From contig NZ_JANUGV010000004.1 of the NCBI RefSeq assembly GCF_024753215.1, positions 310,001 to 374,000 on the forward strand: DNA of 64,000 bases, in the 5' to 3' direction. Both the position numbers and the translations under genes were made by a program. Of this stretch, positions 1 through 64,000 are shown piece by piece (position 1 is the first letter of the stretch; each line of letters opens with the position of its first letter). This DNA is from Massilia solisilvae (lineage in GTDB: Bacteria > Pseudomonadota > Gammaproteobacteria > Burkholderiales > Burkholderiaceae_D). Under the pieces are notes generated by a model. That model did no database searches and had not been told where the DNA came from. It worked only from the letters and a program-made list of their open reading frames with translations.

Positions 1-34
1 GCAAACAGGAATGAACGAGTCAAATAAGGGCGGC

Positions 35-475
35 ATGACGACGAAAGTAGAGATTTACACCGATGGCGCCTGCAAGGGAAACCCCGGTGCGGGCGGTTGG
101 GGCGCGCTCCTGGTGTCCAACGGCCACGAGAAGGAAATCTTCGGCGGCGAACTGAACACCACCAACAACCGCATGGAACTGAAGGCCGTGATCGAGGCCC
201 TCGGTGCGCTCACGCGCCCGTGCCAGGTGGTGCTGCACACCGACAGCCAGTATGTACAGAAGGGCATCTCGGAGTGGATTCACGGCTGGAAGGCGCGCGG
301 CTGGAAGACCTCGACCAAGGAGCCGGTGAAGAACGAGGATTTGTGGCGCGCGCTCGACGCGGCACAGCAGCAGCACGAAGTCGAATGGCGCTGGGTGCGC
401 GGCCACAACGGCCATCCCGGCAACGAGCGCGCCGACGTGCTGGCCAACCGGGGTGTGGCGTCGGTGCGTCGATGA
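35..475 (+). CDS. rnhA: Ribonuclease HI
   Basis: Cytoplasmic endonuclease that cuts the RNA strand of RNA-DNA hybrids. With the ATG at 35 the protein has 146 aa and the active-site residues fall on E. coli numbering: D10 ([10 protein letters not shown]), E48 (NRMELK), D70 (HTDSQY), H124 and D134 (RADVLAN). An in-frame ATG at 11 would add eight residues but has no better ribosome site, and AAGGG lies just before the ATG at 35. dnaQ follows after 53 nt, an order common in proteobacteria. Confidence 0.95.
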
Positions 476-528
476 GCGGGCCGCGGGTTTGCTATACTCG
501 CGACGTTCCAACTCATCCGTAACACGTC

Positions 529-1236
529 ATGCGCCAGATCGTCCTCGATACCGAAACCACCGGCTTGAACCCCCGCACTGGCGACCGCATCATTGAAATC
601 GGCTGCGTTGAAATCTTCAACCGCAAGCTCACCGGCAACAACTTCCACCGCTACATCAACCCGGAGCGCGACTCGGACGAGGCCGCGCTCGCGGTGCACG
701 GCCTGACCACCGAGTTCTTGAGCGACAAGCCCAGGTTCCACGAGATCGTCGAGGAGCTGCGCGAATATGTGCGCGGGGCCGAGATCATCATACACAACGC
801 GCCGTTCGACCTGGGCTTTTTGAACCACGAGTTCGCGCGCCTGGGCCTGCCCGAGTTCATCGAGCACTGCACCGGCGTGATCGATACCCTGGTGCACGCC
901 AAGGAACTGCACCCCGGCAAGCGCAACTCGCTCGACGCGCTGTGCGACCGCTACGGCATCTCCAACGCGCATCGCAAGCTGCACGGCGCATTGCTCGACT
1001 CGGAGCTGCTGGCCGATGTGTACCTGGCGATGACGCGCGGCCAGAACACGCTGTCGATGGAGGTGGAGGTCGAGGCAGCGATCGGGGGCGACCTGCTGGA
1101 AGCGGTGCCGCTGGGCGAGATCATCGTGCTCAAGGCAAACGCGGAAGAGGAAGCGCTCCACGAAAGCGTGCTGGGCGGGCTGGACAAGGCGGCGAAAGGC
1201 AGCTGTGTTTGGAGAAATTATTCTCAACAGGGGTGA
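529..1236 (+). CDS. dnaQ: DNA polymerase III epsilon subunit (proofreading exonuclease)
   Basis: 3'-5' exonuclease that proofreads for the replicative polymerase. The 235-aa protein shows all DEDDh exonuclease motifs: D7 and E9 in Exo I (LDTETTG), D94 in Exo II (NAPFDLGF), and H152-x4-D157 in Exo III (HGALLD). The C-terminal tail after about residue 185 is the usual region that contacts the polymerase alpha subunit. An extended -10 box (TGC then TATACT, 493-498) lies 30 nt upstream, so it probably has its own promoter. Its last codons overlap the promoter of the following tRNA gene. Confidence 0.95.
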   Translation: MRQIVLDTETTGLNPRTGDRIIEIGCVEIFNRKLTGNNFHRYINPERDSDEAALAVHGLTTEFLSDKPRFHEIVEELREYVRGAEIIIHNAPFDLGFLNHEFARLGLPEFIEHCTGVIDTLVHAKELHPGKRNSLDALCDRYGISNAHRKLHGALLDSELLADVYLAMTRGQNTLSMEVEVEAAIGGDLLEAVPLGEIIVLKANAEEEALHESVLGGLDKAAKGSCVWRNYSQQG

Positions 1237-1261
1237 CAAACAGAAAGAGACCTGTCATAAT
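1233..1261 (+). promoter_or_regulatory. Sigma-70 promoter of tRNA-Val
   Basis: GTGACA (1233-1238), 17 nt, then CATAAT (1256-1261). It overlaps the dnaQ stop codon and sits 37 nt before the tRNA, as expected for an independently expressed tRNA. Confidence 0.7.
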
Positions 1262-1297
1262 ACGCCTCGTTGAACGGGAAGCACTCCCGGATCAAAC

Positions 1298-1372
1298 GGG
1301 AGGTTAGCTCAGGGGTAGAGCACTGCATTCACACTGCAGGGGTCGCAAGTTCGAAACTTGCACTTCCCACCA
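1298..1372 (+). tRNA. tRNA-Val (anticodon CAC)
   Basis: The 75-nt cloverleaf reads directly. The acceptor stem is GGGAGGT with ACTTCCC (one G-T pair), and the D-loop has AGCTCAGGGGTAGAGC. The anticodon arm CTGCA-TTCACAC-TGCAG carries CAC, followed by a TTCGAAAC T-loop. The CCA end is encoded. It decodes GUG valine codons. Confidence 0.97.
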
Positions 1373-1382
1373 AGAATTCCTG

Positions 1383-1419
1383 AACGCTGCACGCGCAAGC
1401 CTGCAGCGTTTTTTGTTTT
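1383..1419 (+). terminator. Rho-independent terminator after tRNA-Val
   Basis: Perfect 9-bp inverted repeat, AACGCTGCA (1383-1391) and TGCAGCGTT (1402-1410), running into a T-rich tract TTTTGTTTT. It is 10 nt after the tRNA. Confidence 0.9.
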
Positions 1420-1476
1420 GGCGGACCGGTTCATGCTGGGAGGGCTCAAGAGCGCACCCTGCGCTTCTTCAAGCAG

Positions 1477-1683
1477 TCACTCGAGCGCGATCTCGCCGTC
1501 AAAGCGCACCTTCAGCTGCAGGCCCGCCACCTCGAGCGTCATTGTTGCCGGCAACACCGCGTCGGCGGCAATCTGGCGCGCAGCCAGCGCGCGCGCGACG
1601 GCCTGTTCGATCTCGTGCTGGGATTTGACGCCCACCATCTTCAGGAATTTGCGCACGCTGAGATTCAGGGTTTCCTCGTTCAT
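1477..1683 (-). CDS. Small DUF6494-type protein
   Basis: A 68-aa soluble protein of unknown function. It resembles the DUF6494 family as I remember it: MNE start, a KFLKMVGVKSQHEIEQAV stretch, then a short beta-rich end finishing in DGEIALE. There is no signal peptide or membrane segment. It stands alone, convergent with the tRNA terminator and divergent from the cytochrome c gene. The family assignment is from memory of the N-terminal pattern and needs a profile search. Confidence 0.65.
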   Translation of the reverse strand: MNEETLNLSVRKFLKMVGVKSQHEIEQAVARALAARQIAADAVLPATMTLEVAGLQLKVRFDGEIALE

Positions 1684-1788
1684 CGATTCGTCCTCCAGGT
1701 TGTGCCGGGTTAGACATCAAAAACTTATCGCAAGTTAGCTTCTTGCCCTATGATGGGCGAACCTAAAAGAATAATGAGGAGAAAACCC

Positions 1789-3489
1789 TTGCGACGCAAG
1801 ATCCTGACGGTTCACGCCGTGCTGCTCGCCGCGCTGGCGGCGGCAAACGTGGTCCACGCCGCGCCCTCGGTCGGCCAGACCTTTTTTGAAAACAATTGTG
1901 CCGAGTGCCATACGGTCGATCCGAAGATGGGTTCGCGCTCCGGCCCAAGCCTGTATGGGCTGCTGGGGCGCAAGCTTGGTTCGGCGCCCGGCTACAACTA
2001 TAGCGAAGCGATGGTCAAGGCCGGCGCGAGCGGCCGCACCTGGACCCGCGCCGAGCTCGACGTGTTTCTTGTCGATCCCGACCAGGCGGTGCCGGGCACG
2101 ACGATGCCGGTGATGGTGCCGGACAAGGCCGAGCGCGAGCCGCTGATCGACTACCTGGCCAGCCTGAGCGGGCCGGCGCAGGGGCCGGCAGCGGCGGCGG
2201 GCACGGCGGGCACGGCGGCACGTGCGGACGCGGCGGCATGGGGCGAGAACAAGCCCGGCAAACGGCACCGCATTACGGCAGCCGAACTCGTTGCGCCGTT
2301 TGCCAGCAGCAGCGCGGGCAACGGTTCCAAGCTCGCGCCGCGTCCGGAAGGTGCGCTACCGGCCGTGCCGCCCGGCTTCAAGGTGAGCATCTTCGCCACC
2401 GACCCCGAGAAGGGCCGCCTGCCGGTGCGCGCCCCCAATGGCGACATCTTCCTGGCCGAGCCGGCCAAGGGCCAGATCAAGGTGCTGCGCTCGTCCAATG
2501 GCGAGAGCGCCGAGAGCGCGAGCGTGTTCGCAAGCGGCCTCACGCGTCCCTACGGCATGGCGTTCTACCCGTCCGGCGCGCACCCCAAATATCTGTACGT
2601 GGCCAACGTGAACTCGGTGGTGCGTTTCCCGTATTCGAACGGCGACCTGGCCGCGCGCGGCGAGCCCGAAGTGGTGGTGGCGCAGCTGGCGGGCACGTCC
2701 GGCGGCCACGTCACGCGCACGCTCGCCTTCTCGCAGGACGGCAAGACGATGTTCGTGTCGGTCGGCTCGGCCACCAACTACGCGTCTGACATTGGCGCCC
2801 AGCCGCCCGAGCCGCTGGCGCAGTGGGAAGCCAGGCACGGCCTTGGCGGCGCGTGGGGCGTGGAGACCGACCGTGCCGCCGTGCTCGCCTTCGATCCGGA
2901 CGGCGGCAACCGCCGCACCTATGCGACGGGCTTGCGCAACTGCGTCGGCATGCTGGTCTATCCCGGCACCGGCGAGCTGATGTGCAGCGTGAACGAGCGC
3001 GACGAGCTCGGCGACAACCTGCCGCCGGATTACGTGACGCGTGTGAAGAAGGGCGGTTTTTACGGCTGGCCTTGGTACTACATTGGTGACCACGAAGAGC
3101 CGCGCCTGAAGGGCGTGCGCCCGGACCTGAAGGGCAAGGCGATCGTGCCGGATACGCTGCTGCAGGCCCACTCGGCGCCGCTGGGCATGGTGGTGTACCA
3201 CGCCCCGGCCGGCGCGAAGCACGCGTTCCCCAGGGAGTTCGAGGGCGACATCTTCCTTGCGCTGCACGGCTCGTGGAACCGGGGCACGCGCACCGGCTAC
3301 AAGCTGGTACGCGTGTTCATGAAGAAGGGCGTGCCGACCGGCGAATACGAGGACTTCATGACCGGCATGGTGCTGTCGGACCGCGACGTCTGGGGCCGCC
3401 CGGCGGCGGTGACGGTGGCGGCCGATGGCGCGCTGCTGGTGGCCGACGATGGCGGCGGCGTGATCTGGCGCATCGCGCCGGCGCGCTGA
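1789..3489 (+). CDS. Secreted cytochrome c / sorbosone dehydrogenase-like fusion
   Basis: Probable periplasmic sugar or aldehyde dehydrogenase with its own electron carrier. A signal peptide (about residues 1-24, VVHA cleavage) is followed by a class I cytochrome c domain: CAECH heme site C37-C40-H41, likely axial Met106. A linker rich in Ala and Gly leads to a beta-propeller (about 205-560) of the L-sorbosone/PQQ glucose dehydrogenase type. The TTG at 1789 is chosen because AGGAG lies seven nt before it and the signal peptide then starts cleanly. ATGs at 1750, 1753 and 1774 are in frame but less well placed. The substrate is not evident. Length is 566 aa. Confidence 0.8.
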   Translation: MRRKILTVHAVLLAALAAANVVHAAPSVGQTFFENNCAECHTVDPKMGSRSGPSLYGLLGRKLGSAPGYNYSEAMVKAGASGRTWTRAELDVFLVDPDQAVPGTTMPVMVPDKAEREPLIDYLASLSGPAQGPAAAAGTAGTAARADAAAWGENKPGKRHRITAAELVAPFASSSAGNGSKLAPRPEGALPAVPPGFKVSIFATDPEKGRLPVRAPNGDIFLAEPAKGQIKVLRSSNGESAESASVFASGLTRPYGMAFYPSGAHPKYLYVANVNSVVRFPYSNGDLAARGEPEVVVAQLAGTSGGHVTRTLAFSQDGKTMFVSVGSATNYASDIGAQPPEPLAQWEARHGLGGAWGVETDRAAVLAFDPDGGNRRTYATGLRNCVGMLVYPGTGELMCSVNERDELGDNLPPDYVTRVKKGGFYGWPWYYIGDHEEPRLKGVRPDLKGKAIVPDTLLQAHSAPLGMVVYHAPAGAKHAFPREFEGDIFLALHGSWNRGTRTGYKLVRVFMKKGVPTGEYEDFMTGMVLSDRDVWGRPAAVTVAADGALLVADDGGGVIWRIAPAR

Positions 3490-3526
3490 GCTCCCGTCAC
3501 GCGTCCAGGCGGAGCACGCCTGACCT

Positions 3527-3559
3527 GAACGCGTGGGCAGGAAACCTGCCCACCCTACG
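3527..3559. repeat. Palindromic intergenic repeat, copy 1
   Basis: Copy of a family that recurs in this window. Arms GTGGGCAGG and CCTGCCCAC are flanked by GAACGC on one side and CCTACG on the other. It lies between the dehydrogenase stop and the Nramp start. Confidence 0.75.
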
Positions 3560-3584
3560 GACCGACATGTGTTAGCCTCCGCCC

Positions 3585-4859
3585 ATGAAGCCGGAGTGGA
3601 AAGAAGCGTTGCGTCAGGTCGGCCCCGGTTTCATCACGGGCGTTGCCGATGACGACCCGAGCGGCATCGCGACCTACTCGCAGGCCGGCGCCCGGTTCGG
3701 CACGGCCATGCTGTGGGTGTCGCTGTTCACCTTCCCCCTGATGGCGGCGGTGCAGGAGATCAGCGCGCGCATCGGCCGCGTGTCCGGCCACGGCCTGGCG
3801 GGCAACATCCGGCGGCATTATCCGCCGGGCCTGATGTACATGGTCGTGGTGCTGATCGCGATCTCGAACATCATCAACATCGGCGCCGACATTGGCGGCA
3901 TGGCCGCATCGATGGAACTGGTGCTGGGACGCGACCGCCTGCACCTGTACCCGGTTGCGATCAGCGTGGTGTCGGTCGTCGCGCTGACCGTGCTGTCGTA
4001 TTCGGCCTACTCGTCGCTGCTCAAGTGGTTGGGCCTGTGCGTGTTCGCCTACGTCGGGATCGTGTTCTTCGTGCAGATACCGTGGCCTGAGGTGGCGCGC
4101 GACACCTTGGTGCCGCGCCTGCAGTTCTCGCATGGCTACCTGTCCATGCTCACCGCGGTGCTGGGCACCACGATCAGCCCCTACCTGTTCGTCTGGCAGT
4201 CCTCGCTCGAAGTGGAGGAGCAGCGCAACACGCCGCACGAGGCGCCGGTGCGCATTGCACCGAGCCAGGCGCGCCAGCAGTTCATGAAGATACGGGTGGA
4301 TACCTACCTGGGCATGGCGGTGTCCAATGCCGTGATGTTCTTCATCATCCTGACCGCCGCCGTGACGCTGAACGCGCACGGCATCACCCAGGTGGAATCG
4401 GCTGAACAGGCCGCCCGCGCGCTCGAGCCGGTGGCGGGGCGCCATGCATTCCTGCTGTTTGCGATCGGTGTCATCGGCACCGGCATGCTGGCGGTGCCCA
4501 CCCTGGCCGGTTCGCTCGGCTACGCGATGGGCGAGGCGTTCCGCTGGCGCACCGGCCTCGATTACAAGCCCTACCAGGCGCGCCGGTTCTACGCGGTGAT
4601 CGCGGTGGCCACGCTGCTGGGCATGGCGATGAACTTCATCGGCATCGACCCGATCCGTGCGCTGATCGCCAGCGCCGTCATCAACGGCATCCTGAGCGTG
4701 CCGCTGCTGTTCCTGCTGCTGTCGATCGCGCGCAACCCCAAGGTCATGGGCCGCTTCGTGATCCCGCGCCGGCTGGCGGTGCCCGGCTGGATCACGGCCG
4801 TGCTGATGGCCTGCTCGGCCGGGTTGACGCTGGTGGACCTTGGGCTGTCGCTGGCCTGA
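3585..4859 (+). CDS. Nramp-family divalent metal transporter, atypical metal site
   Basis: Inner-membrane protein of the Nramp (SLC11, LeuT-fold) family, 424 aa with about 11 hydrophobic segments. The first unwound-helix motif reads DPSG (residues 24-27) where classical MntH has DPGN. The sixth-helix motif that is normally MPHN reads ISPYLF (197-202). The conserved Met ligand for transition metals is therefore replaced by Ser, and the His and Asn by Tyr and Leu. Many annotated 'Nramp' proteins share this DPSG form and their substrate is unclear. It need not be a manganese or iron importer. It stands alone, with a repeat before it and a promoter for the next operon after it. Confidence 0.85.
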   Translation: MKPEWKEALRQVGPGFITGVADDDPSGIATYSQAGARFGTAMLWVSLFTFPLMAAVQEISARIGRVSGHGLAGNIRRHYPPGLMYMVVVLIAISNIINIGADIGGMAASMELVLGRDRLHLYPVAISVVSVVALTVLSYSAYSSLLKWLGLCVFAYVGIVFFVQIPWPEVARDTLVPRLQFSHGYLSMLTAVLGTTISPYLFVWQSSLEVEEQRNTPHEAPVRIAPSQARQQFMKIRVDTYLGMAVSNAVMFFIILTAAVTLNAHGITQVESAEQAARALEPVAGRHAFLLFAIGVIGTGMLAVPTLAGSLGYAMGEAFRWRTGLDYKPYQARRFYAVIAVATLLGMAMNFIGIDPIRALIASAVINGILSVPLLFLLLSIARNPKVMGRFVIPRRLAVPGWITAVLMACSAGLTLVDLGLSLA

Positions 4860-4888
4860 GGCGTGGCCGGCCGCGGTCGCTTTTCGCC

Positions 4889-4918
4889 TTGACGGAGCAG
4901 CCACTGCCCACTTACACT
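4889..4918 (+). promoter_or_regulatory. Candidate sigma-70 promoter of the ABC importer leader
   Basis: TTGACG (4889-4894), 18 nt, then TACACT (4913-4918). A start near 4925 would give a leader of about 330 nt before the permease ATG at 5253. Confidence 0.55.
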
Positions 4919-4924
4919 CGCGCT

Positions 4925-5252
4925 GTTTTCATTTTTCGGGTCCACTCATGGGCACTTGTTCAAGCGACAGTTGTAGCCAGCACGAGGCTGGCGCTTCCTT
5001 GGCAAGATAACGCAGGCGTTCCCCGTCCCCTGCCGTCATCCTGCCACGGATGATGGCGTCTTTGTGTGCCGGTCCAGGCCGGCGCATTCGTATTGTCAGC
5101 AACACACGCAAACCCGGCATGGTGCGCGGCGGCGTTTGCCTGCGCGCGTGCCGGCGCACCATCGATGCCGCAAGCGCGGCCAAACGACGGGTCAACCACA
5201 GGCGCCAGAAGCGCGCCTGGGCGCCCGCGCGCGTGCGGGCAGGGATGTGTTG
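4925..5252 (+). promoter_or_regulatory. Long structured 5' leader of the ABC importer operon
   Basis: Gene-free stretch between Nramp and the ABC permease with several strong hairpins. They are 4976-4992 (GCCAGC/GCTGGC), 5032-5057 (ten-pair stem, GCCGTCATCC against GGATGATGGC with one G-T), 5065-5086 (TGTGCCGG/CCGGCGCA) and 5121-5160 (GGTGCGC/GCGCACC). A 20-codon open frame lies near its start. I do not recognise a known riboswitch. A cis-regulatory leader is an inference from promoter placement, length and structure. High GC content alone produces some hairpins. Confidence 0.4.
4948..5010 (+). CDS. Possible 20-residue Cys/Ser-rich leader peptide
   Basis: ATG at 4948 opens a 20-codon frame ending in TAA. 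It begins MGTCSSDSCS, so four Ser and two Cys fall within the first ten codons. No good ribosome site is seen (weak CGGG). It would sit in the leader of a NitT/TauT-type ABC importer operon, ahead of the strong hairpin at 5032-5057, as expected of an attenuator peptide. Chance occurrence is quite possible. Confidence 0.25.
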   Translation: MGTCSSDSCSQHEAGASLAR

Positions 5253-6986
5253 ATGTTCGAGTTCTTCAATGTGCGGCAGGCCGGCCAGGGCCGGGCCGCG
5301 CGCGGGCCCAATCGTTGGGACTGGGTGCTGCTGCCGCTGGTGCTGGCGGTGCTGGCCGCGGCCGCCTACGGGGCCATGCAGATGGCGCGCCCGTTCGTGC
5401 TGGGCCAGGCCACGCCGGTTTCGCTGGATGTGGCGGTGCTGCCGTACTACCTGCTGCGCACCATCCTGCGCATGTTCATGGCGCTTGGCTGCTCGCTCTT
5501 GTTCTCGTTCGTGTTCGCGGCGGTCGCCGCCAAGTACCGGGCGGCCGAAAAGGTGCTCATTCCACTGCTCGACATCCTGCAGTCGGTGCCGATCCTGGGC
5601 TTCCAGGCGATCGCGATCGCACCCTTCATTGCGCTGTTCCCGGGCAGCCTGCTGGGCGTGGAGTGCGCGGCGGTGTTTGCGATCTTTACCTCACAGGCGT
5701 GGAACATGGCGTTCAGCCTGTATCAGTCGATGCGGACCGTGCCGGCCGAGCTGTCCGAGGCGGCGCGGGTGTTCTGCCTGTCGGGCTGGCAGCGCTTCTG
5801 GCGCCTGGAACTGCCGTACGCGATGCCGGCGCTGCTATGGAACATGATGATGTCGATGTCCGGCGGCTGGTTCTTCCTGGTGGCTGCCGAGGCGATCTCG
5901 GTAGCCGGCCAGGACATCAAGCTGCCCGGCATCGGCGCCTACATCGCGGTGGCGATCGAGCAGGAGAACGGCCGCGCCGTCGCCGCGGCGATCGTGGCGA
6001 TGCTGGCCGGGATCGTGCTGTACGACCAGCTGTTCTTCCGGCCGCTGCTGGCCTGGGCCGACAAGTTCCGCTTCGAGGAATCGCAGGGCGAGACCGCGCA
6101 ACGCTCGTGGCTGCTGGACTGGGGCCGGCGCAGCCGCTGGATGCGCCGGCTGGCGGACCGATTCTGGGCACGCATGCGCGGCGCGCTGGGATGGTTCGGC
6201 GGCGTGCCGGCAGTGCGGGCCAGCGCACAGGCGACGGCCGCCTGGCAGCGCGCGCTGCCACGGCTGTGGGATGGCTTCCTCGCGCTCGCTGCCTGCTACG
6301 CCAGCCTGCGGCTGATCGTGTACGTGCATGCGCAAGTGGGCTGGGCCGAGGTCGGTCACGTGGTGCTGCTTGGCCTGGCCACGCTGCTGCGCGTGATGCT
6401 GCTCATCGCGCTCGCCTCGCTGGTATGGGTGCCGGTCGCGGTATGGATCGGCCTGCGTCCGCGCTACGCGCAGCGCGTGCAGGCGGTGGCGCAGTTTCTG
6501 GCTGCGTTCCCGGTCAACCTGATGTTCCCGGTGGTCGTGTTCGTGCTGGTCACGTTCCGGCTCAATCCGGACATCTGGCTCAGCCCCCTGATGGTGTTCG
6601 GCACCCAGTGGTACATCCTGTTCAACGTGGTGGCCGGCGCATCGACCGTGCCCACCGAGCTGCGGCTGGCCGCCGACAACCTGGGCCTGAAAGGCTGGCT
6701 CAAATGGAAGCGGGTGTACCTGCCGGCCGTGTTCCCGGCCTACCTGACCGGCGCCATCACCGCCAGCGGCGGTTCGTGGAACGCGAGTATCGTGGCCGAA
6801 TACGTCACCTGGGGCAAAACCACGCTGGCCGCCCAGGGCCTTGGCAGCTACATCAAGCAGATGACCGATGCGGGCGACTTCCACCGCATCGCGCTCGGGA
6901 TCGGCGTGATGTGCATTTTCGTGATGCTGTTGAACCGGTTCTTCTGGCGCAAGCTGTACCTGCTCGCCGGCGACCGCAGCCTGTAA
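5253..6986 (+). CDS. ABC importer permease, duplicated NitT/TauT-type
   Basis: Inner-membrane permease of 577 aa with two fused BPD_transp-type halves, about residues 30-280 and 350-570. Each half has around six membrane segments and an ATPase-coupling loop rich in E-A-A ([26 protein letters not shown]). The family imports nitrate, sulfonates, bicarbonate and similar small ions. The start at ATG 5253 has AGGG eight nt upstream. The ATPase gene begins six nt after the stop. No substrate-binding protein gene is adjacent, so the substrate cannot be named. Confidence 0.85.
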
Positions 6987-6992
6987 GGAGGC

Positions 6993-8300
6993 ATGATGAC
7001 CGAACAAATCCTGATCGCGCTCGAAGGCGTCGGCAAGACCTTCACCAGTGCCGAAGGCGCGCCGCGCCGCATCCTCGACAAGGTGGACTTCGCCCTGCAA
7101 AAGGGCGAGATCGTGGCCTTGCTGGGCAAGTCCGGCTCGGGCAAATCGACGCTGCTGCGGATCATGGCCGGGCTGGTCCCGGCCGACGGCGGGCGCGCCA
7201 GCTATCGCGCGCGGCCGATCGACGGTCCGGCGCCCGGCGTGGCGATGGTGTTCCAGTCGTTTGCGCTGTTCCCCTGGTTGACCGTGCAGCAGAACGTGGA
7301 GCTGGGCCTGGAGGCGCAAGGCGTGCCGCCGGCCGAGCGTGAGCAGCGCGCCGATGCGGTGCTCGAGATGATCGGCCTGGCCGGCTTTGGCGGCGCCTTG
7401 CCGCGCGAGCTCTCCGGCGGCATGCGCCAGCGCGTCGGCATCGCACGGGCGCTGGTGACCAATCCGGACGTGCTGCTGATGGACGAGGCGTTTTCCGCGC
7501 TCGACGTGCTGACCGGCGAGACGCTGCGCAACGACATCCTCGACCTGTGGGACAGCAACCAGATCCCCACGCGCGGCATCGTCGTGGTGTCGCACAACAT
7601 CGAGGAGGCGGTGATGATGGCCGACCGCATCATCATCCTGTCCAGCGATCCGGGGCGCATCGTGAGCGAGGTGGCGATCAACCTGCCGCGCCCGCGCGAC
7701 GTGGACTCGCCGCGGGTGCGCGCGCTGGTGGACCAGGTGTACGGCCTGATGACCATGCGCCCGGCGCCGCTGGTGGCCGCCGGCGCCGTGCCCGCCCCCG
7801 TGCAACCGGACTATCGGCTGCCCGATACCGACATCGACCGCATCGAGGCCGTGCTCGACCTGGTCGCGCAGCCACCGTTCGACGGCCGTGCCGACCTGCC
7901 CAAGCTGGCCGAGGAAGCCGAGCTGCCCGACGAGGAGCTGTTCCCGACCTACGAGGCGATGGGCATGCTGGGCCTGTCGCAGGTGGAGTCGGGCGACATC
8001 ATGCTCACGCCGCTGGGCATGCGCTATGCCGGCGCCGACCAGCAGGAGCGGCAGGAGATCTTCGGGCGCCAGTTGCTGGCCAACGTGCCGCTGGCCGCCC
8101 TGGTGCGCGAGCGCCTGACTGCGGACGAAAGCGGCACCGTGTCGGAGCAGCCATTCCTGGAACTGCTGGAGGAGCACATGGAGTCGGACGAGGCCAAGCG
8201 CACGCTGGAGATTGCGGTGGAATGGGGGCGTTATGGCGAGGTGTACGAGTACGACTACCACCTCGGGCGCCTGAAGCTGCCCGGGCTGGAACCGAAGTGA
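6993..8300 (+). CDS. ABC importer ATPase with C-terminal AAA-associated domain
   Basis: ATP-binding partner of the preceding permease. Walker A GKSGSGKST (about 46-54), Q-loop VFQSFALFPW, signature LSGGMRQRVGIARAL and Walker B LLMDEAFSALD are all present. After about residue 275 comes the extra AAA-associated C-terminal domain found in a NitT/TauT subgroup, ending near residue 430. GGAGG precedes the ATG by about six nt. Translation is probably coupled to the permease. Confidence 0.88.
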   Translation: MMTEQILIALEGVGKTFTSAEGAPRRILDKVDFALQKGEIVALLGKSGSGKSTLLRIMAGLVPADGGRASYRARPIDGPAPGVAMVFQSFALFPWLTVQQNVELGLEAQGVPPAEREQRADAVLEMIGLAGFGGALPRELSGGMRQRVGIARALVTNPDVLLMDEAFSALDVLTGETLRNDILDLWDSNQIPTRGIVVVSHNIEEAVMMADRIIILSSDPGRIVSEVAINLPRPRDVDSPRVRALVDQVYGLMTMRPAPLVAAGAVPAPVQPDYRLPDTDIDRIEAVLDLVAQPPFDGRADLPKLAEEAELPDEELFPTYEAMGMLGLSQVESGDIMLTPLGMRYAGADQQERQEIFGRQLLANVPLAALVRERLTADESGTVSEQPFLELLEEHMESDEAKRTLEIAVEWGRYGEVYEYDYHLGRLKLPGLEPK

Positions 8301-8303
8301 GCG

Positions 8304-8987
8304 TCAGCGCAGCGACAGCCCGGTAAAGGTCAGGCCGAACGCCAGGTAGCGCTCCTTGCCGCGCAGGTTGATGCGGTCGCCCAGCGCCGCATCCAGGATG
8401 ACCTGGCCCGAAAGCGCGGCGTAGCGCAACCCCGCCTGGGCATAGGTGCTGCCCTGTCCATAGGTCTCCAGCGTCAGGCTCCAGCGCGGGCTGGCGGTCC
8501 ATTCGCCGCCTACGCCCCAGCTCGGGCCGGAGCGCGCCTCGTGCACGCGCAGCCAGCCGGCGTTCACGTGCACGCGCACCGCGTCATCCATCAACGAGAA
8601 GGTAAGGAGCCCGTTCAGGGTTGCGTTCGAGAGCAGCCCGCTGCCGCGGCCGAACTGGTTGGCGAGCGTCATTCCGGCGCTCCAGCCGTTGGGGTCCAGC
8701 GGGCGGAACACGGTCTTCGCCAGCAGCAGGCCCGAGGTGGAAGCGTGCGCCGGGGTAGGGCGCAGTTCGCCCGCGCCCGCGGCCAGTTCCCAGTCGCCGC
8801 CAGGGTTACAGTGCGGGACCGCCCAGTACTGGATATCGCCCGGATGGCGGTCGGTCCATGCTTCGACCTGGCACTCGCGCGGCGCCACGATGGAAGCGTC
8901 GTCCGTGACCATCGGCCGGGCCGCGTGGGCAAACTGGCAGGCCAGCAGGGCTGCGGCGAGGGTGGCGGGGCGAGCGAGTAAATACAT
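8304..8987 (-). CDS. Probable outer-membrane beta-barrel protein
   Basis: Secreted 227-aa protein with signal peptide MYLLARPATLAAALLACQFAHA, then alternating hydrophobic strands and a C-terminal end in L-T-F-T-G-L-S-L-R. The even spacing of strands and the RPMVTDDASIV beginning resemble barrel proteins of the phenol-degradation 'MetA-pathway' type, but I cannot assign a ligand. It is convergent with the ABC ATPase, 3 nt apart. Confidence 0.65.
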   Translation of the reverse strand: MYLLARPATLAAALLACQFAHAARPMVTDDASIVAPRECQVEAWTDRHPGDIQYWAVPHCNPGGDWELAAGAGELRPTPAHASTSGLLLAKTVFRPLDPNGWSAGMTLANQFGRGSGLLSNATLNGLLTFSLMDDAVRVHVNAGWLRVHEARSGPSWGVGGEWTASPRWSLTLETYGQGSTYAQAGLRYAALSGQVILDAALGDRINLRGKERYLAFGLTFTGLSLR

Positions 8988-9081
8988 GGTCGCGGATCAT
9001 AACGCGGGGCGTGCTCAGCGTACAATATCCGGTGCCGCGCTCCGCGCACGTGTCGGGGCGGCACCACCATCACCGGAGAAC

Positions 9082-9594
9082 ATGAAACGATCTTTGCTCG
9101 CAATTGCACTGTTGGCGGCGGCCACTGCCGCCTTTGCCGATGAGCGCCAGGCCTGCGAGGCGGCGCGCGGCTCGTATGTGTCGGGGACCGTGGTCAAGGG
9201 CCCGAAGTTCACGCACGGGCAGTTCCGCAAGGGCGTGGAGCTGTCGCACACGCACCTGAAGCTGCGCGCCGACCAGGACGGTCAGGTGTATGACGTGGCG
9301 ATCGACAACGTGTTCGCAAGCGGCTACCAGCCGGACCGGCCCGAAGTGCCGGCGCCGATCGACGCCATCCGGGTGGGCGACAAGCTCGCGCTGTGCGGCG
9401 AGCTGTACGACCGCGGCGTGGGCATCCATTTCGTGCACACCAATTGCGGCGAAACGCCGTCGCCGGCGCATCCGGACGGCTGGATCCGCGTGGTCGATGG
9501 CAGCGGCAGGGCAGGACCCAACCTGGAGTCGAGCACCAACTACTGCCCGCTGTTCGGCCGCGGCGGCCGTGGCTACCGGCAGCGCGCTCGCTAG
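9082..9594 (+). CDS. Secreted protein of unknown function
   Basis: 170-aa protein with a clear signal peptide (MKRSLLAIALLAAATAAFA). The mature part has several cysteines that could pair and ends in an Arg/Gly-rich tail. CGGAG lies four to five nt before the ATG. I do not recognise a family. The stop TAG overlaps the stop of the convergent exporter permease at a shared CTAG (9591-9594). Confidence 0.75.
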   Translation: MKRSLLAIALLAAATAAFADERQACEAARGSYVSGTVVKGPKFTHGQFRKGVELSHTHLKLRADQDGQVYDVAIDNVFASGYQPDRPEVPAPIDAIRVGDKLALCGELYDRGVGIHFVHTNCGETPSPAHPDGWIRVVDGSGRAGPNLESSTNYCPLFGRGGRGYRQRAR

Positions 9595-10733
9595 CCGCGG
9601 AAGATGTCGAAGGCTTCGATGCGCAGGATCTTGCGGATGCCGATGTAGCTCGACATGGCCGCGATCAGCACCACCATGCCGAGCGCGAGCCCAAGGTTCC
9701 CGTAGGTGATCTGCGAGGCGTAGTTCGGCAGGCGCAGCTTGGCCAGCGAGATGAGCAGCGTGCACAGGCCCACGCCCAGGCCATACCCGGTCAGCGAGGT
9801 GAACGTGGCCTGGAACAGAATCATGACCACCAGCTCGCGGCTCTTGGCGCCAATGGCCTTGAGCGCGCCGAACTTGTCCAGGTTTTCGAGGATGAAGGTA
9901 TAGAAGGTCTGGCCCGAGATCGACAGTCCGACGATGAAGCTGATCACGGTCATCAAGAGGATATTGGTGCCCACGCCGGTCTGGTACTTGTAGAAGTCGC
10001 TGATGCGCGCGATGAACTCGTCGCGGGTCAGGGCCAGGTAGCCCAGGCGCGTGACCTCGCGCTTGATCTGCCCGATGGCGGCCGGCGATTTCACCTCGAC
10101 CAGGATGTACGAAATCGTGAAGCGCGTGGACGGGATGTACTGGATCGCGCGGTTGTAGGTGGTGTACAGCGTGGGCACGCCAAACAGGCCGCCGGCCGCC
10201 ACCCGGGCGATCCCGACGATCACGCCGCGGTGGTCATTGAGCTCGAATTCGGTGCCGATGCCGGGATTTTCCAGCTTGCGGTATTCGGCGTCGCGCACCA
10301 CAATGAAACCGTTCTCGCCGTAGATGTCCTGGATGTTGCCCGCTTCGAGCGGCGGGCGGCCAAACAGCGTGCTGTCGTCCAGGCCGATCACGCTGACGGA
10401 CTGGAAGTGGCCGCTGCGCAGCTTGACCAGCGCGCCGCCGGTGTACATCGGCACCGCATAGCGCACGCCGGGAATGCTGCGCACCGCGTCCAGCAGGTAG
10501 TCGGGCACGGGAATCGTGTTGGCCACCGTGTTGACTGCCGGGTCCATGATCCAGACCGTGGCGCCGATGTTGGTCACGGTGGCCGATGAGCGCTTGAGCA
10601 CCCCCGCGAAGATCGACGTCATCATCACCATCAGGAACACCGCGAAGGTAATCCCGACCAGCAGGGCGAAGAATTTGCCGCGGTCGTTGGTCAAGAGCTT
10701 GTAGGCGAGGCGCCAGTGGCCAGGCAGCTTCAT
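9591..10733 (-). CDS. ABC exporter permease (FtsX/DevC-like)
   Basis: Last gene of a four-gene export operon. 380 aa: one N-terminal membrane segment (about 20-42), a large periplasmic domain (about 45-255), then three membrane segments at the C-terminus. This is the MacB/FtsX layout, closest in style to DevC. Start ATG 10733 overlaps the outer-membrane factor stop as ATGA. Expected partners are the ATPase at 13270, the adaptor at 12185 and the outer-membrane factor at 10730. The exported substrate is unknown. Confidence 0.88.
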   Translation of the reverse strand: MKLPGHWRLAYKLLTNDRGKFFALLVGITFAVFLMVMMTSIFAGVLKRSSATVTNIGATVWIMDPAVNTVANTIPVPDYLLDAVRSIPGVRYAVPMYTGGALVKLRSGHFQSVSVIGLDDSTLFGRPPLEAGNIQDIYGENGFIVVRDAEYRKLENPGIGTEFELNDHRGVIVGIARVAAGGLFGVPTLYTTYNRAIQYIPSTRFTISYILVEVKSPAAIGQIKREVTRLGYLALTRDEFIARISDFYKYQTGVGTNILLMTVISFIVGLSISGQTFYTFILENLDKFGALKAIGAKSRELVVMILFQATFTSLTGYGLGVGLCTLLISLAKLRLPNYASQITYGNLGLALGMVVLIAAMSSYIGIRKILRIEAFDIFRG

Positions 10734-12175
10734 GGCGCTGGTCCCTGCAGGCTTTGCGCGGGCAGGCCCCACCAGCCGCCGCCCAGCGCCAGGTACAACG
10801 CGGCGCTGTCCTGCAGTTGCTGGGCGCGGGCCTGGATAAAATCGATTCGGGCGCGCTGCAGCTGGGCGTCGGCGGCCAGCACGTCGAGGTAGCTCACCAG
10901 TCCCGCCCGGTAGTTCGCTTCCAGCAGTGCGAGCGCCTGGCGGGCTGCGTTCAGCGCCTGCTGCTGGGCCGCCACGGCGTCGCTGTCGTGGCCCAGCGCG
11001 CTCAAGGCGTCGGCCACCTGCGCGAATGCGGCAAGCACGGTCTGACGGTAGTTCGCCAGCGCGCCGCGCCAGGCCTCGACGGAGGCGTTGCGCTGGTGCG
11101 CCAGCGTCCCGCCGTGGAACAGCGGCAGGTCCACGACGGCGCCGGTCTGCCAGAACCTGCCGCGCGGGCCGGTCATGTGCTCGATCTCGCGGCCTTCGGT
11201 ACTGTAGCTGGCGGCCAGGCTCACTTTCGGGAACAGCGCCGCGGTCGCCACGCCGATGTCGGCGCTGGCCACGTGCAGGCGCGCCTCGGCCGAGAGGATG
11301 TCGGGGCGCCGTCGCACCAGTTCGGACGGCAGCGTGAGCGGCAGGTCGCGCGGCACGGTGAGCTGGTCGAGCGCGACCGGCGGCGCGCTCCATTGCGAGG
11401 GCGAGCGGCCGACCAGCGTGGCCAACAGGTGCGTGGCCTGGTCGTAGCGCTGCTGGAGCGCCGGCAGCGACGCGCGGCTGCTGGCAAGCTGGCTTTCTAT
11501 ACTGAGCACACTGGAGAAGGGCGCGATGCCGGCGGCAGCCTGCGTACGCGCGATGTCGCGCTGCTCGGCCTGGCGCCGCACCAGCTCGCGCGTGGCTGCA
11601 ATCTGTGCCGCATAGGCGGCGCGCGCAATGCTGGTGGTGGCGATGTTCCCCGACAGCGACAGCCACGTCGCGAGCATCTCGCTGCGCTGGAAGTCGGCCT
11701 GCGCGCCCAGCGCCTCCACCGTGCGGCGGTTGGCGCCGGCCACGTCCAGCAGATAGCTGATCGTGCCGCCCAGCGTGAACACATTGAACACGCCGCGCAG
11801 CGCCGTCAGGCCCGAGGTGAGCGGTGCGGCCTTTTGCCGCTGCGCCGAGAACGCCAGGTCCAGCTGCGCCCAGAACACGCCGCGGCCGGCGCGCAGCTCT
11901 TCCTGGCTCTGGCGCAGCGCGGCCTGGGCGGCCTGCAGCGTGGCGTTGTTGGCCAGCGCGGCGCGCATCATGCGGTCCAGTTCGGGCGAGCCGAACAAGC
12001 GCCACCAGTCGGGGGCGACTGCGGCGCCCGGGTGGAAGACCTGCACGCCGCCGGCTGGCTGGCCTGCCGGCAGGTAGCCGCTGTCCGGCGGCGGCGCGGG
12101 GCGCACGAAATCGGGGCCGGCGGCACAGCCGGTCAGCAGGCAGGCGGCGGCAGTGGCGGTGCAGGCGCGGCGCAT
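10730..12175 (-). CDS. Outer-membrane efflux lipoprotein, NodT/TolC-like
   Basis: 481-aa outer-membrane channel of the NodT type. It has a lipoprotein signal with lipobox LLTGC (Cys18) and GPDF/RP just after, typical of the family. Two homologous halves of long helices with short strands follow, with repeated A-A-AQ and R-RPD motifs (LVRRRPDILSAEARL). It would carry exporter cargo across the outer membrane. Confidence 0.9.
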   Translation of the reverse strand: MRRACTATAAACLLTGCAAGPDFVRPAPPPDSGYLPAGQPAGGVQVFHPGAAVAPDWWRLFGSPELDRMMRAALANNATLQAAQAALRQSQEELRAGRGVFWAQLDLAFSAQRQKAAPLTSGLTALRGVFNVFTLGGTISYLLDVAGANRRTVEALGAQADFQRSEMLATWLSLSGNIATTSIARAAYAAQIAATRELVRRQAEQRDIARTQAAAGIAPFSSVLSIESQLASSRASLPALQQRYDQATHLLATLVGRSPSQWSAPPVALDQLTVPRDLPLTLPSELVRRRPDILSAEARLHVASADIGVATAALFPKVSLAASYSTEGREIEHMTGPRGRFWQTGAVVDLPLFHGGTLAHQRNASVEAWRGALANYRQTVLAAFAQVADALSALGHDSDAVAAQQQALNAARQALALLEANYRAGLVSYLDVLAADAQLQRARIDFIQARAQQLQDSAALYLALGGGWWGLPAQSLQGPAP

Positions 12176-12184
12176 GGCATGCCG

Positions 12185-13273
12185 CTAGTTGCGCCGGCCG
12201 ACGTACACGTCCACCAGCTGGCCCGGGTACACGCGCACGTCGCGCGGCCGTGTAAAACGGAAGATCACCGGCAGCACACGCACGTCCACGCGCTCCTGGC
12301 GCTGGTTCGACAGCGCGATCTTGGGCGACACATACGGCTGCACCCGCACGTACTGGAGCGGCAGCTTGACATTGGTGCCGCGGATCGCCATCTGCGCCAC
12401 GATGCGCTCCGGCGCCGGCAACCGGCTGATGAGGATCTCGTCGATGTAGCAGCGCACGTCGTACTGCCCGGTGTCCGCGCCCATCACCAGCGCCGGCAGC
12501 GCGCCCTGGGTGTAGCTGTCGTACACGCCCTGCGGCGAAGCGTAGCTGCCCAGCGCAGCGTTCACCGACAGCACGACTCCATCGACGGGCGCGCGCAGCG
12601 TGTAGCGGTCGAGCAGGGCGGCCGCGGCCTGGTAGGCGCGATCGGCCGCGCTGGCCAGGCGTTCCTGGTTGCGGATGTCGTAGCTCCATGCGCCCGCGCG
12701 CGTGAGCTCGTACTGGCGCTGCGCGACGGCGTGCGCGGCCTGCGCGGTTTCCAGCTTGTTGCGGGCGGTGTCGAGCGCGTCCAGGCTCACCGAACGCGGT
12801 TCGATCTGGTACGAACGCTGCTGCTTGTCGTACTGGTTTCGTGCGGTCTCCAGGTCGGCGCGCGCCTGCCTTTCCTGCGCCTGCGATACGGCCAGCGTCT
12901 CCTTGCGCGGCTGGGCGCGCAGCGCCTGCAGGGTGGTGGCGGCGGCCTCCATCTGTGCGCGCAGCTGGGCAACCGTGGCGCGCTGAATGCTGTCGTCGAT
13001 CTGCAGCAGCGGGGCGCCCGCGCGTACGGCGTCGCCTTCGCTCACCAGAATCCTGCGGATCGTGCCCGAAACCTCGGGGTAGATGTTCACGTTCTGGCCG
13101 TGCGACTGCGCGCTCTCGATGATGCCGTTGGCGTAGATGCCCTGTGCGTACGGGTTCTGTGCCGGGTTGAATACCGGCGGCTGGGCCACCGTCGGCCTTC
13201 CAGTCAGCCAGGCGGTGGCAAAGGCGGCAAGCACGCCCACGACCGACAGCAGGAAGATGAAACGGTTGTTCAT
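12185..13273 (-). CDS. HlyD/DevB-type periplasmic adaptor
   Basis: 362-aa membrane-fusion protein linking the inner-membrane ABC pump to the outer-membrane factor. N-terminal anchor (about 5-24), a split lipoyl-like domain (IYPEVSGTIRRILVSEGDAV and LRAPVDGVVLSV), a long coiled-coil hairpin (about 95-205), and a C-terminal barrel. Start ATG 13273 overlaps the ATPase stop (ATGA), so the two are co-translated. Confidence 0.9.
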   Translation of the reverse strand: MNNRFIFLLSVVGVLAAFATAWLTGRPTVAQPPVFNPAQNPYAQGIYANGIIESAQSHGQNVNIYPEVSGTIRRILVSEGDAVRAGAPLLQIDDSIQRATVAQLRAQMEAAATTLQALRAQPRKETLAVSQAQERQARADLETARNQYDKQQRSYQIEPRSVSLDALDTARNKLETAQAAHAVAQRQYELTRAGAWSYDIRNQERLASAADRAYQAAAALLDRYTLRAPVDGVVLSVNAALGSYASPQGVYDSYTQGALPALVMGADTGQYDVRCYIDEILISRLPAPERIVAQMAIRGTNVKLPLQYVRVQPYVSPKIALSNQRQERVDVRVLPVIFRFTRPRDVRVYPGQLVDVYVGRRN

Positions 13274-13965
13274 TCCGTTCCCGTGACGGTCCCGGTGATG
13301 CGGCCGTCCTCCATGCGCAGGATGCGGTCGGCATACTCGAAGATGCGGGCATCGTGAGTGACGATCAGGATGCAGCGCTGGTCGTTGAGGATGTGGTCGT
13401 GCACGAAGCTCAGGATGCGCCGCCCGGTGTCGCCGTCCAGCGACGCGGTCGGTTCGTCGAGCACCAGGATCTGGGGCTGGCTCACGATGGCGCGGGCGAT
13501 GGCCACGCGCTGCTGCTCGCCGCCGCTGAGCTTGAACGGCGGCAGGCCGATGCGCTCGTGCAGGCCGACCACCTCCAGGTATTTCTCTGCCTCGCCCAGC
13601 GCCTTGTCCCAGTCCACGTTTTGCAGGATCAGGGGAATGGCGACGTTCTCGGCCGTGGTCAGGCGCGGGAACAGGTGGTAGTCCTGGAACACGAAGCCGA
13701 CGGTGCGCAGGCGAAATTCGGCCAGCGCGTCCTTGGACAGGCGCCAGATGTCGGTGTCCTTGACCGTGACCGTGCCTTCGTCGGGGCGCAGGATGCCGGA
13801 GATGATGGACAGCAGGGTGGTCTTGCCGCTGCCGGAGGGGCCGACGATGAACAGCATTTCGCCAAACCGCGCCTCCAGCGCGGCATGGTCGACCGCCAGC
13901 GTGCGGGCCCGGCCCTCGCCGAACCATTTGACCAGTTGGGATGCCCGAATTGCGACAGCAGCCAT
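13270..13965 (-). CDS. ABC exporter ATPase (LolD/MacB-like)
   Basis: First gene of the exporter operon, 231 aa. Walker [11 protein letters not shown]-loop [12 protein letters not shown], signature [15 protein letters not shown], Walker [13 protein letters not shown]. The set ATPase-adaptor-channel-permease matches DevBCA-plus-TolC systems that export glycolipids, peptides or drugs. A divergent promoter region of 163 nt separates it from the AI-2E-type permease. Confidence 0.92.
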
Positions 13966-14128
13966 GGTGCCCCCGCGGCAAAATCAAGCACGAGCATAGG
14001 CCCGGGTGTCCGGCGCCGTTTGAGTTGAGTCAAGGTCGCCCGGCACCAGCACGTGCGCTGCGTAAAACCGTTGTGGCCTTATCATCGGTTCGCCGGCTGC
14101 CCGCCGGAACAATCGCTGGGGAGAATCC

Positions 14129-15196
14129 GTGTTCGGTATCGACGTTCGCACCGCCCGGGTCGTCTGGACCGCGGCCCTGGTCCTGCTTGGCCTGTATTGC
14201 ATCTACACGATGCGCACGACCCTGCTGGTCATGCTGTTCGGTGTGTTCTTCAGCTACCTGGTCTATCCTTTGTTTACGCTGGCGCAACGCGCCTGCGGCC
14301 TGCGCGTGCCGCGCACCCTGGTGCTGCTGGTGGTGTTCGCGGCCGTCGCCAGCATCATCGGGCTGGTGGGGCTGCTGTTCGGCAACCAGATCGTGGCGGA
14401 GGCGACCAACCTGGGCCAGCAATTGCCCAAGCTGTTGCAGCCGGGCGAGCTGGAGCGGCGGCTGCCCCTGCCGGCGCCGCTCGAGCCGCTGCGCGTGCGG
14501 CTGGGCATCCTGCTGCAGCACCTGCTGGAGGGCGGGACGGCGCAGGCGCTGCCGGTGGTGCGCGGCCTGGGCACCAGCCTGTTCCACGCGGCGGGCAACC
14601 TGATCTACGTGGTGGTGGTGCCGATCTTCAGTTTCCTGATGATCCTCGAGGCGCCCTGGATCGAGTCTTTTCTCGCGTCGCTGGCCCAGCGCCCGGATGG
14701 CAGGCTATGGTCGAACGTCGCGCGTGGCCTGAACGACGTGCTGTCGCAGTACGTGAGGGCGCTCGCCCTGCTGGTGCTGGCCACCCTGGTCTCGTACAGC
14801 GTGACGCTGGGCCTGCTGGGCGTGCCGTTCACGCTGCTGCTGGCGGGGCTGGCGGCGGTGCTGGAGATCATTCCCGTGTTCGGCCCGCTTATCGCGGCGC
14901 TCACGATCATCGCGGTGGCCGTTTTCAGCGGCTACGGCCACGTCTGGTGGCTGGTGCTGTTCTTTGCCGCCTACCGCATCTTCCAGGACTACATCCTCAA
15001 CCCCTGGCTGATGAGCGAGGGCGTGAACGTGCCGGCCATCCTGGTCGTGTTCGGCCTGCTGGCGGGCGACGAGCTGGCCGGCGTGCCCGGGATTTTCCTG
15101 TCCGTGCCGGTGATTGCGGCGCTCCGCATGTTCGCGGTGCAGGTGCGCCTGCACCGGGCGGCCAGGCTCAATGCCGGCGGCGCCGCCCAAGGGTGA
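14129..15196 (+). CDS. AI-2E/PerM-family permease
   Basis: 355-aa inner-membrane protein with about seven to eight membrane segments and the family layout: two pairs of N-terminal helices, an amphipathic middle, then four C-terminal helices with IPVFGPLIAAL and a final FLSVPVIAALR. GTG start at 14129 has GGGGAG about six nt upstream. The family includes AI-2 exporters and sodium/proton antiporters, so the transported species is open. Confidence 0.85.
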   Translation: MFGIDVRTARVVWTAALVLLGLYCIYTMRTTLLVMLFGVFFSYLVYPLFTLAQRACGLRVPRTLVLLVVFAAVASIIGLVGLLFGNQIVAEATNLGQQLPKLLQPGELERRLPLPAPLEPLRVRLGILLQHLLEGGTAQALPVVRGLGTSLFHAAGNLIYVVVVPIFSFLMILEAPWIESFLASLAQRPDGRLWSNVARGLNDVLSQYVRALALLVLATLVSYSVTLGLLGVPFTLLLAGLAAVLEIIPVFGPLIAALTIIAVAVFSGYGHVWWLVLFFAAYRIFQDYILNPWLMSEGVNVPAILVVFGLLAGDELAGVPGIFLSVPVIAALRMFAVQVRLHRAARLNAGGAAQG

Positions 15197-15459
15197 TGTA
15201 TGTATGCCTGTATGGACAGCGGTTTTGTTGTTGCGCGAAAACTCATGCAGTGGTTCAATGCGGCATTTCGCCGCGCGTGGACCATGTGAACCTGGTTTGC
15301 GCGTGCTGCGTGCCCGGCAGCGGCCAAACGGCCTCGCGGGGTGTGTGGAGAATGCGATAATGTATGGCCTGCAAGGTGGAGCTGTCGTCACTGCAGTAGA
15401 AAAACTTGGGTTTGCGACAACAACAAGAACGTAAGCCGCCTATTAAATTGGAGAGACTA

Positions 15460-16887
15460 GTGAGTTTATTCAGAACTAAAAATCTTGATCACATGGTTGC
15501 CGCGAGCCGCAGCTCCCACAGCGGGCTCAAGAAGGTGCTCGGCCCCATGGACCTGATCATGATGGGTATCGGCGCGATCATCGGCACGGGCATTTTCGTG
15601 CTGACCGGCGCCGGCGCGGTCACTGCAGGGCCGTCGCTGACCCTGTCGTTCATCGTCGGCGCCTTCGCTTGCGGCTTCGCGGCCCTGTGCTATGCCGAAT
15701 TCGCCTCCACCGTGCCGGTTGCCGGCTCGATCTATACCTACAGCTATGCCACCCTGGGCGAACTGGTTGCCTGGATCATCGGCTGGGACCTGCTGCTCGA
15801 ATACGGCCTGGCCACCTCGGCCGTGTCGGCGGGCTGGTCCGGCTACTTCCAGTCGCTGATCGGCGGCCTGGGCTACCATTTGCCGGACGCGCTGTCAGCG
15901 GCGCCGGGCGCCAAGGCGGGCGTGACCACGTATTTCAACCTGCCGGCGTTCTGCATTATGATGATCCTGACCTTCATGCTGTCGCTGGGCGTGCGCGAAT
16001 CGGCCCGCATCAACAACGTCATGGTCGCCATCAAGGTGGGCGTGGTGCTGCTGTTCATCGTGGTCGGCGCCAAGCACGTGCGTCCGGAAAACTGGCAGCC
16101 GTTCATGCCGTTTGGCGCAAGCGGCATGATGAGCGCGGCGGCACTGGTGTTCTTCTCGTTCATCGGCTTTGACGCGGTCACCTCCGCCGCGGAAGAGGTC
16201 AAGCGCCCCGAGCGCGACCTGCCGATCGGCATCATCGGTTCGCTGGCGCTGTGCACCGTGCTGTACGTGGTGGTCTCGGCCATCATGACCGGCATCGTGC
16301 CGTTCGCCGAATTCAAGAACAATATCGACCACCCGGTCTCGCTGGCACTCGAAGTGGCCAAGGAAAACTGGTTCGCCGGCTTCGTCAGCCTGGGCGCCAT
16401 TCTGGGCATGACCACCGTGATCCTGGTGATGGCATACGGCCAGACCCGCATCATCTTCGCCATGTCGCGCGACGGCCTGCTGCCGGCCCGCCTGTCGAAG
16501 GTGCATCCCAAGTACGGCACCCCGTTCTTCGCAACCTGGATGGTCGGCATCATCTTTGCGCTGCTGGGCGCGCTGGTGCCGCTGGACGTGCTGGGCGAGC
16601 TGGTCAACATGGGCACCCTGGCCGCGTTCTGCCTGGTGTCGGTGGCCGTGATCGTGCTGCGCAAGAAGCGCCCGGACCTGCACCGCGCGTTCCGCTGCCC
16701 GGGCGTCCCGGTGATCCCGGCGCTGGCCGTGATTTTCTGCGCAACGCTGATGTCGTTCCTGAGCAAAACCACCTGGATTGCCTTCCTGGTCTGGCTGGTG
16801 ATCGGCCTGGTCGTGTACTTCGGCTATGCGCGCCATCGTTCGGCGCTGAACAACGCGGCCAAAGAGGCCCCCGCTGTAGCGTCCTGA
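15460..16887 (+). CDS. APC-family amino-acid permease (CAT/YfnA-like)
   Basis: 475-aa inner-membrane transporter with about 12 membrane segments and the first-helix motif GIGAIIGTGIFVLTG (about 35-49) that binds the amino-acid backbone. It resembles cationic/neutral amino-acid transporters (YfnA/GkApcT-like). The start is GTG 15460: GGAGAG lies five nt before it, and the following SLFRTKNLDHMV is the usual N-terminus of the family. The 263 nt before it contain no gene that I can see. A strong terminator follows. Confidence 0.9.
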   Translation: MSLFRTKNLDHMVAASRSSHSGLKKVLGPMDLIMMGIGAIIGTGIFVLTGAGAVTAGPSLTLSFIVGAFACGFAALCYAEFASTVPVAGSIYTYSYATLGELVAWIIGWDLLLEYGLATSAVSAGWSGYFQSLIGGLGYHLPDALSAAPGAKAGVTTYFNLPAFCIMMILTFMLSLGVRESARINNVMVAIKVGVVLLFIVVGAKHVRPENWQPFMPFGASGMMSAAALVFFSFIGFDAVTSAAEEVKRPERDLPIGIIGSLALCTVLYVVVSAIMTGIVPFAEFKNNIDHPVSLALEVAKENWFAGFVSLGAILGMTTVILVMAYGQTRIIFAMSRDGLLPARLSKVHPKYGTPFFATWMVGIIFALLGALVPLDVLGELVNMGTLAAFCLVSVAVIVLRKKRPDLHRAFRCPGVPVIPALAVIFCATLMSFLSKTTWIAFLVWLVIGLVVYFGYARHRSALNNAAKEAPAVAS

Positions 16888-16908
16888 ACCTCGCTTCCTG
16901 AAGCCCGG

Positions 16909-16946
16909 GCCCGGCAGTGTCGCACTGCCGGGCTTTTTTTGTTTTT
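16909..16946 (+). terminator. Rho-independent terminator
   Basis: Perfect 11-bp stem GCCCGGCAGTG (16909-16919) and CACTGCCGGGC (16923-16933), loop TCG, followed by seven T and then GTTTTT. It ends the amino-acid permease unit. Confidence 0.95.
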
Positions 16947-17039
16947 GGCCACGCCGTCCCGAACTGCCTGGCGCCGCACGAATCAAAACTGCTTCACATC
17001 CGATTGCCAGGCACACCGGCTGGTGTGGAAGGAGAAGCG

Positions 17040-18275
17040 ATGAAAGCTGTTGTATTTCACGACGTCGGCGACATCCGGCTCGAGGACGTGCCCGAGCCGA
17101 CGCTGCAGCAACCGACCGATGCGATCGTGCGCATCACCGTGAGCGCCATCTGCGGGACCGACCTGCATTTCGTGCGCGGCACCTTCAGTGGCATGCAAGA
17201 CGGCACCATCCTCGGTCACGAGGCTGTCGGCGTGGTGGAGCAGGTGGGCAAGTCGGTGCGCAACCTGGCCCCCGGCGACCGCGTGGTGATCCCGTCCACC
17301 ATTGCCTGCGGCTACTGCTCGTATTGCCGCGCGGGCTATTACGCCCAGTGCGACATCGCCAACCCGAACGGGCCGTCGGCTGGCACTGCGTTCTACGGCG
17401 GGCCGCCGCTGTCCGGCGCATTCAATGGCCTGCAGGCAGAAAAGGCGCGGATCCCGTTTGCCAGCATTAACCTGGTCAAGCTGCCGGACGACATCAGCGA
17501 CGACCAGGCGATCCTGCTGTCCGATATTTTCCCGACCGGCTATTTCGGCGCCGACCTTGCCCACATCAAGCCCGGACACACGGTCGTGGTGTTCGGCTGC
17601 GGGCCGGTCGGGCAGTTCGCCATTGCCTCGGCCAGGCTGATGGACGCAGGGCGGGTGCTGGCAGTGGACAACCTGCCGGACCGGCTGGAGATGGCGCGAC
17701 GGCAGGGCGCGGAGGTGATCAACTTTGACGAGGAGGATCCGGTGCAGGCCGTGCGCGACCTGACCGGCGGCATCGGCGCCGACTGCGCCATCGATGCGGT
17801 GGGCGTGGACGCCGAATGCGCGCACCACGGCCCAGCCGCGGCGAAGGCGCAGCAGCAGGCAGAAGCGTTCCGGCAGGAGGTGGCGAGCGTGGCGCCGGTG
17901 CAGCACCCGTCCGGGCAGAACTGGAAGCCGGGCGAAGCGCCGTCACAGGCCCAGCAATGGGCGATCGAGGCGCTGGCCAAGGCGGGCACGCTGGCGATCA
18001 TCGGCGTGTATCCTCCCAACGATTCCTCTTTCCCGATCGGCAAGGCCATGCTCAAGAACATCACGATCAAGATGGGAAACTGCAACCACCGGCGCTACAT
18101 CCCGCACCTGATCGAGCTGGTCAGGAGCGGCGGCTTCGACCCGGCCAGCGTCATCACCCAGCACGAGGCGATGACGTCGGCGATCGATGCCTACAAGGCG
18201 TTCGACGAGCGCCGCCCCGGATGGATGAAGGTCGAACTGGTCAACACGCGGCAGGGCCAGCAGTCCGCCCCGTAG
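17040..18275 (+). CDS. Zinc-dependent alcohol dehydrogenase, FDH-like
   Basis: 411-aa medium-chain dehydrogenase. The catalytic zinc site is Cys in ICGTDLH and His in GHEAVG. The structural zinc loop has four Cys (CGYCSYCRAGYYAQC), and the Rossmann motif is GCGPVG. An inserted helical stretch near residues 265-320 is typical of the glutathione-independent formaldehyde dehydrogenase-like subgroup. ATG 17040 has GGAAGGAGAAG just before it. A GH1-like gene starts 19 nt after the stop. Confidence 0.88.
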   Translation: MKAVVFHDVGDIRLEDVPEPTLQQPTDAIVRITVSAICGTDLHFVRGTFSGMQDGTILGHEAVGVVEQVGKSVRNLAPGDRVVIPSTIACGYCSYCRAGYYAQCDIANPNGPSAGTAFYGGPPLSGAFNGLQAEKARIPFASINLVKLPDDISDDQAILLSDIFPTGYFGADLAHIKPGHTVVVFGCGPVGQFAIASARLMDAGRVLAVDNLPDRLEMARRQGAEVINFDEEDPVQAVRDLTGGIGADCAIDAVGVDAECAHHGPAAAKAQQQAEAFRQEVASVAPVQHPSGQNWKPGEAPSQAQQWAIEALAKAGTLAIIGVYPPNDSSFPIGKAMLKNITIKMGNCNHRRYIPHLIELVRSGGFDPASVITQHEAMTSAIDAYKAFDERRPGWMKVELVNTRQGQQSAP

Positions 18276-18294
18276 CCAAGGCACGGCCAACCCC

Positions 18295-19434
18295 GTGTTC
18301 AAAAGCTTCTTCCAGGCCGGCTTCGAGTGCGCGACCGGCTACAACCGCGACGGCGAGTGGATCGACCTGATCGAGGACACCTGGCACCACCGCCACGTCG
18401 ATGAAGACTACCGGCGCCTGCGCGCGGTGGGCATCGCGACCGTGCGCGACGCGATCCGCTGGCCGCTGGTCGATCGCGGCGGCGGCCGCTTCGACTTTTC
18501 CACTGTGCGCACGCCGGTGGCGGCGGCGCTGCGCCACGGGATCGAAGTGGTCTGGGACCTGTTCCACTACGGCTATCCGGAAGGGACCGACCCGCTGGCC
18601 GACGACTTCGCCGAGCGCTTTGCCGCCTACTGCGGCGCGTGCGCGCGCTATCTGCGCCGCCGCCTGCCCGGCACGCTCTGGTTCACCCCGGTCAACGAGC
18701 CGTCCTACATGGCCTGGGCGGCGGGTGACGCGGCGCACTTCGCACCTCACCTGTGCGGGCGCGCCGGCGAACTCAAGGTGGCGCTGGTGGCGGCCGCGAT
18801 CCGCGGCATCGACGCCATTCGCGCCGAGGTGCCGGACGCGCGCTTCGTGCACGCCGACCCGATGTGCCGGGTGGTGCCGTGCGACGCCAGCGCGGCCGCC
18901 GCGGCGGCGGCGCGCCACTTCAACGAACGCGGCGTGTTCGAGGCACGCGACATGCTGGCCGGGCGCCTGCGCCCCGAGTTGGGCGGCAGCCCGGCGCACC
19001 TGGACGTGGTCGGCATCAACTACTACTGGAACTGCCAGTGGGTGCTGGGCGAGCAGGGCAGCTGGCTGGCGCCGGACGACGCGCGCCGGCGCCCGTTCCG
19101 CGAACTGGCGCTCGCCGCCTGGGAGCGCTATGGCCACGAGATCGTCATTTCGGAAACCTCGCACTGGGGCGAGCACCGCGCCGGCTGGCTCGACGAGCTG
19201 GCGGGCGAGGTGGAGTGGCTGCTGGCGCGCGGGGTGCCGCTGCGCGGGGTGTGCCTGTACCCGATCCTGGGCATGCGCGACTGGCACGCGCCGCGCGACT
19301 GGATGCCGATGGGCTTGTGGGACATCGACCATGCCGGCGGCATGGGGCGCGTGCTGCACCAGCCGATGTTCAAGGCGCTGCTGCGGGCGCAGCGGCGGCT
19401 GCGGCGCCACCTGCCGGCCAGCCGCCGCGCCTGA
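18295..19434 (+). CDS. GH1-like glycosidase (beta-glucosidase superfamily)
   Basis: 379-aa TIM-barrel protein without signal peptide. The acid/base candidate is Glu in TPVNEPSYM and the nucleophile candidate is Glu in VISETSHWG. In classical GH1 the latter reads TENG, so this is a divergent, short member (GH1 enzymes usually exceed 440 aa). GTG start at 18295. It lies directly behind the dehydrogenase, so they may act on a common sugar or glycoside, though no substrate can be named. Confidence 0.7.
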   Translation: MFKSFFQAGFECATGYNRDGEWIDLIEDTWHHRHVDEDYRRLRAVGIATVRDAIRWPLVDRGGGRFDFSTVRTPVAAALRHGIEVVWDLFHYGYPEGTDPLADDFAERFAAYCGACARYLRRRLPGTLWFTPVNEPSYMAWAAGDAAHFAPHLCGRAGELKVALVAAAIRGIDAIRAEVPDARFVHADPMCRVVPCDASAAAAAAARHFNERGVFEARDMLAGRLRPELGGSPAHLDVVGINYYWNCQWVLGEQGSWLAPDDARRRPFRELALAAWERYGHEIVISETSHWGEHRAGWLDELAGEVEWLLARGVPLRGVCLYPILGMRDWHAPRDWMPMGLWDIDHAGGMGRVLHQPMFKALLRAQRRLRRHLPASRRA

Positions 19435-19532
19435 GGCAGGCGCGGAACTGTCGCTCACCGGGCCTGCCTAATGAAACAGCGGACAGGCCGGGTCTCCTTT
19501 CCCGGCCGCGCTGATGTTGGCAGGCGGTCGAT

Positions 19533-20135
19533 ATGAACAGTTTTTATGTGCGTTCCTGGTGGGTGGCGGCGCTGCGCGGCGTGCTCGGCATCCTGTTTGG
19601 CGTGCTGGCCCTGATGTGGCCGGGCCTGACCCTGCTGACGCTGGTGGCCTTGTTTGCGGCCTACGCCATGCTCGGCGGGACCGCGTCGGTGATCGGCGCC
19701 ATCAGCCACCGCAAGGTGGATGACGACTGGTGGATCCCGCTGCTGCTCGGCTTGGTGAGCATCGGCGCGGCGGTGGTGGCGGTGGTCAATCCCGTGCTCA
19801 CCACGCTGGTACTGGTGATGGTGATCGCGGCCAACGCGCTGGTCTCCGGCGTGCTGGACATCGTGGCCGCCGCCCGGCTGCGGCGCGAGCTGCACGGCGA
19901 ATGGATGCTGGCCCTGTCGGGCATCGCCTCGGTCGTGTTCGGCGCGCTGGTGTTCCTGTATCCGCTTGCCGGCGCCATCGCCATGGTCTGGCTGATCAGC
20001 ATCTACGCGATCATCAACGGCGCCTTGCTGCTGTCGCTGGCCATCCGCGCCCGCACCGTTACCGCCCGCGCGCAAGCGCGCCCCGCGGTCGAGCGGCGCG
20101 TGCTGCCCGACCGGCGCATGGCCGGAGCACACTGA
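19533..20135 (+). CDS. HdeD-family membrane protein
   Basis: 200-aa inner-membrane protein with six hydrophobic segments in pairs (residues 8-175) and a basic tail. This matches the HdeD/DUF308 family, whose founding member is linked to acid resistance in E. coli. Short spacing to ppsA (13 nt) suggests co-transcription. Confidence 0.85.
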   Translation: MNSFYVRSWWVAALRGVLGILFGVLALMWPGLTLLTLVALFAAYAMLGGTASVIGAISHRKVDDDWWIPLLLGLVSIGAAVVAVVNPVLTTLVLVMVIAANALVSGVLDIVAAARLRRELHGEWMLALSGIASVVFGALVFLYPLAGAIAMVWLISIYAIINGALLLSLAIRARTVTARAQARPAVERRVLPDRRMAGAH

Positions 20136-20148
20136 AGCGGGGCCGGCC

Positions 20149-22578
20149 ATGGGCGCAGCGAGTGAGTTCATCCGCTGGTTTGCCGACCTTGGCGCTCAGG
20201 ACGTGCCGCTGGTGGGCGGCAAGAACGCGTCGCTGGGCGAGATGTACCGCGAGCTCTCCGCGCGCGGCGTGCGCGTGCCCAACGGGTTTGCCATCACGGC
20301 GGCGGCCTACCGCGCCGCGATGGAACAGGCGGGCGCGTGGCAGCCGCTGCACGCGGCGCTGGACGGGCTGGATGCGGCCAACGTGGACGACCTGGCGCGG
20401 CGCGCGCGCGCCGCGCGCGACATCGTGTACGGCGCCGCGCTGCCCGCGCAACTGGCCGAGCAGATCGTCCAGGCCTACCGGCGCCTGCGCGACGAGTACG
20501 GGCCCGAGCTCACTGTGGCCGTGCGCAGCTCCGCCACGGCCGAGGATTTGCCCACCGCAAGCTTCGCCGGCCAGCACGAGACCTACCTGAACATCGGCGG
20601 GGAAGGCGAGGTGCTCGACAGCGTGCGGCGCTGCTTCGCCAGCTTGTTCCAGGACCGGGCGATCGTGTACCGGATCGAGAACGGCTTCGACCACTTCAAG
20701 GTCTACCTGTCGGTGGGGATCATGAAGATGGTGCGCTCGGACCTTGCCTCGGCCGGCGTGATCTTCACGCTCGATACCGAGACCGGCTTTCGCGACGTGG
20801 TGTTCGTCACCGGCGCTTACGGGCTGGGCGAGAACGTGGTGCAGGGCACGGTCGATCCGGACGAGTTCTACGTGTTCAAACCGGCCTACCGCAAAGGCAA
20901 GCAGGCGGTGCTGCGGCGCAGCCTGGGCGGCAAGGAGGTGCGCATGGTGTATGCGCAGGGCGGGCGCACCACCACGCGTAACGTGCCCACTCCGCCGGCC
21001 GAGCGCGAGCGCTTCTGCCTGCCGGACGAAGACGTGCTGGAACTGGCCGGCGCCGCGCTGCGCATCGAGGACCACTACAGCGCCCGGGCCGGGCACCCGG
21101 TCCCGATGGACATCGAGTGGGCCAAGGATGGGGTGGACGGCAAGCTGTACATCGTGCAGGCGCGGCCCGAGACGGTCGCGTCGCGCAAGAGCGGCGCCGT
21201 GCTGGACGAGTACACGCTGGACGGGCACGCTGCGGTGCTGGCCAGCGGGCGCGCGGTGGGCGCCAAGGTGGCCTCGGGCCGTGCGCGCGTGATCCACAAT
21301 ATCGGCGAGCTGGGCACATTCAGGCCGGGCGAAATCCTGGTGGCGGACACCACCATGCCCGACTGGGGCACGGTGATGAAGACGGCGGCGGCCGTGGTCA
21401 CCAACCGCGGCGGGCGCACCTGCCACGCGGCCATCGTCGCGCGCGAGATCGGGGTGCCGGCGGTGGTCGGCTGCGGCAACGCCACCGAGTGCGTGCGCAC
21501 CGGCGCCGAGATCACGGTCTCGTGCGCGGAGGGCGACCTTGGCCACGTGTACGCGGGCATCCTGCCGTTCCATAAAACCAGCACCGACCTGTCGACCTTG
21601 CAGCTGCCGGCCACCCACATCATGGTCAACATCGGCAATCCGGACACCGCGTTCCAGACCCGCTTCCTGCCCAACGACGGCGTGGGCCTGGCGCGTATGG
21701 AATTCATCGTGGCCGAGCACATCAAGGTGCACCCGATGGCGCTGGCGCATCCGGAGCGGGTGGGCGACGCGCAGGTGCGCGCGCAGATCGCGCAGCTCAC
21801 GCGCGCCTGGCCGTCACCGCCTGAATACTTCGTGCGCCAGCTGGCCGAGGGCGTGGGCACGATCGCCGCCGCGTTCCATCCCAAGCCGGTTATCGTGCGC
21901 ATGTCCGACTTCAAGACCAACGAGTATGCGAGCCTGCTGGGCGGCCAGTGCTTCGAGCCGCACGAGGAAAACCCGATGCTGGGCTTTCGCGGCGCCGCGC
22001 GCTACACCCATCCGGCGTATGCGGAAGGGTTCGCGCTCGAGTGCGAGGCGATGCGGCGGGTGCGCGGGGAGATGGGGCTCTCCAACGTGCGCCTGATGAT
22101 CCCATTCTGCCGCCGGGTGCAGGAAGCCGAGGCGGTGATCGCGGCGCTGGGCGCACATGGCCTGGTGCGCGGGCAGGACGGTCTCGAGGTCTACGTGATG
22201 TGCGAGATCCCGAACAACGTGCTCCAGCTGGACGCCTTCGCCCGGCTGTTCGACGGCTTTTCGATCGGCTCCAACGACCTGACCCAGTTGACCCTGGGCG
22301 TGGACCGCGACTCGGACATCGTCGCCTTCGACTTCGACGAGCGCGACCCCGGCGTGCTCGGGCTGATCCGCATGACGATCGAGGGCGCGCGGCGCTGCGG
22401 GCGGCATGTCGGCATCTGCGGCCAGGCGCCGTCGGATTACCCGGAGGTGGCGCGCTACCTGGTCGAGCAGCGCATCGATTCGATCAGCCTGAATCCGGAC
22501 TCGGTGCTGCGCACGCTGCGTGAAGTGGCCGAGGTCGAGCGACGCCTCGGCATCGCAGCGCGCGCCGCGCAATCCTGA
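20149..22578 (+). CDS. ppsA: Phosphoenolpyruvate synthase
   Basis: Makes PEP from pyruvate and ATP, releasing AMP and phosphate, for gluconeogenesis. 809 aa in the normal order: N-terminal ATP-grasp domain (about 20-345, with AVRSSATAEDLPTASFAGQ), swivelling phospho-His domain with the catalytic His in GGRTCHAAIVARE (about 424), and C-terminal PEP/pyruvate barrel (about 480-800) with GSNDLTQLTLGVDRD. Full length with no disruption. Confidence 0.95.
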   Translation: MGAASEFIRWFADLGAQDVPLVGGKNASLGEMYRELSARGVRVPNGFAITAAAYRAAMEQAGAWQPLHAALDGLDAANVDDLARRARAARDIVYGAALPAQLAEQIVQAYRRLRDEYGPELTVAVRSSATAEDLPTASFAGQHETYLNIGGEGEVLDSVRRCFASLFQDRAIVYRIENGFDHFKVYLSVGIMKMVRSDLASAGVIFTLDTETGFRDVVFVTGAYGLGENVVQGTVDPDEFYVFKPAYRKGKQAVLRRSLGGKEVRMVYAQGGRTTTRNVPTPPAERERFCLPDEDVLELAGAALRIEDHYSARAGHPVPMDIEWAKDGVDGKLYIVQARPETVASRKSGAVLDEYTLDGHAAVLASGRAVGAKVASGRARVIHNIGELGTFRPGEILVADTTMPDWGTVMKTAAAVVTNRGGRTCHAAIVAREIGVPAVVGCGNATECVRTGAEITVSCAEGDLGHVYAGILPFHKTSTDLSTLQLPATHIMVNIGNPDTAFQTRFLPNDGVGLARMEFIVAEHIKVHPMALAHPERVGDAQVRAQIAQLTRAWPSPPEYFVRQLAEGVGTIAAAFHPKPVIVRMSDFKTNEYASLLGGQCFEPHEENPMLGFRGAARYTHPAYAEGFALECEAMRRVRGEMGLSNVRLMIPFCRRVQEAEAVIAALGAHGLVRGQDGLEVYVMCEIPNNVLQLDAFARLFDGFSIGSNDLTQLTLGVDRDSDIVAFDFDERDPGVLGLIRMTIEGARRCGRHVGICGQAPSDYPEVARYLVEQRIDSISLNPDSVLRTLREVAEVERRLGIAARAAQS

Positions 22579-22692
22579 GCCGGCCTTCGCGCCGCCGGGC
22601 GTGGCCGCGCACCATGGTATAGTCAGCCCGATCATGAACATCAACGGGCGGCGCCGGCGCGCGCGGCCAAAGCACAGGGAGCGGATGACGAG

Positions 22693-23796
22693 ATGCGGAT
22701 TGCGATCAGCACGGGCGGCGGCGATGCGCCGGGACTGAACGCCGTGATACGGGCGGTGGTACTGGCGGCCGAGCGCCAGGGGTGGGAATGCTGGGGCATC
22801 CGCGACGGCTACAACGGCCTGCTGGAGCCGGCGCAATGCCTGGGCGAGCCGGTCATGCGCCTGACGCCCGAGACGGTCTATGGCATCGGCGCGCTGGGCG
22901 GCACCATCCTGGGCAGCACCAACCGCGGCAACCCCTTGCGCTACCCGGTGCGCCATGCTGACGGCAGCATGGCCGAGGTTGACCGCGCGGATGAACTGAT
23001 CGGGCTGTTCCGCGCGCGCGGCTTCGACGCGCTGGTCTCGGTTGGCGGCGACGGCTCGATGGCCATTGCCGAGAGCCTGTGCCGCAAGGGCCTGACGGTG
23101 GTGGGCGTGCCCAAAACGATCGACAACGACCTTGACCACACCTACACCACCTTCGGCTTCGACACCGCGGTCGGCTTTGCCACCGAGTGCATCGACCGCT
23201 TGCACACCACGGCCTATAGCCAGCACCGGGTGATGGTGGTCGAGGTGATGGGCCGCTACGCCGGCTGGATCGCGCTGCACGCGGGGATGGCGGGCGGCGC
23301 CCACGCGATCCTGATCCCCGAGATTCCGTTCGATCTTGCCGTTGTGGCCGAGTCGATCGCGGCGCGCGATGCCGCCGGCCACCACCATTCGCTGGTCGTG
23401 GTGGCGGAAGGCGCGCAGGCGCTGGGCGGGCAGCGCGAACTGCTGGCGGCCGCCGGCGCCGGGCATGCGGAGCGGCTGGGCGGCATCGGCGCGCGCCTCG
23501 AGCATGAGCTGGCGGCGTTGACGGGCAAGGAATGCCGTGCCGTGGTGCTTGGCCACCTGCTGCGCGGCGGCAGCCCGTCGGCGTTCGACCGGGTGGTGGC
23601 ATCGCGCTTCGGCGCCGCGGCGGTGCGCGCGCTGGCGCAGGGCCAGTCCGGGGTGATGGTGGCGCTGGGCGGCAGCGAGATCGGCACCGTGCCGCTCTCC
23701 GAGGTGGCGGGACGCACCAGGCGCGTGCCGGTGGACAGCGATACCGTGGCCACCGCGCGTGAGCTCGGCATCTGCCTGGGCGACCGGGCTGCCTGA
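22693..23796 (+). CDS. pfk: 6-phosphofructokinase, group III-like
   Basis: Phosphorylates fructose 6-phosphate. 367 aa with start ISTGGGDAPGLN, GGDGS (about 116-120) and PKTIDND (about 138-144). The Gly in GGDG is typical of ATP users, whereas pyrophosphate users have Asp there. The Lys in PKTIDND is shared by pyrophosphate enzymes and group III ATP enzymes such as those of Streptomyces. ATP use is more likely. It is downstream of ppsA, with 114 nt between them that hold a possible -10 box (TATAGT near 22619). Confidence 0.88.
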   Translation: MRIAISTGGGDAPGLNAVIRAVVLAAERQGWECWGIRDGYNGLLEPAQCLGEPVMRLTPETVYGIGALGGTILGSTNRGNPLRYPVRHADGSMAEVDRADELIGLFRARGFDALVSVGGDGSMAIAESLCRKGLTVVGVPKTIDNDLDHTYTTFGFDTAVGFATECIDRLHTTAYSQHRVMVVEVMGRYAGWIALHAGMAGGAHAILIPEIPFDLAVVAESIAARDAAGHHHSLVVVAEGAQALGGQRELLAAAGAGHAERLGGIGARLEHELAALTGKECRAVVLGHLLRGGSPSAFDRVVASRFGAAAVRALAQGQSGVMVALGGSEIGTVPLSEVAGRTRRVPVDSDTVATARELGICLGDRAA

Positions 23797-23823
23797 GAGC
23801 GATCTTTCCGAGGGTTAACTTTT

Positions 23824-23925
23824 TTGTAATCCAGTTCTTACAACGCGGCAGCGCGCGTACCGATTTCCGCCCATGGATGGCCTCCGGATAATTGTTGCAA
23901 TTGTCTGAGAGGATTTTCGAAAATC
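23824..23925 (+). promoter_or_regulatory. Cluster of three palindromes ahead of the cyanophycin plus arm
   Basis: TTGTAA/TTACAA with an 8-nt spacer (23824-23843), AATTG-TTG-CAATT (23890-23902) and a perfect 14-bp palindrome GATTTTCGAAAATC (23912-23925). The last ends 12 nt before the HDO start. The stretch is AT-rich against a GC-rich background, as expected for a promoter with operators. Which regulator binds is unknown. Confidence 0.5.
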
Positions 23926-23937
23926 GAAACGCACGCC

Positions 23938-25380
23938 ATGAGTTCGCCCGCCGTTCTGGATGCATGCACCGCCGCGCCGCCGCCGCGCTGCGCGGGGTCC
24001 CCGCGTGCACGTCATCTGTACTTCAAGCTGATGTCCGACCCCGGCGCGGCGGCGGTCGCGGCGCAGGACTTCCTGCGCGAGCAGATCGACGCCGTGCGCG
24101 ATATCCCGGCCGACCTGCCCGATAATCCGGCCGCGCTGGCGGCCTGGATGCGGGACCGCGTGGGCGCCGTGGGCCTGCAATACCGCGACTACCTTGCCGG
24201 CCGCAAGAACGGCGCAGCGCGCCGCTATTTCGGCAGCCGCGCGCACGCGCTGTACTTCCTGAAGGGCGTGGCGCCCACCAAGCTGGTGGACGGCGCCTGG
24301 CTGTACGGCCTGCTGCGCCAATGGGCCAATCCCGATGTCCGCCCGCTGATCCGGACCTATCTGGAGGAGCTGGGCGACGGGGTGCCGGGAAAGAACCACG
24401 TCACGCTGTACCGCCAGCTGCTGGCTACGCACGGCTGCGAGGGTTGGGAGCAACTGCCCGCGCATCATTTCGTGCAGGGCGCGATTCAGCTCGCGCTGGC
24501 GCACAACGCCGAGCAGTTCCTGCCCGAGATCGTCGGCTACAACCTGGGCTACGAGCAGCTACCGTTGCACCTGCTGGTCAGCGCCTATGAGCTCAATGAA
24601 CTGGGCATCGACCCGTATTACTTCACGCTGCACGTCACGGTGGACAACGCGGCCAGCGGACATGCGCACAAGGCTGTGCAGGCGCTTGAACGGCTGCTGC
24701 CGCAGGTGGGCGACCGTGCCGCGTTCTGGCGCCGCGTGCTGGACGGCTACCGGCTCAACGAGCCCGGCGCCAGCACCACCTCGGTCATCGCGGAATTCGA
24801 CCTGACGGACGAGCTGGTGCGCATCCTGGCGGCGAAGAGCACCGTGGGCCGCAACCTGCACTCGGACTACTGCCGCGTGGCCGGCCGCCCGGTCAACGAC
24901 TGGCTGTCCGACCCGGCCCGGATTCCGGCCTTCCTGGCGGCGCTGCAGTCGGCAGGCTGGATCAGCCGTGGCGAGGATCCGGGCAACAGCCGGTTCTGGC
25001 GGCTGGTGAGCGGCGAGCGGGCCGAGATGTTCGGCGTCTTCACTGCCTACGAGCTGGAGGTGCTGCACGACTGGATCGCGGACGGCCAGGGCCAGGCTTC
25101 GCGCCGGGTGTTGAGCCACCGGGCGCGCCAGCGCACGCTCGACAACCTGGGCCAGCAGGAGACGCGTGGCCGGCAGCCCGAGCGCGGCCTGATCCGCCGC
25201 CACGCGCACGCGGACGAAGGCACGGACAACGAATTGCGCGTGCTCGAACAGCGCATCGCGGAGGCGGCGAACAAGCAGGAAGCGATGGAGGCGCTGCGTG
25301 AACTGATGGGGCCAGCGCTGCACCACACCGCGCCGGGCCTGATGGCCACCCGCATGTTCGCGCGCCTGCTCGACGCTTGA
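23938..25380 (+). CDS. Iron-containing redox enzyme, heme-oxygenase-like (HDO) fold
   Basis: 480-aa soluble protein of the 'iron-containing redox enzyme' (Haem_oxygenas_2) type. Candidate diiron ligands: E144 and H154 (EELGDGVPGKNH), E197 or E206 (LPEIVGYNLGYE), then H232-x3-D236 and H242 (LHVTVDNAASGH). The last motif is the family hallmark. It is longer than many family members, with a polar C-terminal part (about 320-480) including a basic, Gln-rich stretch. It lies 26 nt upstream of a cyanophycin synthetase paralogue, sharing its strand and probably its transcript. Related HDO enzymes oxidise amino acids or fatty acids. The substrate here is unknown. Confidence 0.75.
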   Translation: MSSPAVLDACTAAPPPRCAGSPRARHLYFKLMSDPGAAAVAAQDFLREQIDAVRDIPADLPDNPAALAAWMRDRVGAVGLQYRDYLAGRKNGAARRYFGSRAHALYFLKGVAPTKLVDGAWLYGLLRQWANPDVRPLIRTYLEELGDGVPGKNHVTLYRQLLATHGCEGWEQLPAHHFVQGAIQLALAHNAEQFLPEIVGYNLGYEQLPLHLLVSAYELNELGIDPYYFTLHVTVDNAASGHAHKAVQALERLLPQVGDRAAFWRRVLDGYRLNEPGASTTSVIAEFDLTDELVRILAAKSTVGRNLHSDYCRVAGRPVNDWLSDPARIPAFLAALQSAGWISRGEDPGNSRFWRLVSGERAEMFGVFTAYELEVLHDWIADGQGQASRRVLSHRARQRTLDNLGQQETRGRQPERGLIRRHAHADEGTDNELRVLEQRIAEAANKQEAMEALRELMGPALHHTAPGLMATRMFARLLDA

Positions 25381-25406
25381 GAACGCCCCAGATAAGGAAT
25401 ACCCAC

Positions 25407-27803
25407 GTGTACATCCTGGAACAGCGCTTCCTGCGCGGACCGAACATCCACGCCGACAGCCCGTGCCTGCTCAGCGTGCTCGACCTGGACGACCTGTACG
25501 GCGTCTCGAGCAAGGACATCCCCGGCTTTAACCACGCACTGCTCGGGCTGCTGCCTTCGCTGCACGGCCAGCTGGTGCCGACCGGGCAGCGCGGCGGGTT
25601 TGCCCAGCGCCTGCGCGAGGGGACCTATCTCGGGCGCGTGGTCGAGCAGCTGACCCTGGAACTGCAGACGCTGGCCGGAACACACGTCAGCTACGGCCGC
25701 ACCAAGCCGGCCGCGCGCAGGCCCGGGCAGGTGCGCATCGTCTGCGCCTATGAAGTGGAGAGCTTGGCGCAACCGGCGTTCCGGCTGGCGGTGCAGATCG
25801 CCGATGCGCTCGGCCACGGCCAGCCGTTCGACCTCGCCCCGCGCCTGGCCGAGCTGCGCGAGATCGTGGACCGGCACGCCATCGACCCTGGCACGGCGGC
25901 GGTGCTGGCCGCGGCGCACGAGCGCGGCGTTCCGGTGCAGCGGCTGACCGAAGACGCCAGCCTGTTTCAGCTTGGCTGGGGCGTCAGGCAGCGGCGCCTG
26001 CAGGCAGGCGCCACCAGCGAAACCAGCTTTATCGCCACGAAGATCGCCAGCGACAAGCAGCTCGCCAGGTCCTTGCTGCAGGAGGCGGGCGTGCCGGTGC
26101 CGCAGGGCGACATCGTGCGCTCGCTGGACGAGGCGCTCGAGGTGGCGCGCTGGGTCGGCGGCCCGGTCACGGTCAAGCCGCAGGGCGCCAGCGACGGCGT
26201 GACCGTCAACTGCAGCACCCGCGACGAGATCGAGCGTGCTTATGCATTGGCGCACAACTACGCGCGCCGTATTGTCGTCGAGCGCCACATCGAGGGCAGC
26301 GCATACCGCGTGCTGGTCGCAGGCGGCCGTGTTGCTGCAGCCCGCCAGCGTGGCGGGGCCAGCGCTGCTGGCGAGGACGTGACCGCGCTGCTGCCCGAGC
26401 CGACGCGGCGGCTGTGCGTGCGCGCCGCGGCGACGGTCGGGCTGGACGTGGCCGGCATCGACATCGTGTGCCGCGACATTGCGCAGCCGCTGGCGGCGCA
26501 GGGCGGGGCGGTAATCGAGGTGCACGCCGGATCCGACATCGCCCTGCAACAACATCCGGACGCCGGCACGGCGGTGCTCGACAGCCTGATGGGGGATTCG
26601 AACGGGCGTATCCCGCTGGTCGCGGTGACCGGCACCAATGGCAAGACCACCACCGCGCTGATGATCGCGCATGCCGCGCGCATGGCCGGCCGGGTAACGG
26701 GCGTGACCACCACCCATGGCGTGCACATCAACGGCAAGACGGTGGCGGTGGGCGATTGCACCGGCTACTGGTCGGCGCGCACCGTGCTGGCCGCGCCGGA
26801 CGTCGAGTTCGCGGTCCTGGAGACGGCGCGCGGCGGCATCCTCAAGCGCGGCCTGGCGTTCGACCGCTGCGACGTGGGCGTGGTGCTGAACGTGTCGCCG
26901 GACCATCTGGGGCTCGATGGCGTCGAGACCATCGAGGACCTGGCACAGGTGAAGGCTGTGGTGGCGGCATCGGCCTCGCGCGCGGCGGTGCTCAACGCGC
27001 AGGATGCGCTGTGCGTGGCGATGGTGCGGCGGCTGAAGCCGAACACGGAGGTGGTGTTCTTTTCGATGGAGCCGGAAAACCCGGTGCTGCTCAAGCACCT
27101 GGGCGACGGCGGGCGCGGCGCCTACCTGCAGGACAACGCCATCGTGCTTGCCGACGGCAAGCGCCAGGTCGAGCTGCTGCGGGTGGAGAGCATGCCTGCC
27201 GCATTTGGCGGCCTGGCGCGCTTCAACATCGCCAACGCGCTGGCGGCTGCCGCGGCGCTCATGGCCTGCGGGTTCCTGCACATGCAGATCGCCAGGGGCC
27301 TGTCGACCTTTGTCTCGGACGGCAAGACCAATCCGCTGCGCACCAACGTGTTCGACGTGCGCGGCGTGACCGTCATCGTCGACTATGCCCACAATCCGGC
27401 CGCGTACGTGGCGATGGCGGAGATGGCGCGCGCGATGCTGCCGCGCCAGCTGGTCGGGATCGTGACCGCGCCGGGTGACCGCCGCGACGACGATTTGCTG
27501 GAGATCGGTGAAGTGTGCGGCGAGCGCTTTGACGAGCTGGTGGTGTACGACTCGTCGCTGCGCGGCCGCGCGCCGGGCGAGACGGTGGACCTGATCCTCG
27601 AGGGGGCGCAGGAAGTGGTGGGCCCATCGGACACGCTGCATCGCGAGCTCGACGTCGGCAATGCGATCCGGCTCGGCCTGTCGCTGTGCGCGCCGGGCGA
27701 CGTGCTGGTGTTTTCGTGCGGCTCGTCGCTGCGCGTGTTCATCGAGGCGCTGCGCGTCACCGATCCGGAGAGCGCCGATCTGATTGCCGCGCAAACGGCG
27801 TGA
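25407..27803 (+). CDS. cphA': Cyanophycin synthetase paralogue: intact Mur ligase, degenerate ATP-grasp
   Basis: 798 aa, start GTG 25407 with AAGGA eight nt upstream. Domains: N-domain (1-200, LRGPNIHAD), ATP-grasp remnant (about 205-395) and Mur-ligase domain (400-798). The Mur half is complete: P-loop GTNGKTTT (409-416), LETARGGILKRG (471-482), SPDHLG (497-502), VDYAHNPAA (658-666). The ATP-grasp half lacks about 70 residues present in the minus-strand paralogue, including NANLSTGG. The metal-binding EVNAAPG is EVHAGSD (371-377), and KPLDANQG is KPQGASDG. In known CphA, ATP-grasp adds Asp and Mur ligase adds Arg, so this protein should retain only Arg addition. Confidence 0.85.
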   Translation: MYILEQRFLRGPNIHADSPCLLSVLDLDDLYGVSSKDIPGFNHALLGLLPSLHGQLVPTGQRGGFAQRLREGTYLGRVVEQLTLELQTLAGTHVSYGRTKPAARRPGQVRIVCAYEVESLAQPAFRLAVQIADALGHGQPFDLAPRLAELREIVDRHAIDPGTAAVLAAAHERGVPVQRLTEDASLFQLGWGVRQRRLQAGATSETSFIATKIASDKQLARSLLQEAGVPVPQGDIVRSLDEALEVARWVGGPVTVKPQGASDGVTVNCSTRDEIERAYALAHNYARRIVVERHIEGSAYRVLVAGGRVAAARQRGGASAAGEDVTALLPEPTRRLCVRAAATVGLDVAGIDIVCRDIAQPLAAQGGAVIEVHAGSDIALQQHPDAGTAVLDSLMGDSNGRIPLVAVTGTNGKTTTALMIAHAARMAGRVTGVTTTHGVHINGKTVAVGDCTGYWSARTVLAAPDVEFAVLETARGGILKRGLAFDRCDVGVVLNVSPDHLGLDGVETIEDLAQVKAVVAASASRAAVLNAQDALCVAMVRRLKPNTEVVFFSMEPENPVLLKHLGDGGRGAYLQDNAIVLADGKRQVELLRVESMPAAFGGLARFNIANALAAAAALMACGFLHMQIARGLSTFVSDGKTNPLRTNVFDVRGVTVIVDYAHNPAAYVAMAEMARAMLPRQLVGIVTAPGDRRDDDLLEIGEVCGERFDELVVYDSSLRGRAPGETVDLILEGAQEVVGPSDTLHRELDVGNAIRLGLSLCAPGDVLVFSCGSSLRVFIEALRVTDPESADLIAAQTA

Positions 27804-27811
27804 ACCGCAGG

Positions 27812-27832
27812 CCGGGCAGTTGTGCTGCCCGG
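27812..27832. terminator. Hairpin between convergent cphA genes
   Basis: Eight-pair stem CCGGGCAG/CTGCCCGG with loop TTGTG, in the 33-nt gap between the two convergent stops. No T-tract on either side, so simple Rho-independent termination is not assured. Confidence 0.45.
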
Positions 27833-27836
27833 ACGC

Positions 27837-29984
27837 TCAGGAATCCATCGCCGCGCCTGTCGAGACGCCGTGCGCATCGGACGCGTTCGAGCACGGCGCG
27901 GCGGCCATGCTGTCCCACGTGAAGCTGCGCAGCGCATCCCTGATTTCAAGGTCGCCAAAGCCCGACGCGGCCAGCGCGCAGGTGGCGGCCAGCGCGCTGG
28001 CGAGCAGGTGCCGCGCGACGCCGCCGGCGGAAATCCGCATCTGGTGCGCGTCGATCAGCGCCTTGTGCCGCATGCCGTCGGCGATGACCAAGGTGTGGTC
28101 CAGCAGGTAGGCGCCGCGTCCACCGCCTTCCAGGTGACGCAGCAGCACCGGGTTTTCGGCGTCGAGCGAGACGTAAAGCACTTCGATGCGTTCCTTCAGG
28201 TCCGCAGCCATTGCGACGCAGCGGTCGTCCTCGGCATTGAGCACGACTGCGCGCGAGGCGCCACGCGCCACCACTGCCTGGAGCCGGGCCTCGCCGTCGT
28301 CCGCCACGTTCAGCACCACTGCCACGTCGCAGCGGTCGAAGGCCAGGCCATGCTGCAGTACGCCGTCGTGCCCGGTCTCGAGCACCGCGATGTCCACTTC
28401 GGGCGAGGCGAGGACGCTGCGCGCGCAGCGGTAGCCGGTGCAGTCGCCTTGCATGGTCCGGTTGCCGCTGATGTAGACGCCATCGGCGGTAGTCATGCCG
28501 GTTCGCATCCCAGCCATGCGTGCGGCGTGGCCGATCAACAGCGTGGTCGTGGTTGCGCCCGTGCTGCCGGAGACCCCGATCACCGGAATGCGCCCGTCGT
28601 CCTCCCCGAACATCTGCTCGACGATGGCGGCGCCGGCGTTGCGGGGCTTGCCGTGGCTGGGGTACTGGTGCATGCGGATTCCCGGCGCGGCGTTCACCTC
28701 GATGATGCCGCCGTGCTGTTCGCGCAGCGGCCGGGCGATGTCCTCGCAGACGATGTCGATGCCGGCCACGTCCAGGCCGATCGTGCGTGCCGCGCGCACG
28801 CAAAGCTCGCGCGTCTCGTCCGGCAGCAGATCGGTGACGTCCTCGGCGGTGCCGCCTGTGGAAAGGTTGGCATTGCCGCGCAACTGGACGTCGACGCCGG
28901 CAGCAGGCACGCAATCGGCGCTGTACCCTTGCGCGGCCAGGGTATGCACCGCCAGCTCGTCCAGAGCGATCCTGGTGAGGACCTTGGTGTGGCCGTCGCC
29001 GCGCGCCGGGTTGCGGTTCTCGCATTCGACCAGCTCGCGCACGGAGTGGCGCCCATCGCCGGTCACGAATGGCGGCCGGCGCCACGAGGCGGCAGCTACC
29101 CTGGTTCCGGTCACCAGCACGCGATAGTCGCGGCCCGCCAGGTATTCTTCGACGATGACGCGCGGACCGTAGCCACGCGCGTGTTCCCATGCGCGTTCGA
29201 CTTGATCGGGCGTGCCGCACGTCGTGGTGACGCCCTTGCCCTGGTTGGCGTCCAGCGGCTTGACGGTGACGATGCCGCCAAGCTGCCGTGCCACGCGCAA
29301 GGCGTCCTCGAGGCTGTCGACGGTGGCGCCGGCCGGCACCGGTACGCCGGCCTGTTCCAGCAGGGTCTTGGTGAGCTGCTTGTTACGGGCGATGCCAACC
29401 GCGATGGCATTGGTGGCACCGGTGATGGTTGCCTGCAGGCGCTTCTGGCGGCTGCCCCAGCCGAGCTGGAACAGGTTGGCCTGGTCGAGCAGGCGCATGC
29501 TCGGAATGCCGCGCCGTTGTGCCGCCGCCAGCACGGCTGCCGTACTGGTGCCGATTGCGTGGCGCGCGGCGGCCGCGCGCAGACGCTCCAGCGCCTCGGC
29601 CATCGGATACTGCTCGCCGCGCACCAGCGCATTGAGCAGCTCCACCGTGGTGGCCAGCGCCAGCGCCGCCACCTGCTCGCACTCGTAGCCGCACGCGATG
29701 TGGTACTGCCCGCCCTGGCTGGCCACCGTGTGGCTGAACCCGGCCGGGGCGCCTGCCTCGGTTTGCAGGTGCATGGCAACCGGCTCGATGGCTTGGTCGA
29801 TGCTGGCGCCGCTGGCCAGGCCCTTGGCCGCGCCAGTCGGCAGCGCGGGCAGCAGGGCCAGCAGGCGCTCGTGCAGGTCAGGCAGCATGCCCGGGCCGCC
29901 AGCTGCATCGATCTCCGCCAACAGGCAAGGGGTCTCGGCGTACAGGTTCGGTCCGCGCAGGACGCGCTGTTCCTTGATTCTCAT
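27837..29984 (-). CDS. cphA: Cyanophycin synthetase paralogue: intact ATP-grasp, dead truncated Mur ligase
   Basis: 715 aa. N-domain 1-185 (LRGPNLYAE), then a full ATP-grasp domain: VKPLDANQGKGV (241-252), VEEYLAGRDYRV (278-289), LTRI, NANLSTGGTA (371-380), EVNAAPGIRMH (429-439). The Mur-ligase half has lost its chemistry. The P-loop reads GSTGATTT (473-480) with Lys gone, the GGILKRG motif reads DGVLQHG, SPDHLG is missing, and the chain stops before any VDYAHNP or C-terminal lobe. It should add Asp but not Arg. Start ATG 29984 overlaps the cphB stop (ATGA). It is convergent with its complementary paralogue. Confidence 0.85.
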   Translation of the reverse strand: MRIKEQRVLRGPNLYAETPCLLAEIDAAGGPGMLPDLHERLLALLPALPTGAAKGLASGASIDQAIEPVAMHLQTEAGAPAGFSHTVASQGGQYHIACGYECEQVAALALATTVELLNALVRGEQYPMAEALERLRAAAARHAIGTSTAAVLAAAQRRGIPSMRLLDQANLFQLGWGSRQKRLQATITGATNAIAVGIARNKQLTKTLLEQAGVPVPAGATVDSLEDALRVARQLGGIVTVKPLDANQGKGVTTTCGTPDQVERAWEHARGYGPRVIVEEYLAGRDYRVLVTGTRVAAASWRRPPFVTGDGRHSVRELVECENRNPARGDGHTKVLTRIALDELAVHTLAAQGYSADCVPAAGVDVQLRGNANLSTGGTAEDVTDLLPDETRELCVRAARTIGLDVAGIDIVCEDIARPLREQHGGIIEVNAAPGIRMHQYPSHGKPRNAGAAIVEQMFGEDDGRIPVIGVSGSTGATTTTLLIGHAARMAGMRTGMTTADGVYISGNRTMQGDCTGYRCARSVLASPEVDIAVLETGHDGVLQHGLAFDRCDVAVVLNVADDGEARLQAVVARGASRAVVLNAEDDRCVAMAADLKERIEVLYVSLDAENPVLLRHLEGGGRGAYLLDHTLVIADGMRHKALIDAHQMRISAGGVARHLLASALAATCALAASGFGDLEIRDALRSFTWDSMAAAPCSNASDAHGVSTGAAMDS

Positions 29985-30865
29985 GAGATGGGGTTCCGCT
30001 TGGTGACGTTCTCCAGAAACTCCAGCAGCGGCGGCGGCAGCGCGCGCTCCGGCGTGTGCGCATCGTCCGGCAGACGATATTTGCTACCTGACGGCAGCAG
30101 GTGCAGGCGCACGTCGATCAGTTCGGGCGTCATGTGGTCGTTGATTTCAGCGATGTTGGTGGCCATGTGACGGCCGTCGACGATGGTGACCGCGCCTTCG
30201 CCCAGCACCTCGATGCCGACGCCGCGCTCGACCACGAGTGCGGTGTCTTCGTCGATGCCGATGCCTTGCAGGTAAGGGTTGGCGGCCACCACGGACAGCA
30301 GCCGGGCCAGCCGCTGGCGCTCGGAGAAATGCTGGTCGATCACCACCTTGTGCAGGAAGCCCAGGCCGGCGCCCAGGCTCACCGCGCCTTTCTCGGGCTG
30401 GAGCTCGGCGCGTCCTTGCGCCAGCATGTGGCCCGACATGGCCGAAGCGCCGGCGCTGGTGCCGCCGATGCAGGCTCCGCGCAGTTTGAGCGCGGTGTGC
30501 ATTTCGGCGTCGAGCGCCGTGCCGCCGATGAGCGCGAGCAGCCGCTTCTGGTCGCCGCCGGTCATGAAGATGCCGTCGGCTTCGGTGATGGCGGCGATGT
30601 GCTGTTCGTCGTTGGCGTCCTGCCGGCTCTGCAGGTGCAGGTGCTGGCACTGCCGCACGCCGATGTCGGCGAACGCCTTGTCATAGACCTGCCACATCTC
30701 GTCCGCTTTGGCGCTGGCGGCAGTGATGACGACGATGCGCGCATGCGCGCCACCGGACAGTTCGACGAAGCGCGACAGGATCGCCTTGTCGTGCTGGCGG
30801 TCCTCGCAGCCGCCGATGATCACCAGGTGGCCATGCGCAGCGGTGTTGTGCGGTTCGGTCTTCAT
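29981..30865 (-). CDS. cphB: Cyanophycinase
   Basis: Serine exopeptidase (family S51) that cuts cyanophycin into beta-Asp-Arg dipeptides. 294 aa from ATG 30865, which overlaps the upstream stop as ATGA. The nucleophile Ser lies in GGTSAGASAMSG, with the class-I-amidotransferase-like surroundings TGGDQKRL and IGIDEDTAL. No signal peptide, so it acts on intracellular polymer. It is followed by cphA with overlapping codons, so degradation and synthesis genes are co-translated. Confidence 0.92.
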   Translation of the reverse strand: MKTEPHNTAAHGHLVIIGGCEDRQHDKAILSRFVELSGGAHARIVVITAASAKADEMWQVYDKAFADIGVRQCQHLHLQSRQDANDEQHIAAITEADGIFMTGGDQKRLLALIGGTALDAEMHTALKLRGACIGGTSAGASAMSGHMLAQGRAELQPEKGAVSLGAGLGFLHKVVIDQHFSERQRLARLLSVVAANPYLQGIGIDEDTALVVERGVGIEVLGEGAVTIVDGRHMATNIAEINDHMTPELIDVRLHLLPSGSKYRLPDDAHTPERALPPPLLEFLENVTKRNPIS

Positions 30866-31779
30866 CCTGCAATGATCCGCGCGTGCGGCATGTCCTCGCT
30901 CTGGTTGGTGGCGTGGCCGGCCTCCTGCCGGCTCACCGCGATCAGGCCGACCTCGTAGCGCTTGTCGATCAGGTCCACGCCGCGTTGCAGCGCCTGCTGC
31001 AGCGGCATGCCGTCGGCGATCCACTGGTACACGGTGCGCGCCAGCAGGTGGCGCATGATCTGCTCGCCGATGCCGGTGGCCGCCACCGCGCCCTCGGGAC
31101 CGGCGTAGAAGCCCGCGCCAACGACCGGGGTATCGCCCACGCGGCCGAGCAGGCTGGGGGCGGATCCGCCGGTGGAGGCGGCTACTGCAAAGCTGCCGTC
31201 AGCGTCACGCACCACCGCGCCCACCGTGTCGCACTTGGCGCGCTTGGGCAGTTGCAGCGGCACGTTGTAATTCCAGAAGTGCACGAACTGGCCGTTGTCC
31301 ACGCCGGGCATCGCCGGCATCGACCCGGCCAGCTCCTGCAGCATCTTGCGGTGTTCCTCGCGCTGCCTGTCGCCGGCGCCGGGGTGGGCCGACAGGCCGA
31401 GGGCGCGGGCGAGCCGGTCGGCGCCTTCGCCGGCCAGCAGGCAGTGCGGCGTTTCGGCGACCGAGCGCGCCAGCAGCACCGGGTTCTTCACGTCGCGCAC
31501 GCAGGCCACGGCGCCGAGGCGCCCGCGGGTATCCATGACCGAGGCGTCCATCTCGATGGTGGCGCCGTCCAGTCCCAGCGCAGCGCCGGTGCCGGCATTG
31601 AAGCGGCCATCGTCCTCCAGCACCACGATGGCCGACACGGCCGCGTCCAGCGCCTCACCGCCCTCGCGCAGGCGCTCGAGCGCGCGCTCGGCGGCGCGTT
31701 CGCAGCCGTCCTGGCAGTCCATCGGCTCGCCCACGCCGCCGTGGACGACGATGGCCCAGCCTGCTTGCTTGTTGCTCAT
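30862..31779 (-). CDS. iaaA: Isoaspartyl peptidase / L-asparaginase (plant-type Ntn hydrolase)
   Basis: Cleaves beta-Asp dipeptides, here most likely the beta-Asp-Arg released by cyanophycinase, giving free Asp and Arg. 305 aa. The self-cleavage site and new N-terminal nucleophile is Thr185 in CDTVGAVVRD, with GGVGEP near the N-terminus and FNAGTGA (about 60-66). Start ATG 31779 has GGAG nine nt before it. First gene of the minus-strand arm iaaA-cphB-cphA. Confidence 0.92.
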   Translation of the reverse strand: MSNKQAGWAIVVHGGVGEPMDCQDGCERAAERALERLREGGEALDAAVSAIVVLEDDGRFNAGTGAALGLDGATIEMDASVMDTRGRLGAVACVRDVKNPVLLARSVAETPHCLLAGEGADRLARALGLSAHPGAGDRQREEHRKMLQELAGSMPAMPGVDNGQFVHFWNYNVPLQLPKRAKCDTVGAVVRDADGSFAVAASTGGSAPSLLGRVGDTPVVGAGFYAGPEGAVAATGIGEQIMRHLLARTVYQWIADGMPLQQALQRGVDLIDKRYEVGLIAVSRQEAGHATNQSEDMPHARIIAG

Positions 31780-31934
31780 TCTCTTGTTTCTCCATTCTGG
31801 CGCATGCCCACACCAGCCGGTGCATGCCGAAAACACGATTATGCAAAAGGAGAATGTTCGGCAACATCGGTTGCCCAGCCGTGTGCGTGTAAGAGCATGC
31901 TGACAGGAACGAGCTGGCGATGGCGCAGGCGCTC

Positions 31935-32384
31935 TCAGGCGAGAAACGAGGCGCCGCGCAGTTCGCGCCGCAGTTCGGAAGCGACTTGCTGGCGCGTGGC
32001 GTCATCGACGAACGCGCCAATGGCGACCCGGGTGCCGCGCGACTCGATCTCGATCAGCGCGCGGTGGCGGTCGGGCAGGGCGATGCGGGTCCAGTACGGG
32101 TCCAGCCGCACTTGCTCGGTGCGCGCGCCCAGCACGCGCTCGATCAGCAGGCAGCGCTCGGACAGCGCAATGTGTTCCCGGTCCAGCGCATGGCGCGCGT
32201 AATGCAGCAAGGCCGCGCCGACCGCGGCCATTTCCACCAGCGCAAACGCGAACACGATCCAGATGCCTTGCAGCGCGAACACGAAGGCAATGCCGAAGCT
32301 GCCGCCGCACAGCAGCAGGTAGGCGGTGGCGAGCTGGCGTGGCGTCAGCGAGCAGTTGCGCTTGAGCAGCCACTCCCGCTTCAT
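31935..32384 (-). CDS. DUF2244 integral membrane protein
   Basis: 149-aa protein with two adjacent membrane segments (about 20-62) and a polar C-terminal domain with DPYWTRI, the style of DUF2244. Such genes commonly sit beside cytochrome oxidase genes, as here (10 nt after ctaD). Its role is not established. Confidence 0.8.
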   Translation of the reverse strand: MKREWLLKRNCSLTPRQLATAYLLLCGGSFGIAFVFALQGIWIVFAFALVEMAAVGAALLHYARHALDREHIALSERCLLIERVLGARTEQVRLDPYWTRIALPDRHRALIEIESRGTRVAIGAFVDDATRQQVASELRRELRGASFLA

Positions 32385-32394
32385 GGCGCGCTTG

Positions 32395-33990
32395 CTACTT
32401 GACCGCCGGCGGCGTCTCGAAGGTATGGAACGGCGCCGGGCTGGGCACCGTCCATTCCAGACCCTCCGCCCCCTCCCACGGCTTGGCCGGGGCCGGCGCG
32501 CCGCCGCGGATGTTCGGAATCACGACGAAGAACAGCCAGTACACCTGGGTCAGGCCGAACAGCCAGGCCGCCACCGAGGTCAGCATGTTGAAGTCGGTGA
32601 ACTGGGCCGCGTAATCGGCATAGCGGCGCGGCATGCCGGCCAGGCCCAGGAAGTGCATGGGAAAAAAGGTGACGTTCACCCAGATCAGCGAGTTCCAGAA
32701 ATGGAACTTGCCGCGCCATTCGTTGTACATGTGACCGGTCCATTTGGGCACCCAGTAGTAATAACCGGCAAACAACGCAAACAGCGAACCCGCCACCAGC
32801 ACGTAGTGGAAGTGGGCCACGACGTAGTAGGTGTCCTGCAGCTGGACGTCGATGGGCGCCACCGCCAGGATGAGCCCGGAAAAGCCGCCGATCGTGAACA
32901 CCCAGAGGAAGCCGACCGCGAACAGCATCGGTGTTTCAAAGCTTAGCGCACCTTTCCACATGGTGGCCACCCAATTGAACACCTTCACGCCGGTGGGAAT
33001 GGCCACCAGCATGGTGGTGTACATGAAGAACAGCTGGGCCGTGACGGGCATGCCGGTGACGAACATGTGATGCGCCCAGACGATGAACGAGACGATCGCG
33101 ATGGCTGCCGTGGCGTACACCATCGACGCGTAGCCGAACAGGGGCTTGCGCGAGAACGCGGGGATGATCTGCGAGATGATCCCGAAGCCGGGCAGGATCA
33201 TGATGTAGACCTCGGGGTGGCCGAAGAACCAGAAGATGTGCTGGAACATCACCGGGTCGCCGCCGCCGGCCGCATTGAAGAAGGTGGTGCCGAAGTGGCG
33301 GTCGGTCAGCACCATGGTCACCGCCGTGGCCAGCACCGGCATCACCGCGATCAGCAGGTAGGCCGTGATCAGCCAGGTCCAGCAGAACATCGGCATTTTC
33401 ATCAGCGCCATGCCCGGCGCGCGCATGTTGAGGATGGTGGTGATGATGTTGATTGCGCCCATGATCGACGAGGCGCCCATCATGTGCACGGCAAAGATCG
33501 TCATGTCCATGCCCGGCCCCATCTGGATCGACAGCGGCGGGTACATGGTCCAGCCGCCCGCGGGCGCGCCGCCCGGCACGAAGAACGAGGCGACCAGCAG
33601 CAGCGCGGCCGGCGGCAGCAGCCAGAACGAGAAATTGTTCATGCGCGCGAACGCCATGTCCGACGCGCCTACCTGCAGCGGCACCATCCAGTTGGCAAAG
33701 CCGACGAAGGCCGGCATGATCGCGCCAAAGATCATGATGAGGCCGTGCAGGCTGACGAACTCGTTGTACAGCTCGGGATTGAAGAACTGCAGCCCGGGCT
33801 GGAACAGCTCGAGGCGGATCAGCATCGCCAGCACGCCGCCGACCATCAGCATCGTGACCGAAAAAAACAGGTACAGCGTGCCGATGTCCTTGTGGTTGGT
33901 GGCAAACAGCCAGCGGCGCCAGCCGTGCGGGTGGGCCGCTTCCCCTTCGCCGTGGACGTAATCGGGGGATCTGGTGGTGGTGCCGCTCAT
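32395..33990 (-). CDS. ctaD: Cytochrome c oxidase subunit I (aa3-type)
   Basis: Catalytic heme-copper subunit, 531 aa from ATG 33990 (GGGAG six nt upstream), about 12 membrane helices. Heme and copper ligands are present: His in LHGLIM (heme a), GHPEVYI and WAHHMF (CuB), HFHYV (hemes a3 and a). D-channel Asp is in SDMAFARMNN and K-channel Lys in TGVKVF. The motif normally HDTYYVVAHFHYV reads QDTYYVVAHFHYV, so the His that ligates the nearby Mg/Mn is Gln. No subunit II, III or assembly genes are in the window. Confidence 0.93.
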   Translation of the reverse strand: MSGTTTRSPDYVHGEGEAAHPHGWRRWLFATNHKDIGTLYLFFSVTMLMVGGVLAMLIRLELFQPGLQFFNPELYNEFVSLHGLIMIFGAIMPAFVGFANWMVPLQVGASDMAFARMNNFSFWLLPPAALLLVASFFVPGGAPAGGWTMYPPLSIQMGPGMDMTIFAVHMMGASSIMGAINIITTILNMRAPGMALMKMPMFCWTWLITAYLLIAVMPVLATAVTMVLTDRHFGTTFFNAAGGGDPVMFQHIFWFFGHPEVYIMILPGFGIISQIIPAFSRKPLFGYASMVYATAAIAIVSFIVWAHHMFVTGMPVTAQLFFMYTTMLVAIPTGVKVFNWVATMWKGALSFETPMLFAVGFLWVFTIGGFSGLILAVAPIDVQLQDTYYVVAHFHYVLVAGSLFALFAGYYYWVPKWTGHMYNEWRGKFHFWNSLIWVNVTFFPMHFLGLAGMPRRYADYAAQFTDFNMLTSVAAWLFGLTQVYWLFFVVIPNIRGGAPAPAKPWEGAEGLEWTVPSPAPFHTFETPPAVK

Positions 33991-34154
33991 CGCGCTCTCC
34001 CGCAACTGGGATCGGAACTAGCGATGACTATAGCCGTGGCGCCGAAGGCACGATTGGGGCGGCCTTGGCTGTTTGACGCAGATCAAGTCAGGGGCGGGGC
34101 ACCGGAACTTCGTGGATGGCGGGCGCAGCGGCATTGCCGCGCCCGCCGTGTGGA

Positions 34155-36092
34155 TCAGTCGGACGAGGCGCAGCTCGGGTTGCTGCCGTACGGGCTCACG
34201 TAGCCCGGCGGCGGCACGTTCTTGTCCAGGTAATCCTCGGCGATGCCGGGCAGCGTCAGCGTGGTGCGCGCGTGGCCTTCGGTTCCGGTCACGGTGCCCG
34301 AGACCGCCAGCTCGGCATCGACCCAGACTGCGCGGTCGGCCGGGTAGCGCAGCAGTACCGTTGCCATGCCCATCTCGTCGGTCTTGCCGCTCACCGACAC
34401 CGTCAGCGGCACGCCCGGGTCGAGCACCCCGTTGCCGTTGCGGTCGAGCGCCGCTTCGTAGATGCCGCGCCGCGCCAGGTCCTCGTTCGCGCAGGTTGCG
34501 CTGACGCCCACCGTCCAGCTGTCGCCGACCTTCAGCGGCGCCGACATGAAGCCCTTGCGGTAGGTGGTGGCCCAGGCCGACGCGCTGACCGTGACGTCCT
34601 TGACCGGATTGCCGGCGTTGTCAGCCACGAACACGGCGAATTCCTTTTGCAGCACGGCCGGCGAGATCCTGGCGGTCTTGTTCCCAGTGCCGACCTGGAT
34701 CGACAGCGCCTTTTTGTTGACGGTCAGGCTGGCCGCGCCCGTGACCGTCGGCAGGTCGGCGAGCCGGGCCTGGATGACCGTGCTGCCGGCGCCGCCCGCG
34801 TTCGGCCCGGCAACGAAGACCACGCGCGCGACGCCGTCGCTGCCGGTCACCGCCGACAGCGGCGAGAGCAGGGCGCCGCCGCTGGGATCGGCCACGATCG
34901 AGAACTGCACGGTGACGCCCTTGACGGCGTTGTTGGCGGCCGTGCCGTCGCGCACCATCGCGACCAGTATGCTTTGCTCGCCGCTGCCCACCAGGGCCTG
35001 GTCGGCTTGCAGGTCCACGCGCGCGCCGGCCTGCAGGCTGGCGACGAATTCCACGCGGGTGCTGGCCCGCGTGCCGGAAGGCAGCGCGGCGTCGATGGTG
35101 GCCACACCGGCCGAGTCCGAACGCAGCCAGGCGCGCGTTGCGCCACCGGAATAGGAGAGCGCGCCGCCGAGCGGCTTGCTGCAGGCTGCGTCAAGGTAGA
35201 GCGTGCCGCGCGAGCTCGCCAGGTTCACCGTGCCGCTGGCCAGCGTGGTGCTGGTCGCGTCGACCGGGGTGCAGCTGCCCACCGCGATCTCCTTGAGTAC
35301 CTCGGCGCCATTGGCGTCCGTGGCCACAGCCGGCGCCAGCGTGAGCTCGCCGCCGGTGACGGTGACGCTGCGTATCACGCTCGCGCCCGCCGCGCTGACG
35401 GTGAACTGTTCGCTGCCCCGCACCGATCCGTTCAGCTGCACCGGCACCTGGCCGCGGCTGTCGGTCAGGCTGGCCATGGCCGCGATCTGGTTGCCGTTTT
35501 TCGCGCTCACGCTGACCGGCACCCCGGCAAGCGGACGGTCGGCCGCGTCGAACACCGTGGCCGTGACGGTGGCGCTGCTGCCGGCGGCCAGGGTGGCCGG
35601 GGCGTTGAAGCTCAGGTGGGTGCCGCTGACGTTGACGACCGCGCTGCCGGCCTGGCTGCCGGCCTTGGCGCGCACCGCGATCTGGCGGTTGGCGGGCGAG
35701 CCGCCGGTGCCCAGGTTGGCAACGACCTTGCCGCTGGCGTCGCTCACCGCGTTGGCCACCGACAGGAAGCCGGAGTCGACCGAAAACTCGACCGGCACCC
35801 CCGCCACGCCGACATTGGCCGTGTTCCTGAGCAGGGCGGTCACCGTCACCTCGGTGCCGGGCAGCCCGCTGGAGGGCAGGTTGGCGCTGCTGGTGACCAC
35901 GCTGACCGACGCCACGCTGGCGGCCGGATCGGCCGGCGGCGGGTTCGAGCCGGTCGGTGGCGGCAGGCTGCCGCCGCAGCCCGCCGCGCTGCCGAGCGAA
36001 CAGCCGGCGCTGCCGGTGCTGCCGCCGCCACCGCAGCCGGCTGCCAGGATTGCAACGAGAAGCATGCATGCACTGGTGCGTTTCGTGTTCAA
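34155..36092 (-). CDS. Large Ig-like-repeat lipoprotein
   Basis: 645-aa secreted protein. Lipoprotein signal with lipobox LAAGC followed by GGGG, then a Cys/Gly/Pro-rich linker, then several Ig-like repeats of the Big_1/invasin type (motifs such as VEFSVDSGFL, GVPVSVSAKNGN, VTVQFSIVADPSGG with T-GSDGVA). Start taken as TTG 36092 because AGGGGGG lies five nt upstream. Starting at the internal ATG 36065 would shorten the signal sequence too much. Probable surface or envelope protein; ligand unknown. Confidence 0.75.
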   Translation of the reverse strand: MNTKRTSACMLLVAILAAGCGGGGSTGSAGCSLGSAAGCGGSLPPPTGSNPPPADPAASVASVSVVTSSANLPSSGLPGTEVTVTALLRNTANVGVAGVPVEFSVDSGFLSVANAVSDASGKVVANLGTGGSPANRQIAVRAKAGSQAGSAVVNVSGTHLSFNAPATLAAGSSATVTATVFDAADRPLAGVPVSVSAKNGNQIAAMASLTDSRGQVPVQLNGSVRGSEQFTVSAAGASVIRSVTVTGGELTLAPAVATDANGAEVLKEIAVGSCTPVDATSTTLASGTVNLASSRGTLYLDAACSKPLGGALSYSGGATRAWLRSDSAGVATIDAALPSGTRASTRVEFVASLQAGARVDLQADQALVGSGEQSILVAMVRDGTAANNAVKGVTVQFSIVADPSGGALLSPLSAVTGSDGVARVVFVAGPNAGGAGSTVIQARLADLPTVTGAASLTVNKKALSIQVGTGNKTARISPAVLQKEFAVFVADNAGNPVKDVTVSASAWATTYRKGFMSAPLKVGDSWTVGVSATCANEDLARRGIYEAALDRNGNGVLDPGVPLTVSVSGKTDEMGMATVLLRYPADRAVWVDAELAVSGTVTGTEGHARTTLTLPGIAEDYLDKNVPPPGYVSPYGSNPSCASSD

Positions 36093-36265
36093 GGTAACCC
36101 CCCTAAAAGAAACCGGCTCCAAGTTCCTCAGCGTATCTTTTTGACGGAGGCAATTCTTGATAATCAGCAATAAGCAACGGCATCCATGCACGACGCGTGG
36201 ACGCAACGGCTGGGCACGGAAGCGGCGGAATCTGGTAACATTGCCGCCCTTTTTGAAAGTCAGAC

Positions 36266-37516
36266 ATGGCCAAGGCTTGCGGCGTCGATTTCGGCACCTC
36301 CAACTCCACTGTCGGCTGGGCGCGGCCCGGCCTGCCGTCGCTGCTCGCGCTCGAGGACGGCAAGCCGACCCTGCCATCAGCCGTGTTCTTCAACGCCGAC
36401 GACAATGAGGTGCGCTACGGCCGTGCCGCGCTGGCGGACTACCTGGAGGGCTACGAAGGGCGCCTGATGCGCTCGCTCAAGAGCCTGCTCGGCACCAGCC
36501 TGATCGACGGCCAGACCGAGGTCGCCGGGCGCGCGCTGCCGTTCCGCGTGCTGCTGTCCCAGTTCATCGGCGAACTCAAGCGGCGTGCCGAGCGCGAGGC
36601 GGGGCAGCCGTTCCGCCACGCCGTGTTCGGGCGCCCGGTGTTTTTTGTCGATGGCGACCCCGACGCCGACCGGCTGGCGCAGGACACGCTGGCCCAGGTC
36701 GCGCAAGCGGTCGGTTTCGAGGAGGTGGGCTTCCAGTACGAGCCGATCGCGGCCGCGTTCGACTATGAATCGCAGATCGCCGGCGAGGAACTGGTGCTGG
36801 TGGCCGACATCGGCGGCGGCACCTCGGACTTTTCGCTGGTGCGGCTGTCGCCCGAGCGCGCCCGCCTTGCAGAGCGCCGCGATGACATCCTCGGCAGCGG
36901 CGGCGTGCACATCGGCGGCACCGATTTCGACAAGTACCTGAGCCTGGCCGCGGTGATGCCGCTGCTGGGGCACGGCAGCATGCTGGTGTCCGGCGCGCAG
37001 GTGCCGTCCAGCTACTACTTCAACCTGGCCACCTGGCACACGATCAACCTGGCCTATACGCGCAAGAGCGCCGCGCAGCTGGCCGAGCTGGTGCGTGACG
37101 CCTGCGAGCCGGACAAGCTGGCGCGCTTGCACCGGCTGGTCGAAGACCGCGCCGGTCACTGGCTGGCCATGCGCGTGGAAGAAGCAAAGATCGCCCTGTC
37201 GTCCACGCCCGCGATCGCGCTCGAGCTGGACCGGCTGGACCCGCCCGCGCTGCTCGACCTGACGCGCGACGGTTTTGCCGACGCCATCGCGCAGGCCGTC
37301 GATGCGGTTGCGGCCACGGTGTCGGCGCTGCTGGCCGATGCCGGCATCGACGCCGACCGGGTCGATACCGTGTTCTTCACCGGCGGCTCGAGCGGCGTGG
37401 CGGCGCTGCGCGAGCGGATCGGGGCACTGCTGCCGCAGGCGCGCAAGGTCGAGGGCGACTTGTTCGGCAGCATCGGCGCGGGCCTTGCGCTCGACGCCGC
37501 ACGGCGCTTCGGGTGA
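36266..37516 (+). CDS. Hsp70-family protein (YegD-like)
   Basis: 416-aa actin-like ATPase related to the nucleotide domain of DnaK. Phosphate motifs GVDFGTSNSTVG (6-17) and ADIGGGTSDFS (about 191-201), adenosine motif FFTGGSSGVAALRE (about 371-384). It lacks the DnaK substrate-binding domain, as in E. coli YegD. An exonuclease gene starts 3 nt after its stop and is probably coupled. Confidence 0.88.
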   Translation: MAKACGVDFGTSNSTVGWARPGLPSLLALEDGKPTLPSAVFFNADDNEVRYGRAALADYLEGYEGRLMRSLKSLLGTSLIDGQTEVAGRALPFRVLLSQFIGELKRRAEREAGQPFRHAVFGRPVFFVDGDPDADRLAQDTLAQVAQAVGFEEVGFQYEPIAAAFDYESQIAGEELVLVADIGGGTSDFSLVRLSPERARLAERRDDILGSGGVHIGGTDFDKYLSLAAVMPLLGHGSMLVSGAQVPSSYYFNLATWHTINLAYTRKSAAQLAELVRDACEPDKLARLHRLVEDRAGHWLAMRVEEAKIALSSTPAIALELDRLDPPALLDLTRDGFADAIAQAVDAVAATVSALLADAGIDADRVDTVFFTGGSSGVAALRERIGALLPQARKVEGDLFGSIGAGLALDAARRFG

Positions 37517-37519
37517 GCC

Positions 37520-38191
37520 ATGAGCGTGTTTGACAAACCGATCGTGATGCTCGACTTCGAGACCACCGGCCTGTCGCCGGCGATGGGCGACCGCATCACC
37601 GAAGTGGCGGCCCTGCGCATCGTCGGCGCTCGCGTGACCGAGCGTTACGTTTCGCTGGTCAACTGCGGTGCCCGCATCCCGGCGTTCATCACCGCGCTGA
37701 CCGGCATTTCGCAGGACATGGTGGACGCTGCGCCGCCGGCCAGCCGGGTGGTGCCGGAGCTGATCGATTTCATCGGCACCGACACGCTGGCCGCGCACAA
37801 CGCCAGCTTCGACGAAAAATTCCTGAAGGCCGAAGGCGAACGCCTGGGCCGCCAGTGCGCGCACGCCGACCTGGTGTGCTCGCTCAAGCTGTCGCGCCGG
37901 GTGTTCCCGGGGCTGCCGAGCTACAAGCTGGGGCAGCTGTCGGGGCGGCTGGGCATCGGGTTTCGCAGCGCCGCCCACCGGGCCGAGGCCGACGCCGAAG
38001 TCGCGGCCGAGGTGCTGCTGCACATTGGCCGCCACCTCGGGCGCGAATATGGGCTGGGACAGGTCGAGCCCTCGCTGCTGGCCTCGCTCAACAAGGTGGC
38101 CGCGGCCAAAGTGCCGGCCTGGATGGGAAAATACATCGCCAGCCGCAGTGCCGGCGTGAGCGACGCGCCCGCTCGCGACGTTGCCATTTAG
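37520..38191 (+). CDS. DnaQ-like 3'-5' exonuclease
   Basis: 223-aa DEDDh exonuclease-fold protein: LDFETTGLSP (Exo I), AAHNASFDEKFL (Exo II), HRAEADAEVAAEVL (Exo III, His-x4-Asp). It is separate from the replicative epsilon subunit at 529. Such stand-alone proteins act in repair or RNA trimming. Tightly coupled to the Hsp70-like gene. Confidence 0.85.
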   Translation: MSVFDKPIVMLDFETTGLSPAMGDRITEVAALRIVGARVTERYVSLVNCGARIPAFITALTGISQDMVDAAPPASRVVPELIDFIGTDTLAAHNASFDEKFLKAEGERLGRQCAHADLVCSLKLSRRVFPGLPSYKLGQLSGRLGIGFRSAAHRAEADAEVAAEVLLHIGRHLGREYGLGQVEPSLLASLNKVAAAKVPAWMGKYIASRSAGVSDAPARDVAI

Positions 38192-38364
38192 CAACTCCTC
38201 CCCGCGCCCGACGCGTTTTTTATGCGTCACGGGTCAGCACGATTGTGCGCAGTCAAACTCCCGGTCCCTTCGCACACTTAAAATTTTAGCAATACTTATG
38301 AGGCCGCTTGGCCTGGTCGGTCCGATTTTTCTGCGTTTGCAACGGCCCTGGGCCGGAGGAACAG

Positions 38365-39756
38365 ATGAACCGCCAGAATCTCTCTCGCGAGGACTATCAG
38401 CAGACCTACGTATGGTTCCGCCAGGCGGCCGAGCGGGGCGATCCGTACGCGCAATTCAACCTGGGCCTGCTGTATAGAAAAGGCGAGGGTGTGGAGCGCG
38501 ACGAGGCCGTGGCGTTCAAATGGATGCGCCAGGCCGCCCGCCAGGGGCTCGCGTTCGCCCAGAACCACCTTGGCGCCATGTACTACAACGGCCGTGGCGT
38601 GGACCAGAACGATGCCGAGGCCGCCTACTGGTTCCGCCGCGCCGCCGAGCAAGGGGACGCCTCGGCCCAGCAGAACCTGGGCCAAATGTACAAGAAAGGG
38701 CGCGGGGTCCAGCCCAACCCCGACATGGCGCTGGCCTGGTTCTACCGTGCGGCCGAGCAGGGCATCGCCAGCGCCCAGAACCTGCTGGCCGAATGCTACC
38801 TGCATGGGCAGGGGGCGGCCACCAACTACCCGCTGGCCATGGCCTGGTTCCGCAAGGCCGCCGTGCAGGGCAACGCGCCGGCGCAGCTCAACCTGGGTCT
38901 CATGTACAAGCGTGGCCTGGGGGTGGAGCCCAACGACGTGCAGGCGTTGTGCTGGTTCCGCCAGGCGGCCGCACAGGGCGACCCGGTGGCGCAGCGCCAG
39001 CTGGGCATGGCGTACGCCGAGGGGCAGGGCGTCAAGCCCGATCCGCTGCGCGCAATGGCCTGGCTGCAACGCGCAGGCGAGCAGGGCGACAAGGAAGCCC
39101 AGTTCGCGCTGGGCCTGATGCTGGCCAACGGGCAGGGCGTGGAGCACGACGAGGTGCGCGCCATGACGTGGTATCAGCGCGCGGCCGAACAGGGCCACGT
39201 GCTGGCGCAGTACAACCTTGGCAACATGTACGCCAACGGCCGCGGGGTGGAGCGCGATGCGCAGCGCGCGCTGGAGTGGTACCTGCGCGCTGCCGAACAG
39301 GGCGCGGCCAACGCCCAGTTCAACCTTGGCGTCATCTACGCCAACGGGCAGGGCGTCCCCAGCGACGAAGCGCGCGCTGCCTACTGGTACCAGATGGCTG
39401 CCGACCAGGGCGATGCCAGCGCCCAGAACAACCTGGGCGTCATGTACGCCAACGGGCAGGGCGTTCCGCACGACGACGTGATGGCCGTGTACTGGTACCA
39501 GAAGGCCGCCGAACAGGGGCATGCGCTGGCCCAGTACAACCTTGGCGGCATGTACGGCAGCGGCCGCGGGGTAGAGCGGGACAAGGTGCGTTCGTACATG
39601 TGGATGCTGCTGGCCGCCGACGCCGGAGACGAGACGGCCAGCGCCAACAAGAGCATCGTCGCGCGCCGGCTGTCGCCGGCCGAGATCGGCTGGGCGCTGG
39701 ACATGTCGCGGCAGTGGCAGCTCACGCATCGCAGGCTGGACGGGGAAGCGAGTTAA
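38365..39756 (+). CDS. Sel1-repeat protein
   Basis: 463-aa protein built almost wholly of Sel1-type 36-residue helix pairs: eleven full repeats of the form WYxxAAEQGxAxAQxNLGxMYxNGxGV, plus a partial twelfth. No signal peptide, so a cytoplasmic scaffold is likely. Start ATG 38365 has GGAGGA four nt before it. The repeats are similar at DNA level too, especially from 39200 to 39580, which suggests fairly recent repeat copying. Confidence 0.88.
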   Translation: MNRQNLSREDYQQTYVWFRQAAERGDPYAQFNLGLLYRKGEGVERDEAVAFKWMRQAARQGLAFAQNHLGAMYYNGRGVDQNDAEAAYWFRRAAEQGDASAQQNLGQMYKKGRGVQPNPDMALAWFYRAAEQGIASAQNLLAECYLHGQGAATNYPLAMAWFRKAAVQGNAPAQLNLGLMYKRGLGVEPNDVQALCWFRQAAAQGDPVAQRQLGMAYAEGQGVKPDPLRAMAWLQRAGEQGDKEAQFALGLMLANGQGVEHDEVRAMTWYQRAAEQGHVLAQYNLGNMYANGRGVERDAQRALEWYLRAAEQGAANAQFNLGVIYANGQGVPSDEARAAYWYQMAADQGDASAQNNLGVMYANGQGVPHDDVMAVYWYQKAAEQGHALAQYNLGGMYGSGRGVERDKVRSYMWMLLAADAGDETASANKSIVARRLSPAEIGWALDMSRQWQLTHRRLDGEAS

Positions 39757-39773
39757 GCCGACCGTGGCGCATG

Positions 39774-39806
39774 CGTAGGGTGGGCAGGTTTCCTGCCCAC
39801 GCGTCC
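39774..39806. repeat. Palindromic intergenic repeat, copy 2
   Basis: CGTAGGGTGGGCAGG, short centre, then CCTGCCCACGCGTCC. Inverse orientation of copy 1. Confidence 0.8.
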
Positions 39807-39845
39807 AACTGGCGTCGGCTTCTCGATGATTCCTCCCGCCACTGA

Positions 39846-39877
39846 GCGCGTGGGCAGGAGAACCTGCCCGCCCTGCA
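39846..39877. repeat. Palindromic intergenic repeat, copy 3
   Basis: GCGCGTGGGCAGG then CCTGCCCGCCCTGC. It is 39 nt from copy 2, facing the opposite way, in the 223-nt gap before the prolyl oligopeptidase. Confidence 0.75.
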
Positions 39878-39979
39878 TGAAACACCGCGCCCCCCCGGCC
39901 GTGATGCTCGCCCGCTCCAATTCGCGCTATCATGCCCTCCGGCATCGCCCCCGTTCAACGCCTCAAGAAAGAGAACAAC

Positions 39980-42118
39980 ATGCACCTGAGACACGCACCC
40001 GTCGTCGCCGGCCTGATCGCGGCCGTCGGCGCCGGCGCCACCACTGCGCAAACCTGCCCGCAGTACGGCGCACCGCTGACCTACCCGGTCACGAAGAAAG
40101 TTGACCAGACCGACAACTACCACGGCACCACCGTCGCCGATCCCTATCGCTGGCTGGAAGACGCCAACAGCGCCGAAACCCACGCCTGGGTCGAGGCCGA
40201 GAACCAGGTCACCCAAGCCTATCTGGCGCAGATCCCGCAGCGCGACGCGATCCGCCGCCGCCTGACCGAGCTGTGGAACTTCGAGCGCTACTCGGTGCCG
40301 CAGCGCGAGGGCGGCCGCTATTTCTACAGCCGCAACGACGGCCTGCAGAACCAGTCGGTGCTGTACACCATGAAGTCGCTCACCGACACCCCGCGCATGC
40401 TGCTCGACCCGAACACGCTGGCGGCCGACGGCACCGTGGCCCTGTCCGGCGCCGAGGTGAGCCCGGACGGCAAGCTGCTCGCCTACGGCACCGCTGCCTC
40501 GGGCTCGGACTGGAACGAGTGGAAGGTGCGCGACATCGCCACCGGCAAGGACCTGGCGGACCACATCAAGTGGGTCAAGTTCTCGAACACCGCGTGGACG
40601 CACGACGGCAAGGGCTTCTTCTACAGCCGCTATGACGAGCCGAAGGAAGCGACCAAGCTGGCCGACGTGAACTACTTCCAGAAGCTGTACTACCACCGCA
40701 TCGGCACCACGCAGGATGCCGACCAGCTGGTGTACGACCGTCCTGACCAGAAGGAATGGGGTTTCGGAGCGCACACCACCGACGACGGCCGCTACCTCCT
40801 GATTACGGCGACCAAGGGCACCGCCCACAAGTACCGCATCTTCTACAAGGACCTGAGCCGCGCGGGCGCCAAAGTCGAGCCGCTGATCGACAACTTCGAC
40901 GCCGCCTACGAATTCATCGACAACGTCGGCCCGGTGTTCTACTTCGTCACCGACCGCAACGCGCCGCGCCAGCGCATCGTCGCCATCGACACGCGCAAGC
41001 CGCAGGAAGCGCACTGGCAGCAAGTCCTGCCGGAGAGCGAAGACACGCTGGCGTCGGCCCACATGATCAACAACCAGCTCGTGGTCGAATACCTGAAGGA
41101 CGCACGCAGCGTGGTCAAAGTGGTGGACCTGAAGGGCAAGCTGGTGCGCGAAATTGCACTGCCGGGCATCGGCTCGGCGGCGGGTTTCACCGGCAAGCGC
41201 GGCGACAGCGAGACCTTTTACTCGTTCACCGGCTTCACCACCCCGACCACCATCTACCGCCTCGACATGAAGAGCGGGAAGAGCAGCGTGTTCCGCCAGC
41301 CGAAGGTGCAGTTCAACCCGGACGACTACGAGACCCGCCAGGTGTTCTACACCAGCCGCGACGGCACCCGGGTGCCGATGTTCATCGTCTCGAAGAAGGG
41401 GCTCAAGCAGGACGGCAACAACCCGACCTACCTGTACGGCTACGGTGGCTTCAACATCTCGCTCACGCCCAGCTTCTCGCCGGCCAACCTGGCCTGGATG
41501 GAAATGGGCGGCGTGTACGCGGTGCCCAACCTGCGCGGCGGCGGCGAATACGGCGAAGCCTGGCACGAGGCGGGCACCAAGCTGAAAAAGCAGAACGTGT
41601 TCGACGATTTCATCGGCGCGGCCCAGTGGCTGGTCGACCACAAGGTCACCTCTCCAGCCAAGCTTGCGATCGGCGGCGGCAGCAACGGTGGCCTGCTGGT
41701 GGGCGCGGCGATGACCCAGCGCCCGGACCTGTTCCGCGCGGCGATCCCGATGGTGGGCGTGATGGACATGCTGCGCTTCCACAAGTTCACGATCGGCTGG
41801 GCCTGGACCTCGGACTACGGCTCGTCGGAGAACCCGGAAGAATTCAAGGCGCTGGTCAAGTACTCGCCGCTGCACAACCTCAAGCCGGGGACCTGCTACC
41901 CGGCGACGATGGTGACGACAGCGGACCATGACGACCGCGTGGTGCCGGCGCACAGCTTCAAGTTTGCCGCCACCCTGCAGGCCTCGCAGGCGGGCAGCGC
42001 GCCGGTCATCATCCGTATCGACACCAAGGCCGGTCACGGCGCCGGCAAGCCGACCACCAAGCAGATCGAAGAAGTGGCCGACCGCTGGGGCTTCCTGGCC
42101 AAGAATCTGGGTATGTAA
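39980..42118 (+). CDS. Prolyl oligopeptidase, secreted (family S9A)
   Basis: 712-aa serine peptidase that cleaves short peptides after proline. Signal peptide (about 1-21, TTAQ), an N-terminal propeller (about 85-430) and an alpha/beta-hydrolase domain (about 435-712). Triad: Ser in GGGSNGGLL, Asp in DHDDRVVP, His in KAGHGAGKPT. Export to the periplasm is inferred from the signal. The gene is flanked by palindromic repeats on both sides. Confidence 0.92.
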   Translation: MHLRHAPVVAGLIAAVGAGATTAQTCPQYGAPLTYPVTKKVDQTDNYHGTTVADPYRWLEDANSAETHAWVEAENQVTQAYLAQIPQRDAIRRRLTELWNFERYSVPQREGGRYFYSRNDGLQNQSVLYTMKSLTDTPRMLLDPNTLAADGTVALSGAEVSPDGKLLAYGTAASGSDWNEWKVRDIATGKDLADHIKWVKFSNTAWTHDGKGFFYSRYDEPKEATKLADVNYFQKLYYHRIGTTQDADQLVYDRPDQKEWGFGAHTTDDGRYLLITATKGTAHKYRIFYKDLSRAGAKVEPLIDNFDAAYEFIDNVGPVFYFVTDRNAPRQRIVAIDTRKPQEAHWQQVLPESEDTLASAHMINNQLVVEYLKDARSVVKVVDLKGKLVREIALPGIGSAAGFTGKRGDSETFYSFTGFTTPTTIYRLDMKSGKSSVFRQPKVQFNPDDYETRQVFYTSRDGTRVPMFIVSKKGLKQDGNNPTYLYGYGGFNISLTPSFSPANLAWMEMGGVYAVPNLRGGGEYGEAWHEAGTKLKKQNVFDDFIGAAQWLVDHKVTSPAKLAIGGGSNGGLLVGAAMTQRPDLFRAAIPMVGVMDMLRFHKFTIGWAWTSDYGSSENPEEFKALVKYSPLHNLKPGTCYPATMVTTADHDDRVVPAHSFKFAATLQASQAGSAPVIIRIDTKAGHGAGKPTTKQIEEVADRWGFLAKNLGM

Positions 42119-42120
42119 GC

Positions 42121-42154
42121 CGTAGGGTGGGCAGCTCGCTGCCCACGCGTTCAA
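42121..42154. repeat. Palindromic intergenic repeat, copy 4
   Basis: CGTAGGGTGGGCAGC then GCTGCCCACGCGTTC. It starts 2 nt after the peptidase stop. Confidence 0.8.
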
Positions 42155-42190
42155 GCGCAGGAAGTGCCGACGCGGTGTTCTCGGGACTAG

Positions 42191-42226
42191 TTGAACGCGT
42201 GGGCGAGAAACCCGCCCACCCTACCG
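42191..42226. repeat. Palindromic intergenic repeat, copy 5
   Basis: TTGAACGCGTGGGCG then CGCCCACCCTACCG, opposite orientation to copy 4. Confidence 0.75.
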
Positions 42227-42252
42227 ATTCTCGCCACGTATTGCGTCAATAA

Positions 42253-42282
42253 GGGTAGGGTGGGCTCTCGAGCCCACGCGGG
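42253..42282. repeat. Palindromic intergenic repeat, copy 6
   Basis: GGGTAGGGTGGGCTC then GAGCCCACGCGGG. The arms differ in sequence from other copies but still pair, as expected if the stem is what is conserved. Confidence 0.75.
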
Positions 42283-42300
42283 CCCGCGCGCCGCCTGGTG

Positions 42301-42329
42301 TGACGCGTGGGCACAAGTGCCGCCTACGG
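42301..42329. repeat. Degenerate palindromic repeat, copy 7
   Basis: TGACGCGTGGGCAC, then a weaker right arm GTGCCGCCTACGG. It abuts the regulator stop codon. Confidence 0.5.
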
Positions 42330-42332
42330 AGG

Positions 42333-42908
42333 TCAGCGGTGCACCACCACCAGCAGCGCCTTCGCCTCGGTCTTGCCCGCATTGCGCACCGCATGACTCT
42401 GGTCCGCCGGATAGCGCGCGGTGCCGCCCGACTTCACCTTGCGCGTGCTCGACCCGACCTCGACTTCCAGCGTCCCATGCAGCACCGTCAGGTGCTCGCT
42501 GGTGCCCGGGTCGTGGGCTTGCGAAGCCAGTTCGCCGCCCGGCGCCAGCGTCAGCTCATACCACTCGTACTTACCCGCCAGTTCCATCGGCCCCAGGATG
42601 CGCAGCGCATAGCCTGCGTGATTGCCTGGCAGGGTAGGAGTCTCGTGCGCCTCCACCACGCGGATCGTTTCCACGTCGCGCGGCTCGGACGACAGCAGTT
42701 CGCCGATCGCCACCCCGAGCGCATTGGCCAGGCGCCAGGTGATCGCGATGGTCGGGTTGGCCTTTTCGCGCTCGATTTGCGACAGCATCGACTTGGACAC
42801 GCCGGCGATGCGCGACAGGTCTTCCAGCGTCAGTCCGCGCGCCAGGCGCAGGCGCTGCAGGGTGGCCCCGACTTCTGGTGGCGCGTTGGTGGTAACAGTT
42901 GTTTTCAT
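42333..42908 (-). CDS. XRE-type regulator with cupin domain
   Basis: 191-aa transcription regulator. Helix-turn-helix at about 15-70 (LRLARGLTLEDLSRIAGVSKSMLSQIEREKAN... region), then a cupin sensor domain (about 110-190) with GTSEHLTVLHG. It is divergent from kbl, so it probably controls the threonine-degrading genes and itself. The effector, perhaps an amino acid or its product, is inferred only. Confidence 0.85.
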   Translation of the reverse strand: MKTTVTTNAPPEVGATLQRLRLARGLTLEDLSRIAGVSKSMLSQIEREKANPTIAITWRLANALGVAIGELLSSEPRDVETIRVVEAHETPTLPGNHAGYALRILGPMELAGKYEWYELTLAPGGELASQAHDPGTSEHLTVLHGTLEVEVGSSTRKVKSGGTARYPADQSHAVRNAGKTEAKALLVVVHR

Positions 42909-42943
42909 TGGCTACAACGAAAGGTGATATCTGATAGCCTGAG

Positions 42944-43016
42944 GAACTTGCCAAGTTCAACAGGCGGGCGTAAGATTCATTATATTGAATTCGCGTTCGA
43001 CATAACGGAACGCGAA
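42944..43016. promoter_or_regulatory. Two operator-like palindromes between regulator and kbl
   Basis: GAACTTG-C-CAAGTTC (42944-42958), and TTCGCGTTC (42990-42998) paired with GAACGCGAA (43008-43016). Both are perfect and lie in the AT-richer divergent intergenic region, good candidates for the XRE-cupin regulator's sites. Confidence 0.55.
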
Positions 43017-43107
43017 CAGCAAGCCGAACTGCTGCAGGACTCGGCAAAACGGTACAGCATAGTACAACTGCCGGTCAAGCCGGCTTCCACGGACAAGGGA
43101 GATAGAG

Positions 43108-44310
43108 ATGAGCGATCAAGCGTTCTACCAGCAGCTGCAGCAGAACCTGGCCAGCCTGCGCGAGCAGGGCCTGTTCAAGCCGGAACGCGTGCTCGCCTCG
43201 CGCCAGGGCGCGCAGGTGGTGTCGGAGGACGGCCGCACGCTCATCAACATGTGCGCCAATAACTACCTGGGCCTGTCGGGCGACCCCGAGACCGCGAAAG
43301 CCGCCGCCGCCGCGCTGGACAAATACGGCTACGGACTGTCGTCGGTGCGTTTCATCTGCGGCACCCAGACGGTGCACAAGGAGCTGGAGCGCGCGCTGTC
43401 GAACTTCCTCGGCACCGAAGACACCATCCTGTACGCGGCCGCGTTCGACGCCAACGGCGGCGTGTTCGAGCCGCTGTTCGACGAGAACGACGCCATCATC
43501 TCCGACGCGCTGAACCACGCCTCGCTCATTGACGGCATCCGCCTGTGCAAGGCCGCGCGCTACCGCTACGCCAACAACGACATGGCCGACCTGGAAAAGC
43601 AGCTGCAGGCCGCAACCGAGGCGGGCAAGCGCCACAAGGTGATCGTCACCGACGGCGTGTTCTCGATGGACGGCACCATCGCCCAGCTGGACAAGATCGT
43701 TGAGCTGGCCGAGAAATACGGTGCGCTGACCCTGGTGGACGACTCGCACGCGTCGGGCTTCATGGGCAAGACCGGCCGCGGCACGCACGAGCACTGCGGG
43801 GTGGTGGGCCGCATCGACATCATCACCGGCACGCTCGGCAAGGCGCTGGGCGGCGCCATGGGCGGCTTCACCTCGGGCCGCAAGGAAGTGATCGAGACGC
43901 TGCGCCAGAAGTCGCGCCCCTACCTGTTCTCCAACACGCTGGCCCCGATGATCGCCGGCGCTTCGCTCTCCGTGCTGGAGCGTATCAGCAAATCCACCGA
44001 GCTGCGCGACCGCCTGCACGAGAACACCGCCTACTTCCGCAAGGAGATCGAGCGTATCGGCTTCACCATCAGGCCGGGCACGCACCCGGTGGTGCCGGTC
44101 ATGCTGTTCGATGCCCCGGTGGCGCAGAAATTCGCCGCGCGCATGTTCGAACTGGGCGTGCTGCTGTCCGGCTTCTTCTACCCGGTCGTGCCGATGGGCC
44201 AGGCGCGCGTGCGCGTGCAGCTCTCGGCCGCGCACACCCGCGAACAGCTCGACACCGTGCTCAAGGCCTTCGAGCAGGCCGGCCGCGAGCTGGGCATCAT
44301 CAAACAATAA
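43108..44310 (+). CDS. kbl: Glycine C-acetyltransferase (2-amino-3-ketobutyrate CoA ligase)
   Basis: PLP enzyme converting 2-amino-3-ketobutyrate and CoA to glycine and acetyl-CoA, the second step of threonine breakdown. 400 aa, with NNYLGLSGD near the N-terminus, DDSHASGFMG and the PLP-binding Lys in GTLGKALGG. Its partner dehydrogenase follows after 22 nt. Confidence 0.95.
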   Translation: MSDQAFYQQLQQNLASLREQGLFKPERVLASRQGAQVVSEDGRTLINMCANNYLGLSGDPETAKAAAAALDKYGYGLSSVRFICGTQTVHKELERALSNFLGTEDTILYAAAFDANGGVFEPLFDENDAIISDALNHASLIDGIRLCKAARYRYANNDMADLEKQLQAATEAGKRHKVIVTDGVFSMDGTIAQLDKIVELAEKYGALTLVDDSHASGFMGKTGRGTHEHCGVVGRIDIITGTLGKALGGAMGGFTSGRKEVIETLRQKSRPYLFSNTLAPMIAGASLSVLERISKSTELRDRLHENTAYFRKEIERIGFTIRPGTHPVVPVMLFDAPVAQKFAARMFELGVLLSGFFYPVVPMGQARVRVQLSAAHTREQLDTVLKAFEQAGRELGIIKQ

Positions 44311-44332
44311 AACGATTTACACGAAAAAGCAC

Positions 44333-45295
44333 ATGGAACGCATCCTCATCATCGGCGCCAACGGACAGATCGGCAGCGAGCTCGTGACCGCGCTGGCGGA
44401 CAAGCATGGCCTTGACAACGTGATCGCCGCCGACATCAGCCCTGAGAACCGCTTCGGCGCCCGCCGCTACATGCAGCTGGACGTGCTGGACAAGGCGCGC
44501 CTGAGCGCCCTCGTCGCCGCCGAAGGCATCACCCAGGTGTACCAGCTGGCGGCGCTGCTGTCGGCCACCGGCGAAAAGGCGCCGCTCAAGGCCTGGACGC
44601 TCAACATGGACGGCCTGCTCAATATCCTCGAGATCGCGCGCGAGCGTGGCGAGGCCGGCAAGCCGCTGAAGGTGTTCTGGCCGTCCTCGATCGCCGCCTT
44701 CGGCCCCAACACCCCAAACGAAGGCACTCCGCAGTACACGATCATGGACCCGACCACGATCTATGGCATCAGCAAGCTGGCCGGCGAGCGCCTGTGCGAG
44801 TACTATCACACCAAATACGGCGTGGACGTGCGCAGCATACGCTACCCCGGCATCATCAGCTTCAAGTCGCCCCCGGGCGGCGGCACCACCGACTACGCCA
44901 TCGCGATCTTCCATGCGGCGCTGCGCGGCCAGACTTACGAGTGCTTCCTTGGCCCCGAGACCACACTGCCGATGATCTACATGCCGGACGCGATCCGCGC
45001 CACGGTGGAACTGATGGAAGCGCCGGCCGACAAGGTGAAGATCCGCTCGTCGTACAACGTGGCCGGGGTGTCGTTCAACCCGCGCGAGCTGGCCGCGGCG
45101 ATCGCGCGCGCGCTCCCCGAATTCAAGATCGCGTACAAGCCCGACAGCCGCCAGGCGATTGCCGATACCTGGCCGCGCAGCCTGGACGACAGCCGCGCGA
45201 GCGCCGACTGGGGCTGGAAGGCCCGCATCGGTGTCGAGGAGATGGTCGCCGACATGCTCAAGAATATCGACGTCAGCGTCAGCGAAGCAGCATAA
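44333..45295 (+). CDS. tdh: L-threonine 3-dehydrogenase, short-chain (epimerase-like) type
   Basis: Oxidises threonine to 2-amino-3-ketobutyrate with NAD. 320 aa, Rossmann motif IGANGQIGSE (6-15) and catalytic Tyr-x3-Lys in YGISK, with Ser in PSSIAAFG. This is the extended short-chain dehydrogenase form and not the zinc enzyme of E. coli. It is co-oriented with kbl. Confidence 0.9.
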   Translation: MERILIIGANGQIGSELVTALADKHGLDNVIAADISPENRFGARRYMQLDVLDKARLSALVAAEGITQVYQLAALLSATGEKAPLKAWTLNMDGLLNILEIARERGEAGKPLKVFWPSSIAAFGPNTPNEGTPQYTIMDPTTIYGISKLAGERLCEYYHTKYGVDVRSIRYPGIISFKSPPGGGTTDYAIAIFHAALRGQTYECFLGPETTLPMIYMPDAIRATVELMEAPADKVKIRSSYNVAGVSFNPRELAAAIARALPEFKIAYKPDSRQAIADTWPRSLDDSRASADWGWKARIGVEEMVADMLKNIDVSVSEAA

Positions 45296-45369
45296 AACAG
45301 CAAAGCCGCACAGACGGCGAGGGCCTGCACAGCGACGGGCCAACCATAAACACATCATGGAGACAGCTC

Positions 45370-46764
45370 ATGGACATGAGCGTATTTGACCTGTTCAAGA
45401 TCGGGATCGGGCCATCGAGCTCGCACACCGTGGGGCCGATGGTCGCCGCGCGCCGCTTCCTTGTCGATGCCGGGCCGCTCGACACCGTGGTCGCGGTGGA
45501 GGCGCACCTGTATGGCTCGCTCGCGCTCACCGGCGTTGGCCACGCGACCGACAAGGCCGTGATCCTTGGACTGATGGGCGAAACCCCGCAGCACGTCGAT
45601 CCCGATACGGTCGAGGACAAGCTCGCCGAGGCGGAGCTGGACGGCCGGCTCAAGCTGCTGGGCGAGAAGGACGTGCCGTTCACGGCGCGCGCCAATCTCA
45701 TCTGGCACAAGACCGAGACCCTGCCCGAGCACCCCAACGGGATGCGCTTCGTGCTGCGGTACGCCGACGGCCATACGGCGGAAAAGATCTACTATTCGGT
45801 CGGCGGCGGCTTCATCACCGCGGCTGGCGAAACCCAGGCGGCGCCACAGCAGGCCGCGCGCTCTCAGGTGCCGTACCCGTTCGACACCATGACCCAGCTG
45901 CTCGCGCATGGCAAGCAGCATGGCCTGTCGATCCCGCGCATGCTGCGCGAGAACGAGTGCGCGCGCATGGGCGAACAAGACCTGGACGCGGGCCTGGACC
46001 GCATCTGGCAGGTGATGCGCGACTGTATCGCGCACGGGCTGGTCACGCACGGCCAACTGCCGGGTGGCCTGAACGTGCGGCGCCGCGCCGCCAAGTTGTG
46101 GAAGCAGGAGCAGGACGCCGCCGCATCGGGTGTGCACCGCAACGAGCTGCCGCATGACGCGCTGAACCACGTGAGCCTGTTCGCGATGGCCGTCAACGAG
46201 GAAAACGCGGCCGGCGGCCGTGTCGTCACCGCCCCGACCAACGGCGCCGCCGGGATCATTCCGGCCGTTCTGCGCTACTACGCGCAGGACTGCCGCCCGA
46301 GCGACCCGAATTGCGGCATCCGCGACTTCCTGCTCACATCGGCCGCCATCGGCATGCTCTGCAAGCGCAACGCCTCGATCTCCGGCGCCGAGATCGGCTG
46401 CCAGGGCGAGGTCGGCGTGGCCTGCGCCATGGCCGCCGCCGGGCTGGTCGCCGCACTCGGTGGGACGAATGAGCAGATCGAAAATGCCGCTGAAATCGGC
46501 ATCGAGCACCACCTTGGCATGACCTGCGACCCGATCGGCGGGCTGGTGCAGATCCCCTGCATCGAGCGTAACGGCATGGGGGCCATCAAGGCGATCACCG
46601 CGGCGTCCCTCGCGCTCAAGGGCGACGGCACCCACTTCGTGAGCCTGGACGACGTCATTGAAACCATGCGCCAGACCGGTTTCGACATGCAGGCCAAGTA
46701 CAAGGAAACCTCGCTGGGCGGCCTGGCGATCCATGTGGTTACGGTCAACCACGCAGCCTGCTGA
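45370..46764 (+). CDS. sdaA: L-serine dehydratase (iron-sulfur)
   Basis: Deaminates serine to pyruvate and ammonia with a 4Fe-4S cluster. 464 aa, single-chain form: beta domain with GIGPSSSHTVGP near the start, alpha domain with APTNGAAGIIP and Cys candidates in GCQGEVG, MTCDPIGG and IPCIERN. GGAG lies seven nt before ATG 45370. With kbl-tdh it completes threonine to glycine/serine to pyruvate. Confidence 0.93.
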   Translation: MDMSVFDLFKIGIGPSSSHTVGPMVAARRFLVDAGPLDTVVAVEAHLYGSLALTGVGHATDKAVILGLMGETPQHVDPDTVEDKLAEAELDGRLKLLGEKDVPFTARANLIWHKTETLPEHPNGMRFVLRYADGHTAEKIYYSVGGGFITAAGETQAAPQQAARSQVPYPFDTMTQLLAHGKQHGLSIPRMLRENECARMGEQDLDAGLDRIWQVMRDCIAHGLVTHGQLPGGLNVRRRAAKLWKQEQDAAASGVHRNELPHDALNHVSLFAMAVNEENAAGGRVVTAPTNGAAGIIPAVLRYYAQDCRPSDPNCGIRDFLLTSAAIGMLCKRNASISGAEIGCQGEVGVACAMAAAGLVAALGGTNEQIENAAEIGIEHHLGMTCDPIGGLVQIPCIERNGMGAIKAITAASLALKGDGTHFVSLDDVIETMRQTGFDMQAKYKETSLGGLAIHVVTVNHAAC

Positions 46765-46781
46765 TAGCGCCGCGTACGCAT

Positions 46782-46809
46782 GTTGCCCCCGCCCCGGCGG
46801 GGGCGCAAC
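46782..46809. terminator. Strong hairpin after sdaA
   Basis: GTTGCCCCCGCC paired with GGCGGGGGC/GCAAC. There is no T-tract, so termination is uncertain. A TATAAT box at 46844-46849 follows as a possible thrC promoter element. Confidence 0.4.
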
Positions 46810-46889
46810 TGCCCCGAAAACGGCCCAGCCCCGGTCGAAGCACTATAATAACCCTCGACCTGAGCATCCCAACCCGATTTTCGACCCCT

Positions 46890-48365
46890 ATGCAATACGT
46901 CTCGACCCGCGCGACCGCCGAATCGTCCGCCCGTAATCCGAACCACTTTTCCGATATCCTGCTGGGCGGCCTGGCCCCCGACGGCGGCCTGTTCCTCCCG
47001 GCCGAGTACCCCAGGGTGACCGGCGCCGAGCTGGACGCATGGCGCACGCTGCCGTACGCCGGGCTGGCGTATGAAATCCTGCGCAAGTTCGCGACCGACA
47101 TTCCGGACGCCGACCTGAAGGCATTAACGGCAAAGACCTACACCGCCGACGTCTACCGCAACGCGCGCGCAGGCGACAATCCTGCCGACATCACCCCGCT
47201 GCGCGAACTCGAGCGCGACGGCGACAAGGTGCTGGTGCTGCAATCGCTGTCCAACGGCCCCACGCTCGCGTTCAAGGACATGGCGATGCAGCTCCTGGGG
47301 AACCTGTTCGAATACGCGTTGGCGAAGAACGACGACGAACTGAACATCTTTGGCGCCACCTCGGGCGACACCGGCAGCGCCGCCGAGTACGCGATGCGCG
47401 GCAAGCGCGGCATTCGCGTGTTCATGCTCTCTCCGCACAAGAAGATGAGCGCGTTCCAGACCGCGCAGATGTTCAGCCTGCACGACCCGAACATCTTCAA
47501 CATCGCGGTCGAAGGCGTGTTCGACGACTGCCAGGACATGGTCAAGGCCGTGTCGAACGACCTGTCGTTCAAGGCGCGCCACAAGATCGGCACCGTCAAT
47601 TCGATCAACTGGGCACGCGTGGTGGCCCAGGTGGTGTACTACTTCCGCGGCTATCTCGCGGCCACCACCTCCAACGACCAGAAGGTCTCGTTCACCGTCC
47701 CCTCGGGGAACTTCGGCAATATCTGCGCCGGCCACATCGCGCGCATGATGGGCCTGCCGATCGACCAGCTGATCGTCGCCACCAACGAAAACGACGTGCT
47801 CGACGAGTTCTTCCGCACCGGCCGCTACCGCGTGCGCAAGTCGGCCGAGACCTTCCACACCACCAGCCCGTCGATGGACATCTCCAAGGCGTCCAACTTC
47901 GAGCGCTTCGTGTATGACCTGGTGGGCCGCGACCCCGAGCGCGTGCGCGCGCTGTTCCGCAAGGTCGATACCGAAGGCGGCTTCGACCTGTCCGGCGCGC
48001 CGGGCAGCGACGGCGACGAGTTCGCCAAGGTCGCCGGCTACGGTTTCGCGTCCGGCAAATCGACGCACGCCGACCGCATTGCGACCATCCGCAATGTGTT
48101 CGAGAAGAGCGGCCTGACCATCGACACCCATACCGCCGACGGCGTCAAGGTCGCGCGCGAACATGTGCGCGCCGGCGTGCCGATGATCGTGCTGGAAACG
48201 GCGCTGGCCGCCAAGTTCAACGAGACCATCGTCGAGGCCCTCGGCCGCAATGCGGACCGTCCGTCCGGCTTCGAGGACATCGAGTCGCTGCCGCAGAAAT
48301 ACGTGGTGATGAAGCCGAACGTCGACGAGATGAAGACCTTCATCGCCGCACATACGGGACTGTAA
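46890..48365 (+). CDS. thrC: Threonine synthase
   Basis: PLP enzyme making threonine from O-phosphohomoserine. 491 aa, long bacterial form: start YVSTRATAESSARN, PLP Lys in GPTLAFKDMAMQ (about 115), phosphate-binding FGATSGDTGSAA. moeA starts 2 nt after the stop, an order often seen in Burkholderiales. Confidence 0.95.
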   Translation: MQYVSTRATAESSARNPNHFSDILLGGLAPDGGLFLPAEYPRVTGAELDAWRTLPYAGLAYEILRKFATDIPDADLKALTAKTYTADVYRNARAGDNPADITPLRELERDGDKVLVLQSLSNGPTLAFKDMAMQLLGNLFEYALAKNDDELNIFGATSGDTGSAAEYAMRGKRGIRVFMLSPHKKMSAFQTAQMFSLHDPNIFNIAVEGVFDDCQDMVKAVSNDLSFKARHKIGTVNSINWARVVAQVVYYFRGYLAATTSNDQKVSFTVPSGNFGNICAGHIARMMGLPIDQLIVATNENDVLDEFFRTGRYRVRKSAETFHTTSPSMDISKASNFERFVYDLVGRDPERVRALFRKVDTEGGFDLSGAPGSDGDEFAKVAGYGFASGKSTHADRIATIRNVFEKSGLTIDTHTADGVKVAREHVRAGVPMIVLETALAAKFNETIVEALGRNADRPSGFEDIESLPQKYVVMKPNVDEMKTFIAAHTGL

Positions 48366-48367
48366 CC

Positions 48368-49603
48368 ATGGCCGAACAACCAGCTCGCAAACCCATGCTG
48401 TCCGTGCGCGAGGCGCTCGATTTCCTGCTGTCGGCCGCAAGGCCGGTCGAGGGGATCGAGACCATCCCGACGCTTGAGGCGAACGGGCGCGTGCTGGCGC
48501 AGGACCAGGCGTCCACCCTCAACGTGCCGTCCGCCGACAACACGCAGATGGACGGCTACGCGGTGCGCGCGGCCGACTGCGCCAGCGGCAGCGCCCGGCT
48601 GCATATCGCACAGCGCATCCCGGCGGGCCATGTCGGCCAGCCATTGGCCAGCGGCTCGGCAGCGCGCATCTTCACTGGCGCCCTGATTCCGGAGGGCGCC
48701 GACGCGGTGGTGATGCAGGAACAGTGCGAGGCAGATGGCGAACATGTCATCGTCAAGCACGCGCCCAGACCCGGCGAATGGATCCGCCGCACCGGCGAGG
48801 ACATCGTGGCCGGTTCAGTGATCCTGCCGGCGGGCACGCGGCTGCGCGCGCAGGAACTCGGGCTGGCCGCGTCGGTGGGGCTGGCGAGCCTGCCCGTGCG
48901 CCGGCGCGTGCGCGTGGCGGTGTTTTTCACCGGCGACGAACTGGCGATGCCGGGCGAGCCGCTGGCGCCAGGCGCGATCTACAACTCCAACCGCTTTACC
49001 CTGCGCGGCCTGCTGCAGAACTTCGGCTGCGAGATCAGCGACTTCGGCATCGTGCCCGACTCGCTCGACGCCACCCGCTCGACCCTGCGCGAGGCCGCGC
49101 GCGGCCATGACCTGATCATCACCTCCGGTGGCGTGTCGGTGGGCGAGGAAGACCACATCAAGCCGGCGGTCGAAGCGGAAGGGCGCCTGAACATGTGGCA
49201 GATCGCCGTCAAGCCGGGCAAGCCGCTGGCATTCGGCGAGGTGCGGCGCGAGGACGGATCGGCCTTCTTCCTCGGCCTGCCGGGCAACCCGGTGTCGAGT
49301 TTCATCACTTTCCTGCTGTTCGTGCGGCCCTTCCTGCTGCGCCTGCAGGGTGTGAGTAGACCGGTCGAGCCGCGCACCTATCCGATGCGCGCCGACTTCG
49401 ACTGGCCCAAGGCCGACCGGCGCAACGAATTTCTGCGCGCCGGGATCAATGCCGAGGGCGGCCTCGACCTGTTCCCCAACCAGGGCTCGGGCGTGCTCAC
49501 CTCGACCGTGTGGGGCGAGGGCCTGATTGACAATCCGCCGGGGCACCCGATTGCGAAGGGCGACACCGTGCGTTTCATCCCGTTCGCCGAACTGCAGCAC
49601 TAG
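48368..49603 (+). CDS. moeA: Molybdopterin molybdenumtransferase
   Basis: Inserts molybdate into adenylylated molybdopterin. 411 aa with N-terminal PSADNTQMDGYAVR (about 55-68), the MoCF-like core with SGGVSVGEEDHIK, LPGNPVSSF, and the C-terminal beta domain. Coupled to thrC and followed by moaD. Confidence 0.93.
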   Translation: MAEQPARKPMLSVREALDFLLSAARPVEGIETIPTLEANGRVLAQDQASTLNVPSADNTQMDGYAVRAADCASGSARLHIAQRIPAGHVGQPLASGSAARIFTGALIPEGADAVVMQEQCEADGEHVIVKHAPRPGEWIRRTGEDIVAGSVILPAGTRLRAQELGLAASVGLASLPVRRRVRVAVFFTGDELAMPGEPLAPGAIYNSNRFTLRGLLQNFGCEISDFGIVPDSLDATRSTLREAARGHDLIITSGGVSVGEEDHIKPAVEAEGRLNMWQIAVKPGKPLAFGEVRREDGSAFFLGLPGNPVSSFITFLLFVRPFLLRLQGVSRPVEPRTYPMRADFDWPKADRRNEFLRAGINAEGGLDLFPNQGSGVLTSTVWGEGLIDNPPGHPIAKGDTVRFIPFAELQH

Positions 49604-49610
49604 GAGTCGC

Positions 49611-49868
49611 ATGAAGATCACTTTGCGTTTTTTTGCCAGCGTGCGCGAAGCACTCGGCGTGTCGCAGGAAAGCGTGTCGCTGCCTGCAGAGGTGTCCACT
49701 GTCGGCGCGCTGCGCGATTTCCTGATCGCGCGCGGTGGTGCGTGGGCCGAGGCCTTGTCTCACGAACGCGCGCTGCGCATGGCCTTCAACCAGGTCATGT
49801 GCGAGTCCGGCACGCCGTTGCGTGACGGGGCAGAGGTCGCGTTCTTCCCGCCGGTGACCGGCGGTTGA
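49611..49868 (+). CDS. moaD: Molybdopterin synthase small subunit
   Basis: 85-aa ubiquitin-like sulfur carrier ending in the required Gly-Gly (FFPPVTGG). AGGAG at 49602-49606 gives good spacing. moaE, usually next, is not present; the convergent malonate operon begins 2 nt after the stop. Confidence 0.93.
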   Translation: MKITLRFFASVREALGVSQESVSLPAEVSTVGALRDFLIARGGAWAEALSHERALRMAFNQVMCESGTPLRDGAEVAFFPPVTGG

Positions 49869-49870
49869 GC

Positions 49871-50770
49871 TCAGCTGGCCTGGCGTTCGATCCAGGCCAC
49901 GATCCCTTCGATACTCCTGAATTCGGAAACCGAGCGGCACGCCAGGTCGGGATAGCGCGACCTGAACATGCGCGCCAGGGACGCGCCAGGCCCGAGTTCC
50001 AGTGCCACCGTGGCGCCCGCTTCGACGGCGGCGTCCATGCACGCATCCCAAACAATCGTCTGCGCGAGCTGGCGCGAGAGGTGCTCCACTGCGCGCGCCT
50101 TGTCGTCGACGCGTGATGCATCGATGCCTGACAGGACCGGGCAAAGCGGCATCCCGAACGGCGCGCCCTGCAGCGTTGCCGCGAAAGGCGCGACGGCGCC
50201 AGCCATCAGCGGCGTGTGCGATGCGACCGCCACCGGCAGCAACTGGCACCGTCCGCCGCGGGCCGCGGCCGCGCGCTCAACTTCCAGTAACGCAGTTCGA
50301 CCGCCGCCGACGATGCAGCTGTCCCCGGCAGTGACGATGGCCACCGCGGCGCCATGCTGCTCGGCCAGCGCGCGCGCCTGCTGAACCGGCAATGCGCTCA
50401 CGGCCAGCATGGCCTGGTCCGGGTGCGCTGCCCCGGCCTGGTCCATCAATCCCGCGCGCGCTGCCGCGAGCTCCACCGCCTGCCCGGCTGTGAAGGCCCC
50501 CGCGACCGCGTAGGCGGCCAGTTCGCCGATGCTGTACCCGGCCGCAAGCGAAGGTTGGGGAATGCGGTCGCGTAGCGCTTCCCAGATCGCCAGCGTTGCG
50601 GTGACGATCAAGGGCTGGGCCACACGGTTGTCGAACATGTCCGCCTCGGTGAACGCGGGAGCATGCCGGGCGATGAACTCGGCCGCGCGCTCGTCGGCGC
50701 GCGCGATGTCGAACATCGCCGGGCTCTGGCTGCCTTGGCCGGGACAGAGGATCAACAGACGCGTCGTCAT
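49871..50770 (-). CDS. mdcH: Malonate decarboxylase epsilon subunit (malonyl transferase)
   Basis: Loads malonate from malonyl-CoA onto the MdcC prosthetic group. 299 aa acyltransferase fold: CPGQGSQSP (9-17), nucleophile Ser in AGYSIGELAAY, His in VASHTPLM. Start ATG 50770 overlaps the mdcB stop (ATGA). Last gene of the operon. Confidence 0.9.
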   Translation of the reverse strand: MTTRLLILCPGQGSQSPAMFDIARADERAAEFIARHAPAFTEADMFDNRVAQPLIVTATLAIWEALRDRIPQPSLAAGYSIGELAAYAVAGAFTAGQAVELAAARAGLMDQAGAAHPDQAMLAVSALPVQQARALAEQHGAAVAIVTAGDSCIVGGGRTALLEVERAAAARGGRCQLLPVAVASHTPLMAGAVAPFAATLQGAPFGMPLCPVLSGIDASRVDDKARAVEHLSRQLAQTIVWDACMDAAVEAGATVALELGPGASLARMFRSRYPDLACRSVSEFRSIEGIVAWIERQAS

Positions 50771-51660
50771 GGGATTGGCTGCGTGGTGACGCTGTGGACC
50801 AGGCAGGTGGCCGCCAGCAGGTCGGCCGCGCCGCCAGGGGAGATGCGGCGGGCCACGAACTGCCGGTGGCAGTGCAGCGCCGCCTCCTTCCATGCCGGAT
50901 GGGCGGTGCCGCCGAGGTCCAGAAAACAGCGCGCGCGTTCACGCACCAGCGCAGCGCCTTCGCTGCCGGCGCGGTGGAAGACGTTGGTGTCGCTCATGTG
51001 CGCCATCAGCGCGAACAGCGTGTCGATCCGCGCGCGGTAGTGGCCGCGCCCGGCCGCAAGTTTGCCGGCCAGCGCGGGCAGGGCGACCTCGAACACGGAC
51101 GGGAATCCAAGCGCCGCTTCTTCGCGCGCACCGCTTGCGCCATGCAGGGCGGCGGCGCGCAGGCCATTCGAGGCGGCGCCGCATTCGGCGGTGTGGCCGG
51201 CCAACTCCGCGCCCCAGCTCAGCAGGAGCACGGCGCGCAGCGTCGAGGGAGTGAGCCGCATCGATTGCGCGCGCGCTCGTCCGATGGCGGCGCACAGCAG
51301 TCCCACGCTGAAGATCGCGCCGCGGTGGGTATTGATGCCGCCGGTGGCCTTGAGCATGCGCTTTTCGGCCTCGATGCCGAGCTGCTTGAGCCGCGCGAAC
51401 GGCGCGCCGTCGATCCCAGCCTGGCAGATCGCGCCAAAGTAGCGGCGCAACGCGAACATGCTGCGCATGAAGGTGGCGGCGTTCATGTCGGTGTGGCTGC
51501 CGTTGTCCACCAGAGAGACCAGGCCCGGCTTTGGATAGAGGGCCAGCTCGGTGTACAGGCAGCGCACCGCAACGCGCGCGACCTCGGCGCATAAGCTGCG
51601 CTGCCAGAAAGGCGCGGCAGGCCAGGCGGCATGGTGGGCCGTTGCCAGGTGGGTCATCAT
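50767..51660 (-). CDS. mdcB: Triphosphoribosyl-dephospho-CoA synthase
   Basis: Makes the precursor of the MdcC prosthetic group from ATP and dephospho-CoA. 297 aa, CitG/MdcB family: PKPGLVSLVDNGSHTDM, TGGINTHRGAIFS and MSDTNVFHRAG. ATG 51660 overlaps the mdcG stop; a second ATG directly follows. Confidence 0.9.
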   Translation of the reverse strand: MMTHLATAHHAAWPAAPFWQRSLCAEVARVAVRCLYTELALYPKPGLVSLVDNGSHTDMNAATFMRSMFALRRYFGAICQAGIDGAPFARLKQLGIEAEKRMLKATGGINTHRGAIFSVGLLCAAIGRARAQSMRLTPSTLRAVLLLSWGAELAGHTAECGAASNGLRAAALHGASGAREEAALGFPSVFEVALPALAGKLAAGRGHYRARIDTLFALMAHMSDTNVFHRAGSEGAALVRERARCFLDLGGTAHPAWKEAALHCHRQFVARRISPGGAADLLAATCLVHSVTTQPIP

Positions 51661-52298
51661 GCTTCCAACGCCGCAGCCAGCTCGTCGGGCGAGACCAGCC
51701 GCACCTCGTCGATGCGTTTTGCCAGTACCTTGCGCCCGCTGCCGCGCGCATCGCGCCACTCCTTCCAGGCCACAGCGGCGCCGCCGGGGAAGACGACTTC
51801 GCCGTCCAGCGGCAAGCGTTCTGCCACATGGGACAGCAGCGCGATGCCCGCGTCCAACGCCACCTGATCGGTGGGCGCGAACAGCACGTCGATATCGGAA
51901 GAGGGCGTGAGGTAGTCCAGCCCGGTGAAGGCCTGCATCGCCAGCGAACCATAGACGCGCAGCTGCAGGTCGGACAGCAGGCCGAGCGCGGCCCGCCACC
52001 CGGCTGGCGCGGCATCGACAGCGCGTGCCAGCGCAAACGCGCCAGTGCGGCGGTCGATCGAGGACAAGCGCAGCCGCAGCGCAACGCGTGGCTTGATGCC
52101 GGTCTCACGGTCAGGCGGCAGCGGAATCCCGGCGCAGACGAAGCCATCTGCCAGGTTGGCATCGTTGCGGCGTACCACGGCGGGCCAGTTTGCACGCCGC
52201 CAGCGCTCGACCGGCGCGCGCAATGGCGCCGGCACTTGCGCCAGCGCCTCGCTCCATCCGTCCGGAGTCAGCCAGACAATGTCATGACGCGAGTACAT
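51657..52298 (-). CDS. mdcG: Phosphoribosyl-dephospho-CoA transferase
   Basis: Attaches the prosthetic group to MdcC. 213 aa; nucleotidyl-transferase-like core YGSLAMQAFTGLDYLTPSSDIDVLF with the paired Asp of SDIDVLF. ATG 52298 lies 17 nt inside the end of mdcE with GGGTAG upstream. Confidence 0.88.
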   Translation of the reverse strand: MYSRHDIVWLTPDGWSEALAQVPAPLRAPVERWRRANWPAVVRRNDANLADGFVCAGIPLPPDRETGIKPRVALRLRLSSIDRRTGAFALARAVDAAPAGWRAALGLLSDLQLRVYGSLAMQAFTGLDYLTPSSDIDVLFAPTDQVALDAGIALLSHVAERLPLDGEVVFPGGAAVAWKEWRDARGSGRKVLAKRIDEVRLVSPDELAAALEA

Positions 52299-52998
52299 CA
52301 CTACCCGAGACGATTGCATCGGCGACCGGCTTGGCCAGCTTGCGCCCGCCGCGCCACAGGCCGAGGGCCGCGCGCTCGTCGGAGCGGTGCTCGGCAGCCA
52401 TGGCTGTCTCGAGCTGCTCGGCCAGGTCGCCCGACCAGATCTCCTGAACCCCGCCCATGCGCAGGTAGTTTTCGGCGCCTGGCGCAAAGACCGGGTTGCT
52501 GCCCGCGAGCTCGACGAGGCGTTCTTCCGGCACCTTGGTGATGCGCGCCATTGCGGGCAGCGCCATCACGCGGATCGTCGATTCGGGCAGCGCGTAGCAT
52601 GCGTCGGCCATCAGGCCGCTGGTGATGAAACCGCCCGACAGCGCCTGGTCGTACACCAGGCCGATCACCCGGTGCCCACGGCGGCGTGCGAAGTCCACGC
52701 ACTTGCCCAGATGCGCCATGTAGCTGTTAATGCCCAACATCTCGTCGCGGTGCCGCAGCCGCTGGCCGACCGTGTCCACCAGCAGCATGATGGCCCGTCC
52801 CGGATGCTCGCGCACCGTCTGCAGGATGAAGCGGGCCTGCGCCAGCGCGATCTCCACGCCAATCGGCGCATGCCCGGTCGTGCCGACCACGGCGACCGTT
52901 TCGCCAGCCGCCTGCGCCGTCCCGCTCAGGAACAGGTCCTGCTCGCTGATCTCGTAACCGCCCGGGAAAAGCTGGTCCGCCAGGGTTTTCCAGTCCAT
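52282..52998 (-). CDS. mdcE: Malonate decarboxylase gamma subunit
   Basis: 238-aa crotonase/carboxyltransferase-fold subunit that forms the decarboxylase core with MdcD. It includes LLVDTVGQRLRHRDE and DQALSGGFITSG. ATG 52998 shares a base with the mdcD stop (TGATG). Confidence 0.9.
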   Translation of the reverse strand: MDWKTLADQLFPGGYEISEQDLFLSGTAQAAGETVAVVGTTGHAPIGVEIALAQARFILQTVREHPGRAIMLLVDTVGQRLRHRDEMLGINSYMAHLGKCVDFARRRGHRVIGLVYDQALSGGFITSGLMADACYALPESTIRVMALPAMARITKVPEERLVELAGSNPVFAPGAENYLRMGGVQEIWSGDLAEQLETAMAAEHRSDERAALGLWRGGRKLAKPVADAIVSGSDVLAS

Positions 52999-53894
52999 CA
53001 GTTCACTCCCACCCTGGCGTTGGCGGCCAGTTCAACGAATTTTTCCGCATCCAGCATCGGCACCTGCTCTGGCTTGGCGATGCCGAGTGCGCGCCAGATC
53101 TCCATCGGTTCCGACAGCCCGCCAAAGCGCTCCAGCCGGTCCGCCAGCATGGCTTGCTCGCGTTCGAGCGCTTCCAGCGTCAGCTCGGCGCTCGCGCTCG
53201 CGTAGCGCGCCACGGCCGCAATGGCGGCGGCGCGAAAGGCGTCGGTGTCGTCCGCCACCAGCGCCTGGCAGTCGCCCAGCAGGTAGCGATGCTTGCCGCC
53301 CGTGGTGCGCCACACCAGCGCCCGGTCGCGCGAATCGAATTCTTCCACGCCGTTGGTGGTCTCGATGACCTCCGGCCCGGACATCGCAAGACGTCCTTCC
53401 TCCGACATGATGACCATGTTGGTGCAGCGCGCGACGATGCCCATGCCGCCGAAGCAGCCGTTGGCGCCGCCGACCAGTGCAATGACGGGGATGCCCGCGG
53501 CACGCGCATCCAGCACCGCGCGCATCACCTCGGAAACCGCGACCAGGCCGGCGTTCGCCTCGTGCAGGCGCACGCCTCCCGATTCGAGCAGCAGCACCAC
53601 GGCTGCCGGCCGCTCGGCAATCGCGCGGCGCAGCAGGCCGGTGAGCTTGGCGCCGTGGACCTCGCCCACCGCGCCGCCCATGAATCCGCCTTCCTGCGCT
53701 GCGACAAAGACCGGCGTGCCGTCCAGCCGCCCGCGGCCCACCGCCACGCCGTCGTCGAACGCTACCGGCGCGTCGAGCTGGCCCAGGTGCGGGCTCACCA
53801 CCCGCGCCGCAGGCGGCAGGAATTCCTCGAAACTGGCGTGGTCGAACACGCGCGCGAGCCGCTCGCGCGCAGTCAGTTCCAGATAGCTGCTCAT
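52998..53894 (-). CDS. mdcD: Malonate decarboxylase beta subunit
   Basis: 298-aa carboxyltransferase-fold subunit that decarboxylates malonyl-S-MdcC. Motifs AAQEGGFMGGAVGEVHG, LLLESGGVRLHEANAG and GGANGCFGGMG. Overlaps mdcC by ATGA. Confidence 0.92.
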   Translation of the reverse strand: MSSYLELTARERLARVFDHASFEEFLPPAARVVSPHLGQLDAPVAFDDGVAVGRGRLDGTPVFVAAQEGGFMGGAVGEVHGAKLTGLLRRAIAERPAAVVLLLESGGVRLHEANAGLVAVSEVMRAVLDARAAGIPVIALVGGANGCFGGMGIVARCTNMVIMSEEGRLAMSGPEVIETTNGVEEFDSRDRALVWRTTGGKHRYLLGDCQALVADDTDAFRAAAIAAVARYASASAELTLEALEREQAMLADRLERFGGLSEPMEIWRALGIAKPEQVPMLDAEKFVELAANARVGVN

Positions 53895-54205
53895 TGGCCG
53901 TCCCCCAGCATGGTCTCGACCGCCTGATCCATGCGCAGGCTCACCACGGCGGGTGTGGCGCCCATGTCGTTGATGGCGATGCGCGTGTCGGCCAGCTGCC
54001 AGCGCTGCTGGAAGTCGGCCATCACGGCTTGCCATGTCGCGCCAAAGCCTACGGCAGCGGTGCTGATGTCGATGACACAGCCGCCGCCAAGCGGGGCCGT
54101 TTCGATCAGCACTTCCAGGTTGCCGGAGCTGACGACGCCCACCACTTCTGCCTGTTTCGGCAGCTTGCGCGAGCCGCCCTCAAATCGATACGAAAGCTTT
54201 TCCAT
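53891..54205 (-). CDS. mdcC: Malonate decarboxylase acyl-carrier subunit (delta)
   Basis: 104-aa carrier. The prosthetic-group Ser should be S26 or S27 in GVVSSGNLEVL. The C-terminal part has the INDMGATPAVV stretch typical of MdcC. It starts seven nt after mdcA stops. Confidence 0.92.
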   Translation of the reverse strand: MEKLSYRFEGGSRKLPKQAEVVGVVSSGNLEVLIETAPLGGGCVIDISTAAVGFGATWQAVMADFQQRWQLADTRIAINDMGATPAVVSLRMDQAVETMLGDGQ

Positions 54206-54212
54206 GATGTCC

Positions 54213-55883
54213 TTACCAGTTCCTGAAGCGGCGCGGCGGGTCGTACAGCCCGTGCGAGGCGCGCACCAGGTCCTTCATGCTGCGCGCGGCCAGCAGGTCG
54301 CGCGTAGCCAGGCGCTTGTCGATGCCCAGGTCTTCGGCGCGGCGGATCACGCCACGGTCGCGCAGGTTCTCGACCATGCGCTTGTCGCGGCCGATGCCCA
54401 CCGGGGTGTAGCCGGCCACGCCTCGGATGGCCTGCTCGCGCTCTTCCTCGCCGCGACACAGCAGCAGGTTGGCGATGCCTTCCTCGGTCAGGATGTGGGT
54501 CACGTCCTCGCCGTAGATCATCACCGGCGGGATCGCAAAGCCTGCCTGCTCGGCCAGTTCCCATGCATCCAGCTTTTCGACAAACGCGCTCTGCATGTGT
54601 TCGCGGAAGGTCTCGACCATCTGCACCACCAGCTTCTGGCCGCGCGGGATGGCGCTGGAACCGGCGCGCGCCTCGCGGCCGGCCTTGAGCCAGCCGGGGC
54701 TGGCATGGCGCCGTCCGCGTGCGTCCGCGCCCATGTTGGGCGCGCCGCCGAATCCGGCGATGCGGCCGAGCGTTGCGGTCGATGAGTTGCCCTGCAAGTC
54801 GATCTGCAAGGTGGAGCCGATGAACATGTCGCAAGCATAGTGGCCGGCCGCCTGGCACAGCGCGCGGTTGCTGCGCATGCTGCCGTCCGGGCCCACCGCG
54901 AACACGTCGGGCCGCGCGCGGATGTATTCTTCCATGCCCAGCTCGGAGCCAAACGAGTAGACCGACTCCACAAAGCCCGATTCGATCGCCGGGATCAATG
55001 CCGGGTGCGGGTTCAGTGCCCAGTTGCGCGCAATCTTGCCCTTCAGCCCAAGCGAGGTGGCGTAGGTCGGCAGCAGCAGCTCGATCGCCGCCGTGTCGAA
55101 GCCGATGCCGTGGTTGAGCCGCTCGATCTGGTACTCGGCATAGATGCCCTTGATGGCCATCATCGCCATCAGGACCTGGATCTCGGAGATCTGCGCCGGG
55201 TCGCGCGTGAACAGCGGCTCGATGTAGTACGGGCGCGGCGACTGCACCACGAAGTCTACCCAGTCGCCCGGGATGTCCACGCGCGGCAGGTTATCGACCA
55301 CCCGGTTCACCTGCACGATCACGATGCCGTTCTTGAACGTGGTCGCTTCAACGATCGCCGGCGTATCCTCGGTGTTCGCGCCGGTGTACAGGTTGCCGTT
55401 GCGGTCTGCCGCCTCGGCCGCCACCAGCGACACGCGCGGCGGCAGGTCCACGAAGTAGCGGCTGAACAGCTCGAGATAGGTGTGAATCGCGCCGATGTTC
55501 AGTTTGCCGGCGGCTGCCAGCTTGGCCACCCGCCCGGCCTGCGGGCCGGAGAACGAGAAGTCGAGCCTGGACGCCACGCCGCGTTCGAACACGTCCAGGT
55601 GCTCGGGCAAAGCCAGCACCGACTGCAGCATGTGCAGGTTGTTGATGCGCGCCGTGTCCAGCCCGGCCAGCGCCTGCGCCAGGAAGTCGGCCTGCTTCTG
55701 GTTGTTCCCTTCCAGGCACACGCGGTCGCCGCATTCGAGCACGCTGTGCAGCAGGTCCTTGATGCGCGCGGCGGGAAGTGCCTTGCCGTTGAGGTCGTTG
55801 CCCAGCGCCTCGCCGGCGCGGGCCAGTCGCGCGCTGCGGTTCTGCTGCAGCGTATTCCACACCTTCGGGGTGGTGTTCATCAT
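54213..55883 (-). CDS. mdcA: Malonate decarboxylase alpha subunit
   Basis: Transfers the carrier from acetyl to malonyl, exchanging acetate for malonate. 556 aa, CoA-transferase family; GGAPNMGADARGRRHASPGW and NNQKQADFLAQAL are characteristic. ATG 55883 overlaps the TRAP large-permease stop, so import and decarboxylation are co-translated. Confidence 0.93.
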   Translation of the reverse strand: MMNTTPKVWNTLQQNRSARLARAGEALGNDLNGKALPAARIKDLLHSVLECGDRVCLEGNNQKQADFLAQALAGLDTARINNLHMLQSVLALPEHLDVFERGVASRLDFSFSGPQAGRVAKLAAAGKLNIGAIHTYLELFSRYFVDLPPRVSLVAAEAADRNGNLYTGANTEDTPAIVEATTFKNGIVIVQVNRVVDNLPRVDIPGDWVDFVVQSPRPYYIEPLFTRDPAQISEIQVLMAMMAIKGIYAEYQIERLNHGIGFDTAAIELLLPTYATSLGLKGKIARNWALNPHPALIPAIESGFVESVYSFGSELGMEEYIRARPDVFAVGPDGSMRSNRALCQAAGHYACDMFIGSTLQIDLQGNSSTATLGRIAGFGGAPNMGADARGRRHASPGWLKAGREARAGSSAIPRGQKLVVQMVETFREHMQSAFVEKLDAWELAEQAGFAIPPVMIYGEDVTHILTEEGIANLLLCRGEEEREQAIRGVAGYTPVGIGRDKRMVENLRDRGVIRRAEDLGIDKRLATRDLLAARSMKDLVRASHGLYDPPRRFRNW

Positions 55884-57229
55884 GCGGCTCCCATCAGCAT
55901 GTTCGGCAGCGCGGTCGAGATCGACGGGAACACGCACAGCAGCACCACGGCCAGCGCCATCAGCACCACGAACGGCAGCACGCCCATGATCACGTCGCGC
56001 AGCGGGATGTCCGGCGCGATGTTCTTGATGACGAAGATGTTCAGTCCCACCGGCGGGTGGATCAGGCCCATCTCCATCACGATCGTCATCACGATGCCGA
56101 ACCAGATCAGGTCAAAGCCGGCAGCCTTCAGCGGCGGCAGGATGATCGGCGCAGTCATCAGGATGATCGACACCGGCGGCAGGAAGAAGCCCAGCACCAC
56201 CACCATCAGCAGGATCACCGCCAGCAGCACCCAGCGCGACAGGTGCATGTCGACCACGAACTGCGCGGCAGACTGGCTGATGTGCAGGTAGCTCATCACA
56301 TAGGAATACAGCAGCGACATGCCGATAATCAGCAGCAGCATTGTCGATTCCTTGATCGTCGAGGACAGGATCGGCGACAGGTCCTTTGGCTTCCACACCC
56401 GGTACACGATCGCGATCAGCACCAGCGCCAGCAGTGCGCCCAGGCCCGCGGTTTCGGACGGGGTGGCGTAGCCGCCGTACAGCGCGATCATCACGCCGAT
56501 CAGCAGCGTCACGAACGGCAGCACGCGCGGCAGCATCTCCACCTTCTGCGACAGCGTGAAGTGCTCCTTTTCAAGGTAGGCCGACTGCACCCCGCTGCCT
56601 TCATAGGCCGCCAGCGCCAGGCCATATTCCTTGCGTGCGCGGTACACCGCATAGCCCGCGAACAGCAGCACCAGCAGCATGCCGGGGCCGATCCCGGCCA
56701 GGAACAGGCGGCCCAGCGACTGCTCGGCGGCCACCGCGTACAGAATCATGGTGATCGACGGCGGCAGCAGAATGCCCAGGGTGCCGCCGGCGGCGATGAT
56801 GCCGGCCGCGAAACCGGGCGAATAGCCGCGCTTGCGCATTTCGGGAATGCCGGCCGAGCCAATCGCAGAGCAGGTGGCGGGCGACGAGCCGGCCATGGCC
56901 GCGAACAGGGCGCAGGCGAAGACGTTGGCGATGCCAAGACCGCCCGGCACCTTGTGCAGCCACGCGTGGATCGCCGCGTACAGGTCACGCCCGGCGGGTG
57001 ATTTGCCGATCGCCGCGCCTTTCAGGATGAACAGCGGGATCGACAGCAGGGTGATCGACGCCATCTCCTCGTACACGTTCTGCGCGATCGTGTCGAGCGA
57101 CATGGGCGGCATGAAGAAGTACATGAAGCCGGTGGCCACCACGCCGAGCGCGAACGCAATCGGCATCCCGGAAAACATCACCAGCAGGGTGATTGCGCCG
57201 TACAGCGCGCCAAGGGTCAAATCGCTCAT
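55880..57229 (-). CDS. dctM: TRAP transporter large permease (DctM-type)
   Basis: 449-aa inner-membrane subunit with about 12 helices: FSGMPIAFALGV, AGSSPATCSAIGSAGIPEM, LLPPSITMILYAV and HPPVGLNIFVI. By position it serves malonate import, like MatM of Sinorhizobium meliloti. GGGAAG precedes the ATG. Confidence 0.9.
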   Translation of the reverse strand: MSDLTLGALYGAITLLVMFSGMPIAFALGVVATGFMYFFMPPMSLDTIAQNVYEEMASITLLSIPLFILKGAAIGKSPAGRDLYAAIHAWLHKVPGGLGIANVFACALFAAMAGSSPATCSAIGSAGIPEMRKRGYSPGFAAGIIAAGGTLGILLPPSITMILYAVAAEQSLGRLFLAGIGPGMLLVLLFAGYAVYRARKEYGLALAAYEGSGVQSAYLEKEHFTLSQKVEMLPRVLPFVTLLIGVMIALYGGYATPSETAGLGALLALVLIAIVYRVWKPKDLSPILSSTIKESTMLLLIIGMSLLYSYVMSYLHISQSAAQFVVDMHLSRWVLLAVILLMVVVLGFFLPPVSIILMTAPIILPPLKAAGFDLIWFGIVMTIVMEMGLIHPPVGLNIFVIKNIAPDIPLRDVIMGVLPFVVLMALAVVLLCVFPSISTALPNMLMGAA

Positions 57230-57780
57230 GCCGTCTTCCCTTTGCCGGCGAAATGCATCAGTACCTGCAGCAGCAGCTGCAGCGTCAGGATCGTCATGCC
57301 GGCCGCCATCATCGAATACGGGATCCACAGCGGCGGCGCGAACGTTGACGACGTGGTCTGGCCGTCCACCCACGCCTCATGGCACAGCGCCCAGGCCTTC
57401 CAGGCGAAAAACGCACAGAACGCCAGCGACAGCAGGTCCACCAGGAACAGGCGCACCACGTTGACCCGGCGCGGCAGCACCGAAGCGAGCGCCTCGATGC
57501 CGATGTGCCCGCGCTGCGACTGGACCCAGGCGGTGCAGAAGAACGTCATCCCCACCAGCATGAACACCGATGCCTCGTCCTGCCAGTCGGTCGGCGACTT
57601 GAAGAAGTAGCGCGTCGCGACAGAGTAGGTGAGCACCAGCGAGGTGGCGAGGATGGCCAGCATCGACAGCTTCAACAGCAGCTTGTTGAAGCTGTCGAAC
57701 CAGCCCGACAATACCGCCAGGGCGGTACCGTCGGGCACAGCAGGCGCGGCGGCCTGCTCGAGCTCGAAGCCATGACTCAC
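57226..57780 (-). CDS. dctQ: TRAP transporter small permease (DctQ-type)
   Basis: 184-aa protein with four membrane segments after a polar N-terminus, with the usual SVATRYFFKSPTDWQDEAS in the loop. GTG 57780 overlaps the binding-protein stop (GTGA). Partner of the large permease. Confidence 0.88.
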   Translation of the reverse strand: MSHGFELEQAAAPAVPDGTALAVLSGWFDSFNKLLLKLSMLAILATSLVLTYSVATRYFFKSPTDWQDEASVFMLVGMTFFCTAWVQSQRGHIGIEALASVLPRRVNVVRLFLVDLLSLAFCAFFAWKAWALCHEAWVDGQTTSSTFAPPLWIPYSMMAAGMTILTLQLLLQVLMHFAGKGKTA

Positions 57781-58793
57781 AGGAGCTTCTCCGCAAGCGA
57801 CAGCAGTTTGGCGCAGTTGGCGTTGCGCGCGGCGTAGTCCTTCCATGCCGTATTGCGCGCGATGTCCTGCCACTTCTTCAGCGTGGCCGGGTTCAGGTCG
57901 GCCACGCGGGCGCCCGCGCGCTGGTACACGGCGGCTACGGCGGCGTCATCGTCCTGCGCGGCCTTGCGCGCAAAGGTTTCGAGATCGCCGCCCACGGCCA
58001 TGATGGCGGCTTGCTGGTCCTTCGGCAGGCGGTCGAACACGGCCTTGGACATCATCAGTGGCTCGAACATGAACCAGTATGCGCCGGCGCGGCCGGTGGT
58101 CAGCGCCTTGGAGACTTCCTCCAGGCGGAACGAGATCAGCGAGGTGGACGAGGTCAGCGCCGCGTCCATCGCGCCCGTCTGCATGCCGGCGTAGATTTCG
58201 TTGGAGGGCAGGGTGACGACGGCGGCGCCGGCTTCCTTGAGGATCAGGTCCATCTCGCGCGAGCCGCCGCGCACCTTCAGGCCGCGCGCGTCTTCGGGGT
58301 CGATGATCGGCTTGGAGCGCGAGGCCACGCCGCCCGCCTGCCAGATCCAGCTGACCACCACGATGCCTTTTTCGGCCAGGATGCGCGCGAGTTCCTTGCC
58401 CACTTCGCTGTTCTTCCATGCCATGCCCTGGTCGTACGAGGTCACCAGGCCCGGCATCAGGCCGATGTTCACCTCGGGGACCTCGCCGCCGGCGTACGAC
58501 AGCGGCACCAGCGACATGTCGAGCGCGCCCTTGCGCATGGCCGAGAACTGGGCGTTGGTCTTCATCAGCGACGAGCCCGGGTAGATCGAGAACTTCAGTG
58601 CGCCGCGCGTGCGCTTTTCCACTTCCGCCGCGAACATGCGGCACAGGCGGTCGCGGAAATCACCCTCGGCGACGCTGCCGCCCGGGAACTGGTGCGAGAT
58701 CTTCAGGTTGGACGACTGCGCCCAGACCGGGTTCACCCAGAGTGGACTGGTGGCGAGCGCGCCCAGCAGGGCCCTGCGTGTCATTACCGACAT
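57777..58793 (-). CDS. dctP: TRAP transporter substrate-binding protein (DctP-type)
   Basis: 338-aa periplasmic binding protein. Signal peptide with RR (MTRRALLGALATSPLWVNPVWA), DctP core with the carboxylate-binding Arg region LKVRGGSREM. ATG 58793 is chosen over ATG 58799 because GGAGG is six nt before it but touches the latter. First gene of the ten-gene malonate operon. Confidence 0.9.
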   Translation of the reverse strand: MSVMTRRALLGALATSPLWVNPVWAQSSNLKISHQFPGGSVAEGDFRDRLCRMFAAEVEKRTRGALKFSIYPGSSLMKTNAQFSAMRKGALDMSLVPLSYAGGEVPEVNIGLMPGLVTSYDQGMAWKNSEVGKELARILAEKGIVVVSWIWQAGGVASRSKPIIDPEDARGLKVRGGSREMDLILKEAGAAVVTLPSNEIYAGMQTGAMDAALTSSTSLISFRLEEVSKALTTGRAGAYWFMFEPLMMSKAVFDRLPKDQQAAIMAVGGDLETFARKAAQDDDAAVAAVYQRAGARVADLNPATLKKWQDIARNTAWKDYAARNANCAKLLSLAEKLL

Positions 58794-58869
58794 ATACATC
58801 CTCCAAGATGTTGAATCAGACTACCCAGGCAGATCGTGCTTCGGTCAAGCCGTATGCATCGTCCGCGTT

Positions 58870-58945
58870 TTGTGTATACAAGAATAAACTCAACAAATAC
58901 ATTGTCAAGCGTTATTTAGCTTCTATAATTACAGCTTATATACAA
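58870..58945. promoter_or_regulatory. Overlapping divergent promoters with two operator-like sites
   Basis: Minus promoter: TTGACA (58908-58903), 16 nt, TATTCT (58886-58881). Plus promoter: TTGTCA (58902-58907), 16 nt, TATAAT (58924-58929). The -35 boxes lie on the same bases. Site 1, TTGTGTATACAA (58870-58881), abuts the minus -10. Site 2, TTATATACAA (58936-58945) inside AGCTT/AAGCT arms, lies just past the plus -10. Both share TATACAA, so the GntR protein probably represses both directions. Confidence 0.7.
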
Positions 58946-58964
58946 AAGCTGATAGCAATCTACC

Positions 58965-59621
58965 ATGAAAAGCCGCTCGGAAACATTACGCGATGCAATA
59001 GAGGAAATGATCGCGGTAGGCAAGCTGGCCCCGGGCCAGCACCTGGACGAGACCGAACTGGCGAACGCCTTCGGGGTGTCGCGCACGCCCATCCGCGAGA
59101 CGCTGATCCAGCTCTCGTCGATGGGGCTGGTGGTGATCCGTCCGCGGCGGGGCGCGGTGGTGGCGGAGCTGGGGCCGCAGCAGCTGGTCGAGATGTTCGA
59201 GGTGATGTCGGAGCTGGAAGCCGTGTGCGCGCGGCTGGCGGCGCGCCGCATGACCAAGGCCGAGCAGGAAGCGCTGCTGGCCGCGCACGGCGCGTGCAAG
59301 CGCGCGGTGGACGATCCCGACGAGTACTACACGCTCAACGAGACCTTTCACCAGGCGATCTACGCCGGCAGCCACAACCACTTCCTGATCGAGCAGGCGC
59401 GCAGCCTGTACCGCCGCCTGCGGCCCTACCGCCGGCTGCAGTTGCGCGTGCGCGACCGCGTCAGCAATTCATACGCCGAGCACGATGCGGTGGTGCAGGC
59501 GATCGTCAAGGGCGACGGAGAGCTGGCCGCGCAGCTGATGCGCGAGCACGTGATGATCCAGGGTCAGCGCTTCGCCGACCTGATGGCGTCGCTCCCGCAG
59601 CTCACTGCCGCTGCCGCCTGA
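58965..59621 (+). CDS. GntR/FCD-family regulator of the malonate operon
   Basis: 218 aa. Winged helix (about 1-72, LANAFGVSRTPIRETLIQL) and an FCD ligand domain (about 80-210) with metal-binding-type motifs NETFHQAIY and EHDAVVQAI. Divergent from the TRAP/mdc operon, it is comparable to MdcY or MatR, GntR-type malonate regulators. Malonate or malonyl-CoA as effector is inferred. Confidence 0.9.
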   Translation: MKSRSETLRDAIEEMIAVGKLAPGQHLDETELANAFGVSRTPIRETLIQLSSMGLVVIRPRRGAVVAELGPQQLVEMFEVMSELEAVCARLAARRMTKAEQEALLAAHGACKRAVDDPDEYYTLNETFHQAIYAGSHNHFLIEQARSLYRRLRPYRRLQLRVRDRVSNSYAEHDAVVQAIVKGDGELAAQLMREHVMIQGQRFADLMASLPQLTAAAA

Positions 59622-59650
59622 TGTCGCGTTCACTCCGGGCATGCACCGCC

Positions 59651-59684
59651 TGAACGCGTGGGCGGGAGACCCGCCCACCCTACG
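59651..59684. repeat. Palindromic intergenic repeat, copy 8
   Basis: TGAACGCGTGGGCGGG, then CCCGCCCACCCTACGC. It lies between the GntR gene and the frameshifted gene. Confidence 0.8.
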
Positions 59685-59692
59685 CATGTCGT

Positions 59693-59918
59693 CTACTTGG
59701 GCCTGACGGAATCGCAGGCACGGCAGGGGGCGCCGCTTTTGGCCTGGTAGTAGCGCGCGCCGATGAAAAATCGCGGCCGAGACGATTGCCCACGCCAGGT
59801 TGCTCCTCCAGCCCTCGGCAAACGCCGTGCCGCTGCCGGCATCAACGGCGGACAGGATCGCGAACATCGAGCTTGCGGCAATCAGGTATTGCCCGGCCCA
59901 GCGGATAAACTCTTTCAT
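59693..59918 (-). pseudogene. Small membrane protein gene broken by a one-base frameshift
   Basis: ATG 59918 has an excellent ribosome site (GGGAGG, seven nt away) and encodes MKEFIRWAGQYLIAASSMFA..., a hydrophobic N-terminus. The sensible frame changes at a run of five A (59766-59770; T on the coding strand). After that, the next frame continues with FIGARYYQAKSGAPCRAC and stops at 59693. Removing one T would restore a protein of about 74 aa with two membrane segments and a Cys pair. It may be a real mutation or a homopolymer sequencing error. Confidence 0.6.
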
Positions 59919-59920
59919 CG

Positions 59921-60853
59921 TCAGCCTCCCAGTTTGGACAAATAGGTACGCAGCGTGTCGAGCAGCTTTGCGGGCTGGTCGAACATGACAAAGTGGCGCG
60001 CGGGCGAGATCGACACCACCTCGACCTTCGGCGCCCCCGCCAGCAGCGACTTGTAGTACTCAAGCTTGGCCTGCTCGGTGATGCCCACCTGGCTCTGGTC
60101 GGCCGCAAAGTAGGGCGAGATCTCCAGGATCGGCGCGGTGATCCGCGACAGGCCAGGGCGCAGATCGAGCGCCAGCGCGTCGGCCACCACCCGCCGAACT
60201 GTCGCCGGATCGCTGCGCGAGGTGAGCTCGGCCAGCATGTCCGCGCGCGTCATGTCCAGCACACCCTCGCTGCTCATATACGCGTGCTGGCTGGCGGCAA
60301 ACTGCTCCTTCGAATACTGAACCTGGACTGTGCCGGCCTGTGCGAGCGCAGCGGCGCGCTGCTCGGGCGTGTAGCCTTCGGTGCCTGGCAGCACAGGCAA
60401 ACCGTCCACTGCCACGACCCCGCCGACGAATCCGGGGCTGTCCTCGGCTACCGCAAGGGCCAGCATGCCGCCCAGGCTGTGGCCGACCAGTACCGGCTTG
60501 TCCAGGGCGCGCGCGACGATCAGGTCGCCCAGCGCCTTGCGCACCGCCGCCAGGTTCGACGGCGTCGCGTCGCGGCCGTCAAAGCCGGGCAGGGTCACCA
60601 CATATACCGCCTGCCGGCCGCTGAATGCGCGTACCACGTCCTGCCACACCCACGCCCCGCTGGCCAGGCCCGGAATGAGCACGAGCGCGCGGCCGCCGTT
60701 GCCGTGCCGCTCGACCCGCAGCGGCCCCACCTCGAAACGCTCGGCCGGCGCAACGCGCATTGCGTAGGGGTTGGCCGGTGGAGCCGGTTCGGCCGCGAAC
60801 GACGGCGCGGCCGCGGCCACGGCCAGTGCAAACAACAGGGATGCCTTGTTCAT
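59921..60853 (-). CDS. Secreted alpha/beta hydrolase
   Basis: 310 aa with signal peptide (about 1-21). Nucleophile Ser in VGHSLGGML (about 124), oxyanion region LIPGLASGAW, and likely catalytic His in ISPARHFVMFD. Substrate unknown. ATG 60853 overlaps the XRE stop (ATGA). It is followed after 2 nt by the frameshifted membrane gene. Confidence 0.85.
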   Translation of the reverse strand: MNKASLLFALAVAAAAPSFAAEPAPPANPYAMRVAPAERFEVGPLRVERHGNGGRALVLIPGLASGAWVWQDVVRAFSGRQAVYVVTLPGFDGRDATPSNLAAVRKALGDLIVARALDKPVLVGHSLGGMLALAVAEDSPGFVGGVVAVDGLPVLPGTEGYTPEQRAAALAQAGTVQVQYSKEQFAASQHAYMSSEGVLDMTRADMLAELTSRSDPATVRRVVADALALDLRPGLSRITAPILEISPYFAADQSQVGITEQAKLEYYKSLLAGAPKVEVVSISPARHFVMFDQPAKLLDTLRTYLSKLGG

Positions 60854-61053
60854 GCAAGTTCCTCGTCTGGAGTGAAGATCGATTCGATCGGCTGCCCGAA
60901 CAGCTTCGCGATCGCGAAGGCAAGCGGCAGGCTGGGGTCGTATTTGCCGGTCTCGATGGCGTTGACGGTCTGGCGCGACACCTTCAGCAGGTCGGCCAGG
61001 TGCGCCTGGCTCCAGCCCTGGTCGGCGCGCAGCTGACGGATGGTGTTGTTCAT
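60850..61053 (-). CDS. Small XRE-type DNA-binding protein
   Basis: 67-aa single-domain helix-turn-helix protein (LRADQGWSQAHLADLLKVSRQTV), ending in SIFTPDEELA, like YozG-type regulators. Coupled by ATGA overlaps to a membrane protein upstream and the hydrolase downstream. Probable autoregulator of this operon. Confidence 0.88.
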   Translation of the reverse strand: MNNTIRQLRADQGWSQAHLADLLKVSRQTVNAIETGKYDPSLPLAFAIAKLFGQPIESIFTPDEELA

Positions 61054-61439
61054 CGGCCCAGCACCTTGCGCGCGAGCTGGGTCAGGCCGGTGGCGCCCGC
61101 CAGCAGGCACCAGACCGTGAACATCGACAGCTGCGGGTAGCCCGCGGTTTCCAGGAACCCGTAGGTGAAGGTCAGGCCAGCGGTGACCGCCGCGCCGATC
61201 GCGATATTTTCCAGCAGGCGGATGCGCAGGTACTCGTCCATGCGCGCCAGTTGCCGGATGATCGCCCACAGCATCAGCACGAAACCGGCCATCGGGCTGA
61301 CCAGGAGCAGGGTGCGCGCGGCGCCGTCCGGCATTGGTTTGCCGATGCGCAGGGCGAGCACGATCAGCACGCAGTACACAGCCAGCGAGCCGGCCATCTC
61401 GGCATAGTAGGTCCTTGCGATCTTCTTCTCGTACGTCAC
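61050..61439 (-). CDS. Four-helix membrane protein paired with the XRE regulator
   Basis: 129 aa with four membrane segments (about 13-31, 44-63, 79-97, 103-122). GTG start at 61439 with GGAGG five nt upstream. Small membrane proteins of this kind are often encoded beside a YozG-like regulator; function unknown. Confidence 0.75.
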   Translation of the reverse strand: MTYEKKIARTYYAEMAGSLAVYCVLIVLALRIGKPMPDGAARTLLLVSPMAGFVLMLWAIIRQLARMDEYLRIRLLENIAIGAAVTAGLTFTYGFLETAGYPQLSMFTVWCLLAGATGLTQLARKVLGR

Positions 61440-61450
61440 GGCGTCCTCCG

Positions 61451-61515
61451 GATGTAAAGTGAGCTTTACATCATGCTAGACCGCGAATCTGCCGTTGTCA
61501 AGCATCCTTTACATC
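61451..61515 (-). promoter_or_regulatory. Promoter and operator repeats of the XRE operon
   Basis: Minus-strand promoter: TTGACA (61501-61496), 17 nt, TAGCAT (61478-61473). A perfect inverted repeat, GATGTAAAG (61451-61459) and CTTTACATC (61464-61472), starts right at the -10 edge over the start site. A third copy, CTTTACATC (61507-61515), lies just upstream of the -35. The small XRE protein is the obvious binder. Confidence 0.75.
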
Positions 61516-61574
61516 GGAGTTTGGCGCGGGATCGACTACAATGCGCTCCTCTCATGTCTTTCGTCTGCAACGCC

Positions 61575-62813
61575 ATGTCCACTGCTGTTCCAAACCGTGT
61601 TCGCGCCGTCGTCATCGGCGCCGGCCCCGCCGGGCTGATGGCCGCGGAAGTGCTGGCCGCCGGCGGCGCCCAGGTCGACGTGTACGATGCCATGCCCTCG
61701 AGCGGGCGCAAGTTCCTCCTGGCCGGCAAGGGCGGCATGAACATCACGCATTCGGAGCCCTGCGAGCGCTTCGTGGCGCGCTATGGCGCCCGGTCGCAAG
61801 AGGTGGGCCGCTGGCTGGACGAATTCACGCCGCAGCAGGTGCGCGACTGGATACACGGGCTGGGCATCGACACCTTCGTCGGCACCTCCGGCCGTGTATT
61901 CCCGACCGATATGAAGGCAGCGCCGCTGCTGCGCGCCTGGCTGCACCGGCTGCGCGAAGCGGGCGTGCAGTTCCACATGCGCCATCGCTGGCTGGGCTGG
62001 CGCGATGGCGCTCTCCTGTTCGCAACGCCGGAGGGCGAGCTTTGCGTGAATAGTCCCGCGACCGTGCTCGCGCTCGGCGGGGCCAGCTGGCCGCGGCTCG
62101 GGTCGGATGGTGCGTGGAGCGTCGTGCTGGCGCAAAGGGATGTGGCCATGGCGCCGCTCGTGCCTTCCAACTGCGGTTTCGATGCCGACTGGAGCGAGTA
62201 CTTCGCGTCGCGCCACGCGGGCGCGCCGCTGACGACGGTGGCCGTCACCTTCGTGAACGCCCAAGGGGAAAAGGAATGGCGCAAGGGCCAGTTCGTGGTC
62301 ACGTCCACCGGCATCGAGGGCAGCCTGGTGTATGCGCTGTCGGCGCCGCTGCGCGACCAGATCGCCGCGCACGGCAGCACCACGATCTGGCTCGACCTGG
62401 CGCCGGACCACGATGCGGATCGCGTGCTGGCCGAGGTAACGCACCCGCGCGGCTCGCGCTCGATGTCCAGCCACCTGCAAAGCCGCCTCGGCATCAAGGG
62501 CGTGAAGGCGGGCCTGCTGCGCGAATGCCTGGACGCGGCTGGCTATGCCGACCCGGTGCGGCTGGCTGGCGCGATCAAGGCGCTGCCGCTGGTGCTGCGG
62601 CGGGCGCGCCCGGTGGCCGAAGCGATCAGCAGCGCGGGCGGGGTGCGTTTCGAGGCCGTCGACGGCAGCGGCATGCTGCGCGGCGTGCCGGGCGTGTTCG
62701 TGGCGGGAGAAATGCTGGATTGGGAAGCGCCGACCGGCGGCTACCTGCTCACCGCCTGCTTTGGCAGCGGACGCGCCGCCGGCCGCGGCGCGCTGGCCTG
62801 GCTCAATCGCTGA
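61575..62813 (+). CDS. NAD(P)/FAD-dependent oxidoreductase, HI0933-like (TIGR03862 type)
   Basis: 412-aa flavoprotein: dinucleotide fold VVIGAGPAGLMAAE near the N-terminus, SSGRKFLLAGKGGMNITHSE (the family signature), and a C-terminal FAD motif GVFVAGEMLDWEAPTGGYLL. Start is unclear. ATG 61575 fits the family; ATG 61554 is in frame but lies very close to a -10-like TACAAT (61537-61542). Reaction unknown. Confidence 0.85.
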   Translation: MSTAVPNRVRAVVIGAGPAGLMAAEVLAAGGAQVDVYDAMPSSGRKFLLAGKGGMNITHSEPCERFVARYGARSQEVGRWLDEFTPQQVRDWIHGLGIDTFVGTSGRVFPTDMKAAPLLRAWLHRLREAGVQFHMRHRWLGWRDGALLFATPEGELCVNSPATVLALGGASWPRLGSDGAWSVVLAQRDVAMAPLVPSNCGFDADWSEYFASRHAGAPLTTVAVTFVNAQGEKEWRKGQFVVTSTGIEGSLVYALSAPLRDQIAAHGSTTIWLDLAPDHDADRVLAEVTHPRGSRSMSSHLQSRLGIKGVKAGLLRECLDAAGYADPVRLAGAIKALPLVLRRARPVAEAISSAGGVRFEAVDGSGMLRGVPGVFVAGEMLDWEAPTGGYLLTACFGSGRAAGRGALAWLNR

Positions 62814-63612
62814 AGTTCACGTCGCCGTTGCCGCTGCGGCTCACGCTGCGCTGTGACGGATTGCCGAGCACCTCGACGTCGCCGTTGCCGCTGACCGACA
62901 CCGCCACCGACTTGCGCGCATTGACCGTGCTGCTGCCGGTGCCAAACTGGCGCACGTTGGCCGATTCGGCGCGCAGGTGCCGGGCATCGAGCTCGCCCGA
63001 GCCAGTGGTTTCGGCCACCAGCTCCAGGCAGCTGCCCGCCAGGGTGATCGAGCCCGAGCCCATCACCTGGGCCTGGACGCGGTCGCTGTTGCCCACGTCG
63101 AGGTCCATGTCGCCGCTGCCGTGCAGGCTGACGTTGGCGCGGCGATAGCGGCCGTTGAACTTGAAGCTGCCCGAGCCATCGAGCTGCAGCTCCACGGATT
63201 CGCCCGAGAAGCCATCCACGTTGATGTCGCCGCTGCCGTTGACGCGAATGCTGTCCAGTACCGGCAGCACCAGCTCGACCTGCAGCGGGTGACGGTGCGA
63301 CAGCAGCAGGCCGCGCGGGGCGATGTGCAGGCGCTCGCCGTCGACCGTTGTCTCGATGTTCGCGAGCAGGCGCTGCTCGCCGCGCACCGTCATGGACGGG
63401 GTCGGGCCATAGCGCACGGTCAGGTCGATCGGGCCTGCCAGTTCGATCGCCTTGACTGCCTTGGTAACCGTGCGCGTTTCGCTGGCCTGCGCCCGGCGCT
63501 CGACGCTGGCGGCGGTACTCACACCGTGGCCGCGCAGGACGAGGTACATGATGCCGACGAAGATCGCCGCGAGCACCAGCAGGCTGGAACCGATTTTCAT
63601 CAAGGTGCGCAT
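62803..63612 (-). CDS. DUF2807 (GIN-domain) protein, membrane anchored
   Basis: 269 aa: one N-terminal membrane segment (about 8-26), then a right-handed beta-helix-like DUF2807 domain with repeated N/S-G-S-G-D motifs (VNGSGDINVDG, LHGSGDMDLD, VSGNGDVEVLG). Probably envelope-exposed; function unknown. It overlaps the flavoprotein stop by 11 nt, convergent. Confidence 0.82.
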   Translation of the reverse strand: MRTLMKIGSSLLVLAAIFVGIMYLVLRGHGVSTAASVERRAQASETRTVTKAVKAIELAGPIDLTVRYGPTPSMTVRGEQRLLANIETTVDGERLHIAPRGLLLSHRHPLQVELVLPVLDSIRVNGSGDINVDGFSGESVELQLDGSGSFKFNGRYRRANVSLHGSGDMDLDVGNSDRVQAQVMGSGSITLAGSCLELVAETTGSGELDARHLRAESANVRQFGTGSSTVNARKSVAVSVSGNGDVEVLGNPSQRSVSRSGNGDVNFSD

Positions 63613-63614
63613 GC

Positions 63615-64000
63615 TCAGCTCCCCTTCAGCAGCGACAGGTTCATCTGCAGGTAGCGCTTGATGCCGATGAAGGTGTAGCGCGTGATGACCAGCGCCGCGA
63701 GCAGCAGCGCGATGCCGCCGATGACCAGGCCCACGCCGACCGCCGTCTGCGCGGTGCGCGAGTCGCCCTCCATGTCGTTCACGATGCGCACGGTGCCCGA
63801 TTCCCCTTCCGTCAGGTCCTTGTCGTCGTCCTTGTGGAACTGCACGCCGAGCGGGCCGATCGTCACCGTGCCGGAACCGCCGCGTTCCGCGACCCGGCGG
63901 CCGTTTTCGAACACCACGTGCTTGACCGGCCCCTGGAATACGTATTCGTTGGCGCCTGCCAGGCCGGCCGCCGTGACCACGATGCCCGAGACGTAGAACG
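63615..64000 (-). CDS. Partial membrane protein, 5' end outside the window
   Basis: The frame stays open to the window edge (FYVSGIVVTAAGLAG...), so the start is not visible. It has a beta-rich polar middle and one membrane segment (LVIGGIALLLAALVI), then ends 2 nt before the DUF2807 start. Possibly one operon with DUF2807. No family recognised. Confidence 0.6.
   Translation of the reverse strand, partial: FYVSGIVVTAAGLAGANEYVFQGPVKHVVFENGRRVAERGGSGTVTIGPLGVQFHKDDDKDLTEGESGTVRIVNDMEGDSRTAQTAVGVGLVIGGIALLLAALVITRYTFIGIKRYLQMNLSLLKGS

Follow-up and report, generated by a model that had tools for sequence, protein, structure and literature searches.

The window, the whole 64,000-nucleotide stretch of DNA from the soil bacterium Massilia solisilvae analysed here, carries two convergent genes encoding paralogues of cyanophycin synthetase (CphA), which makes cyanophycin, a nitrogen-storage polymer. 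They are henceforth called plus and minus after their strands, and have a stop-to-stop gap of 33 bp (Table 1). The coordinates, lengths and motifs given in the original prediction, which held that the two are broken in opposite halves, were all borne out. Both proteins align with CphA1 across almost their entire length and fall below the 850-bit cut-off of the CphA1 profile TIGR02068 (NCBIfam), plus at 797.2 and minus at 705.5 bits, whereas the CphA1 encoded at another locus of the genome scores 976.7. The minus start codon overlaps the stop codon of a cyanophycinase gene, cphB (ATGA), whose product appears from clustering to be of the intracellular type. The iaaA-like gene scores 118 bits against NF007589 (cut-off 567), so it is assigned at family level only. 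These neighbours accompany the window pair and its counterparts (set B) through the genus: in the 59 genomes considered, cphB lies beside set B in 58, the iaaA-like gene in 56 and the Haem_oxygenas_2 gene, which adjoins set B in further genera too, in 57. A strong cyanophycinase match (at least 253 bits) was found in 57 of 62 genus genomes, and is absent from the three that have no set B.

Table 1. Features of the cyanophycin locus, in window positions
Feature	Position	Strand	Details
Haem_oxygenas_2-domain gene (iron-containing redox enzyme family)	23938..25380	+	480 aa; PF14518 97 bits; immediately upstream of plus
plus, CphA paralogue	25407..27803	+	GTG start, 798 aa; N domain, ATP-grasp domain lacking G-omega, whole Mur-ligase domain; proposed Arg-adding half
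G-omega deletion scar (Te residues 325-399)	26355..26380 (approximate)	+	Asp-binding NANLSTGG loop lost with G-omega
Intact Mur-ligase domain of plus	26607..27800	+	M letters KTTEDHRH
minus, CphA paralogue	27837..29984	-	ATG start, 715 aa; N domain, full ATP-grasp domain, Mur core dead and most of the Mur lid absent; proposed Asp-adding half
Dead Mur P-loop of minus, SGSTGATTT	28545..28571	-	Ala at the Lys499 position
cphB, cyanophycinase	29981..30865	-	TIGR02069 273 bits (cut-off 126.6)
iaaA-like beta-aspartyl peptidase (isoaspartyl aminopeptidase type)	30862..31779	-	Abuts cphB; start picked by eye

CphA1 is a well-studied enzyme in which two ligase sites on a single chain alternate, and its N domain has been proposed to aid the swing of the polymer from one to the other. 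We counted the columns of TeCphA1 (7wac) that each window protein fills, using the module limits given in the excerpted text of PMC9427784 and counting Mlid up to Te residue 824. Plus fills 171/180 columns of Gcore, 66/71 of Glid, 234/236 of Mcore and 100/101 of Mlid, with 6/75 of G-omega, and its phmmer alignment is likewise interrupted at this deletion. Minus fills 179/180, 68/71 and 75/75 columns of Gcore, Glid and G-omega, 223/236 of Mcore and 25/101 of Mlid, a short C-terminal tail replacing most of the Mur lid. At ten G-site positions (K220, K261, R309, R323, N394, S396, D431, E450, N452 and R458) minus reads KKRRNSDENR and plus KKRR--DEHA; at eight M-site positions (K499, T500, T522, E558, D585, H586, R731 and H748) plus reads KTTEDHRH and minus ATAED-C-. 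Judged on residues, minus retains the working ATP-grasp (Asp-adding) site of CphA1, and plus lacks it, with N394 and S396 missing and R458 replaced by Ala. Plus in turn retains the Mur-ligase site and lid, including the P-loop TGTNGKTTT (about 26628-26654), GGILKRG, DHLG, VDYAHNP and GDRRD, and minus lacks them (K499A, H586 lost, most of Mlid gone). The Lys499Ala mutant of TeCphA1 has impaired activity, according to excerpts of PMC9427784. Column and letter counts against a solved CphA1 thus confirm the reciprocal losses, of ATP-grasp function in plus and Mur function in minus, in the domains originally named, and by residues the pair does hold one good copy of each site, the G site in minus and the M site in plus.

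The sister genome of Massilia agilis JCM 31605 (G014) refined one detail. The original prediction attributed the defect of the plus ATP-grasp domain to loss of about 70 residues, NANLSTGG included, and to a metal-site Asn-to-His change (EVHAGSD). The G-omega deletion and the EVHAGSD reading are both real, but G014 reads EVNAGSD and yet shares the identical deletion, ruling out the substitution as the inactivating event. In this separate assembly plus and minus are broken in the same way as in the window genome (G000), which excludes sequencing error, and all four reading frames are open, without stops or frameshifts.

We surveyed set B in 58 genomes of the window's genus, giving 57 plus genes (58 with the plus-position gene of G062; that of G023 is cut by a contig end) and 58 minus genes, among them an additional minus-type gene from a MAG (G024b). 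G077, with frameshifts in both genes and in their neighbours, was dropped before counting, and G005, G017 and G029, from which set B is absent, were left out. All eight M letters are kept in 57/57 plus genes and all ten G letters in 58/58 minus genes. The G letters are incomplete in eight of the 57 plus genes, or 9/58 counting G062, whose gene has no G domain and every M letter. Incomplete M letters occur in two of the 58 minus genes, those of G000 and G014, both beside a broken plus gene, and the reverse pattern, plus losing Mur and minus losing ATP-grasp, occurs in none. In G021 and G062 the partner of the G-less plus protein retains both sites, and in G031, G061, G065 and G035 the partner's eight M letters are intact, with two Mur motifs altered. 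M. terrae (G084) encodes a G-less plus protein, its VDYAHN changed to VHYAHN, and has no minus gene. Related genomes span all stages, from two full copies through one damaged copy to two, and the sister genomes suggest that ATP-grasp loss in one copy would have come first, with Mur loss in the other following in some lineages. Applied to the genus tree, with the partial Mur changes counted, a tree-aware pairs test yielded two independent pairs, putting significance out of reach; a significant phylogeny-corrected association from this tree alone was accordingly rejected. The stretch between the separated genes of G066 holds ordinary genes and gave no Rfam match.

Reciprocal loss recurs beyond G014, as the original prediction proposed to check in related genomes. 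In genus g64, a search at E 1e-140 revealed a G-less, M-intact gene in 16 of 74 genomes, all 16 with a G-intact partner. This partner retains both sites in 14 of them (that of G389 is missing most of its N domain, 42/161 columns), and in G171 and G385 it has a dead Mur site and has lost most of the lid (20/101 and 39/101 columns filled). A full-length-gene search of the same 74 genomes returned 43 set-B rows, and only those of G171 and G385 stop before the Mur lid; for the 27 rows outside the 16 genomes a G-less gene is excluded only at E 1e-140, a cut that misses G-less genes of other types such as the second of G315 (E 3e-132). On a tree of partner G domains, G390 and G389, both with an intact Mur domain, cluster with G171 (89/95) and apart from G385, which suggests that G171 and G385 lost Mur independently and after the G loss; these four are not separated on the M-domain tree of the G-less genes. 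Taken together, full Mur loss was seen in 4/24 genes with a G-less paralogue in the genome versus 0/76 others, counts in which the genes are not independent and 27 of the 76 were judged by match length and the E 1e-140 G-less criterion.

Gene trees point to repeated loss of the ATP-grasp site. A 51-row M-domain tree requires seven changes to G loss, the position of G100 being weak (80/88), and from these sequences we estimate that ATP-grasp was lost roughly six or seven times within the family; the Mur losses in the window's lineage, G171 and G385 are probably three separate events. The G-less gene of G062 joins plus on the full-length tree (84) and on the 51-row tree (93/95); on a quick, smaller M-domain tree it (85) and the M. 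mucilaginosa group (89) fell on the minus side. Minus itself sits among full-length set-B synthetases on a tree built without CphA2 sequences, and a minus-like gene is present on the M-domain tree in G226, from another genus.

Based on this accounting, we favour, with some reserve, the reading that the two ligase activities of one polymerase have been divided between neighbouring paralogues. Minus, with its intact ATP-grasp domain, would activate the chain's C-terminal carboxylate and add Asp, and plus, with its intact Mur domain, would be the Arg-adding half. The chain end would move between them, either within a mixed tetramer, since Gcore and Mcore, from which the CphA1 tetramer is built, are present in each protein, or through release followed by rebinding; the adjacent CphB and IaaA would break down the product. 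A CphA1-like mixed tetramer is unlikely in G062, G312, G246, G100 and G084, whose G-less proteins (the first four are the shortest, about 570-610 aa) are missing most of the G domain. For the family, Oxalobacteraceae by a name inferred from the Massilia records, the chances seem even that it has repeatedly split CphA1, with some six to seven Mur-only origins and probably three obligately two-gene lineages.

The window genome also encodes, at its other locus (set A), a tandem of complete CphA1, about 42% identical to plus, and CphA' with an altered Asp loop and the Mur P-loop TGTLGTS. The original prediction, which expected neither window protein to make polymer alone, had allowed that a third, complete cphA might do the job, and for the cell set A CphA1 is such a gene. 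Polymer inability of the single proteins therefore cannot mean that the cell needs both, and the plus/minus pair need not be required for polymer. The half-enzymes might serve chiefly with CphA1 (or CphA'), as auxiliary Arg- and Asp-adding subunits, and not with each other. CphA1 is present in 58/62 genus genomes; G158, G096, G100 and M. terrae hold a G-less protein without a G-intact set-B partner, so that in the first three the partner may be CphA1, and a Mur-only protein can be retained in the absence of such a partner. Moreover, inactive full-length SuCphA1 variants acted in trans on another CphA1, albeit through the N-domain primer site, as described in excerpts of PMC9262961. However, G062 pairs its G-less plus protein with a complete minus protein, and no CphA1 was found in it; full Mur loss occurs only alongside a G-less paralogue in the (non-independent) counts above; and cphB remains adjacent to set-B genes. 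We regard service chiefly with CphA1 as unlikely, and continue to favour division of labour between neighbours.

Selection differs between kept and lost domains. Between G000 and G014, omega (dN/dS) of plus is 0.358 in the G domain versus 0.034 in Mcore (Fisher p 1.2e-4), and that of minus 0.139 in G versus 0.373 in Mcore (p 0.033). The latter p value is weak, minus Mcore at 0.37 still falls short of neutrality, and in the genus's second damaged clade comparable tests of minus did not reach significance (p 0.065-0.87). In g64, the partner genes of G171 and G390 gave 0.184 for G versus 0.659 for Mcore (p 5e-5). Kept halves are under purifying selection and lost halves are looser; the split is a recurrent, selected pattern. 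These values bear on whether plus and minus are decaying pseudogenes, damaged in opposite halves by chance while CphA1 does the job, as the complete CphA1, the missing minus gene of M. terrae and the relaxed N domain (0.39) and Mcore of minus might suggest. Yet the kept domains have low omega (0.034 in plus Mcore, 0.139 in minus G), the frames of G000 and G014 are undamaged, the retained site letters are complete in all tabulated plus and minus genes, and the genus table has no case of the reverse pattern, while the pattern itself recurs in a second genus. The pair shows neither the disrupted frames nor the general absence of purifying selection of pseudogenes, and we find chance decay improbable. 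Least credible is a change of substrates, with minus a CphA2-like polymerase of beta-Asp-Arg dipeptides, which CphB would release, and plus directed to beta-aspartyl dipeptides or another amino acid, although minus has the CphA2 plan outlined in excerpts of PMC9427784 and the end of cphB overlaps its start codon.

Paralogy, reciprocal losses, recurrence and domain-specific purifying selection are observed steps of the proposed division of labour, to which the chemistry of each half, the chain hand-over and any physical complex would be added. As an example of subfunctionalisation domain by domain, the pattern is unusually clear, and more than one lineage replicates it. If some lineages are obligately two-gene, every added residue would require the growing end to move from one protein to another. 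The naturally separated sites provide an enzyme set for asking whether one protein or tetramer must hold both, and for probing chain hand-over and the separate tuning of Asp and Arg addition; as tools, Mur-only cyanophycin ligases would form a new class, of use in making modified polymers or beta-aspartyl dipeptides.

How does the pair compare with known systems? Adjacent cphA and cphA' genes of the Ralstonia eutropha type occur in Burkholderiales and other bacteria, and the original prediction likened the window pair to them. The likeness extends to two adjacent cphA genes, one of which has no working Mur domain. However, the window genes form a separate, convergent set whose other member lacks ATP-grasp function, so that neither gene is complete, and we rejected the comparison: set A, with its tandem order and complete CphA1, fits instead, and from its layout we take it to be the Ralstonia-type pair. 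Adjacent cphA copies are mentioned in the excerpted text of PMC10687191, and that of PMC11844795 reports homologues for cyanophycin synthesis and hydrolysis in its two strains. With CphA1 (TeCphA1, 7wac-7waf; SuCphA1, 7lg5) the window proteins share ancestry and the three-domain plan, but CphA1 has both sites on one chain and each window chain carries one putative working site. In M. mucilaginosa, M. aquatica and M. rubra (L049-L051), the set-B cphA lies in a like cluster, with cphB and the Haem_oxygenas_2 gene, and falls outside the plus and minus clades on the full-length tree (support 86). There, the fetched 22 kb hold a single complete gene, intact at both sites, instead of the two broken genes of the window; a relative whose gene is 87% identical (G226) has a second set-B gene elsewhere, so the single gene need not be unduplicated.

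CphA2 (Gloeothece 7ta5, Stanieria 8fxh) lacks the P-loop of M and Mlid, according to excerpts of PMC9427784. Minus shows the same features, an intact ATP-grasp domain with a dead Mur domain that has lost the P-loop Lys and almost all of its lid, but differs in retaining the free-Asp binding loop and in having a Mur-only partner adjacent. A closest relationship of minus to CphA2 was rejected, as minus scores 447 bits to CphA1 versus 184 to CphA2 and groups with full-length set-B genes; both observations speak against a place in the CphA2 clade. In searches of the open-access PMC literature we recognised no description of a Mur-only counterpart of CphA2, or of a reciprocally split CphA; the Mur-only paralogues described here are the mirror image of CphA2.

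The two cphA-type paralogues of the window, which we call plus and minus after their strands, are convergent, with 33 bp between their stops. Their placement confirms that two neighbouring cphA paralogues lie here on opposite strands. Minus is preceded on its strand by cphB, and cphB by an iaaA-like gene; the ends of neighbouring genes overlap or abut.

Features of the cphA locus in the window
Feature	Position	Strand	Remark
Haem_oxygenas_2 (PF14518) gene	23938-25380	+	480 aa; precedes plus
plus, cphA-type gene	25407-27803	+	798 aa
minus, cphA-type gene	27837-29984	-	715 aa

Module limits and catalytic residues were taken from TeCphA1, as described in excerpts of PMC9427784. Measured against TeCphA1, the opposite-half damage of the original prediction is confirmed. 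Plus has lost the G-omega module of its ATP-grasp (G) domain (6 of 75 columns filled), the module that in TeCphA1 bears the Asp-binding loop and its residues Asn394 and Ser396 (excerpts of PMC9427784), and has also lost Arg458; it retains all eight of its Mur ligase (M) site residues, the M letters. In minus the ATP-grasp site is complete, but the Mur domain has Ala in place of Lys499, has lost His586 by deletion and keeps 25 of the 101 lid columns compared. According to the same excerpts, TeCphA1 is impaired by Lys499Ala and by lid removal (PMC9427784). For SuCphA1, a D585A H586A mutant serves as the M-dead form (excerpts of PMC9262961). AlphaFold2 models superpose on TeCphA1 over 779 residues for plus and 686 for minus.

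Both losses recur in relatives, as the original prediction had left to be checked. Among 62 genus genomes the plus/minus locus (set B) was found in 59 and tabulated in 58, G077 being left out for frameshifts. M letters are complete in 57/57 tabulated plus genes, and the ten ATP-grasp residues (G letters) in 58/58 tabulated minus genes. Plus G letters are incomplete in 8/57 (the window's genome G000, Massilia agilis JCM 31605 G014, M. terrae JCM 31606 G084, G031, G061, G065, G021 and G035) and minus M letters in 2/58 (G000 and G014). In G031, G061, G065 and G035 the minus M letters are intact, yet the GGILKRG and VDYAHN motifs are altered (LEHG/LERG; FDHGHN, FDNAHN or FDYGHN); the minus genes of G021 and G062 retain KRG. 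The plus-position gene of G062 has no G domain and all M letters; it was minus-like by a first BLAST, groups with plus in two trees (support 84; 93/95), and lies on the minus side of a smaller, quick M-domain tree (85). The 58-genome table holds no case of Mur loss in plus or of ATP-grasp loss in minus. Plus G loss accounts for two changes on the CphA1 + CphA' tree of 58 genomes, and G062, which is off that tree, makes a third.

Across the family, ATP-grasp was lost about six or seven times. Of 294 genomes sampled evenly out of a larger group, 52 had matches, which included some short frames, and 18 regions were fetched. Nine genes without ATP-grasp (G-less) have intact Mur motifs (G312, G246, G100, two in G315, G242, G171, G158 and G096). 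G loss makes seven changes on a 51-row M-domain tree, and the count is given as six or seven because G100 is weakly placed there (80/88). In g64, another genus of the family, 16 of 74 genomes have a G-less gene (E 1e-140), accompanied in 16/16 by a G-intact partner. Fourteen of these partners have intact Mur motifs; in the other two the motifs are dead, namely in G171 (lid 20/101, P-loop GASGTTAT, DHLG absent) and G385 (lid 39/101, damaged P-loop, DHLG absent). Mur is retained in the partners of G390 and G389, whose G-less genes share 91-92% identity with that of G171 across the Mur part. The partner G-domain tree groups these two with G171 (89/95), apart from G385, and the M-domain tree of G-less genes does not resolve the four. 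Given the partner tree and the different lesions, the likelier reading is that the G171 and G385 Mur losses are separate, both later than the G loss. To counter looking only at expected places, a full-length gene was searched against all 74 g64 genomes: only G171 and G385 among 43 set-B rows (E 1e-185) stop before the Mur lid. Of these rows, 16 are partners of a G-less gene; the remaining 27 were judged by match length, and other G-less gene types could have been missed in their genomes. Full Mur loss, in both genera together, affects 4/24 genes with a G-less paralogue vs 0/76 otherwise; since these genes are not independent, two or three lineages is the better figure.

Selection was compared by pairwise NG86 dN/dS, which rests on simple counts and modest numbers of changes rather than codon-model tests. 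Between G000 and G014, plus gave 0.358 for G and 0.034 for Mcore (within-gene Fisher p 1.2e-4), and minus 0.139 and 0.373 (p 0.033). In the other damaged genus clade, four plus pairs gave G 0.14-0.54 and Mcore 0.04-0.17, and minus gave 0.12-0.19 and 0.21-0.34, no Fisher test for minus being significant. Eighteen close pairs that retain both plus and minus intact were also compared (17 picked from the CphA1 + CphA' tree, one by similarity). Mcore was tighter in plus than in minus in 17/18 (Wilcoxon p 7.6e-5), but the G domains were not clearly different (plus looser in 7/18, p 0.10). The Mur asymmetry therefore predates the losses, and the ATP-grasp asymmetry does not.

A third complete cphA, named in the original prediction as evidence against a paired enzyme, was indeed found. 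On a different contig, set A comprises CphA1, complete at 856 aa and scoring 976 bits against TIGR02068, and in tandem with it a 723-aa CphA' that has a changed Mur P-loop lacking its Lys, no Mur lid and an altered Asp loop; 58/62 genus genomes likewise have a complete CphA1. Set A (L009 6214-11042; G000 C1:696-701 kb) may itself divide labour, since a relaxed N-domain primer-making motif (C, 17-21 residues, HxxE[HN]) occurs in 0/58 CphA1 and 56/57 CphA'. That half enzymes pair with CphA1 instead of their set-B neighbour is a live alternative: M. terrae keeps a G-less plus, its motif altered to VHYAHN, with no minus found at E 1e-30, and G158, G096 and G100 have CphA1 and a G-less gene, but at E 1e-60 no G-intact partner of set B turned up in them. 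Because of these four genomes, reliance on exactly this partner is not general. In G062, a G-less plus stands beside a fully intact minus, and neither canonical CphA1 nor CphA' was found.

In the fetched genus loci, several cut by contig ends, set B is adjoined by cphB in 58/59 genomes, an iaaA-like gene in 56/59 and a Haem_oxygenas_2 gene in 57/59. In other genera, too, the set-B cphA cluster comes with the Haem_oxygenas_2 protein, and G062 (L096) has a cphB match on either side of its pair. A strong cyanophycinase-model match (at least 253 bits) is present in 57/62 genomes; all 62 have some above-cut-off match, with weaker ones alone in G005, G017 and G029 (no set B), G071 (contig end) and G077 (frameshifts). 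With degradation genes alongside and catalytic sites retained, set B likely serves cyanophycin metabolism, in which, judging from the retained sites, minus would add Asp and plus would add Arg. The CphA1 tetramer is built by Gcore and Mcore (excerpts of PMC9427784); both window proteins keep these modules, which makes a mixed plus/minus tetramer possible. The shortest G-less proteins lack most of Gcore, and for them a relay of separate enzymes is more likely.

The gap between the convergent set-B genes seems rearrangement-prone. In the single contig of G064 they are ~3 Mb apart (C1:5495627 and C1:2355382), and in G066 (L101 4271-8687) genes resembling fumarate reductase / succinate dehydrogenase and LysR, named by eye, lie between them. 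A Sericytochromatia MAG contig (L052 1649-4462) carries a complete set-B-like cphA, cphB and an iaaA-like fragment, reflecting either horizontal transfer or misbinning.

A cphA/cphA' pair is present in Ralstonia eutropha. In searches of the open-access PMC literature, among it PMC10206079, PMC9427784, PMC9262961, PMC10687191, PMC8050183, PMC8560796 and PMC11844795, we recognised no report of a CphA with Mur alone or of a pair that is split reciprocally; CphA1, CphA2 and neighbouring cphA copies are already described there.
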